From assembly GCA_021730945.1 (NCBI GenBank), contig JAKFYH010000018.1:1-37997 (forward strand): 37,997 nucleotides of DNA, written 5' to 3'. Source of the stretch: Acidobacteriota bacterium (lineage in GTDB: Bacteria; Acidobacteriota; Vicinamibacteria; Vicinamibacterales; UBA2999). The notes under the pieces are model-generated. The model did no database searches. It was not told the DNA's origin and saw only the letters and a list, made by a program, of their open reading frames with translations. This document shows, piece after piece, positions 1-37,997 of the stretch; positions within the stretch are counted from its first letter, which is position 1; every line of letters starts with the position of its first letter. The position numbers and the translations under genes are program-made.

Positions 1-25
1 CCCCCGAGCCCCCGAGCCCCTGAAT

Positions 26-364
26 ATGACAAAGGCGGAGCTGGTCGAAGAAGTCTCGCGCGTCTCGGACCTCACGAAGAAGCACTCGGAGGTCATCGTT
101 GACACCGTGTTCGAGAGCATCATTGATGCGCTCAAGCGCGGCGAGAAGATCGAGCTGCGCGGATTTGGCAGTTTCCGCCTTCGCAAGCGCGAGCCCCGCA
201 AGGGCCGCAACCCCAAGACCGGCGATAAGGTGGACGTACCGCCCAAGCGCGTCCCCTATTTCAAGCCGGGCAAGGAATTGAAAGACCTGATCAACCGGGA
301 TACAGGGGAGCCGGTCGACGGCACCCCTGCCCCGCCCACCGACGACCTCTCCGGGCCCCTGTAG
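26..364 (+). CDS. HU/IHF-family DNA-binding protein
   Basis: Small histone-like protein (112 aa) that binds and bends DNA as a dimer in the nucleoid. The N-terminus MTKAELVEEVS and the helical region to about residue 40 match the HU/IHF fold. The beta-arm region carries the family hallmark GFGSFRLRKREPRKGRNPKTG (about residues 46-66) followed by P-KRVPYFKPGKELKDLI. After about residue 90 there is a short proline-rich tail (TPAPPTDD) that exceeds the usual ~90-95 aa HU length. Beta-arm wording (RNPKTG) fits both HU and IHF-alpha, so I do not choose between them. The upstream region is only 25 bases and holds a short CCCCCGAG repeat, so the promoter lies outside the window. A hairpin starts right after the stop. 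Confidence 0.93.
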   Translation: MTKAELVEEVSRVSDLTKKHSEVIVDTVFESIIDALKRGEKIELRGFGSFRLRKREPRKGRNPKTGDKVDVPPKRVPYFKPGKELKDLINRDTGEPVDGTPAPPTDDLSGPL

Positions 365-385
365 GGCACCCCTTCATGGGGTGCC
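365..385 (+). terminator. hairpin directly after the HU stop codon
   Basis: GGCACCCC (365-372) and GGGGTGCC (378-385) form a perfect 8-bp stem with a 5-nt loop immediately after the TAG at 362-364. No U-tract follows, so it may be a weak terminator, an mRNA 3' stabiliser or an attenuator before the HIT gene 16 bases downstream. Confidence 0.5.
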
Positions 386-401
386 TCAATGGAGCGCATG
401 A

Positions 402-890
402 ATGGAGCGCATCTGGTCTCCCTGGCGGCACGCTTACGTGACTCGCGGTAAAGAACCCGACGCCTGCGTGTTTTGCGCCGCCACTTCGTCCGACGAGGGC
501 CGCGACCTGATCGTGCACGAGGGTACGCTGGCCTACGTCATTTTGAATCTCTATCCCTACAACGCCGGTCACCTGATGGTGGTGCCGCGCCGTCATGTGG
601 CGACCCTGGCGCTGCTGGAGCGCGACGAGCTGACCGAGATGGCGGTGCTCACGCAGTTGTGCGAGCGCGTGCTGACCGAGGCGTTCAACCCGCAGGGCAT
701 CAACATCGGCATGAACCTGGGCCGGCCGGCCGGCGCCGGCATTATCGATCACCTCCATACCCACCTGGTGCCGCGCTGGAACGGCGATACCAACTTCATG
801 ACTGTGGTTGGGGAAGTGCGGGTGTTACCAGAAGAGCTGCCGCGCACGGCGGAGCGCCTGCGGCCGCTGTTTCAGCGACTCCGACGCTAG
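402..890 (+). CDS. HIT-family nucleotide hydrolase/phosphorylase (Ap4A phosphorylase-like)
   Basis: Histidine-triad protein of 162 aa. The order of motifs fits the bacterial Ap4A phosphorylase-like HIT branch: ERIWSPWRHAYV at the start, a CVFC pair (residues 22-25) that often binds zinc, LNLYPYNAGHLMVVPRRH in the centre, then GMNLG-PAGAGI and the catalytic triad HLHTHLVPRW near residue 125. It is expected to cleave dinucleoside polyphosphates or nucleotide phosphoramidates; the exact substrate cannot be read from sequence. The ATG at 402 keeps the family N-terminus. An 11-base direct repeat (ATGGAGCGCAT at 389-399 and 402-412) duplicates the start region, but the first copy is in another frame. 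Confidence 0.92.
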   Translation: MERIWSPWRHAYVTRGKEPDACVFCAATSSDEGRDLIVHEGTLAYVILNLYPYNAGHLMVVPRRHVATLALLERDELTEMAVLTQLCERVLTEAFNPQGINIGMNLGRPAGAGIIDHLHTHLVPRWNGDTNFMTVVGEVRVLPEELPRTAERLRPLFQRLRR

Positions 891-970
891 CCACCGCGAT
901 CCCAACCGCCCGAATTCAGGACCTCTTGCGTCGGCTGAGCGGTCTATCATCTGGACTAATACCCCTCTTC

Positions 971-979
971 TGGTAGAGT
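971..979 (+). promoter_or_regulatory. possible extended -10 promoter in the 891-1064 gap
   Basis: The 174-base gap is less GC-rich than its flanks. TGGTAGAGT (971-979) is an extended -10-like box, with TGGACT (952-957) 16 nt upstream as a poor -35. This is weak evidence; nothing else in the gap stands out. Confidence 0.22.
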
Positions 980-1064
980 TATACAACTTCAGACGGCTGG
1001 CTGATGAGCTGTGGATCTCCACGCTTCTGTCAGACCTAGCGGTCACTAACGCCGGGTAATCCTG

Positions 1065-1715
1065 ATGACTTTCGATCTGACCCCCGACCAGCAAGCTCTC
1101 GTTGACCGTGTCCGTGCCGCCGTGGCCGCTGGGCCGACATTGAAATCACTCCAGGCGCTGCTGCAGCGCGAGGCCGTGCCGGCGACCCTGGTCGTCGAAG
1201 AGGTGTCGGTTGCCGACGCCAGCCTGGGTGCCCAGTTAGGTTTCTCGGCCCTGGCCGGCGGAACGCCGGCGTCGCTGCTGGCGCTGCCCGGTCTCCTCGG
1301 TAGCGAGGCCGCGTTGGCCGCGGTTGGTCACGAGCATCCGGTGCGCGCCCGTCTGGTGGCGGCGGCGGTGGCGCTCGGGGTCGGCCGGGCGGCGATCGCG
1401 CATTCGATTGCCGCGATGAAGGCGGCCGGGGTTCGTCCTGGTCCTGAGGAGCGCGCACCCCACTGGGTCATCGCCGACGGCGCGACCGAAGTCGAAGCGG
1501 CGCGCATGCTGACCTATCGCGCGGCCCAGGCGCTCGACAATCTCGAGGCGGTGGCTGGCGACCTGGCGGCGCGGGCGAAGGAGTTTGCGGCCAACGCCGC
1601 CGAACATGCCGTCGCGGCGGCCATTCGCATTGAAGGTCCCGGCGGCTACGTGCGTGACGGCCTGCTCGAGCGCCTCACCCGAGACGCCCGCACCCTGACC
1701 GTCATCCTGGCTTAG
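1065..1715 (+). CDS. miniature acyl-CoA dehydrogenase-like protein lacking the FAD-binding middle domain
   Basis: 216 aa against the usual 380-390 of acyl-CoA dehydrogenases. The first residues (FDLTPDQQALVDRVRAAVA) look like the ACAD N-terminal helical domain. The C-terminal half has the ACAD helical-domain signature: IADGATEVEAARMLTYRAAQAL (about 136-157) and IEGPGGYVRDGLLERLTRDARTL (about 187-209), compare IHGGYGYMREYPVERLYRDARIL in true enzymes. The central beta domain with the flavin-binding CLSEAGSGSD and WITNG-type motifs is absent, and the protein ends just before the position of the catalytic glutamate found in short-chain enzymes. It is therefore unlikely to be an active dehydrogenase. 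It converges with a complete ACAD gene; the two stop codons overlap. It could be a non-catalytic partner or a decayed paralogue under weak constraint. Confidence 0.75.
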   Translation: MTFDLTPDQQALVDRVRAAVAAGPTLKSLQALLQREAVPATLVVEEVSVADASLGAQLGFSALAGGTPASLLALPGLLGSEAALAAVGHEHPVRARLVAAAVALGVGRAAIAHSIAAMKAAGVRPGPEERAPHWVIADGATEVEAARMLTYRAAQALDNLEAVAGDLAARAKEFAANAAEHAVAAAIRIEGPGGYVRDGLLERLTRDARTLTVILA

Positions 1716-2875
1716 CCGAGGATATTCTTCGCGATCGTCATCAACTGCATGTTGGTGGTGCCTTCGTAGATCTGCCCGATCTTGGCGTCGCGATAGAGCT
1801 TCTCGACCGGGTATTCCTTCACGAACCCGTTGCCGCCGAACAGGTTGATCGCCATCGAGGCGACCCGTTCGGCGACCTCCGACGAATACACCTTGCACAT
1901 GGCCGCCTCGGTGAGAAACGGCAGGCCCGCGTCGCGCAGCCGCGCCGAGTTGTAGACCAGCAGGCGGGTCGCTTCCACATCGGTCGCCATTCGCGCGAGC
2001 TGAAACTGCACGCCCTGGAAGTCGGCAATCGACTTGCCGAACTGCTTGCGCTCCTTGATGTACTTCACCGTGTGGTCGAGCGCGCCCTGGGCGAGGCCGA
2101 GCATCTGGGCGCCAATGCCGATCCGGCCCTCGTTGAGTGTCTCGATCGCGACCTTGTAGCCCTTGCCGACCTCGCCAAGGATCTGCGATCTCGGCACCAC
2201 GCAATTGTCGAACATCAGCTCGCAGGTGCTGCTGGCGCGAATGCCGAGCTTGTCCTCTTTCTTGCCGACCGTGAATCCCGGCGTGCCGCGATCGACGATG
2301 AACGCGGTGATGCCGCGGTAGCCGGCCTCGGGATTGATGGTCGCGAACACGATGAACATGTCAGCTTCGTTGCCGTTGGTGATCCACAACTTGCGGCCGG
2401 TCAGGGCGAAGCCGTCGCCCTGCTCGACGGCGCGGGTGGTCAGGGCAAACGCATCGCTCCCCGAACCGGCTTCCGACAGGCAATAGGCGCCGATGGTGCT
2501 GGTCGCCAGCTTGGTGAGGTAGGTCTGCTTGATGGCGTCGGTGCCCCAGCGCATCACGGCGTTGATGACCAGCGTGTTCTGCACGTCGACCAGCACGCCC
2601 ACCGACGGGTCGACCCGCGACAGGCTCTCGACGGCCAGCACGGAATGGAAGAACGTGCCGCCGGCGCCGCCGTAGCTTTCCGGGACCTCGACGCTCAGCA
2701 TGCCCATGGCGAACAGCTTCTCGATCAGCGCCGGCGACATCTTGGCGTGTTCGTCCATCTCGCGGGCGAGCGGGCGCACTTCCTTGTCAGCGAACTCGTA
2801 GACGCTGTCGCGGAAGAGGGCCTCATCCTCGGCCAGCCTGGTCAACGCGGGGGCGGTGGTCACTGCTTGATTCAT
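1712..2875 (-). CDS. acyl-CoA dehydrogenase (short-chain/butyryl type)
   Basis: Full-length FAD enzyme (387 aa) that forms the alpha-beta double bond of acyl-CoA thioesters and passes electrons to electron-transfer flavoprotein. All three domains are present: N-terminal helices, the flavin/substrate loop AYCLSEAGSGSDAFAL, LWITNGNEADMF, then RIGIGAQMLGLAQGALD and the C-terminal FGGNGFVKEYPVEKLYRDAKIGQIYEGTTNMQ, whose Glu in IYEGT is the catalytic base in short-chain enzymes. Chain-length preference is inferred from overall likeness to the butyryl-CoA group and is not certain. The ATG at 2875 gives a normal N-terminus. The nearby B12 mutase genes make a role in branched or short acyl-CoA catabolism plausible. 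Its TAA (1712-1714) overlaps the TAG of the facing gene. Confidence 0.93.
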   Translation of the reverse strand: MNQAVTTAPALTRLAEDEALFRDSVYEFADKEVRPLAREMDEHAKMSPALIEKLFAMGMLSVEVPESYGGAGGTFFHSVLAVESLSRVDPSVGVLVDVQNTLVINAVMRWGTDAIKQTYLTKLATSTIGAYCLSEAGSGSDAFALTTRAVEQGDGFALTGRKLWITNGNEADMFIVFATINPEAGYRGITAFIVDRGTPGFTVGKKEDKLGIRASSTCELMFDNCVVPRSQILGEVGKGYKVAIETLNEGRIGIGAQMLGLAQGALDHTVKYIKERKQFGKSIADFQGVQFQLARMATDVEATRLLVYNSARLRDAGLPFLTEAAMCKVYSSEVAERVASMAINLFGGNGFVKEYPVEKLYRDAKIGQIYEGTTNMQLMTIAKNILG

Positions 2876-2901
2876 GAAAACCTCGGGGTCCGTGGGCCAC
2901 A

Positions 2902-2925
2902 GAGGATGCCGGGGACAGAATCCTC
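2902..2925. repeat. small hairpin in a repeat-rich leader
   Basis: GAGGAT (2902-2907) and ATCCTC (2920-2925) are inverted copies around a 12-nt loop. The surrounding 2886-2960 stretch is built of related words (GGTCCGTGGGCC, CGGTGTCCGCTGAGTCCGC, CTGTGG) between the divergent acyl-CoA dehydrogenase and VWFA genes. Function unknown. Confidence 0.4.
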
Positions 2926-2978
2926 GGTGTCCGCTGAGTCCGCTGTGGCTGACGCGGGTGTTTCTGCGGAAAACTCAA

Positions 2979-2987
2979 TGTTATCAT
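2979..2987 (+). promoter_or_regulatory. extended -10 promoter of the VWFA-related gene
   Basis: TGTTATCAT matches an extended -10 element (TGn then TATCAT at 2982-2987). The ATG begins 7 bases after the box, so transcription would start at or next to the A of ATG and give a leaderless mRNA. There is no ribosome binding site. No good -35 is seen. Confidence 0.5.
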
Positions 2988-2994
2988 CGACCCC

Positions 2995-5058
2995 ATGAGC
3001 AGGCGCATCATGGCCTCCCGCGCGGTTCTGCTGCTGACGGTGACGCTGGTGGCCGCCGGGGCGGGGTGGCGGGCTTCGGCCTCGGGTCAGTCGCCGCAAA
3101 CGCCGCCCGCCGGCCAATCGCCGGCGCCGCAAGAACCCGGGCAGCCGGTGTTTCGCGCCGGCACCAGCTTCGTGCGGGTCGACGTGATTGTCACCGACCG
3201 GCAGGGCAACCCGGTCAACGACCTCAAGCTCGAGGATTTCGAGATCGCCGAGGATGGCAAGGCGCAGAAGCCGGAGACCATGCGCCTGGTCAAGATCGAT
3301 GCGGTCACCGCGCCGGCCTACACCGAGCGAGCCATTCGCACCCGCAATGACGAGGAGACCGCGGCGGCCGACGAAAGCGCGCGCATCTTCGTGTTCTTTC
3401 TCGACGACTACCACGTCCGCAAGGAAAGCAGCATGTCGGTCCGCCGGCCGATCATCGAGTTCATCACCAACCAGCTGGCCCCCAACGACCTGATTGGCGT
3501 GATGTACCCGCTGACGCCGATCGATGCCGTGACGCTGACGCGCAATCACCAGAGCGTGATCAATACGATCGAGAAGTTCGAGGGCCGCAAGTACAACTAC
3601 GACCCGATCAACGACCTCGAGCGCGCCTATGTCTACAAGCTGACCCCGGACATCATCGAGATGCTGCGCCGCCAGGTGTCGCTGACCGCGATTCGCGGCA
3701 TCTCGACCAAGCTGGGCTCGTTGCGCGAAGGGCGCAAGTCGCTGGTCCTGATCAGCGAAGGGTATGCCGCCATGCTGCCGCCGCAGATGCGCAGCGACCA
3801 GCCCGGAGGCTTCAACGATCCGGGCCGCGCCACCCGCGATCCGTTTGCCGGCGACAACAGCCTGCTGGAAGACCGGGCGCAGTTTTCGGCGGCCACCGAC
3901 CTGCTGCAGGAACTGCAGGACGTCTTCGCGGCCGCCAACCGCAACAACACCGCGATCTACACGGTCGACCCGCGCGGGCTCGCGACCGGCGAGTTCGACA
4001 TCACCTCGAACATCTCCATGACGACCAGCCAGTCGTACCTGAATGCGAGCGTCGATAGCCTGCGCTCGATCGCCGAGAACACCGATGGCCGCGCGATCGT
4101 CAGCCGCAACGACCTGGCCGCCGGCATGAAGCAGATCGTCCGCGACGCGAGCGCCTATTACCTGGTCGGCTACACCTCGAATCCGGCGCCCACCGACGGC
4201 AAGTTCCATGCAATCCGGGTGCGGGTGAAACGGCCGGGCGTCGAGGTGCGGGCGAGGAAAGGGTATTGGGCCTACACCGAGGCCGACCTGAAGCGGGCGT
4301 TGGCGGGTCCCAGGGAAGGGCCGCCGCCGGCCGTCACCAAGGCGCTGGCGGCGATTGCGCCGATGACCAACCGCCGCTACGTGCGAACCTGGATTGGCAC
4401 CGACCGCGGCGCCGCCGGGCAGGCCAGGGTCACGTTTCTCTGGGAGCCCCTGCCGCCGACCCCCGGCATCAAGCGCGATGAGGCGCGGCGGGTGACGTTG
4501 CTCGCCACCACCCCGGCCGGAGACATCGTCTATCGCGGCCGGCTGCCGGCCACCCTGGCCGCACCCGGCAGCGGGGCGTCGATCAGCTTCGAGGCCAAGC
4601 CGGGGCAACTCGACCTGCGCATCACGGTGGAGGGGGACGGCACCGGGACGCTCGATAACGAGAATCGGGAGTTGATGGTTCCGGATTTCTCGGCCCCGGA
4701 GGTGTGGTTCAGTACGCCCAGGGTGTGGTTCGCGCGCAGTGCGCGTGAGTTCACGGCACTTTCGGCCGACAGCACCGCAACGCCGGTGGCGACGCGCGAG
4801 TTTCGGCGCACCGACCGCCTCCTGATCCGGGTGGCCGCGTTCGCACCGGGCACCGCCCAGGCCGTGGTCACGGCGCAACTGCTGAATCAGCAGGGCACCA
4901 AGATGGGCGACGTGACCGCCGCCTCCGCCGGCAACGAACACAGCATCGACCTGCCGCTGGCCAGCTACGCGGCAGGGCAGTATCTGCTGGAACTAACGGC
5001 CACCGCCGAAGGCCACCCGCCCGTCACCGAACTGGTGGCCTTCCGGATTGCCAGCTGA
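2995..5058 (+). CDS. secreted VWFA-related domain protein (Acidobacteria type)
   Basis: 687 aa with an N-terminal signal peptide (basic MSRRIMASR, hydrophobic AVLLLTVTLVAAGAG, then small residues). Residues ~45-110 hold the typical entry FRAGTSFVRVDVIVTDRQGNPVNDLKLEDFEIAEDGK seen before the von Willebrand A-like domain of the acidobacterial 'VWFA-related' family. The A-like domain follows (IFVFFLDDYHV near 125, LVLISEG near 250, AIYTVDPRGL near 325) and ends at YYLVGYTSNPAPTDGKFHAIRVRVKRPGVEVRARKGYW. About 270 further residues are beta-rich and of unknown role. Members are common in Acidobacteriota in many copies, exported, with no settled function. The gene abuts the facing glutamate dehydrogenase: the two stop codons are separated by one base. 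Confidence 0.9.
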   Translation: MSRRIMASRAVLLLTVTLVAAGAGWRASASGQSPQTPPAGQSPAPQEPGQPVFRAGTSFVRVDVIVTDRQGNPVNDLKLEDFEIAEDGKAQKPETMRLVKIDAVTAPAYTERAIRTRNDEETAAADESARIFVFFLDDYHVRKESSMSVRRPIIEFITNQLAPNDLIGVMYPLTPIDAVTLTRNHQSVINTIEKFEGRKYNYDPINDLERAYVYKLTPDIIEMLRRQVSLTAIRGISTKLGSLREGRKSLVLISEGYAAMLPPQMRSDQPGGFNDPGRATRDPFAGDNSLLEDRAQFSAATDLLQELQDVFAAANRNNTAIYTVDPRGLATGEFDITSNISMTTSQSYLNASVDSLRSIAENTDGRAIVSRNDLAAGMKQIVRDASAYYLVGYTSNPAPTDGKFHAIRVRVKRPGVEVRARKGYWAYTEADLKRALAGPREGPPPAVTKALAAIAPMTNRRYVRTWIGTDRGAAGQARVTFLWEPLPPTPGIKRDEARRVTLLATTPAGDIVYRGRLPATLAAPGSGASISFEAKPGQLDLRITVEGDGTGTLDNENRELMVPDFSAPEVWFSTPRVWFARSAREFTALSADSTATPVATREFRRTDRLLIRVAAFAPGTAQAVVTAQLLNQQGTKMGDVTAASAGNEHSIDLPLASYAAGQYLLELTATAEGHPPVTELVAFRIAS

Positions 5059-5059
5059 T

Positions 5060-6310
<1,251 letters not shown>

Positions 6311-6381
6311 CAAAATCCTCGAAGCTATGAGACCCGCCGACCTGCCCACACGTGGCCAATCGATGTCAGTCCAAACGTGCC

Positions 6382-6411
6382 AAGGTAGCTTTGAACCCGC
6401 CCAAATGTCAA
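6382..6411 (-). promoter_or_regulatory. sigma-70-type promoter of gdhA
   Basis: On the minus strand TTGACA (6411-6406) is followed after 18 bases by TACCTT (6387-6382). It predicts a leader of about 65 bases holding two similar words, TTGGCACGTTTGG and TTGGCCACGTGTGG. Confidence 0.55.
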
Positions 6412-6495
6412 TTCGCTATCCGTAGCATGACTATTTCGTATGGGTCAGGGACACTGAATTACACCCGCCCGGGGGCCGAAACCATCGCTCGATCT

Positions 6496-6501
6496 TATAA
6501 T
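6496..6501 (+). promoter_or_regulatory. -10 box of the mutase operon
   Basis: Perfect TATAAT ending 10 bases before the ATG at 6512, with no convincing -35 and no ribosome binding site. It predicts a leader of only a few bases. Confidence 0.5.
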
Positions 6502-6511
6502 TAACAGCGAC

Positions 6512-8176
6512 ATGAAGACCGTGGCCGACTCGGCGCTCACCGGAAAACAACGCTGGGAACGTGACGTTCTGGAGCCCGCCCTCCGCAAATCGCCTGAACG
6601 CGAGGGGCCCTTCACCACCATTTCAGGGCGCGCCATCGATCGGCTTTACACCGCCGACGACGTGGCCGGTCTGCGCGATGCCGGCAACCCGGGCGAGTTT
6701 CCGTACGTCCGCGGCATTCATCCCACCGGCTATCGCGGCAAGCTCTGGACGATGCGGCAGTTCGCCGGATTTGGCACCCCGGAAGAGACCAACCAGCGCT
6801 ACCTGGACTTGATCGCCGCCGGTGGCACCGGGCTGAGCGTGGCGTTCGACCTGCCGACGCTCATGGGCCGCGATCCCGACCACGAACTGTGCCTCGGCGA
6901 AGTCGGCAAGTGCGGTGTCAGCGTGATGTCGCTGGCCGACATGGAACGGCTGTTTGCGGGTATCTCGCTCGCGGACATCACGACCTCGATGACCATCAAC
7001 TCGCCGGCACCGATGATCTTTGCCATGTATCTCGTGGTGGCCGAGCAGCAGGGCGCCGACTGGAAGACGATTTCGGGCACGATCCAGAACGACATCCTCA
7101 AGGAATTCATCGCCCAGAAGGAATACATCTTCCCGCCGCGCGCCTCGATGCGGCTGATCACCGACATCTTCGCGTTCTGCGCCGAGGAGGTGCCCAAGTG
7201 GAACACCATCTCAGTGAGCGGCTATCACATTCGCGAGGCGGGTTCGACCGCGCTGCAGGAACTGGCGTTTACCCTGCGCGACGGGCTGGAGTACGTGCAG
7301 TACGGCGTTGACGCCGGCCTCGATGTCGACGATTTCGTGCCGCGCATGTCGTTCTTCTTCAATTCGCACAGCGACTTCTTCGAGGAGATCGCCAAGTATC
7401 GCGCCGCCCGCCAGTTGTGGGCCGAGGCCATGAAGCACCGCTTCGGCGCCAAGAATCCCCGTTCCTGGCAGTTGCGCTTCCACACCCAGACGGCCGGCGT
7501 GTCGTTGACCGCGCAGCAGCCCTACAACAACGTTGTCCGCACGGCGCTGCAGGCGCTGGCCGCGGTGCTGGGCGGCACCAACTCGCTGCACACCAACTCG
7601 CTCGACGAAGCGCTGGCGCTGCCGACCCGGGAGACCGCCACCATCGCGCTGCGGACGCAGCAGATCATCGCCCATGAAAGCGGCGTCACTCACGCGGTCG
7701 ATCCGCTGGGTGGCTCCTACTTCATCGAGCGGCTCACCCAGGACATGATCGACGGCACCCTGAAGTACTGGGCGACCATCGACGGCATGGGCGGCATGGT
7801 CGAGGCGATCGAGCGCGGCTATCCGCAGAAGGAGATTGCCGAGGCGTCCTACCAGTTCCAGCAGGCGGTGGAACGCAAGGAGAAGGTGATCGTCGGCGTC
7901 AATGAATTCGTCCAGGCCGATGAGAAGCCGATTGAAATCCTCTACATCGACGACACCGCCTCGTCGGTGCAACTCCAGCGCCTGGCCGAGCTGAAGCAGT
8001 CGCGCGATAACGACCGCGTGCGCCGCACGCTCGAGGCGTTGAAGGCCGTGGCCTCGGGTGACGGCAACACCATGGTGCCGCTGCTCGAGTGCGTGCGGGC
8101 CTATGCCACCGTGGGCGAAATGTGTGATGCGCTCCGCGAGGTGTGGGGCGAGTACGAAGAAGTGCCGGTGATATGA
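6512..8176 (+). CDS. B12-dependent acyl-CoA mutase large subunit, isobutyryl-CoA mutase-like
   Basis: 554 aa catalytic TIM-barrel subunit of a coenzyme-B12 acyl-CoA mutase; the B12 domain is a separate downstream gene. The sequence aligns with methylmalonyl-CoA mutase (MCM) at a constant offset of 5. Gln197 of MCM is Gln192 and His244 is His239 (SGYHIREAG). Tyr89 is replaced by Phe84 ([10 protein letters not shown]), and Arg207, which holds the free carboxylate of methylmalonyl-CoA, is replaced by Gln202 ([13 protein letters not shown]). Phe plus Gln is the pattern known from isobutyryl-CoA mutases. 2-Hydroxyisobutyryl-CoA mutase has Ile at the first site and Asp where this protein has Ala111. 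Automatic annotation will probably say MCM. Expected reaction: isobutyryl-CoA to n-butyryl-CoA. The small subunit starts inside its stop codon (ATGA). Confidence 0.85.
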
Positions 8177-8574
8177 GTCAAAAAATTCGCGTCGTCATTG
8201 CCAAACCCGGATTGGACGGCCACGATCGGGGCGCCAAGGTGATCGCGCGCGCGCTGCGTGATGCCGGCATGGAAGTCATTTACACCGGCCTGCGGCAGAC
8301 ACCGGAGATGATTGTCTCGGCCGCGCTCCAGGAAGACGCCGACGTGATCGGCCTGTCCATCCTGTCGGGCGCCCACATGCACATCTGTCCGCGAGTCATG
8401 GAACTGCTCAAGGAGAAGGGACTGGACGATGTGCAGGTGGTGATCGGCGGCATTATTCCCGACGTCGATCTGCCGAAACTGAACGGCATGGGCATTCGCG
8501 GCATCTTTATCCCGGGCACCCCCATGCAGCACATCATCGACTACATCACCGCCAACGCCCGGGCGCGGGTCTGA
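8173..8574 (+). CDS. B12-binding small subunit of the acyl-CoA mutase
   Basis: 133 aa cobalamin-binding protein with the base-off/His-on motif DGHDRG (Asp15, His17, Gly20), then SILSGAH and VVIGGIIP that line the nucleotide tail pocket. It is the free-standing equivalent of the C-terminal domain of methylmalonyl-CoA mutase and of the small subunit of Streptomyces-type isobutyryl-CoA mutase. The ATG at 8173 overlaps the TGA of the large subunit, which points to coupled translation and a fixed subunit ratio. A GTG at 8143 would add ten residues read from the large-subunit gene and is not needed. No chaperone GTPase (MeaB type) gene lies next to it. Confidence 0.93.
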
Positions 8575-8588
8575 CCCTGTTGACCGGC

Positions 8589-8594
8589 TATAAT
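8589..8594 (+). promoter_or_regulatory. -10 box of the response-regulator-like gene
   Basis: Perfect TATAAT 29 bases before the ATG at 8624. The -35 position is not convincing. Confidence 0.35.
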
Positions 8595-8623
8595 TTGGCC
8601 GATACAGGGACATAGCCGGATTC

Positions 8624-10225
8624 ATGCGCACATTGTTGCTCGCCGACGACAGCGTTACCACGCAACGGGTTGTCGCGCTGACTTTCGCCGAGGAGTCGTT
8701 CCGGGTGGTGACCGTCTCGGACGGTCAGCAGGCCATCGAGGCGATGGCCGCCATGCGGCCCGATATCGTCCTGGCCGGAACGACCCTGCCGCGAACCAAC
8801 GGCTACGAGCTGGCCGAGCACATGCGTGGCGACGCCAAGCTGCGTGAGGTTCCGGTGCTGCTGCTGTCGGGGGCGTTTGAATCGGTTGACATGGCGCGGC
8901 TCAAGGTGAGCGGCGCCCGGGGCGTGGTCGAGAAACCGCTAGAGCCAACTGCCGTGATTAGTCGAGTGAGAGAACTACTGGGCCTCAAGGACACTCGTCC
9001 CGCGCCGCCCGCGGGCCGGCTGGTGACGTCTGCCGACACGCCTTCAGAGCGGCGCCAGGCGGCGGCGCCGGCCGCGGTTCGCCAGGCGCCGGTGGCGTCG
9101 TGGGATGACCTGCGCGAGGAGTCGGGCTTGCCGGCCGATGCGCCGTCGGTCGAAGGCGGCGCCGGCCGCGCAGACTACCTCGATACCCTCGACGCCGCGT
9201 TCGATTCTCTCGATCAGCATCTGGCCGGCCGCAACGAGGCTCATCCACTCCAGCGCAATCCGTCCCCGCCCATCGGGCAGGCCGCCGGCGCGCCGGATCC
9301 GCGTTCGCCCGGACGCCGCCCGGCGCCTCACAGCCTCGGCGGCAAGCCGAACTCGGTGTTCGAGGTCGACGACGACTGGTTCGCCGACGACAAGAAGACG
9401 CGCGACACCGCCGCGCGCCAGGAAATGGCCGCCGACGCCCATGAGGCCCTGCCAAGCCGCCCGGCGGCGACACCCGGAAAGCCGATCTTTGAAGTCGACG
9501 ACGACTGGTTTGCCGACAACGACAAGGCCACTCCGGATCGAGCGGGCCTGCATCGCGACCTGGCGGCAGAGATGGGCATCCGCGACCTGGACCTGCCCCC
9601 GGTGGAGTCGCTAGACGCGCCGGCCTCAGCGGCGGGCTCGGACTTCGACTTCGGGCTCGACGACATTCTCGCCGACCCGGCGACCAAGGCTGCGACGCCC
9701 GAGCCGCCCGTCGTCCCGCCGCCGCCCGCTCCCAGAGCGGTGCCGACGCCAGTTGTACCTCCACCCGTTGTACGCCCGCCCGTGGCGGTCGCGCCGCCGC
9801 CCGTCGCTCTGGCCCCCATGCCGCGGTCGCCCCTGGCGTCCGCTCCGGTACCGGTACCGGCGCCGGTGTCCTTCGCGGCTCCGGAGGTCCACCCGCCGGC
9901 AGAGCCCAGTTCGGTGGCCGACGATTTCGCGGCCTTGTTGGCGTTTGAGACTGGAGATGCCCCTCCGGCCCCGGTGGCGCCGGCTGTCGCGGCCGCGCCG
10001 GTGACGGTGGCGGCAGCGCCTGAGATAACCGACGGGATGCTCGACCAGATCGCCCAGCGCGTGGCCGATCGCCTGAATGCCGGCACCTTCGGCACGCACT
10101 TGCGCGATGCGATGGCATCGACGGTGCGCGAGACCGTGCGGTCGGTGGTATCGGAAACCTCCGAGCGGCTGGTTCGCGATGAGATCGCGCGAATCAAGGG
10201 CCGCGCCGAGCGCGAGACGCCCTAA
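8624..10225 (+). CDS. pseudo-receiver protein with long Pro/Ala linker and C-terminal helical domain
   Basis: 533 aa. Residues 1-118 fold like a response-regulator receiver: acidic pair D8-D9, conserved S82 and the lysine-proline K104-P105. The phospho-acceptor Asp is replaced by Gly52 (PDIVLAGTTLP where PDxVLLDxxMP is expected), so normal phosphorylation is unlikely. Residues ~125-470 are low-complexity, rich in Pro, Ala and Val, and carry two copies of FEVDDDWFAD (near 246 and 289) plus a related DFDFGLDDILAD near 345. The last ~65 residues are predicted helices ending LVRDEIARIKGRAERE, which resembles the short C-terminal oligomerisation helices of PopZ-like polar proteins; that likeness is tentative. 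No DNA-binding or enzymatic output domain is visible. A scaffold or signalling-adaptor role is inferred. Confidence 0.8.
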   Translation: MRTLLLADDSVTTQRVVALTFAEESFRVVTVSDGQQAIEAMAAMRPDIVLAGTTLPRTNGYELAEHMRGDAKLREVPVLLLSGAFESVDMARLKVSGARGVVEKPLEPTAVISRVRELLGLKDTRPAPPAGRLVTSADTPSERRQAAAPAAVRQAPVASWDDLREESGLPADAPSVEGGAGRADYLDTLDAAFDSLDQHLAGRNEAHPLQRNPSPPIGQAAGAPDPRSPGRRPAPHSLGGKPNSVFEVDDDWFADDKKTRDTAARQEMAADAHEALPSRPAATPGKPIFEVDDDWFADNDKATPDRAGLHRDLAAEMGIRDLDLPPVESLDAPASAAGSDFDFGLDDILADPATKAATPEPPVVPPPPAPRAVPTPVVPPPVVRPPVAVAPPPVALAPMPRSPLASAPVPVPAPVSFAAPEVHPPAEPSSVADDFAALLAFETGDAPPAPVAPAVAAAPVTVAAAPEITDGMLDQIAQRVADRLNAGTFGTHLRDAMASTVRETVRSVVSETSERLVRDEIARIKGRAERETP

Positions 10226-10228
10226 CGC

Positions 10229-10248
10229 GGCGCCGCCCCGGCGCTTTT
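10229..10248 (+). terminator. intrinsic terminator before valS
   Basis: GCGCCG (10230-10235), loop CCC, CGGCGC (10239-10244), then TTTT (10245-10248), starting 5 bases after the TAA at 10223-10225. The stem is short but GC-only and the T-run is short. Confidence 0.5.
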
Positions 10249-10254
10249 CCGCGA

Positions 10255-10260
10255 GATAAT
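10255..10260 (+). promoter_or_regulatory. -10 box of valS
   Basis: GATAAT ends 8 bases before the valS ATG (10269). The G-run between them (10261-10266) is only 2 bases from the ATG, too close to act as a normal ribosome binding site. A near-leaderless valS mRNA is suggested. Confidence 0.4.
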
Positions 10261-10268
10261 GGGGGGAT

Positions 10269-12821
10269 ATGCCCGTCCCGGAAAAGCCCGCACTGGAAGG
10301 CCTGGAAGACACGCTCTCGGCGAAATGGGAGCGTGACGGCACGTACCGGTTCGACCGGACCAAGCCCCGCGACCAGATTTACTCGATCGACACGCCGCCG
10401 CCGACCGTCAGTGGTTCGCTGCACGTGGGGCACGTCTTCTCCTACACCCATACCGACATCGTCGCCCGCTTCCAGCGCATGCGGGGCAAGGAAGTGTTCT
10501 ACCCCATGGGGTGGGATGACAACGGCTTGCCGACCGAGCGGCGCGTGCAGAACTACTACGGCGTTCGCTGCGATCCGTCGCTGCCGTACGACCCGGCGTT
10601 CGTGGCGCCTGAGAAGCCGGAGAAGCAGCCGATTTCGGTATCGCGCCCCAACTTCATCGAGCTGTGCGTGAAGCTGACCGTCGAGGACGAGAAGGTGTTC
10701 GAGCACCTGTGGCGCTACCTCGGCTTGTCGGTGGATTGGTCGATGACCTACGCGACGATCGCGCCGGCCGCTCAGCGGGTGTCGCAGATGATGTTCCTGC
10801 GGCTGCTGGCGAAGCACCTGGCCTACCAGGTGGAGGCGCCGACGTTGTGGGACGTGGATTTTCGCACTGCCGTGGCGCAGGCCGAGCTCGAGGATCGCGA
10901 ACAGCCCGGGGCGTATCACAGGATTCACTTCTCTCGCGATCAAGGATCCGGCGGCGATCCGATCGCGATCGAAACCACCCGTCCGGAGTTGATTCCGGCG
11001 TGCGTCGCGCTGGTGGCTCATCCCGATGACGAGCGCTACAAGCCGCTGTTTGGGACGCACGTGGTGACGCCGATCTTCGGCGTGAGAGTGCCGGTGCTGG
11101 CGCACGCCCTGGCCGATCCCGAAAAGGGCAGCGGCATCGCGATGATTTGCACGTTCGGCGACACCACCGACGTGACCTGGTGGCGGGAGTTGAAGCTGCC
11201 GGTCCGCGCGATCGTGCAGCCCAACGGCGCCCTGGGCCGGGTGACGTGGGGCCAGCCGGGCTGGGAGACCGCCGATGTGGCGCGCGCCCAACAGGCCTAC
11301 GATCAACTGGCCGGACTGTCGGCCAAGAAGGCGCAGGCGAAGATCGTCGAGCTGCTGCGCGAGAGCGGCGACCTGCAGGGTGAGCCGAAGCCGATCACGC
11401 ACAACGTCAAATTCTACGAGAAGGGCGATCGGCCGCTGGAGATCGTGACCAGCCGCCAGTGGTTCATCAAGACCATCGACCACCGCGACGAGTTCATCAA
11501 GCGCGGCCGCGAAATGGCATGGCACCCGGAGTACATGCAGGCTCGCTACGAGAACTGGGTCAACGGCCTCAACGGTGATTGGTGCGTGAGTCGCCAGCGC
11601 TTCTTCGGCGTCCCGTTCCCGGTCTGGTACCCGGTGCGCGACGACGGCGCCACCGACTACACACGGCCGCTGGTGCCCGACGAGTCGCGCCTGCCGATCG
11701 ATCCGTCGACCGACGTCCCAGCCGGATACACGGCCAGCCAGCGCGGCGTGCCCGGCGGGTTTGTCGGCGATCCCGATGTCATGGACACGTGGGCAACCTC
11801 GTCGGTGTCGCCGCAACTGGTCACCCAGTGGGAGACCGACGCCGACATCTTCGCGCGCACGTTCCCCATGGACCTGCGGCCCCAGGCGCACGACATCATC
11901 CGCACCTGGCTGTTTTCGTCAGTGGTGCGCGCACACTTCGAGAACCAGTCGGTGCCGTGGACCCATGCCGCCATTTCCGGGTGGGTGCTCGATCCCGATC
12001 GCAAGAAGATGTCAAAGTCCAAGGGCAACGTGGTGACGCCGCTGGGCCTGTTGCAGGAATACGGATCCGATGGCGTCCGCTACTGGGCGGCGCGCGGCGG
12101 GCCCGGCGTGGACACGGCGTTTGACGTCGGCCAGATGAAGATTGGCCGCAAGCTCGCCATGAAGTTGCTCAACGTCTCGAAGTTCGTGCTGGCCGGAGAC
12201 CTGCCGGCCGGCGCGGTCACCGAGGCGCTCGACCGCGGCATGCTGCAGAACCTGGCTGGACTGGTGGATGAGGCGACCGCCGAACTCGAACACTACGAGT
12301 ACGCCCGCGCCCTCGCCAAGATCGAGTCGTTCTTCTGGGACTTCTGTGACAACTACGTGGAGGCGGCCAAGTCGCGCCGCTACGGCGACTTCGGCGCCGA
12401 AGCCGCGGCCTCGGCCAACACCGCCATGCGGCTCGCCCTCTCGGTGCTGTTGCGGCTGCTGGCGCCCTACCTGTCGTTCGTGTGTGACGAGGTGTGGTCC
12501 TGGTCGAACGCCGGCTCCGTGCACCGCGCGCAGTGGCCGACGCGCGACGAGTTGATCGCCGTATCAGGCCAGGACGAACCGGCGCGACAGGCGGTGTTTC
12601 ACCTCACCGAAGCCCTGAACGCGATCCGCAAGGCCAAGACTGATCAGAAGGTGTCGGTGGGGACGCCGGTTCAGGCGGTCGTCTACACCGCGTCGGACGA
12701 AGCGGCAACGGGCCTGGCGCTGGTCGAGCGCGACCTGAAGGCGGCGTGCCGGACCGACGGCCTGGTCATCAAGGCAGGCGAGCCCGGCGTCGAGATCACC
12801 CTGAAGCCTGCCGAGGCCTGA
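10269..12821 (+). CDS. valS: valyl-tRNA synthetase
   Basis: 850 aa class I aminoacyl-tRNA synthetase that charges tRNA-Val. The N-terminal catalytic half has PPPTVSGSLHVGHVFSYTHTD with the HIGH-type motif at residues 52-55, and GWDDNGLPTERRVQ. The second signature KKMSKSKGN is at about 579-587. An editing domain occupies roughly residues 190-400. The last part is the anticodon-binding helical domain (WDFCDNYVEAAKSRRYG, near 700). The protein is of the shorter valyl type with no long C-terminal coiled coil. It opens a cluster in which nadC and birA follow by overlapping codons, so the three are probably co-translated. Confidence 0.96.
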   Translation: MPVPEKPALEGLEDTLSAKWERDGTYRFDRTKPRDQIYSIDTPPPTVSGSLHVGHVFSYTHTDIVARFQRMRGKEVFYPMGWDDNGLPTERRVQNYYGVRCDPSLPYDPAFVAPEKPEKQPISVSRPNFIELCVKLTVEDEKVFEHLWRYLGLSVDWSMTYATIAPAAQRVSQMMFLRLLAKHLAYQVEAPTLWDVDFRTAVAQAELEDREQPGAYHRIHFSRDQGSGGDPIAIETTRPELIPACVALVAHPDDERYKPLFGTHVVTPIFGVRVPVLAHALADPEKGSGIAMICTFGDTTDVTWWRELKLPVRAIVQPNGALGRVTWGQPGWETADVARAQQAYDQLAGLSAKKAQAKIVELLRESGDLQGEPKPITHNVKFYEKGDRPLEIVTSRQWFIKTIDHRDEFIKRGREMAWHPEYMQARYENWVNGLNGDWCVSRQRFFGVPFPVWYPVRDDGATDYTRPLVPDESRLPIDPSTDVPAGYTASQRGVPGGFVGDPDVMDTWATSSVSPQLVTQWETDADIFARTFPMDLRPQAHDIIRTWLFSSVVRAHFENQSVPWTHAAISGWVLDPDRKKMSKSKGNVVTPLGLLQEYGSDGVRYWAARGGPGVDTAFDVGQMKIGRKLAMKLLNVSKFVLAGDLPAGAVTEALDRGMLQNLAGLVDEATAELEHYEYARALAKIESFFWDFCDNYVEAAKSRRYGDFGAEAAASANTAMRLALSVLLRLLAPYLSFVCDEVWSWSNAGSVHRAQWPTRDELIAVSGQDEPARQAVFHLTEALNAIRKAKTDQKVSVGTPVQAVVYTASDEAATGLALVERDLKAACRTDGLVIKAGEPGVEITLKPAEA

Positions 12822-13660
12822 TGACGCCGCTCCCGATCGAGGCGTATCGCGCGTTGGTACGCGAGGCCCTGGCCGAAGATCGCGGCCGCGGCGATGCCAC
12901 CAGCGCTGCCACCATCCTGCCTGGCCTGCGTGCGCGCGGCGTGATCATCGCCAAGGCCGACCTCGTGGTGGCGGGCCTCGAGGTCGCCGCCGAGACCTTC
13001 CGCCAGGCTGACCCCGGCGCCATCGTCGAGGTGCGGTGGTCGGACGGCGCGCACGTGCAGTCGGGCGAGATCGTGGCGGGGGTCGCCGGTGATGCCCGGG
13101 CGCTGCTCGAGGCCGAGCGAACCGCCTTGAACTTCCTGCAGCGCCTGAGCGGCATCGCCACACTGACCGCACGGTTCGTCGCCGCCGCCGGCGGCGGCAT
13201 CACCGTGCTCGATACTCGCAAGACCACGCCGGGCTTTCGTGTGCTCGAAAAGTACGCCGTGAGGTGCGGCGGCGGCACCAATCACCGGCAGCGGCTGGAC
13301 GATGGCATCCTGATCAAAGACAACCACAAGCGGCTGGCCGGCGGTGTCCGGGCCGTGACCGAGCGCGCCCTGCAGAGCGCGGGCGGTCTGCCGGTCGAGG
13401 TCGAGGTGGAGACGCTGGAAGAACTGGACCAGGCGCTCCGGGCCGGCGCGCCGCGCATCCTGCTCGACAACTTCACCACCTACGACATCCGGGAGGCGGT
13501 GGCGAGGGTGGCGGGCCGCGCCTCGATCGAGATCTCCGGCGGCGTCACACTGGCGCGCCTGCCGGAGCTGGCCACCACCGGCGCGCAGTACGTTTCGGTC
13601 GGCGCCCTGACGCATTCGGCTCCCGCCGCGGACCTCAGCTTCGAACTTGAGCCCTGGTGA
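12821..13660 (+). CDS. nadC: nicotinate-nucleotide pyrophosphorylase (quinolinate phosphoribosyltransferase)
   Basis: 279 aa enzyme of NAD synthesis: quinolinate plus PRPP gives nicotinate mononucleotide, CO2 and pyrophosphate. Recognised by EDRGRGDATSAATI at the start, ERTALNFLQRLSGIATLT, DTRKTTPGFRVLEKYAVRCGGGTNHRQRLDDGILIKDNH (residues ~130-168, substrate-binding Arg, Lys and His) and IEISGGVTLARLPELATTGAQYVSVGALTHS at the end. The ATG at 12821 overlaps the valS stop (TGATG), which fixes the start; a longer in-frame extension back into valS is an artefact. nadA and nadB are not in the window. Confidence 0.96.
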   Translation: MTPLPIEAYRALVREALAEDRGRGDATSAATILPGLRARGVIIAKADLVVAGLEVAAETFRQADPGAIVEVRWSDGAHVQSGEIVAGVAGDARALLEAERTALNFLQRLSGIATLTARFVAAAGGGITVLDTRKTTPGFRVLEKYAVRCGGGTNHRQRLDDGILIKDNHKRLAGGVRAVTERALQSAGGLPVEVEVETLEELDQALRAGAPRILLDNFTTYDIREAVARVAGRASIEISGGVTLARLPELATTGAQYVSVGALTHSAPAADLSFELEPW

Positions 13661-14451
13661 TGTTGCCTGATGACCTGGCGGCGCCTCTCGGCGCGCTGCG
13701 CGGTCGGCGGCCGGAGGTGAACCTGGCCGTCCGCTGGCACGCGTCGGTGCCTTCCACCATGGACGTCGCCTCGACGTTGGCCGCCGGTGGCGCGGCTCAT
13801 GGCGTGGTCGTGGTCGCGGACCAGCAGACCGCCGGGCGTGGCCGGCGTGGCCACGTGTGGGTCTCGCCGCCCGGCGCCGGCCTCTATCTCTCGTTCATCG
13901 CGCGCCCGGCCATTGCCGCCAGCACGTTCCTGTCGCTTGTCACCCTGGCCGCCGGTGTGGCGGTCCGCGACGGCATTCTCGCCGCCCAAGGACTGGCGGT
14001 CGACCTGAAGTGGCCGAACGATGTGATGGTCGGCCGGCGCAAGCTGGCTGGCATTCTCGCCGAGGGCCTGGCCCTCGGCACGGCCGGCCAGGCCGTGGTG
14101 ATCGGCGTTGGGCTCAACTTGCGGGGGTCGTCGTATCCTCCTGACGTGGCCGCGCGGGCCACGTCGCTCGAGGGCGAACTGGGGCGGACGGTCGATCGCG
14201 GCCAGGTCATGGCCGAGGTGTTGGCGGCGTTGTGGGACCGCCTCGCCGCACTGGAGAGCGGTCCGGGTGATATTCTGCAGGCTTGGCGCGCCGCGTCGCC
14301 AAGCGCGATCGGCAGCCGGGTCGAGTGGGACGCGAAGAGCGGCACGACGGCCGGCATTGACGATTCCGGCGCGTTGTTGATTCGCACCTCGTCTGGCGTG
14401 GAGCGGGTGATCGCCGGCGAATTGCAGTGGCCCGCCTTTGCTCGCCCATGA
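13660..14451 (+). CDS. birA: biotin--[acetyl-CoA-carboxylase] ligase
   Basis: 263 aa ligase that activates biotin with ATP and attaches it to carrier proteins such as the acetyl-CoA carboxylase BCCP. Core motifs: STMDVASTLAA, the biotinyl-AMP loop QTAGRGRRGHVWVSP (about 45-60), LKWPNDVMVGRRKLAGILAE, VVIGVGLNL, and a small C-terminal SH3-like domain. There is no N-terminal helix-turn-helix domain, so it is the non-repressor class and should not regulate biotin genes by DNA binding. The ATG at 13660 overlaps the nadC stop (TGATG). Confidence 0.95.
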   Translation: MLPDDLAAPLGALRGRRPEVNLAVRWHASVPSTMDVASTLAAGGAAHGVVVVADQQTAGRGRRGHVWVSPPGAGLYLSFIARPAIAASTFLSLVTLAAGVAVRDGILAAQGLAVDLKWPNDVMVGRRKLAGILAEGLALGTAGQAVVIGVGLNLRGSSYPPDVAARATSLEGELGRTVDRGQVMAEVLAALWDRLAALESGPGDILQAWRAASPSAIGSRVEWDAKSGTTAGIDDSGALLIRTSSGVERVIAGELQWPAFARP

Positions 14452-14462
14452 CCAGGCGAGCG

Positions 14463-14496
14463 ACGGCGAGGTCTCGCCGTGGCGGCCTACGGCCGC
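14463..14496. repeat. two tandem hairpins between birA and coaX
   Basis: ACGGCGAG/CTCGCCGT (14463-14470 and 14473-14480) and GCGGCC/GGCCGC (14482-14487 and 14491-14496) are two perfect inverted repeats back to back in a 74-base gap. Neither is followed by a T-run. They may slow or terminate transcription or protect mRNA ends. Confidence 0.5.
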
Positions 14497-14525
14497 GAAG
14501 GCGGACACCAAAGGCACCGATTCTT

Positions 14526-15326
14526 ATGCTGCTAGCAATCGACGTCGGCAACACGAACATCGTCATTGGCGTCTTCCAGGGACGCGAGCTGGTGCATAGC
14601 TGGCGCCTGACGACGATCCGCGAGCGCACCGCCGACGAGTTGGGCATCCTGGTGACCGACCTGTGCGATCACCACCGCATCACCCGCCAACAGGTCTCGG
14701 GCATCGTGATCGCGTCGGTGGTGCCGCCGCTGACCGGCACGCTGCAGGCGATGGCGTTCAAGTACTTCGAGCGCACGCCGCTGCTGTTTGAGCCGGCCGT
14801 CAATGGCGGCATGCCGATCCTGTACGACAACCCCGCCGAGGTCGGCGCCGACCGCGTGGTCAACGCCTTGGCCGCGATCGATCAATGGGGTATCGGGACG
14901 CCGATCATCATCGTGGACTTTGGCACCGCCACCACGTTCGATGCGATTTCCGCCAAGGGGGAATATCTCGGCGGCGTCATTTGTCCGGGTCCCCAGATTT
15001 CGGCCGACGCGCTGTTTCAGCGGGCGGCGCGATTGCCTCGGATCGAGGTGCGCAAGCCGGCCACGGTGATTGGCACCAACACGGTCGCCTCGATGCAGTC
15101 AGGGCTGTTCTGGGGCTACGTGGACATGGTGGAAGGCCTGGTTCGGCGGATGAAAGTTGAACTCGGCGGCCGGGCGCTGGTGGTCGCCACCGGCGGCCTG
15201 GCCACGACCGTGGCGCTCGAGACACCGCTGATTGATCACGTCGACCCTGAGTTGACCTTGCAGGGACTGCGACTGGTTTGGGAACGTCAGGCCCCGAGCC
15301 CCCAGCCCCAAGCGCCAAGACCTTGA
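14526..15326 (+). CDS. coaX: type III pantothenate kinase
   Basis: 266 aa ASKHA-fold kinase for the first step of CoA synthesis, ATP plus pantothenate to 4'-phosphopantothenate. N-terminal MLLAIDVGNTNIVIGVF is the phosphate-binding loop; AEVGADRVVNALAA (near 105) and VDFGTATTFDAISAKGEYLGG (near 125-145) carry the catalytic and metal-binding acidic residues; VVATGGLATTVA closes the fold. The ATG at 14526 is chosen because the fold begins there; the in-frame extension to 14427 reads through the hairpin spacer. Adjacent birA and coaX is an arrangement seen in several bacteria. Confidence 0.95.
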   Translation: MLLAIDVGNTNIVIGVFQGRELVHSWRLTTIRERTADELGILVTDLCDHHRITRQQVSGIVIASVVPPLTGTLQAMAFKYFERTPLLFEPAVNGGMPILYDNPAEVGADRVVNALAAIDQWGIGTPIIIVDFGTATTFDAISAKGEYLGGVICPGPQISADALFQRAARLPRIEVRKPATVIGTNTVASMQSGLFWGYVDMVEGLVRRMKVELGGRALVVATGGLATTVALETPLIDHVDPELTLQGLRLVWERQAPSPQPQAPRP

Positions 15327-16045
15327 CCGACGTCGACGCCTATTGCCGCGAGCTCGAGGCCTTCCTGTGTCGCAAGAACGACGGCCACCTGGTGCGTATC
15401 ACCGGACCGGCGTTTGAGCGCGTGGTCGCGTGGGCACAGCAGGGCATTCCGCTCAAGGTGGCGGAGGCCGGCATCGACCGTTATTTCGAGCGCTACTATC
15501 GGCGCGGCCCGCGCCGCCGGCCCGTGCGGATTGATTTCTGCGAGTCCGACGTCCTCGATGCCTTCGACACCTGGCGGCGCGCCCTCGGCCTGTCGATGGT
15601 GGTGCCCGATTCGGCCGGCGGACCTGACGTCGAGGAGCCGGCCCCGGGAACCGGCCGCAGCCGCCGCTCGTTGGCGTCACAGATTGAGTCGGCGATCTCG
15701 CGCCTGACGGTTCTGCGCGGCAGCGACCAGGCCGGTCCGGTGATCGGCGCGGCGCTGGAGACGGCGGTGCGGGCGCTTGACGGCCTGCTGCCCGAGGCGC
15801 CGCGTGCCCGCGGCGATGCCCGGGACGAATTGCTCTTGCGGCTGACCGCGATCGACGCGGCCCTGGTGGCCGATGCGGCCCGGGCGCTTTCCGATCGTGA
15901 ACGCGCCGGTCTCGAGCGCGAGGCCGACGCCGAGTTGGCGCCGTTTCGCCCGCGCATGGCGGCCGAGGCCTATGCGCAGTCCCGGCGCGCCGCGGTCGAT
16001 CGGCTGGTGCGTCTCCACTTTGGGCTGCCTGAGATTGGCGTATAG
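15323..16045 (+). CDS. unknown protein, translationally coupled to coaX
   Basis: I do not recognise this family. From the TTG at 15323, which overlaps the coaX TGA (TTGA), it is 240 aa; an alternative GTG start at 15278 would overlap coaX by 49 bases. It is mostly helical by composition, rich in Ala, Arg and Glu, with no signal peptide or membrane segment. A conserved-looking N-terminal block (residues ~1-80) holds FERVVAWAQQGIPLKVAEAGIDRYFERYYRRGPRRRPVRIDFCESDV, which resembles a short basic helical domain, followed by a linker (GGPDVEEPAPGTGRSRR) and a helical C-terminal half. Codon use is like its neighbours, so it is likely a real gene. Confidence 0.7.
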   Translation: MTDVDAYCRELEAFLCRKNDGHLVRITGPAFERVVAWAQQGIPLKVAEAGIDRYFERYYRRGPRRRPVRIDFCESDVLDAFDTWRRALGLSMVVPDSAGGPDVEEPAPGTGRSRRSLASQIESAISRLTVLRGSDQAGPVIGAALETAVRALDGLLPEAPRARGDARDELLLRLTAIDAALVADAARALSDRERAGLEREADAELAPFRPRMAAEAYAQSRRAAVDRLVRLHFGLPEIGV

Positions 16046-16087
16046 AGTGTCTGACACCGCACAGGTTCAGGCGCGGTGTCAGACACT
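16046..16087. repeat. 15-bp perfect inverted repeat, REP-like
   Basis: AGTGTCTGACACCGC (16046-16060) and GCGGTGTCAGACACT (16073-16087) are perfect inverted copies around a 12-nt loop. Each arm is itself a palindrome (GTGTC-T-GACAC and GTGTC-A-GACAC). It fills the gap between two same-strand genes and overlaps the 5' end of the longest reading frame of the next gene. Confidence 0.7.
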
Positions 16088-16093
16088 GTGATC

Positions 16094-17356
16094 ATGCAAC
16101 GAGGCGATCGACTCACGCTCACGATTGAACGGCCGGCGGCCGGTGGCCGGATGATCGCGCGTCATGAGGGCGCGATCGTCTTCGTGGCCGGCGCCATTCC
16201 GGGCGAAGTGGTCGAAGCCGAGGTGGAGAAGGTGCAACGCGGCACCGGCTGGGCCATCACGCGCGCCGTGATCGAGCGGTCTCCGGACCGCCTGCCCGAC
16301 GCCGCCGACGGCACCTCGCCATCGGAGGGCGGCTGCGGCGGCAGCGTCCTGTCGCATATTGTCTACCCGCGCCAGCAGGCCATCAAGGCCGCGATTATTG
16401 CCGACGCGTTACGCCGCCTGGGCCGGATCACCCTTGAGGCGCCGGTCGAGGTGGTGCCTTCTCCCATCGATGGCTACCGGATGCGGGCGCGTCTCCATGT
16501 GCGAAACGGCCGCATTGGCTTTTTTCGCGAGGGCACCCACTCGCTGTGTGAGGCCGGTCCAACCCGGCAACTGCGGCCGGACACCGTTGCCGTAGTCGCG
16601 CGGCTGGAGCAGGCCTTGAAAGCGGTTGGCCGCGACATGGTTGGCGACATCGAGCTGTCCGAAAACCTCGACGCCTCTGAGCGCGCGCTGCACCTGGAAC
16701 TGCTGCCCAACGCCGATCCGGCGCCCCTGATGGCCGCCACCCGGATCGAGGGGCTGACCGGCGTGACGTGCGCCGCGCCCGACGCTGCGCGGACGCTGGA
16801 ACTGTGGGGGACCGCCGTGGTGTCAGACGTCGTCTGCGGCGTCAGGCTGGCACGCCACACGCGATCGTTCTTCCAGGGCAATCGCTTCCTGTTGCAGCCG
16901 CTGGTCGATCACGTGATCGCGCAGATCGCCGGCGGGCCGCTGCTCGATCTCTACGCCGGCGTCGGGCTGTTCAGTCTGGCCGCCGCCTACGCCGGGCATG
17001 GGCCGGTGGTCGCCGTGGAAGGCGATCAATTTGCCGCCGCCGACCTGCGGCGCAACGCCGTGGGCCGTGCCGACGTCAAGGTGCGCAGCGAGCCGGTGGA
17101 ACGCTACCTGTCGGGAACCGCGGCTGCCGGGACCGTGATCGTCGACCCGCCGCGCACAGGACTCTCCAGCGACGCGATGGCGGGCGTGATCGCGGTGGCC
17201 GCGCCGCAGCTCATCTATGTCTCGTGTGACGTCGCCACGCTGGCGCGCGACGCGCGGCTCCTGCTCGAGGGCGGCTACCGAGTGGCCGGTGTGCGCGCGT
17301 TCGACTTGTTTCCGAACACGGCGCACGTCGAAACGATTATCGTGTTCGCGCGCTAG
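16094..17356 (+). CDS. TrmA/RlmD-family RNA (uracil-5-)-methyltransferase
   Basis: 420 aa. An N-terminal TRAM-like RNA-binding domain (residues 3-60) leads into a class I SAM methyltransferase: LLDLYAGVGLFSLAAAYAG (near 282), VDPPRTGLS (near 353) and the catalytic-cysteine motif LIYVSCDVATLARD (near 372). RlmD enzymes bind a 4Fe-4S cluster through four cysteines; here only Cys81 (SEGGCGGS) and one near 155 remain, so the cluster is probably lost, and the target may be rRNA or tRNA. I start at the ATG at 16094 because the upstream GTG at 16076 lies in the inverted repeat. The 3' end overlaps the facing amidotransferase gene by 20 bases. Confidence 0.88.
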   Translation: MQRGDRLTLTIERPAAGGRMIARHEGAIVFVAGAIPGEVVEAEVEKVQRGTGWAITRAVIERSPDRLPDAADGTSPSEGGCGGSVLSHIVYPRQQAIKAAIIADALRRLGRITLEAPVEVVPSPIDGYRMRARLHVRNGRIGFFREGTHSLCEAGPTRQLRPDTVAVVARLEQALKAVGRDMVGDIELSENLDASERALHLELLPNADPAPLMAATRIEGLTGVTCAAPDAARTLELWGTAVVSDVVCGVRLARHTRSFFQGNRFLLQPLVDHVIAQIAGGPLLDLYAGVGLFSLAAAYAGHGPVVAVEGDQFAAADLRRNAVGRADVKVRSEPVERYLSGTAAAGTVIVDPPRTGLSSDAMAGVIAVAAPQLIYVSCDVATLARDARLLLEGGYRVAGVRAFDLFPNTAHVETIIVFAR

Positions 17357-18029
17357 CGGCCGCGACAAAGCCTTCGAACAGCGATCGGAATTCGCCGGTC
17401 CGCCAGAAATTCTCCGGGTGCCACTGCACGCCGATGCAAAACACGGCGCCTGGCATCTCCATGGCTTCCACCACGCCGTCGGGCGAGGTGGCGGTGACCT
17501 CGAAGCCCGGCGCGACCTTGGCCACCGACTGGTGGTGGCGGCTGTTGACGTGACAGGTCTCACCGTCTTCCATGGTATCGGCCAGCAATTCCGAGAGCCT
17601 GGTGCCCTTGGCGACCCACACTTCATGCGCCACATGCGCGCGCGGCTCGGGCACCGAGTGTTCGAGCGCGCCGGGAACCTGGCTGGGAATGTCCTGGATC
17701 AAGGTGCCGCCCATGGCGACGTTGAGCAGTTGCATGCCGCGGCAGATGGCAAAGAACGGCACGTTGGCGGCGATTGCCGCGCGGGTCAGGGCAATCTCAA
17801 ACGCATCACGGTCGGGCTCGGCGGGTTGAAACGTCGTGTGCGGGGCGTCGCCGTACAGCATCGGGTCGACGTCGCCGCCGCCGGTCAGCATGACGCCATC
17901 GACGCGGGCCAGCAGGTGTTCGGGCGACTCGCCACCCGCGGCGACCTCGACCGGTTCGCCGCCGGCCCGGCGGACGGATTCCATGTAGTCGGACATCCGG
18001 CGGTTCTGGGCGATCGCAATCAGGGGCAT
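17337..18029 (-). CDS. class I glutamine-amidotransferase-like hydrolase (PuuD/peptidase C26 family)
   Basis: 230 aa. Catalytic triad residues are in FAICRGMQLLNVAMGG (nucleophile Cys) and CIGVQWHPENF (His and Glu); VDGVMLTGGGDVDP and HHQSVAKVAPGFEVTA are typical of the gamma-glutamyl-gamma-aminobutyrate hydrolase group. It should hydrolyse a gamma-glutamyl amide bond, but the true substrate is unknown since no putrescine-pathway genes lie nearby. The ATG at 18029 follows the argS stop by 11 bases; a TTG at 18035 is also possible. The gene is therefore probably transcribed with argS. Confidence 0.9.
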   Translation of the reverse strand: MPLIAIAQNRRMSDYMESVRRAGGEPVEVAAGGESPEHLLARVDGVMLTGGGDVDPMLYGDAPHTTFQPAEPDRDAFEIALTRAAIAANVPFFAICRGMQLLNVAMGGTLIQDIPSQVPGALEHSVPEPRAHVAHEVWVAKGTRLSELLADTMEDGETCHVNSRHHQSVAKVAPGFEVTATSPDGVVEAMEMPGAVFCIGVQWHPENFWRTGEFRSLFEGFVAAASARTR

Positions 18030-18040
18030 GGGCAAGCGTC

Positions 18041-20044
18041 CTACATTCGCGGCGGAACAGCAACGCCCATCAGATCGAGCATGCGGGTGAGCTGGAGGCG
18101 GAAATACGCGACCGCTGCGGCCCGCCAGCGGCGGACATCGTCGCGCTCTTCATTGAGGATCTGGGCGCGGTGATAGAAGGCATTGAACATCTGGGCCAGG
18201 CCGAAACCGTACTTGGCCAGCACCGCGAACTCAAGCGTGCGGACGACCTGTTCGACCACGTCATCCAGTCGCGAGGCTTCAAGGACCAACGCCCACAGTT
18301 CGTGGTCGCCGTCGCTGCCGTTGAGGAAGTCGGGCGGCGCCGACGGCAGCGGCGCCAGCATGGCCGCCTCGTCCAGGCCCAGCCGGTCGTGCAGCTTCTG
18401 GAAGATGTTGTTCGCCCGGACCGCCGCGTACTGGAGGTAGGGCCCACTCTCGCCCTCAAAGCTCAGCGCTTCGTCGATGTCGAACGCGATGACCTTCGTT
18501 CGCGAGTATTTGATCAGGAAATACCGGACGGCCGCGATGCCGACGGCCTCGGCGATGCGGCGCCGCTCGGCCTCGGGCAGGTCGGGCTGGCGGCGATCGA
18601 CCTCGGACATCGCCTTGTCGATCACCCGATCGATCAGGTCGTCGGCCTTGACGCCCAGGCCCTTGCGGCCAGACACCTCGACAAACGGGCGCTTGGCTTC
18701 GTCGGAATCAGGCGGCGGCGCGAAGCCGAGTTCCCTGGCGGTGGCGTGCGACAGGGCCACCATCTCGTACGAAAAATGGGTGAGCCGGTCGGCTTCGGCC
18801 TGGTGGCCGATCGCGCCCAGGGCCTGCTTGAGCAACTTCTGCAGATAGGCCTGGCGCACGTCGATCACGTTGTAGGTGGCGGCGGCGGCGCCGAAGGACG
18901 GGTGCTCCGAAGCGGCGAGTGCGGTGTCACTGGTGGTGGCCCACAGCGTCTCGCCGTTCATGCGGGTCGCGAAGGGCCGGTAATAAAAATCGTGACCGAG
19001 CAGGCCCGACTTCCAGAATTGGTAGGCCATGTCCTTCGCCACGTAGACGGCCGTGCCATTCGACCGCACGATGACCTTCTCGCGCGACTCAGGGTCGTCG
19101 TCTTCCGGACTTGGTGTGGCGTCCGGATCGTCGATCTTCATCACCCAGCAGCCGGCGTGTTTGCCTTCGTGCTGCAGATAGACCGCGCCAGTGGCTTTCA
19201 TGGCCTCGAAGGCGCGCGCCCAGAACTTGAGGCGCAGGATGTCGCCCTCCCACGTGAGCAACTGGTAGTCGATGTTGAGGCGCGCCATGGTCTTGAGGTG
19301 CGCGCGGACCACCGTGTCGGCGATGAACGCGGCCAGGCCGGCGGTGGGCTCGACGCCGTGTTCGATGTCATGCAGCGTCGCCGCGCGAACCTTCAGGCGC
19401 TCCTTGTCGCCGGCGTACCACTCGGTGACGCGGGCGTACAGGTCCCAGCAGTAGTAATCAAAGCGGGTGGTCGCGGCCAGCTGCCGGGCGCCGGCCAAAT
19501 CGATCTTCTCGAACTCGCGGAAGCCGACCACTACGTCGGCCACCTGCACACCGGTATCGTCGATATAGTTCTGCACCTCGACCGGCGTGCCGCGGAAGCG
19601 CAAGGCCCTCACCAGCGTGTCGCCCAGCGCCGAATTGCGGAGGTGGCCGATGTGCGCGGCCTTGTTCGGGTTGATCGCCGTGTGCTCGACGATGGTCTTG
19701 TCGGTGCGCGGCGGCAGCGCCGGCAGCGTCCCGGCCAGTCCCAGCCGGGCCAGCAGGAACGAGGGTCGATCCAGGAATACGTTGAGATAGCCGTTCGGCG
19801 CCGCCTCGACCCGGGTGATGCCAGGGACGGGCCCGAAGGCTGCCGCGATTTCCTGGGCGATTGCCCGTGGCGCCTTGCGCAGGCGCCGGGCCAGATCGAA
19901 CGCCACCGGCGTCCCCAGGTCGCCGAGGGTCCGGTTCGGCGGGCACTCGACCGTGATCGACAGGTCGGGGTCGGTGATGTCGTAGCGCTCGGCAAGCAGG
20001 GTGCGCACACGCGCCTTGAGCTGTTCGTGAAGAGGAAGAATCAT
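18041..20044 (-). CDS. argS: arginyl-tRNA synthetase
   Basis: 667 aa class I synthetase for tRNA-Arg. The N-terminal additional domain (LKARVRTLLAERYDI, GDLGTPVAFDLARRLRKAPRAIAQEIA) precedes the HIGH motif in TAINPNKAAHIGHLRNSALGDTLVR (about residues 117-141). KMSKS is absent, as in most arginyl enzymes. VIVRSNGTAVYVAKDMAYQFWK (about 325-346) and the C-terminal anticodon-binding region (FALVLE-like helices, AQMFNAFYHRAQILNEE, MLDLMGVAVPPRM) complete it. It is longer than the usual 550-590 aa, with extra residues before and after the SNGTAVYVAKD block. Start ATG at 20044. Confidence 0.95.
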   Translation of the reverse strand: MILPLHEQLKARVRTLLAERYDITDPDLSITVECPPNRTLGDLGTPVAFDLARRLRKAPRAIAQEIAAAFGPVPGITRVEAAPNGYLNVFLDRPSFLLARLGLAGTLPALPPRTDKTIVEHTAINPNKAAHIGHLRNSALGDTLVRALRFRGTPVEVQNYIDDTGVQVADVVVGFREFEKIDLAGARQLAATTRFDYYCWDLYARVTEWYAGDKERLKVRAATLHDIEHGVEPTAGLAAFIADTVVRAHLKTMARLNIDYQLLTWEGDILRLKFWARAFEAMKATGAVYLQHEGKHAGCWVMKIDDPDATPSPEDDDPESREKVIVRSNGTAVYVAKDMAYQFWKSGLLGHDFYYRPFATRMNGETLWATTSDTALAASEHPSFGAAAATYNVIDVRQAYLQKLLKQALGAIGHQAEADRLTHFSYEMVALSHATARELGFAPPPDSDEAKRPFVEVSGRKGLGVKADDLIDRVIDKAMSEVDRRQPDLPEAERRRIAEAVGIAAVRYFLIKYSRTKVIAFDIDEALSFEGESGPYLQYAAVRANNIFQKLHDRLGLDEAAMLAPLPSAPPDFLNGSDGDHELWALVLEASRLDDVVEQVVRTLEFAVLAKYGFGLAQMFNAFYHRAQILNEERDDVRRWRAAAVAYFRLQLTRMLDLMGVAVPPRM

Positions 20045-20113
20045 GATGCTGGTTCGTTGACTCGGTCCGAGCGAAGCGGTACGATCACGTTATCATTTCC
20101 CCACGCCTTCGTC

Positions 20114-20707
20114 ATGGTTGACGCTGGAATCGGCCGCCTGCTTATCTCGAGTCTGCACCAGGGCATCGCCGACGTATCACCAAGCCGGCTCGATTTCTAC
20201 GAAAACTGGCTGAGTCCGTCCGGCATGCGTGACGGCCGCATCGGCCTGGCGCCGCTTGGCGCCGTGCTCAGCTTCCTGCACCGCGAGGAGCCGCCGTCGA
20301 ACGACCAGATCGCCACCCGCGCCGGCGTTTGTGCCGCCGACTGGACCTACCAGGAGCTGTCGAGTTTGCGCCGATGGTACATCCGGCGCTTGCCCCTCGG
20401 CCTGCGTTCGCGCGCGGCGCTGGGCCTGGGCCGCCGGTTGGTGTTCGCGACCGTGCGACACTCGAAGGTCAAGAGCCGCATGCGGGGCGCCACCGCCGTT
20501 GTCGAGATCAAGTCGGCGCTGTGCGAGCAGCTGCGCAGTCCCGCCACCGTGCCGATGCACGGCTTCTACGCCGCCGCCTGGCAGCGATTGTTCATGCACT
20601 GCGAAGTGGATGCCGAGGTCGGGCTGACCGGCGATCTCCCCGGCGGATGGAGCCTGGCGGTTACCGTGCACGGCGCGCGGGCGCCGGAAGCGGCGGTCTC
20701 CGCGTGA
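20114..20707 (+). CDS. unknown conserved-type protein at the head of the lnt-prfB run
   Basis: 197 aa from the ATG at 20114. No signal peptide or membrane helix. Visible features: PSRLDFYENWLSPSGMRDGRIGLAPLGAVLSFLHRE near residues 21-60, a basic helical middle (LRRWYIRRLPLGLRSRAAL), and a C-terminal block EIKSALCEQLRSPATVPMHGFYAAAWQRLFMHCEVDAEVGLTGD with two cysteines. That last block faintly recalls V4R/heme-NO-associated small-molecule domains, but I would not name it. A TATCAT box (20091-20096) lies 17 bases upstream. The next gene starts in its stop codon (GTGA). Confidence 0.75.
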   Translation: MVDAGIGRLLISSLHQGIADVSPSRLDFYENWLSPSGMRDGRIGLAPLGAVLSFLHREEPPSNDQIATRAGVCAADWTYQELSSLRRWYIRRLPLGLRSRAALGLGRRLVFATVRHSKVKSRMRGATAVVEIKSALCEQLRSPATVPMHGFYAAAWQRLFMHCEVDAEVGLTGDLPGGWSLAVTVHGARAPEAAVSA

Positions 20708-22329
20708 GCGGCGGCGCCTGGACGCGCGCCAGCCTGTTGGCCGCGGCGTTGGCGTGGCCCGCCGCCGGCGCGGGCCAAGTGGCGGCCGGTGCGCCGGTCA
20801 TGGTGCTGCCGTTCGACAATCCTTCACAGCAACCCCGCCTCGTCTGGATGCGCGAAGGCGCGGCGGTGCTGCTGACCGATTTACTGGCGGCCAGTGGCGA
20901 ACACGTGATTGAACGCGGCGAACGCCTGCGGGCGTTTGAACGGCTGCAACTGCCGCCTGATGCAGAACTGAGCCGCGCCTCCTCGCTCAAAGTCGGACAG
21001 GCCGTCGGTGCCGGCGTCGTCGTCATTGGCACCCTGAGCCTGGACGGTGAACAGCTGGTGGCGCGCGGGCGAGTCGTGCGGCTCGACACCGGCCGGCTGC
21101 TGCCCGAAGTCCAGGCATCGGGCCGGCTGGCCGATGCGTTCGGCGTCTTCGGCCGACTGGCCTCCCTGGTGCGCGGAACCGAGGCGGGACCTCCAACCGT
21201 GCCATCCGACAGCCTTCCACCCTCGCCGCAGGTCTTCGAGCTCTATATCAAGGGACTGGTGGCGGAAACGCCGGCCACGGCGATTGCCTTCCTGGAGCAG
21301 GCCCTCCAGATCGCGCCGACTTTCGATCCCGCGCGACTGGCATTGTGGAACCTCCACACCGACCTCTCAGCCCATCAACCGGCGCTCGATGCCGTGGCGG
21401 GCATTCGCGCCGACTCTCGTCACTCGCGCGAGGGCCGGTTCCGGCGGGCGCTGTCGCTGCTCAGCTTGAGGCGGTTCGATGACGCCTTGCAGGCGCTGCG
21501 GGCTCTTCAGAGTGAAGAGCAATCGGCCGCGGTCACCAATGCGATTGGCGTGGCCGAACTGCGCCGCACGGCGACGCCGCAACCGGGGCGCGCGACCTAC
21601 TACTTCAGCCAGGCCAGCGAAATCGATCCGGCCGATGGTGACTTGTTCTTCAATCTTGGCTACGCCTACTGGTTGGACCGCGATCCACGGGCCACCATCT
21701 ACTGGTTGCGCGAGGCGGTGCGCCGCAACCCTGGAGACGGCGATGCGCACTTCATCCTCGGCGCGGCGCTCCAACAGTCCGGCAGCCCAGCCGAGGCCGC
21801 GCGCGAACGCGAACTCGCCGCCCGCCTGTCGTCGAAGTACGCCGGGTGGGACGCGCGCGCAGTCGCGGGCGACCCGGTGCCGAGGGGGCTTGAGCGGCTG
21901 GCCGCCGAGTTGACGTCCTCGACGACGCGGGTCGACAGCATCCTGACCACCGCTGGGCAGCGCGACCAGGAGACGCTGGCGGCGTTCCACCTCGACGCCG
22001 GTCGCCGCGCGTTTCAACGCGAGGCCGACCGCGAGGCCATTCAGGAACTGCGCCGCGCGCTCTACCTTTCACCGTACCTGGCCGAGGCACACTTGATGCT
22101 GGGCCGGTTGTATCTACGAGGCGGCCGGGCCGAAGAGGCGGTCGAGGCGCTCAAGATCGCGCTCTGGAGCGAGGAGACGGTGGAGGCCCACGTCGCGCTG
22201 GCCGAGGCCTATCTGCAGATGCAGGATCACGCTTCGGCGAGGATCGAAGTGGACCGGGCCCTGGCCCTGGATCCCCTGGCCGGCGCGGCGCTGGCAGTGA
22301 AGGCGAAGATCGGCGGAAGCCCGTGGTAA
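20704..22329 (+). CDS. exported TPR-repeat protein with TolB-N-like domain
   Basis: 541 aa from a GTG at 20704 that overlaps the preceding TGA. The N-terminus is a likely signal peptide (TRASLLAAALAWPAAGAG). Residues ~30-150 (APVMVLPFDNPSQQPRLVWMREGAAVLLTDLLAASG, VGAGVVVIGTLSLDGEQLVARGRVVRLDTG) look like the small alpha-beta domain that precedes TPRs in TolB-N/CsgG-like proteins. From ~190 on there are tetratricopeptide repeats, clearest at LFFNLGYAYWLDRDPRATIYWLREAVRRNPGDGDAHFILGAAL and at the last three units (AEAHLMLGRLYLRGGRAEEAVEALKIAL). A periplasmic scaffold role is likely; partners unknown. Extension of the frame upstream of 20704 is out of frame with the real previous gene. Confidence 0.85.
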   Translation: MSGGAWTRASLLAAALAWPAAGAGQVAAGAPVMVLPFDNPSQQPRLVWMREGAAVLLTDLLAASGEHVIERGERLRAFERLQLPPDAELSRASSLKVGQAVGAGVVVIGTLSLDGEQLVARGRVVRLDTGRLLPEVQASGRLADAFGVFGRLASLVRGTEAGPPTVPSDSLPPSPQVFELYIKGLVAETPATAIAFLEQALQIAPTFDPARLALWNLHTDLSAHQPALDAVAGIRADSRHSREGRFRRALSLLSLRRFDDALQALRALQSEEQSAAVTNAIGVAELRRTATPQPGRATYYFSQASEIDPADGDLFFNLGYAYWLDRDPRATIYWLREAVRRNPGDGDAHFILGAALQQSGSPAEAARERELAARLSSKYAGWDARAVAGDPVPRGLERLAAELTSSTTRVDSILTTAGQRDQETLAAFHLDAGRRAFQREADREAIQELRRALYLSPYLAEAHLMLGRLYLRGGRAEEAVEALKIALWSEETVEAHVALAEAYLQMQDHASARIEVDRALALDPLAGAALAVKAKIGGSPW

Positions 22330-22332
22330 AAT
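22324..22332 (+). promoter_or_regulatory. possible extended -10 promoter before the SPOR gene
   Basis: TGGTAAAAT (22324-22332) overlaps the stop of the TPR gene and lies 19 bases before the ATG at 22352. An internal promoter of the run is possible. Confidence 0.35.
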
Positions 22333-22351
22333 TCTGCCCGGTTCTGCACTG

Positions 22352-23041
22352 ATGCCTACGACCCAAGACGACGCGTTTCGCGAGATTCAGCTCGACGGCA
22401 AGCAGTTGGTCTTCATGGCCATGGCTGTGGTGGTCATCGGCGTCGGCGTCTTCCTGCTTGGCGTCATGGTCGGCCGCGGCGTCCGCAACGAACGTGGACT
22501 GCCAGGCGGCGCCGACCTGGTGGCCGCCACGTCGGTCGAGTCCGAGCCGCCCCTGCCGCAGGCATCGGTGAACCAGGGGTCGACGACCACGCCGATCACC
22601 GCGGGCGAGCAGTTGAGCTACGCCGAGCGCCTGACCGGCAACGACAGCGGCCCCGACGGACTCAAGAAACCGAGCGAACCCGTGCCGGCAGTGGAAGCCC
22701 CGACGCCCAAGGCCGAGCCGGTTGCGGAGCCGAGCGCGGCGCCGGCCGAATCGGCGCCCGCGCGTGTCCCGGCTCCGGCGGCGGCAGCGGTGGCACCGGG
22801 CGAACCCGCGGGCTCCGGTTTTGCCATTCAGGTCGCGGCCCTGCGCGAGCGCAAAGAGGCCGACACCATCGTTGCCCGGTTGGCTGGCAAGGGCTATCCC
22901 GCCTACGTGCTGGCACCGGTCAAGGGGGCCCCGGCGGTGTACCGCGTCCGCGTGGGCAAGTTTAAGGATCGCCGCGAAGCCGACACGGTGGCTGCCCGGC
23001 TGGAGAAGGAAGAGCAGTTCAAGCCCTGGGTCGTCCGCTAG
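22352..23041 (+). CDS. SPOR-domain membrane protein
   Basis: 229 aa, type II membrane topology: a short cytoplasmic start, one transmembrane helix (about residues 18-43, LVFMAMAVVVIGVGVFLLGVMV), a Pro/Ala/Glu-rich periplasmic linker, and a C-terminal SPOR domain (about 155-229) with GFAIQVAALRERKEADTIVARLAGKGYPAYV and YRVRVGKFKDRREADTVAARLEKE. SPOR domains bind peptidoglycan stripped of stem peptides and gather at the division septum, so a role in cell division or wall remodelling is expected. It sits among envelope genes (TPR exported protein, lnt). Confidence 0.93.
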   Translation: MPTTQDDAFREIQLDGKQLVFMAMAVVVIGVGVFLLGVMVGRGVRNERGLPGGADLVAATSVESEPPLPQASVNQGSTTTPITAGEQLSYAERLTGNDSGPDGLKKPSEPVPAVEAPTPKAEPVAEPSAAPAESAPARVPAPAAAAVAPGEPAGSGFAIQVAALRERKEADTIVARLAGKGYPAYVLAPVKGAPAVYRVRVGKFKDRREADTVAARLEKEEQFKPWVVR

Positions 23042-23049
23042 GGCGCCCG

Positions 23050-23739
23050 ATGGTGACGACTCCCAAGACTCGACAGCCGATTTGGCAACTGATGGGCCGC
23101 CTGTTTCGGGCGCATCCATGGCACGGCGTGCGACTGGGCGAGAAGGGCTCCGATGTCATCACGTGCTATATCGAGATCACACCCTCCGACACCGTCAAGT
23201 ACGAGCTCGACAAGGCGACCGGCCTGCTGAAGCTGGATCGTCCACAGCGCTTCTCGAATTTCTGCCCGGCCCTGTATGGCCTGCTGCCACAGACCTATTG
23301 CGGCGAGCGGGTGGCGCAACTGAGCGCCGAGAAGACCGGGCGTTCCGGGATCAGCGGTGACCTGGATCCCCTGGATGTGTGCGTGCTCACCGAGCGGCCG
23401 GTGTCGCACGGCGACATTCTGCTGCAGGCCATTCCGATCGGCGGCTTGCGCATGATCGACGGCAGCGAGGCCGACGACAAGATTGTTGCGGTGCTGGTGG
23501 GCGATACCGCCTACGGCGGCTTTCGCGACATCGCGGATTGCCCAGAGGCCCTGGTCTCACGGCTGATTCACTACTTCGAGACCTACAAGCTGGTGCCCGG
23601 CAGCATCGAGAACCCGTGCGCCATTACGCATGTGTACGGGCGTGAAGAAGCCTTCGACGTGATTCGCCGCGCGCAGGCTGATTACCATGAGAAGTTCGGC
23701 TCGCTCGAATCGTTGCTCGATGCGGCGATGAAGGCGTGA
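23050..23739 (+). CDS. ppa: inorganic pyrophosphatase (family I)
   Basis: 229 aa soluble enzyme that splits pyrophosphate to phosphate and pulls biosynthetic reactions forward. The family I metal site is visible as GDLDPLDVCVL (DxDPxD, near residue 105), with ITCYIEITPSDTVKYELDKATGLLKLDRPQ before it and DGSEADDKIVAVL after it (further metal-binding Asp residues). It is a little longer than the classic 175 aa bacterial form, mainly by an N-terminal ~35 residues (PIWQLMGRLFRAHPWHGV). The gene begins 8 bases after the SPOR gene and the lnt start overlaps its stop. Confidence 0.94.
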   Translation: MVTTPKTRQPIWQLMGRLFRAHPWHGVRLGEKGSDVITCYIEITPSDTVKYELDKATGLLKLDRPQRFSNFCPALYGLLPQTYCGERVAQLSAEKTGRSGISGDLDPLDVCVLTERPVSHGDILLQAIPIGGLRMIDGSEADDKIVAVLVGDTAYGGFRDIADCPEALVSRLIHYFETYKLVPGSIENPCAITHVYGREEAFDVIRRAQADYHEKFGSLESLLDAAMKA

Positions 23740-25280
23740 CTTTCCGGCTTGGCTCGGCCTCGGCGCTCGCCCTGACGTCCGGCGTCCTGCTGGCCTTGTC
23801 GTTCCCACGTTACGGGCATCCGGCCATCGCGTTCATCGCGCTGGTGCCGCTCTATGTGGCGCTCAGTGGGTGGAATGGGCGTGCGGGCCATTGGCCCGGG
23901 ATTTCCACCGGCCGCGGATTCCGGCTGGGACTGATCACCGGCTGTGTTCACTTCGCCGGCACGGTCTATTGGACTGGCGCGACCGTGCAGACGTTTGGCG
24001 GCTTGCCGCTGCCGGTGGCGGTCTTCGTGACCGGCCTGCTGGTGTTGTACATGGCCGCGTATGTGGCCCTGGCATCAGCGGCGGCCGCACTTTTTATCCG
24101 GCGGTTCGGGCTGGTCGGCCTCGTGTTGTCACCGGCGGCCTGGGTGGCCACCGAATACACCCGCGGGTTCCTGTTCGGCGGATTTCCCTGGATTCCCCTC
24201 GGCAACACCATGGTCACGTTGCTGCCCATCGTGCAGTTGGCCAGTCTCGTCGGCGTGTACGGGCTGTCGGCATTTGTCGGGCTCGTGAATGTCGGTTTCG
24301 CGGCGGTGGCGTTGACGACCGGCCGCATGCGAGTCACGGCGATCGCGGGTACCGTGGCCCTGATCGTGGCTGTCTCAGTGTGGGGCGGGCAGCGGATGGC
24401 CGCCAACCACCTGACCCAGGGGCAGCCCATTCGAGTGGGACTGATTCAGGCCAATATCGCGCAGGTCGACAAGTGGAATCCGGCCCGCGCCGACATGATT
24501 GTCGATCGCTACCTGCAACTGACCCGGCAGGCTTCCGATAGCGGCGCTGACTTCCTGGTGTGGCCGGAATCGTCGACGCCATTCTTCTTCCAGGACGACC
24601 CGGCGGCCGCCGTGATTCGTCGCCTGGTGCGGCAGATGGAGAAGCCGTTGCTGCTCGGCAGTGACGAGGTTGAGCCGGGTTCACCGAACCGGTACTTCAA
24701 CTCGGCCGTCATGCTTGATGCGGCCGGCACGACCGCGGCGGTCTACCGCAAGATGCACCTCGTGCCGTTTGGCGAGTACGTGCCGTTCCAGCAGGCGTTG
24801 TTCTTCGTGGCGCCGCTGGTCGAGGCGGTGTCGGCGTTCACGCCCGGCGAACGGGTGACGATGTTGCCGGTACGCGAGCACATGGTCAGCACCGCAATTT
24901 GCTACGAGGTGACCTACCCCAGTCAATCACGAGCAGCCGTACGGCAGGGAAGTGAGCTGCTGACCACCATCACCAACGACGCGTGGTACGGCGAATCGTC
25001 GGCCGCGTACCAGCACTTCGAGATGGCGGCCATGCGGGCGGTCGAACAGGGCCGCTACCTGGTGCGGGCCGCCAATACCGGTGTCAGCGGCATCATCGAC
25101 CCCTATGGCCGGGTCATCGTCCGGACCAACCTCTTTGAGACCGCCGCCGTGGTCGGCGAGGCGCGGTTCGTGCAGGAACTGACGCCGTATGCCAGAATTG
25201 GGGATCTGATCGCGCTCTTCGCCACCGTGCTGACCGTGCTCGCGCTCGGTGTCGCCGTGTGGCTGAACGCCGAACGCTAA
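23736..25280 (+). CDS. lnt: apolipoprotein N-acyltransferase
   Basis: 514 aa inner-membrane enzyme that adds the third acyl chain to lipoproteins. Six or so transmembrane helices fill residues 1-215 and one closes the C-terminus (LIALFATVLTVLALGVAVW). Between them is a periplasmic nitrilase-like domain with the catalytic triad Glu278 (VWPESSTPF), Lys339 (YRKMHLVPFGEYVPF) and Cys389 (TAICYEV). Start GTG at 23736 overlaps the ppa stop (GTGA). Presence of Lnt implies a diderm envelope with triacylated lipoproteins. Confidence 0.95.
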   Translation: MTFRLGSASALALTSGVLLALSFPRYGHPAIAFIALVPLYVALSGWNGRAGHWPGISTGRGFRLGLITGCVHFAGTVYWTGATVQTFGGLPLPVAVFVTGLLVLYMAAYVALASAAAALFIRRFGLVGLVLSPAAWVATEYTRGFLFGGFPWIPLGNTMVTLLPIVQLASLVGVYGLSAFVGLVNVGFAAVALTTGRMRVTAIAGTVALIVAVSVWGGQRMAANHLTQGQPIRVGLIQANIAQVDKWNPARADMIVDRYLQLTRQASDSGADFLVWPESSTPFFFQDDPAAAVIRRLVRQMEKPLLLGSDEVEPGSPNRYFNSAVMLDAAGTTAAVYRKMHLVPFGEYVPFQQALFFVAPLVEAVSAFTPGERVTMLPVREHMVSTAICYEVTYPSQSRAAVRQGSELLTTITNDAWYGESSAAYQHFEMAAMRAVEQGRYLVRAANTGVSGIIDPYGRVIVRTNLFETAAVVGEARFVQELTPYARIGDLIALFATVLTVLALGVAVWLNAER

Positions 25281-25298
25281 TCGTTCAAGGAGATTTGC

Positions 25299-26439
25299 TT
25301 GGCCATCGTCATTGAAGACCTCGTCCGCCGTTCCACCGACCTGCTGAAGCGGGCCGCCGACATGCGGAGCTATCTTTGACGATGCGCATGATCCCGGTGA
25401 GCTAGCGCAGCTCGAACAGAAGGTGGCGGCCGCCAACTTCTGGGACAACCAAGCCGATGCACAGAAGACGCTTCAGCGGCAGCGCCGGCTGGCCGAAGAC
25501 ATCGACCTGGGCGCCAGCCTGGCGAAGAAGGCCGACGACATTGGCGTGCTGCTCGAGTGGGCGCGCGGCGGAGAAGACGTGCTGGCCGACTTGGCCCGCG
25601 CCCTTGATGCCCTGGACGTGCAGGTCGAAGCGGCCGAGACCAAGAAGATGCTGAGCGGCGAGCACGACCTCGCCAACGCCATCATCACCATCCACCCGGG
25701 CGCCGGCGGCGTCGAATCCCAGGACTGGGCCGAGATGCTGCTGCGCATGTACCTGAAGTGGGCCGAGCGCCGTGGCTTCAAGCGCGAGATGCTTGAGTAT
25801 CAACCTGGTGAAGAAGCGGGATTAAAGAGCGTGACCTTCACGCTCAGCGGTGAGTATGCCTTCGGCCTGATGGCCGCCGAAGCCGGCGTGCATCGGCTCG
25901 TCCGCATTTCGCCATTCGACCAGGCGGCCCGTCGTCATACTTCATTCGCCTCGCTCTACGTGTGGCCGGAGTTTGATGACGACATTGAGATCGACATTCC
26001 CGAAAAGGACCTGCGCATCGACACCTTCCGATCGAGCGGCGCCGGCGGCCAGCACGTCAACGTCACCGACTCCGCTGTTCGCATCACGCACCTGCCGACT
26101 GGCATCGTCACCTCGTGCCAGAACGAGCGGTCGCAGCACAAGAACAAGGACGTGGCCATGAAGGTGCTGAAGGCCAAGCTGTACGACCTGAAAGAGAAGG
26201 AGCAGCAGGACAAACTGTCGCAGATCGGCGGCGCCAAGAAGGAGATTGCTTTCGGGTCGCAGATTCGCAGCTACGTGTTGCAGCCCTACCAGATGATCAA
26301 GGATCACCGGACCAAGTACTCTGAAGGCCAGGTCGAGAAGGTCTTGAACGGCGATATTGACGCGTTCATCAAGACCTACCTGATGCAGAAAGCTACCGGG
26401 ACGTTGGGCCAGGCGGCGGCCGACGAAGACGACGACTAG
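25299..26439 (+). CDS. prfB: peptide chain release factor 2, with programmed +1 frameshift
   Basis: The gene is in two frames. Frame 1 runs from a TTG at 25299 (AAGGAG at 25287-25292, 6 bases away) for 26 codons to CTT-TGA at 25374-25379. A +1 slip on CTT skips the T of TGA and translation continues with GAC GAT from 25378. The product is 379 aa. The joined N-terminus (IEDLVRRSTDLLKRAADMRSYLDDAHDPGELAQLEQKVAAANFWDN) matches RF2. The stop-codon reader SPF (ISPFDQAARRHTS) and the catalytic GGQ (SGAGGQHVNVTDSAVRITH) are present. RF2 ends translation at UGA and UAA and limits its own synthesis through this site. An in-frame start at 25423 would lose the first ~40 residues and is rejected. Confidence 0.96.
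25367..25380 (+). promoter_or_regulatory. prfB frameshift site
   Basis: GGAG (25366-25369), a stimulatory Shine-Dalgarno-like word, is followed by CTATCTTTGAC with the slippery CTT at 25374-25376 and the in-frame TGA at 25377-25379. It is very close to the classic TATCTTTGAC site and makes RF2 synthesis self-limiting. Confidence 0.93.
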
Positions 26440-26852
26440 CGCAGGATCGCGATCACTCCGGCCAGCGCCGCCGTCTGGGTGGCGCCGAATACCAGGCCCC
26501 ACTTCAGCAGCTCTGCATTGCGGTCGATCATCTCGGCCCGCAGCTTGCCAAAACCGTCCGCCATCTCAGCCCGTATTTCACCGAACCCGGTGGCCATTTC
26601 TGTCCGCACCTTGCCGAACTCGGCGGCCATCTCAGCTCGCAGCTTGCCCGACTCGGCGGCCATCTCAGCTCGCAGCTTGCCCGACTCGTTGGCCATCTCA
26701 GATCGTAGCTTGCCCGACTCGGTGGCCATCTCGGCACGCACCTTTCCGAACTCGGTTGTCATGTCGACTCGCAGCCGGCTGCTTTCTTCGGTGAGGCGCC
26801 GTTCGAATCGGTCCGTCACAATCATGATCACGTCGTTGGTGTCGTCTGTCAT
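26436..26852 (-). CDS. 11-residue-repeat coiled-coil protein with C-terminal membrane anchor
   Basis: 138 aa from the ATG at 26852 (AGAGG 5 bases upstream); an ATG at 26888 is also possible. Residues 28-115 are eight consecutive 11-residue units of the form R-x-E-M-A-x-E-x-G-K-L, a hendecad pattern expected to form a nearly straight right-handed or untwisted coiled coil. The last 22 residues (LLKWGLVFGATQTAALAGVIAIL) are one membrane helix, giving a tail-anchored layout like the CCDC90/DUF1640-type coiled-coil proteins; that match is tentative. Function unknown. The stop TAG is on the same CTAG as the prfB stop. Confidence 0.75.
   Translation of the reverse strand: MTDDTNDVIMIVTDRFERRLTEESSRLRVDMTTEFGKVRAEMATESGKLRSEMANESGKLRAEMAAESGKLRAEMAAEFGKVRTEMATGFGEIRAEMADGFGKLRAEMIDRNAELLKWGLVFGATQTAALAGVIAILR
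26508..26771. repeat. eight 33-bp tandem repeats inside the coiled-coil gene
   Basis: The 11-residue units are also diverged repeats at DNA level, with the centre (26620-26740) nearly identical from unit to unit (CATCTCAGCTCGCAGCTTGC recurs). Unit number could vary between strains. Confidence 0.75.
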
Positions 26853-26993
26853 CACGACCTCTGCACGCTGCGCGCTGCTGGCATACATGATTCACTCTGA
26901 TTCCCTGACCACCGCCTGACCACACGACGACGGTCTCATCGTCAAGCCTGTGCGGCAAGCGAAAAGAGAAGGGCGCGAAGAGATTTTACAGAT

Positions 26994-27006
26994 CGCAGAT
27001 TCTGCG
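26994..27006 (-). terminator. weak hairpin after the PBP1A stop
   Basis: CGCAGA-T-TCTGCG inverted repeat 12 bases beyond the PBP1A stop on the minus strand, followed on that strand by ATCTGTAAAATC. A short stem and no real T-run make this a low-confidence terminator. Confidence 0.25.
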
Positions 27007-27017
27007 TACGCCTGCGG

Positions 27018-29297
27018 CTACTGCCGCGACGGCTGTGAGGGCTGGGTGCCGGAGATAAACGCCTCGCTGATCGCGCGGGCATTCAGGTCGCTTGTGACCT
27101 CGCCGGTGTCGCGGTCCACCGTCATGAACACGATGTTGCCAGGCGCGTCGAAGGTGGGTGGATGTTCGCGGTCGGCGTAGAGGTCGAGATACGATCGCAT
27201 GAAGTCGATCCACATCGGCAGCGCCGCGGTGGTGCCGGTTTCGTTGCCGCCGATCGGCTTCTTCTCGTCGTGGCCCATCCAGACCCCCACCGTGACATTG
27301 GGGTCGAAACCGACGAACCAGGCGTCGGTGTTGTCGTCGACGGTGCCGGTCTTGCCGGCGAGCGGCCACTTCAGGGAGTTGGCTGACGCCGCGGTCCCGC
27401 GCTGCACCACGCCTTCCAGCAAATTGGTCATCACGTAGGCGGTATCGGCTCGGATCGCATCCTTGGGCTGCGGCCGCGATTCTTCAAGCAGCGCGCCTTC
27501 GCGATCGGTAATCGTCTGCGCCAGCAGCGGCTGCATGCGGATGCCATGGTTGGGGAATGCCGAGAACGCGCTGGTGATCTCCATCAGCGTCACTTCCTGC
27601 GCGCCGAGCGCCATCGACAGGAACGGCCGGAACGGCTGCGCGAAGCCAAACTTGCCGGCGTAGGACGCCACCTGGGTCGGGCCTAGCATCTCAATCACCT
27701 TGACGGCAGGAATGTTGCGCGACTGTTCGAGCGCGTGCCGCAGCGTCATGCTGCCCTGGAACTTGCGGTCGTAGTTGCGCGGCTGGTACGTCGGCTGGCC
27801 GGCGCCGGCATCGAAATCGGTCGGTTCGTCGACCAGGATCGTGGTGGGCGTCAGCCCGCGGTCGATTGCCGCGGTGTACAGGATCGGCTTGACCGTCGAG
27901 CCCATCTGCCGCAACGCCTGCGTGGCGCGATTGAACTTGCTGCGCCCAAAGCTGTAGCCGCCCACCATCGCCAGGACCTGGCCGGTGTGGTTGTCGATGG
28001 CGACCAGGGCGCCCTCGAGCACCGGGGTCTGCTCAAGGGTGACGGTGGCCGTCTGGCCTTCGATCTTTGTCAGTTCGACGTCGATCACGTCGCCCACCTT
28101 GACCAGGTCGGCCGGTGACGTGCGGCGTGTCCACTGGATGCCGGCCCGGCTCAGCTCGCCGGCGAGCGCACCGATGCGCAACCGCGCGCCCGTTGTGTTT
28201 ACCGATCGCACGACGGCGGGGACGATGTCGCCCACCACCATGCGGCGCGCCCAGCGATCGTGCTTGAAGTTGTCGACCGTCCTGCCTTCTTCCAGCACAT
28301 TGCGGCGCGGCTTGCGAAAGCCTCGGCGCTTGTCGACGCGGCGCAGGCCCTGGTCGACCGCCCGATTGGCGGCCTGCTGCAGCTTGAGATCCAGGCCGGT
28401 TCGCACCGTCAGCCCGCTTTCATAGAGCGCCTTGGCGCCGTAGGTCGCTTCGAGGTGCTTACGGATTTCCTCCAGGAAATACGGCGCCTGGCTGGTCTCG
28501 GCACCCGGGTCGCCGGCCACGACAATCGGCTTCTCCTTGGCCAGGGCGGCCACGTCGGACGTGATGTAGCCCTCGGTGGCCATGCGGTCGAGGGCGTAGT
28601 TACGCCGCCGCTTGGTGGCCTCGGGATTGACGAACGGGCTTTGCCGCACGTTGCCCTGGATGATGCCGGCAATGGTCGCGGCCTCCTCGAGCGCCAGGTC
28701 TTTGGCCGACTTGCCGAAGTAGAGCCGTGACGCCGCTTCCACCCCGTAGGCACCGTGGCCAAAGTAGATCTGATTGCAATACATCGTGAAGATTTCCGGC
28801 TTCGAGTACCGCTTTTCGATTTGGATAGCGACGATCGATTCCTTGATCTTGCGTTCCCACGAGCTGTCGCCGGTGGTGAAGCCGATGTTGGTGGCGAACA
28901 GGTTGCGCGTGAGTTGCTGGGTGAGGGTGCTGCCGCCCGGCACCCGGCCGCTGGAGACGATGTCGCGAACCAGCGCCAGCATCATCCGGGAGATGCTCAA
29001 GCCGGCGTGGTCGAAGAAATCGCCATCTTCGGCCGCCAGGATCGCCTGGCGGAGGGTCTCGGGAATGTCGTTGTAGTGAACGACGACCCGGCGCTCCACG
29101 GCAAATTCACCGATCGGTTGGTCGTCTTTGCCCAGCACGCGGGTGATGGTGTTGGGCGCGTAGTCGTCCAGGTCCGAGATGAGCGGCAGGTCGTCCGAGT
29201 AGGCAAACAACACCCCCGCGGCCGTGCCCAGGAGGGCTGCCGTGACAAACAGGGCGGCGACGCCAGCGTGTCGGGCGTAGCGGAAGGCGATGGTCAT
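27018..29297 (-). CDS. class A penicillin-binding protein (PBP1A type)
   Basis: 759 aa from the ATG at 29297, bifunctional peptidoglycan glycosyltransferase/transpeptidase. A transmembrane helix spans about 12-33. The GT51 domain has the catalytic Glu90 in AILAAEDGDFFDHAGLS, then GGSTLTQQLTRNLF and KIKESIVAIQIEKRYSKPEIFTMYCNQIYFGHGAYGVEAAS. The transpeptidase domain has the serine motif MGSTVKPILYT (near 465), the SRN motif in EQSRNIPAVK, and KTG in LAGKTGTVDDNTDAWFVG (near 645). An OB-like insert lies between them (VGDIVPAVVRSV, residues ~300-400). The in-frame extension to 29402 lies in the shared promoter region and is not used. Confidence 0.95.
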   Translation of the reverse strand: MTIAFRYARHAGVAALFVTAALLGTAAGVLFAYSDDLPLISDLDDYAPNTITRVLGKDDQPIGEFAVERRVVVHYNDIPETLRQAILAAEDGDFFDHAGLSISRMMLALVRDIVSSGRVPGGSTLTQQLTRNLFATNIGFTTGDSSWERKIKESIVAIQIEKRYSKPEIFTMYCNQIYFGHGAYGVEAASRLYFGKSAKDLALEEAATIAGIIQGNVRQSPFVNPEATKRRRNYALDRMATEGYITSDVAALAKEKPIVVAGDPGAETSQAPYFLEEIRKHLEATYGAKALYESGLTVRTGLDLKLQQAANRAVDQGLRRVDKRRGFRKPRRNVLEEGRTVDNFKHDRWARRMVVGDIVPAVVRSVNTTGARLRIGALAGELSRAGIQWTRRTSPADLVKVGDVIDVELTKIEGQTATVTLEQTPVLEGALVAIDNHTGQVLAMVGGYSFGRSKFNRATQALRQMGSTVKPILYTAAIDRGLTPTTILVDEPTDFDAGAGQPTYQPRNYDRKFQGSMTLRHALEQSRNIPAVKVIEMLGPTQVASYAGKFGFAQPFRPFLSMALGAQEVTLMEITSAFSAFPNHGIRMQPLLAQTITDREGALLEESRPQPKDAIRADTAYVMTNLLEGVVQRGTAASANSLKWPLAGKTGTVDDNTDAWFVGFDPNVTVGVWMGHDEKKPIGGNETGTTAALPMWIDFMRSYLDLYADREHPPTFDAPGNIVFMTVDRDTGEVTSDLNARAISEAFISGTQPSQPSRQ

Positions 29298-29337
29298 TCG
29301 TGACGCGTGTTCTGAGTCCCTCGAAGGGCTAAGTCTC

Positions 29338-29346
29338 AGTATAGCA
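29338..29346 (-). promoter_or_regulatory. extended -10 promoter of the PBP1A gene
   Basis: On the minus strand TGCTATACT is an extended -10 element, placing the start near 29331 and a leader of about 34 bases. The leader holds a small CCCT/AGGG hairpin (29318-29328). Confidence 0.5.
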
Positions 29347-29381
29347 GTCAGTTCGGCGGCCACAGCCCGGCTGGCCGGATC

Positions 29382-29416
29382 TTTGAGTTGACAGCAAAAC
29401 ACTCAGATTTCATACT
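29382..29416 (+). promoter_or_regulatory. dnaK promoter with HAIR-like inverted half-sites
   Basis: TTGACA (29388-29393), 17 bases, CATACT (29411-29416) is a strong housekeeping promoter. Its -10 ends 6 bases before the dnaK ATG, so the mRNA is probably leaderless. TTTGAGT (29382-29388) and ACTCAGA (29401-29407) are inverted half-sites that overlap the -35 and spacer. They resemble the HspR operator CTTGAGT-N7-ACTCAAG but with a 12-base gap. Confidence 0.6.
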
Positions 29417-29422
29417 AAGACC

Positions 29423-31339
29423 ATGAGCAAAATCATCGGTATCGATCTGGGCACAACCAATTCCGTCGTGGCAGTGATGGAAGGCGACCAGCCCACCGTC
29501 ATTCAGAACGCGGAAGGGAGCCGGATCACCCCGTCGGTCGTGGCGTTCAGCAAGACCGGCGAGCGATTGGTCGGCCAGGTGGCCAAGCGGCAGGCGGTCA
29601 CCAATCCCGAGAACACCATCTTCTCGATCAAGCGCTTCATGGGCCGCCGCTTCGACGAAGTGAACGAGGAAATGAAGATGGTGCCCTACCGCGTGGAGCG
29701 CGCCGGCAACGGCGACGTGCGCGTGAAGGCCCAGGACCAGGACCTGGCGCCGCCGCAACTGTCGGCGATGATCCTGCAGAAGCTCAAGCAGGCGGCCGAG
29801 GACTACCTGGGCCAGCCGGTCACCCGGGCCGTGATCACGGTGCCCGCGTATTTCAACGACGCCCAGCGCCAGGCGACCAAGGAAGCCGGCCAGATCGCCG
29901 GCCTCGAAGTCATGCGCATCGTCAACGAGCCGACGGCGGCGGCGCTGGCCTACGGCCTCGACAAGAAGAAGGACGAGACGATTGCCGTCTACGACTTCGG
30001 CGGCGGCACATTCGACATCTCGATCCTCGAGGTGGGTGAGGGCGTGGTCGAGGTCAAGTCGACCAACGGCGACACGCACCTCGGTGGTGACAACCTCGAT
30101 CAGCGGGTGATCGAGTGGATTATCGACGAGTTCCGCAAGAGCGACGGCATTGACCTCGGCAAGGATCGCATGGCGTTGCAGCGCCTGCGCGAGGCCGCCG
30201 AGAAGGCCAAGATGGAACTGTCGTCGGTGATGGAGACCGAGATTAACCTGCCGTTCATCACCGCGGACGCCAGCGGCCCCAAGCACCTGGCCATGAAGCT
30301 GTCGCGGGCGAAGTTCGAATCACTGGTCGAAGAGCTGCTGCAAAAGACCGTGGGTCCGACCAAGACGGCGCTGACCGACGCCGGTATCGACCCCTCGAAG
30401 ATCGACGAAGTGGTCCTGGTTGGCGGTTCCACGCGCATTCCGCGCGTGCAGGCCATCGTCAAGGAGATCTTCGGCAAGGAACCGCACAAGGGCGTGAACC
30501 CCGATGAAGTCGTCGCAGTCGGCGCCGCGATTCAGGCCGGCGTCCTCGCCGGTGAAGTCAAGGATCTGCTGCTGCTGGACGTGACGCCGCTGTCGCTGGG
30601 CATCGAGACCATGGGCGGCGTGATGACGCCGCTGATTCAGCGCAACACCACCATCCCGACGCGCAAGAGCGAAGTGTTCTCGACGGCGTCAGACAGCCAG
30701 ACCAGCGTCGAAGTGCACGTCGTGCAGGGCGAGCGTCCGCTGGCCCGCGACAACCGCACGCTCGGCCGGTTCCACCTGGTCGGCCTGCCGCCGGCGCCGC
30801 GGGGCGTGCCGCAGATTGAGGTGACCTTCGACATCGATGCCAACGGCATCGTCAATGTGTCGGCCAAGGATCTGGGCACCCAGAAGGAACAGAAGATCAC
30901 GATCACCGCTTCGTCTGGTCTCAGCAAGGACGAGGTGGACCGCATGATGCGCGAGGCCGAGGCGCACTCGGACGAAGACAAGAAGCGGCGCGAGGAGATC
31001 GAGATTCGCAATCGCGCCGACCAGTCGATGTATACCGCCGAACGCATGATCAAGGATGCCGGCGAGAAGATTCCCATCGCCGACAAGAACGCCATCGAGA
31101 ACGCCATGGCCGACCTCAAGAAAGCCATCGAGGCCAATGACACGCCGGGCATGAGCAAGGCGATGGACGTCCTGATGAGCGCTCAGCACAAGGCGTCGGA
31201 GGCGCTCTACAAGCAGCAGCCAGCGGCTGAGCCTGCGGCCGGGGCCTCGGACGGTCCGGGTGGCGAGGCTGCCGAGGGCGGCGCCAAGCCGGACGGCGAT
31301 GTCATCGACGCCGAAGTGGTCGAGGATGAGAAGAAATAG
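29423..31339 (+). CDS. dnaK: molecular chaperone DnaK (Hsp70)
   Basis: 638 aa ATP-dependent chaperone. Nucleotide-binding domain: [17 protein letters not shown] (residues 4-20), [57 protein letters not shown]. Linker [16 protein letters not shown] (near 384) and substrate-binding domain follow, ending in an acidic tail ([11 protein letters not shown]). First gene of dnaK-dnaJ-hspR; grpE, which often lies between dnaK and dnaJ, is missing here. The ATG lacks a ribosome binding site and lies 6 bases after the -10 box. Confidence 0.97.
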
Positions 31340-31372
31340 CGAAGCGCGACTGGCGAATCGCAAAGCATAACG

Positions 31373-32485
31373 ATGGACCTGTACATCGTGCTCGGCGTGG
31401 AGCGTGGGGCCGCATCCGGCGAGATTAAGAAGGCCTATCGCCGGCTGGCGCGACGCCTGCATCCGGACATCAATCCGGGCGATGGCGAGGCCGAGGTGCG
31501 GTTTCGCCAGGTGCTTGACGCCTACGAGACGCTGATCGATCCCGATCGGCGGCGGCGCTACGACGCGGGGCAGTTGAGCGGCGTCAGCGAAGAGGAGGCG
31601 GCGACGTTCGGCTTTGCCGGGTTTGATTTTTCAAGCCGGGTCCATGCCGAGCGCACCACCACGTTTGGCGAATTGTTCGAGGAAGTGCTGTCGCGGCGGG
31701 TCAGTCGCGACGCACCCGACGGCGCCGACCATGGCGCCGATATCCATGCCCGGACCACCCTGACATTTGAAGAGGCCTGGCACGGCGTGCAGCGCTCGGT
31801 GACGGTCACGCGGCAGGATACCTGCCGCTCGTGCGCCGGCAGCGGGTTTCAGCGGGTGGCCGAAACGCGGTGCATGGTCTGCGAAGGCACCGGTGCGGTG
31901 CGCTCGGTGCGCGGCCACATGGTATTTGCCAAGAACTGCCCAACCTGTGGCGGAGCCGGGCGGCTCAAGCAGGAGGAGTGCCTGCCGTGCCACGGCCAGG
32001 GCGTGGCGCCGCGGACTGAGACGCTCCAGGTGCGGATTCCCGCGGGGGTGGCTGCCGGCGCGCGCGTGCGCATTCCCGGTAAGGGCCACGCCGGAGTGCG
32101 CGGCGGCCTGCCCGGCGACCTCCTGATCGACGTCGACGTGCTTGAGCACCCGATTTATCGCCGCGAGGGTGACGACCTGCATCTGTCGGTCCCGATCGCC
32201 GTGCACGAGGCGGCGCTCGGCGCGAAAATCGACATTGAATCGCCCGACGGTCCGGTCCGGTTGCGCGTGCCCCCTGGCACGCAGTCGGGGCAGCGGTTTC
32301 GCTTGCGCGATCGGGGCGCGGTTGGCCGAAATGGCCGGCGCGGCGACCTGGTGGCCGAGGTGCGCATGCGGCTGCCCAAGGTGCTGGACGAGCGTTCCAA
32401 GGAATTGCTGCGCGAATTCGGCCGGATCAACGGCGAAAGTGTCAGGGAGTCCACCTCCGCGAAAGCTGCGGCGGATCAACAATGA
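31373..32485 (+). CDS. dnaJ: co-chaperone DnaJ (Hsp40)
   Basis: 370 aa. J domain at residues 2-65 with the HPD tripeptide at 30-32 that triggers DnaK ATP hydrolysis. Four zinc-binding CxxCxGxG motifs follow from about residue 150 (CRSCAGSG, CMVCEGTG, CPTCGGAG, CLPCHGQG), then the two C-terminal beta domains (LQVRIPAGVAAGARVRIPGKGHAG, IYRREGDDLHLSVPIAVHEAALGAKI). The Gly/Phe-rich linker is short and poorly marked (FGFAGFDFSSR). The gene is 33 bases after dnaK and its stop overlaps the hspR ATG. Confidence 0.95.
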   Translation: MDLYIVLGVERGAASGEIKKAYRRLARRLHPDINPGDGEAEVRFRQVLDAYETLIDPDRRRRYDAGQLSGVSEEEAATFGFAGFDFSSRVHAERTTTFGELFEEVLSRRVSRDAPDGADHGADIHARTTLTFEEAWHGVQRSVTVTRQDTCRSCAGSGFQRVAETRCMVCEGTGAVRSVRGHMVFAKNCPTCGGAGRLKQEECLPCHGQGVAPRTETLQVRIPAGVAAGARVRIPGKGHAGVRGGLPGDLLIDVDVLEHPIYRREGDDLHLSVPIAVHEAALGAKIDIESPDGPVRLRVPPGTQSGQRFRLRDRGAVGRNGRRGDLVAEVRMRLPKVLDERSKELLREFGRINGESVRESTSAKAAADQQ

Positions 32486-32928
32486 CCAAGCGACAAGGCA
32501 AAGCCTATTTCATGATCAGCGTGGTGGCGCAGCGCTACAACATCCATCCACAGACGCTGCGCCTGTACGAGCGGGAAGGATTGCTCAAACCTTCACGCAC
32601 CGAGGGCAACACGCGGCTTTATTCCGAGGACGATCTCGAGCAGTTGGAAACAATTCTGTCACTTACCCGAGATTTGGGCGTCAACCTGGCCGGCGTGGAG
32701 ATCATCTTGAATATGCGCGGCAAGATGGAGCAAATGCAGGGGGAAGTGAACGAGTTCATGGAATATGTGAAGCACGAACTGGCGCGCGGCATCGACGATT
32801 GGGAGCAGCGGTTGGGTACCGCGCTCGTGAAAGCGTCGCCGGCCGACCTGGTGCGATCGGTGCATCCGGGTCCCGATGCGACCGTGAGCAAGTCCGACGC
32901 CACAAAAAAATCTCGCGGACAAAGCTAA
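32482..32928 (+). CDS. hspR: heat-shock repressor HspR (MerR family)
   Basis: 148 aa. The MerR-type winged helix is at ~8-75: YFMISVVAQRYNIHPQTLRLYEREGLLKPSRTEGNTRLYSEDDLEQLETILSLTRDLGVNLAGVEIIL, typical of HspR, and it is followed by a coiled-coil dimer helix. In actinobacteria HspR represses the dnaK operon with DnaK as co-repressor, binding HAIR sites; the same logic is inferred here since it is the third gene of the operon. The ATG overlaps the dnaJ TGA (ATGA). The C-terminal tail (SPADLVRSVHPGPDATVSKSDATKKS) is unstructured. Confidence 0.92.
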   Translation: MTKRQGKAYFMISVVAQRYNIHPQTLRLYEREGLLKPSRTEGNTRLYSEDDLEQLETILSLTRDLGVNLAGVEIILNMRGKMEQMQGEVNEFMEYVKHELARGIDDWEQRLGTALVKASPADLVRSVHPGPDATVSKSDATKKSRGQS

Positions 32929-32934
32929 AAGGTA

Positions 32935-32961
32935 TTGTCATCGCGAGGTCAGTGATAAGAT
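32935..32961 (+). promoter_or_regulatory. possible promoter of the sigma-like gene
   Basis: TTGTCA (32935-32940), a 15-base spacer, and the extended -10 TGATAAGAT (32953-32961). The -10 ends 6 bases before the GTG at 32968. If real, the sigma-like and ATPase genes can be expressed apart from the heat-shock operon. Confidence 0.4.
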
Positions 32962-32967
32962 TTGCCC

Positions 32968-33603
32968 GTGGTCAGGAAGTTCGAGTCACTGGCATCTGAA
33001 TCAGAAACTCTGCACGCCTACCTCCGAGAAATTTCCAGCTTCCCGCTGCTCACGCCCGATGCCGAACAGCAGCTTGGTCGCCAGATTCAACAACACGGTG
33101 ATGAAGATGCGCTGGGACGGCTCGTGCAGTCGAACCTGCGGTTTGTCGTGCAGTACGCGAAGCGATTCCGGCGCCTCGGTGTACCGCTGCTCGACCTGAT
33201 TCACGAAGGCAACCTCGGCCTGATCGAAGCCGCGCGCCGGTTCGACCCCGCGCAGGCGCAGACATTTCAAGCCTCGGCCTTGTGGTGGATTCGACAGGCC
33301 ATGATGCACCTGTTGGCCGAAGCCTCGCGCACGCCGGAAGTCAGCTCCACCGGCTTGATGGCCGCGGCTGTGGCCGGCCGCCAGGTCGAGGCGATCCGCG
33401 TCGCCCTGGAGTACGCGCACTCGGCCGGTGGTGAGATCCGCGAGCCGGCGACCAGTGACGCCGAAGACCTTGAGGTGCACCTGCAGAACGAGGGCCGCAA
33501 GCGGCGCAAGGCCCGCAAACAGGGCAAGGGCCCCCTCAAGTTCGAGGCCGGCGCCCTGCACGCGCTGCGTCAGCACAGCGTGCTGCGCAGTTACCTGAAC
33601 TAA
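32968..33603 (+). CDS. truncated sigma-70-like protein (regions 1.2-2 only)
   Basis: 211 aa from the GTG at 32968 (a TTG at 32962 is possible). Residues 12-45 resemble sigma region 1.2 (LHAYLREISSFPLLTPDAEQQLGRQI). Residues 49-94 are a clear region 2.1-2.2, the RNA-polymerase-binding part (NLRFVVQYAKRFRRLGVPLLDLIHEGNLGLIEAARRFDP). Region 2.3-2.4 is altered: in E. coli RpoD numbering Thr429 is Ala102 and Tyr430, the residue that flips out the -11 base, is Ser103, while both Trp (106-107) and Gln437 (Gln110) stay; Thr440 is Met113. Regions 3 and 4 are missing; instead there is a basic, low-complexity stretch (RKRRKARKQGKGPLK) and an end, ALHALRQHSVLRSYLN, that resembles the last residues of RpoD. 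It could bind core polymerase without -35 contact, or be decaying. The DnaC-like gene starts in its stop codon. Confidence 0.8.
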   Translation: MVRKFESLASESETLHAYLREISSFPLLTPDAEQQLGRQIQQHGDEDALGRLVQSNLRFVVQYAKRFRRLGVPLLDLIHEGNLGLIEAARRFDPAQAQTFQASALWWIRQAMMHLLAEASRTPEVSSTGLMAAAVAGRQVEAIRVALEYAHSAGGEIREPATSDAEDLEVHLQNEGRKRRKARKQGKGPLKFEAGALHALRQHSVLRSYLN

Positions 33604-34460
33604 TGGACTGTCCCATTTGCAACGGTTCGCGCTGGAAGAGCGTGGAGGTCAACGGCGTTGAGCGCCTGACCCGCTGCGATTGTTGGCGCGACCTGGTGAC
33701 CAGCCGTTATTTTGCCGAGTCCAGGATTCCGCCCAAGTTCGCCAAGGCGGAACTCGGCAATTACATCCCCGACACCGACTCGCAGAAGGATGCGCTCCGC
33801 CAGGCGCAGAAGTTTGTCGAGGCGTTTCCGGCCGCCCAGAAGGGCATTGTCTTCTACGGCCCGCCCGGCGTCGGCAAGACCCACCTCGCGATCGGTGTCC
33901 TCAAGACCGTGATTCGCGACAAGGGGGGGCGCGGGTTCTTTTTCCAGACCACTGAGTTGTTGCGCCTGGTGCGGGAGACCTACAACCGATCGGTCGACGA
34001 GACCGAGATGGAAGTGCTGCGTCCCGTCCTCGATGCCGATGTCCTGGTGCTCGACGACCTGGGCGTCGAGAAGACCTCCGAGTGGGTGCAGGAGACGCTG
34101 GGCCTCGTCATCAACGCCCGCTACAACGCCCGCCGCGCGACGATCGTCACCAGCAACCTGGCCGATGTCGTCGATCAGAACCACAAGGACTTCATCAACT
34201 CGTTCATGCTTCAATTGGGCGTGCGCAGCCGTTCGCGGCTGCTTGAAATGTGTGAGTGGGTGCCGGTCCAGGGCACCGATATCCGCGATATCGAGCGCGT
34301 CAGCCAGGCCGCCAAGAGCGGGCGGATGCCGGAGGCTCCGGGGCGCATCCAGAAGCGGCCGTTGCCGGGCAAGTCCGGTGGCATGGCCCGCGCGAACCTC
34401 AAAGACGGCGGCACCCAGTTCGAACTGCAGTGGCCCGGGGGCAAGGCCGGAAGCAAGTAG
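33603..34460 (+). CDS. DnaC/IstB-like AAA+ ATPase with N-terminal zinc ribbon
   Basis: 285 aa. Cys3, Cys6, Cys25 and Cys27 (CPIC and CDC) form a likely zinc knuckle. The AAA+ core has Walker A GPPGVGKT (86-93), Walker B DVLVLDDLG (146-154), and sensor-1 ATIVTSNL near 180. This is the helicase-loader group (DnaC, DnaI, IstB); with no transposase or DnaB gene nearby, a host loader or a remodelling ATPase is more likely than an IS element part. The last ~60 residues are basic and Gly/Pro-rich (GRIQKRPLPGKSGGM). TAATG coupling to the sigma-like gene suggests that the two proteins work together; hemW follows by TAGTG. Confidence 0.85.
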   Translation: MDCPICNGSRWKSVEVNGVERLTRCDCWRDLVTSRYFAESRIPPKFAKAELGNYIPDTDSQKDALRQAQKFVEAFPAAQKGIVFYGPPGVGKTHLAIGVLKTVIRDKGGRGFFFQTTELLRLVRETYNRSVDETEMEVLRPVLDADVLVLDDLGVEKTSEWVQETLGLVINARYNARRATIVTSNLADVVDQNHKDFINSFMLQLGVRSRSRLLEMCEWVPVQGTDIRDIERVSQAAKSGRMPEAPGRIQKRPLPGKSGGMARANLKDGGTQFELQWPGGKAGSK

Positions 34461-35611
34461 TGTCCATCGGGATCTACCTTCACATCCCGTTCTGCGCGGC
34501 CATCTGCAATTACTGCAACTTCAACCGCGGTCTGCACGACGATGGGCTGCGACGTCGCTACGTCGAGGCCCTCGTCGCCGACATTCGCCGCCAGGCCGCC
34601 CCCGCCGTCGACACCGACACGATCTTCTTCGGCGGCGGCACGCCGTCGCTGCTGGCCCCCGCGGAAGTCGACGCGATCATTGGCGCGTGCCGCGACAGCT
34701 TTGCCGTGTCGGCCGATGCCGAGGTCACCCTCGAGGCCAATCCGGAATCCGCATCCGCCGCCGCGCTGGACGGTTTTCGCGCCGCCGGCGTCAATCGGCT
34801 CAGTTTCGGTGTCCAGTCTTTTCACGACACGGAGCTCGCGCGCCTGGGCCGGCTGCACTCATCGGCCACCGCGCGCCACGCCGTGACGCTGGCACGCGCC
34901 GCGGGATTCGATAACGTGAGCCTCGACCTCATGATGTGGTTGCCTGGACAGCGGCCGGCCGACTGGCTGGGCTCGGTGGATGGGCTCATCGATGTCGGTC
35001 CCGAGCATGCCTCCCTCTATTTGCTGGAGATCTATCCCAATGCGCCACTCAAAGATGAGATGGCGCGTGGCGGGTGGTCGGTAGCGCCAGACGATGACGC
35101 CGCGCAGATGTATCTGGATGGCCTGGGTCGCCTGGATCGGGCCGGATACGCGCAGTACGAAATTTCGAACGTCGCCAGCCGGCCGTCTGTCCGCTCGCGC
35201 CATAACCTGAAATATTGGCAGGAAGGGGAGTGGCTGGGGTTTGGCTGCGGCGCCCACTCAACCTATGGTGGAGAGCGTTGGCGCACCCTGAGTGCGACGA
35301 CCGAATACGTCGACCGCGTCAACGCCGGGGCCGACGTCCAGCTCGATCGCCGGCCGCTTGGCGCCCGGGAGCGGCTGGAAGAGGCTCTGTTCATGGGCCT
35401 TCGGCTGAACGACGGTTTGGACCTAGCACGGATGCGGCAACGACATGCCGTTGATATTTGGGCACGATACGGGCAAGACTTAACTCGGTTCGTGGATGCA
35501 GGGTTGCTGGTTCACGAGCCGGGTCGCCGCCTGGCACTGACGCGGGCCGGAATGCTCCTGGCCAACGAAGTGATGTCGGTTTTCATCGGGCACGCAGGTA
35601 CGGTAGAGTAG
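34460..35611 (+). CDS. hemW: HemW-like radical SAM protein
   Basis: 383 aa. The N-terminus SIGIYLHIPFCAAICNYCNFNRG carries the radical-SAM Cys motif CxxxCxxC; TIFFGGGTPSLL, LEANPES, RLSFGVQSFHDTELARLGRLHS and NVSLDLMMWLPGQ follow as in HemW, with YEISNVASRPSVRSRHNLKYW and LGFGCGAHS in the second half. HemW is a haem chaperone often annotated as oxygen-independent coproporphyrinogen III oxidase; it lacks the extra N-terminal cysteine region of true HemN. Start GTG at 34460 overlaps the previous TAG. HemW genes often sit next to hrcA-grpE-dnaK-dnaJ, so its place after this operon fits. Confidence 0.92.
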   Translation: MSIGIYLHIPFCAAICNYCNFNRGLHDDGLRRRYVEALVADIRRQAAPAVDTDTIFFGGGTPSLLAPAEVDAIIGACRDSFAVSADAEVTLEANPESASAAALDGFRAAGVNRLSFGVQSFHDTELARLGRLHSSATARHAVTLARAAGFDNVSLDLMMWLPGQRPADWLGSVDGLIDVGPEHASLYLLEIYPNAPLKDEMARGGWSVAPDDDAAQMYLDGLGRLDRAGYAQYEISNVASRPSVRSRHNLKYWQEGEWLGFGCGAHSTYGGERWRTLSATTEYVDRVNAGADVQLDRRPLGARERLEEALFMGLRLNDGLDLARMRQRHAVDIWARYGQDLTRFVDAGLLVHEPGRRLALTRAGMLLANEVMSVFIGHAGTVE

Positions 35612-35639
35612 CGGACTTTAGTGTTAAGGAGGCTGTTCA

Positions 35640-36083
35640 ATGCTTCGAGGACTTCGGGTAGTGGTGGTGGGAATCGCGCTGGCGGGCATGGCGCTGGTGG
35701 GGGCAACGGCGGCTTCGGCTCAAGAGGCTGAGAAGCCAACCTTGACCTTTGAAGGCGACAGGGCGCTGATGATCGTTCTCATCAAGCCGGACAAGACTGC
35801 GGACTTCGAGGTGGTGATTGCCAAGTACAAGGAAGCCCTCGGCAAGAGCGACAAGCCGGCCCGCAAGGCGCAACTGGCGGGACTGAATATCTTCAAGTCC
35901 CCGACAGCCATGGGTGGCAATGCCGCGTACGTCTTCAGCATCGACCCCATCGTGAAAGACCAGGAGTACGACATCACCAAGGTGGTGGCGGAGGTTTTCC
36001 CGGTTGAGGTGCAGGAGATTTACCTGAAATACAAGGACAGCTTCGCGGGACGCCAGATTATCCCGCTGATGCGGATCCCCTGA
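35640..36083 (+). CDS. small secreted protein of unknown function, paralogue A
   Basis: 147 aa. Signal peptide with Ala-rich end (VVVVGIALAGMALVGATAASAQ), mature part from about residue 28. A good ribosome binding site (AAGGAGG) lies 8 bases before the ATG at 35640. The mature chain starts LTFEGDRALMIVLIKPDKTADFEVVIAKYKEAL and ends VQEIYLKYKDSFAGRQIIPL. It shares a clear pattern with the next gene, so the pair arose by tandem duplication. Alpha-beta content with an early hydrophobic strand (ALMIVLIKP) and a helix recalls a small dimeric barrel, but I cannot assign a fold. Confidence 0.8.
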   Translation: MLRGLRVVVVGIALAGMALVGATAASAQEAEKPTLTFEGDRALMIVLIKPDKTADFEVVIAKYKEALGKSDKPARKAQLAGLNIFKSPTAMGGNAAYVFSIDPIVKDQEYDITKVVAEVFPVEVQEIYLKYKDSFAGRQIIPLMRIP

Positions 36084-36105
36084 TTGCCGTCGTGATTCGA
36101 AAGCG

Positions 36106-36132
36106 AACCCCGGTGTCGGCGACACCGGGGTT
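36106..36132. terminator. strong GC-rich hairpin between the paralogues
   Basis: AACCCCGGTGTC (36106-36117), loop GGC, GACACCGGGGTT (36121-36132): a perfect 12-bp stem 23 bases after the stop of paralogue A. It is followed by TGCCCCCC, not a T-run. Its core GTGTC/GACAC repeats the words of the 16046-16087 element. Confidence 0.6.
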
Positions 36133-36152
36133 TGCCCCCCGTCGCCCCGGGG

Positions 36153-36158
36153 TATGCT
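36153..36158 (+). promoter_or_regulatory. -10 box of paralogue B
   Basis: TATGCT ends 7 bases before the GTG at 36166. The box contains the ATG at 36154, so that ATG cannot be in the transcript if this box is used. Confidence 0.35.
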
Positions 36159-36165
36159 GTTTCCC

Positions 36166-36669
36166 GTGATCGATCGTGTCGCCCTCCTCGTCGTCCTCGC
36201 CCAGGTGGCGGCGCCCCAGGCGCCCGCCGTTCCCACGCCCGTTCCCACATCCATCGACCCTGCGACTTCGGCCTTCACCGGCGACGCCGGTCTCATGCTG
36301 GTGGCGGTCAAGCCGCTCCTGACCGAAGACTACGAGCTGGTGATTCGCACGCTACACACCGCGCTGGCGACAGATACCGATCCTGTCCGCAAGGCGGCCA
36401 CCAAAGGGTGGCGCGTGTTCAAGGCCACGGCGACCGACACCAAGGGCATGGCCCTTTACATCCACGTCATGCTGCCCGCAGTCCCCGGCTTTGACTATCG
36501 CCCGTCGCTGCTGGTCGATACCTTGGTGAAGGAGCTGGTGCCCGAGCTCCTCAGCAAGTATCGCGACTCGTTTGCCGGTCCGCCGTCCAAACTGGATCTC
36601 ACCGAGTTGGCCAACATGGGGCTGGCCCCGGTCGTGGCGCCGGAAACCAAGAAGCCCGGCGGGATCTGA
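36166..36669 (+). CDS. small secreted protein of unknown function, paralogue B
   Basis: 167 aa from the GTG at 36166, or 171 from the ATG at 36154. Probable signal peptide (IDRVALLVVLAQVAAPQAPA) and a Pro/Thr-rich linker. The body follows paralogue A: GDAGLMLVAVKPLLTEDYELVIRTLHTAL against GDRALMIVLIKPDKTADFEVVIAKYKEAL, then R-KAATKGWRVFKA against RKAQLAGLNIFKS, and ELLSKYRDSFAG against EIYLKYKDSFAG. Paralogue B has a longer C-terminal tail (PSKLDLTELANMGLAPVVAPETKK). Function unknown. Confidence 0.78.
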   Translation: MIDRVALLVVLAQVAAPQAPAVPTPVPTSIDPATSAFTGDAGLMLVAVKPLLTEDYELVIRTLHTALATDTDPVRKAATKGWRVFKATATDTKGMALYIHVMLPAVPGFDYRPSLLVDTLVKELVPELLSKYRDSFAGPPSKLDLTELANMGLAPVVAPETKKPGGI

Positions 36670-36673
36670 TCGC

Positions 36674-37177
36674 TTAGAACTTGAGGTTGGCGCCGGCGTA
36701 GAACCGCTGGTAGGTCGAGTAGAGCGGGTCGCCGCGCAATTGAAACACCCGATAGTCGAGCCTGAGGCGCACTGGCCCCAACACGCGGACCTTCAGCCCG
36801 CCGCCAACATTGAGCCCGACATGGGACTCCTGCCGCGCGTCGAGGTTTTCACGATAGCCGCTCCCACCGGCGGTTGCGTAGAACTGGGTGCCCTTCACTT
36901 CCACCGGCGTCTGCACAAAGACGTTGGCCGAGTAGGTCTTGAGGCCCGGCAGCGCGCCCTGCAGGTCTTCACCAAGGTGGCTGAACTCGAATTCGAACCC
37001 GACGATGACCAAGGACAGTCCGCCGGAGAATCCCTTGACGGTGTGCCGTTCGGGCGTGGGCGAGAGTCCGAGAAAGGCCGTGATGTCGGCACGCGCCGGC
37101 GCCGCGCCCGCCGCCAGGAACAGCAGCGTCAGGGCCAGGACAGGCGCGAGGGGTCGTGGACGGGTAACTGGTGACAT
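36674..37177 (-). CDS. small outer-membrane beta-barrel-like protein
   Basis: 167 aa from the ATG at 37177 with GGAGG 4-5 bases upstream. Signal peptide MSPVTRPRPLAPVLALTLLFLAAGAAPARA. The mature chain alternates hydrophobic and polar residues with many Gly and aromatic positions (SGGLSLVIVGFEFEFSHLG, HVGLNVGGGLKVRVLGPVRLRLDYRVFQL) and ends FYAGANLKF, the terminal Phe being a hallmark of outer-membrane strands. An eight-stranded porin-like or OmpA-like barrel is inferred. Export by a diderm cell agrees with lnt in the window. The region shared with the next gene carries both promoters. Confidence 0.78.
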   Translation of the reverse strand: MSPVTRPRPLAPVLALTLLFLAAGAAPARADITAFLGLSPTPERHTVKGFSGGLSLVIVGFEFEFSHLGEDLQGALPGLKTYSANVFVQTPVEVKGTQFYATAGGSGYRENLDARQESHVGLNVGGGLKVRVLGPVRLRLDYRVFQLRGDPLYSTYQRFYAGANLKF

Positions 37178-37197
37178 GCAACCTCCGATGCTATGAT
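37171..37197 (+). promoter_or_regulatory. possible promoter of the LecA-like gene
   Basis: GTGACA (37171-37176), 15 bases, then the extended -10 TGCTATGAT (37189-37197). It gives a leader of about 90 bases and overlaps the 5' end of the divergent barrel gene. Confidence 0.4.
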
Positions 37198-37255
37198 CCC
37201 ACGTTCCAGTGCAAGACGCACGCCACCGCGAAGGGCATGACTTTCGCAGTGCTGA

Positions 37256-37269
37256 GGTTCCAAGGAACC
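37256..37269. promoter_or_regulatory. 14-bp palindrome in the leader of the LecA-like gene
   Basis: GGTTCCAAGGAACC is a perfect 6-bp inverted repeat with a 2-base centre, about 25 bases before the start codon and 11 bases before GAGGAGG. It could be an operator or an mRNA hairpin near the ribosome binding site. Confidence 0.4.
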
Positions 37270-37293
37270 ACGACTGTCCCGAGGAGGTTACAG

Positions 37294-37917
37294 ATGATGT
37301 CCCAACGCTGGATCGCACGCGCGGCCTTGATCGTGGCACTGCCGGTCGGCCTGCAGGCCGACACCCTGATTCTGCGCGACGGTTCGCGCGTCCAGGGCGA
37401 GCTGATCGCGGTCAGAAACGGCACGATCGAATTCGAGGAGCGGCGGGGCTTCGGAGGCGGGCGAACGTTGCGCTTTGATCGCGACGAGGTCGTGCGGATC
37501 GAGTTCGACAACGTCCGGAACAACTCCTCGGACTCCAACAATTTCAGCCGCCCGGCCGGCATGCGCGAGAAACAGGTCATCGTGTCGGCCGACGTGGCGT
37601 GGAACGACACCGGCATCGACGTGCGGTCGGGCCAGACGGTCTACTTCGAGTCGCAGGGCCAGGTGCGATGGGGCCGCGATCGCCGCGACGGTCCCGCAGG
37701 CGAGCGCAACTCACCGCCCAACCCCGGCCGTCCCATGCCCAATCGCAATGCTGCCGCCCTGATCGGCAAACTGGGTAACAGTTCCGACGATCTGTTCTTC
37801 ATCGGCGCCGAGGCCGGCGCCGTGCGCCTGCGCGGCAGCGGCCGGCTTTACCTCGGCATCAACGACGACGTGTTGACCGACAACTCGGGGAACTTCCGGG
37901 TGGTGGTCTATTACTGA
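37294..37917 (+). CDS. exported protein with LecA-like (PA-IL-type) C-terminal domain
   Basis: 207 aa from the ATG at 37294 (GAGGAGG 6 bases upstream; a second ATG follows at once). Signal peptide ARAALIVALPVGLQA. Residues 22-70 (DTLILRDGSRVQGELIAVRNGTIEFEE...LRFDRDEVVRIEF) form a small beta domain common in exported acidobacterial proteins. Residues ~90-207 resemble the galactose-binding PA-IL lectin: VSADVAWNDTGIDVRSGQTVYFESQG, GKLGNSSDDLFFIG, and LGINDDVLTDNSGNFRVVV, where Asp, Thr and Asn of the calcium/sugar site of PA-IL would lie. Whether the sugar site is intact needs an alignment; some ligands look replaced (Asp for one Asn). Confidence 0.78.
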   Translation: MMSQRWIARAALIVALPVGLQADTLILRDGSRVQGELIAVRNGTIEFEERRGFGGGRTLRFDRDEVVRIEFDNVRNNSSDSNNFSRPAGMREKQVIVSADVAWNDTGIDVRSGQTVYFESQGQVRWGRDRRDGPAGERNSPPNPGRPMPNRNAAALIGKLGNSSDDLFFIGAEAGAVRLRGSGRLYLGINDDVLTDNSGNFRVVVYY

Positions 37918-37921
37918 TGCG

Positions 37922-37997
37922 TGTCGGGAGGGCACTGCTTGTCGGGAGGGCACTGCTTGTCGGGAGGGCACTGCTTGTCGGGAGGGCACTGCTTGTC
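37922..37997. repeat. 18-bp tandem repeat running off the window end
   Basis: TGTCGGGAGGGCACTGCT repeats four times with no visible change (starts 37922, 37940, 37958, 37976) plus four bases of a fifth, and continues past the window. It begins 5 bases after the stop of the LecA-like gene. Unit length is a multiple of three, so it stays open in several frames, but no gene is evident. Confidence 0.92.

Follow-up and report, generated by a model that had tools for sequence, protein, structure and literature searches.

The window, as we call the whole 37,997-nt stretch of DNA analyzed here, carries an open reading frame at positions 8624-10225 (+) that encodes a protein of 533 amino acids (aa), built of an N-terminal receiver domain, a disordered linker and a C-terminal helix resembling the C-terminal domain of the polarity protein RomR (RomR-C), and we read this gene as derived from romR. 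It is preceded by a gene that we take to encode the small, B12-binding subunit of methylmalonyl-CoA mutase (mcmS; 8143..8574, +), and followed by what is presumably valS (10269..12821, +); both neighbors were named by recognition of their sequences, without a family search. The receiver occupies aa 1-120 (8624..8983, +): the Pfam family Response_reg (PF00072) matches aa 5-115 with an E-value of 1.6e-16, and AlphaFold2 models the block with pLDDT values of 88-98, the model of the whole protein having a mean pLDDT of 70.1 and a pTM of 0.41. The original prediction for this gene, made from the sequence alone, had described a long disordered middle. Most of this region is indeed modeled with low confidence, but it contains five short predicted helices (aa 160-166, 182-204, 255-274, 302-316 and 431-442). 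The C-terminus (aa 470-531) is predicted to be helical, with pLDDT values of 76-93. No output domain beyond the receiver was found in Pfam or among the best 25 of 86 NCBIfam rows, and a sequence search of the PDB gave generic receivers alone among the best 60 of 173 matches. PopZ is a DUF2497-type protein, and no such Pfam family matched the C-terminus at E ≤ 1.

Relatives were collected from 99 genomes, the source genome of the window included. Matches at E ≤ 1e-20 occurred in 70 of these, and 73 loci with a receiver-bearing frame were extracted, 13 of which are cut by contig ends and three of which are second copies (in genomes G046, G094 and G005). A search of public contigs with the window protein gave five loci. 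Three of these match the receiver alone, whereas L038 and L039 are real relatives and agree with G008 and G002. The record that holds L038 (JAIEMQ010000015.1) is titled "Cyanobacteria bacterium" though it appears to come from a relative in the genus of the window, and its public label looks wrong. The place of the gene is widely shared: mcmS lies 5' of it at 66 of the 73 loci (at a distance of up to 300 nt in 61 and of 1.0-2.6 kb in 5), and valS lies 3' of it at 54, many of the misses being cut flanks. The adjacent valS is itself very different in 17 of 76 rows, which sit on branches some 4 changes per column long and look like cases of replacement in place; because of these rows the valS tree used below is not a clean species tree.

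At the position of the phosphorylated Asp, the receiver has Gly52 (codon 8777..8779, +). Column alignment bore out this part of the original prediction, as well as its statement that the acidic pair (D8, D9), the Ser (S82) and the Lys (K104) are retained. The phospho-Asp is missing from all eight orthologues of the window genus that have a receiver (Gly in seven, Ser in one), and it is kept in 64/64 rows outside the genus. On the valS tree this is one change, so that, as far as alignment and tree reach, the loss of the phospho-Asp is a single event at the level of the genus; the trees do not separate gain from loss, and "loss" is our reading of them. Genome G005 carries a second, divergent receiver protein (L084:4343-5605), which has Ser at the Asp column.

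The linker holds several short motifs, of which the most conspicuous is FEVDDDWFAD (hereafter DWF). Two copies had been predicted, and both are exact: the first (aa 246-255; 9359..9388, +) runs into the predicted helix at aa 255-274, and the second (aa 289-298; 9488..9517, +) is followed by the predicted helix at aa 302-316, which contains AAEMGIRDL. The copies thus sit in a unit of about 35 aa, in which a disordered DWF stretch precedes a predicted helix. Compared by eye at the DNA level, the copies are distinguished by three third-codon positions, and the encoded peptide is the same. The related third copy of the original prediction is probably FDFGLDDILAD (aa 341-351; 9644..9676, +), which keeps the pattern of Phe and Asp but has no Trp, and for that reason we do not count it; similar FDF[GR]L[DE]D stretches occur in several orthologues from the genus. 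The longest exact internal repeat within aa 121-533 is 10 residues long, and repeats of more than 7 residues arose in none of 2000 composition shuffles. A degenerate DNA pattern of the FEVDDDWFAD core matched twice in the 4.7-Mb source genome, both times in the window gene, and its control matched 0 times. The idea that DWF is a docking signal shared with other proteins of the same genome was therefore rejected, since the DNA pattern is found in the window gene only.

Across the relatives, the strict DWF pattern is present in 7/73 rows, all from the window genus (two copies in G000, G005, G006, G007 and G008; one in G001 and G002), and in 0/64 rows outside it. G003, the eighth orthologue of the genus, has lost the whole middle and the strict DWF pattern with it. 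A DWF in L105 was judged from its context to be due to chance. The genus nearest in the valS tree, g10, keeps the Asp, and one of its three receiver-bearing rows (L017) has a degenerate DWF...AGMGMEDL unit; the DWF motif of the window genus may have arisen either together with the Asp loss or apart from it. As to the earlier proposal of a short binding motif, the repeat does look like a docking element and its unit of about 35 aa is kept within the genus, but the motif is not conserved beyond it. Homologues with an intact phospho-Asp and no conserved motif had been named as evidence against the original prediction; this is what we find outside the genus, yet inside it both traits are consistent, and the objection holds by half. 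Two further observations concern proteins of the genus: in L084, the stretches LQRDMGLDD and LTAEMGVDD are reminiscent of AAEMGI in the DWF unit, and L090 (G001) has tandem APVEV repeats in its Pro-rich linker.

Two other linker elements are more widespread. DYLDTLDAAF (9173..9202, +), which lies within the predicted helix at aa 182-204 (the YLD helix; pLDDT 75-79), is the local form of a [DE]YFDxLDAAF element whose strict pattern occurs in 33/73 rows, 13 of the 73 being cut by contig ends. The helix VADDFAALLAFE (aa 431-442; 9914..9949, +; the AFALLA helix) is the local form of an ADAFxALLAAEQGE element, in which F435, L438, A440 and E442 are nearly invariant among 40 aligned rows.

The C-terminal helix points to the origin of the gene. 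The original prediction had said that the C-terminal helices recall polar-organizing proteins, a good guess, given that the helix (aa 467-528; 10022..10207, +; pLDDT mostly 76-93), which we delimited with a C-terminal profile, is homologous to RomR-C, and in Myxococcus RomR-C localizes to the pole on its own (PMC3441718). RomR has been described as consisting of a receiver, an unstructured linker and RomR-C, the latter being alpha-helical, rich in conserved Glu and marked by an invariant Trp and Pro; in Myxococcus, the linker, too, targets the pole alone (PMC3441718). Residues 371-420 of M. xanthus RomR are reported to be trimeric, and Trp394 (W394) to be needed for the binding of MglC (PMC12719032). 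Our profile covered the last ~50 residues of 29 rows from the order of the window. At E ≤ 1e-4, it matched 119 of 297 genomes in a sample of the phylum, 26 in the order and 93 outside it; as the profile was built from rows of the order, RomRs elsewhere may have been missed. From the 93 non-order matches, 42 proteins were taken, mostly the best-scoring ones. The Trp column, occupied by Arg506 in the window protein (10139..10141, +), has Trp in 34/42 of these proteins, which given this choice is not an even sample, and in 0/58 rows of the order; the Pro column, occupied by Ser510 (10151..10153, +), has Pro in 41/42 and 1/58, respectively. The 58 rows are those of the 73 that remain without the 13 cut by contig ends and without L084 and L066; the Trp column of L212, L220 and L235 and the Pro column of L212, L218, L220 and L235 were read by eye. 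The 34 proteins end in W[EDQ][VI][VI]P, mostly followed by xxAE, and RETVRSVVSETSERLVRDEI of the window protein aligns gap-free with REIAWEVVPDLAETIIRNEL of L190.

Gene order and the receiver agree with this origin. In three genomes from outside the order (G292 and G160, which belong to the same class, and G116), a Trp-bearing RomR-type gene lies between mcmS and a valS-like start. With the fetched stretches ending at this point, the valS-like matches are short and weak (E 1e-6 to 1e-10); mcmS is visible at 11 of the 42 non-order loci, for which short flanks were fetched. The counterpart of the order's gene in this slot is thus a protein with a receiver, a Pro-rich linker and a C-terminal helix with WE[VI][VI]P. 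In a receiver tree, 29 receivers from the order form a group with 40 RomR-type receivers of the phylum, which were obtained from the 42 proteins, and this group is separated from 11 receiver rows of the source genome (support 99); the order forms one side of a branch (support 91). This was a quick tree of 122 columns with long-branch warnings, some of the 11 rows are duplicates, and Myxococcus RomR was not among the rows. With RomR-type proteins encoded at this place in the three non-order genomes, we conclude from gene place and alignment that the window protein is a RomR by descent, though not a canonical RomR; its homology to M. xanthus RomR is based on published features rather than on a direct sequence comparison.

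The C-terminal helix has been expanded in two lineages. In L038:4001-6556 (G008, window genus), it has grown to 22 copies of a 16-aa unit (for example, VVAETSERLIRDAVPG), with 20 of 21 spacings exactly 16 aa, and in genus g10 (L017, L093 and L094) several additional segments extend the C-terminal helical region.

Robl_LC7 is the fold of both MglB and MglC, and MglA is the Ras-like GTPase of the same system. For MglA, the Pfam family PF00025 (Arf) proved a poor detector, giving mostly long frames and a few GTPase-like frames in G062, G047, G088 and G093, and was replaced by an MglA protein query from G150. This query found nothing in any of the 99 genomes, comprising the source genome and its relatives; as a positive control, it matched 207 of the 297 phylum genomes (E 1e-127 for G150 itself and 1e-110 to 1e-35 for the others listed), with none from the order among the matches listed. 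Likewise, Robl_LC7 of the MglB/MglC type was found in 0/99 genomes, the source genome included, and in 179/297 phylum genomes, again with none from the order among the matches listed. The source assembly consists of 67 contigs and has a completeness of 100; the order comprises 30 of the 297 phylum genomes, as inferred from a sorted listing. Outside the order, MglA accompanies RomR-C in 93/93 RomR-C-positive genomes and Robl_LC7 does so in 89/93 (the exceptions being G154, G193, G210 and G290), and RomR-C and MglA are associated among the 267 non-order genomes (Fisher 1e-13, uncorrected for shared ancestry and with a profile from rows of the order).

By the same comparison, the loss of the Trp matches the loss of Mgl proteins in a way that is suggestive but not strict. 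G154, G193 and G210 have neither the Trp nor Robl_LC7, yet MglA is present; G290 keeps the Trp and has no match for Robl_LC7; and in one genus (f35/g96), five genomes have lost the Trp and keep MglA and one Robl_LC7 match. In many Trp-keeping genomes no separate MglC is evident, as they have only one Robl_LC7 match. PilT passed its cut-off in 90/99 genomes, the source genome included, and type IV pili thus probably remain in the order. In the literature, a 2012 survey reports RomR without a complete MglA/MglB pair in five genomes, each of which has lost REC (the receiver) or RomR-C, and lists Acidobacteria among the RomR sequences without the C-terminal domain (PMC3441718); one Acidobacterium is named as having RomR and MglA but no MglB (PMC3983030). 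Among the titles and abstract openings covered by our literature search, no description of an order with RomR but without MglA was found.

Within the order, the receiver has repeatedly been altered or lost. Of the 29 genomes without a match, the slot could be read in 22 (all but G015, G019, G031, G041, G058, G063 and G096). In G010, G016, G018 and G033, the receiver is absent and a Y[LF][DE]R[LF]D stretch, a AFAALLALEEGE-type stretch and an RLV[RK][EQ]EI tail are retained; G020 and G023 have shortened versions, G098 a version without a receiver and with its tail cut, and G017 the C-terminus only. In G025, G030, G075, G073, G087, G090 and G097, nothing or no more than a scrap is left in the slot, and in G004, a member of the window genus, it holds a relic of ~60 aa in which the start of REC is fused to the last helix. 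In genus g21 (G028, G035, G038, G040 and G042), the Asp is retained and ES replaces the acidic pair. Scored as "intact" versus "damaged or lost", the receiver requires at least six changes on the valS tree (66 scored rows; of the 76 genomes, 3 lack the gene and 7 were left unscored); taken apart, there is one change for the Asp, three for the acidic pair and three for loss of the receiver. What commonly survives the repeated damage to or loss of the receiver is the C-terminal helix, along with the two short motifs. The receiver-less proteins of L158 (G018) and L151 (G033), encoded between mcmS and valS, start with FDSAQGKPG-type stretches, which are repeated in L158 and have the appearance of a short repeat element that is translated close to the point of the deletion.

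As some members of the order have no gene or only a relic, the gene is not needed everywhere and may be in decay. On this explanation, a romR left without partners after the loss of MglA and MglB is eroding, the Asp loss, the REC losses and the relics are all signs of decay, and the DWF repeat is neutral variation of the linker. The relics and gaps in several genomes, which within the window genus include G004 and the middle-deleted G003, would fit such a course, as would the six or more changes between an intact and a damaged or lost receiver. The pattern of constraint within the genus argues against it. In a pooled and uncorrected comparison of seven of the eight genus orthologues (G008, with its long repeat, was left out, and pS is high at 0.47-0.68), pN/pS is lowest in the AFALLA helix (0.18) and the YLD helix (0.21), followed by the C-terminus (0.29), the first and second DWF units (0.32 and 0.34) and the receiver (0.34); the first part of the linker, at 0.48, and the Pro linker, at 0.65, have higher values. 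The value for the receiver indicates that, even without its Asp, this domain still looks constrained. Furthermore, the open frame and the gene place are kept across much of the order, related short motifs survive in REC-less orthologues, and the two DWF copies encode the same peptide despite their third-codon differences. We therefore regard decay as an unlikely account of the window gene.

We think it quite improbable that the protein is an ordinary response regulator unrelated to polarity, in which Gly52 is bypassed through phosphorylation of a neighboring residue or through phospho-independent activation. As the acidic pair, Ser and Lys are intact, the metal site may persist, and receivers without the Asp make up 2.0% of a published sample (PMC12632262), but the rest of the protein is RomR-like in architecture, profile and gene place, and the searches of Pfam and of the best 25 NCBIfam rows described above gave no output domain. 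A FrzS-like pseudo-receiver, which would recognize a partner through its output face at the leading pole, shares the logic of an Asp-less receiver in a polar motility protein (PMC1974792), but order receivers outside the genus keep the Asp, the C-terminus is of the RomR-C type and the gene sits where RomR-type genes sit, so that FrzS is at best a separately arisen analogy and this explanation very improbable.

The reading that we favor, and consider rather probable, is that the window protein is the order's version of RomR: a phosphorylation-independent and Mgl-independent scaffold left over from the RomR polarity module. Its C-terminal helix would oligomerize and anchor the protein at a subcellular site, probably a pole, without MglB or MglC. 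The receiver would serve as a fixed protein-binding face and not as a phospho-switch, and the linker motifs YFDxLDAAF and ADAFxALLA and, in the window genus, the FEVDDDWFAD-plus-helix unit would recruit client proteins. Clients in the type IV pilus or the cell envelope are plausible in view of the wide occurrence of PilT, and a landmark role without MglA is reasonable considering that the linker and RomR-C of M. xanthus are each described as reaching the poles alone.

More tentatively, cell polarity in the order, or some other process tied to the pole, could depend on a scaffold that derives from RomR and does without the Ras-like MglA/MglB switch. In the window genus, this scaffold would also have been freed from phosphorylation and have acquired a duplicated acidic-aromatic unit with which to dock a new partner. 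If this is true, a dynamic polarity switch was turned into a static landmark. RomR has hitherto been understood as a part of the MglA/MglB polarity switch, and an order with RomR but without detectable MglA/MglB is a natural experiment on what RomR does alone, as a scaffold and pole landmark, as opposed to its role for the GTPase. The graded series that runs from loss of the Asp through loss of the acidic pair and deletion of the receiver to the helical core only names the parts that evolution protects.

Among known systems, the closest is RomR of M. xanthus (MXAN_4461) with its homologues, described as having an N-terminal receiver, an unstructured Pro-rich linker and an alpha-helical C-terminus with conserved Glu (PMC3441718). 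The window protein has this architecture, and its gene occupies the slot of Trp-bearing RomR-type proteins in three genomes from outside the order. Its linker, too, resembles that of RomR, which is unstructured and of lineage-specific composition: pLDDT is low, the helices are few and short, and the Pro-rich part shows the high pN/pS given above. Unlike RomR, the window genus lacks the phospho-Asp (Gly52 in the window protein, D53 in M. xanthus), the RomR-C Trp and Pro are absent, MglA and Robl_LC7 were not found in the order, and the window protein has additional conserved linker motifs and the DWF repeat. Going by its sequence, it may thus work like a RomR scaffold while departing from three canonical features: the Asp, the Trp/Pro pair and the Mgl partners. 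A partial parallel is offered by RomR of Bdellovibrio bacteriovorus (Bd2761), for which an evolutionary loss of receiver activation has been described (PMC6428892), in a genome reported to be without MglB (PMC3983030); Bdellovibrio nevertheless keeps MglA, which was not found in the window order, and in the window genus the Asp itself is substituted. The pseudo-receiver of M. xanthus FrzS, a protein tied to polar motility, likewise has no Asp and illustrates that such a receiver can work at the pole (PMC1974792), but FrzS, compared here by its description only, is likely of different descent, given the Asp in sister lineages of the window genus and the RomR-C-type tail. Finally, as a PF00072 receiver without the phospho-Asp, the window protein falls under the definition of an aspartate-less receiver (ALR; PMC12632262), a term that denotes a descriptive class and not a lineage.
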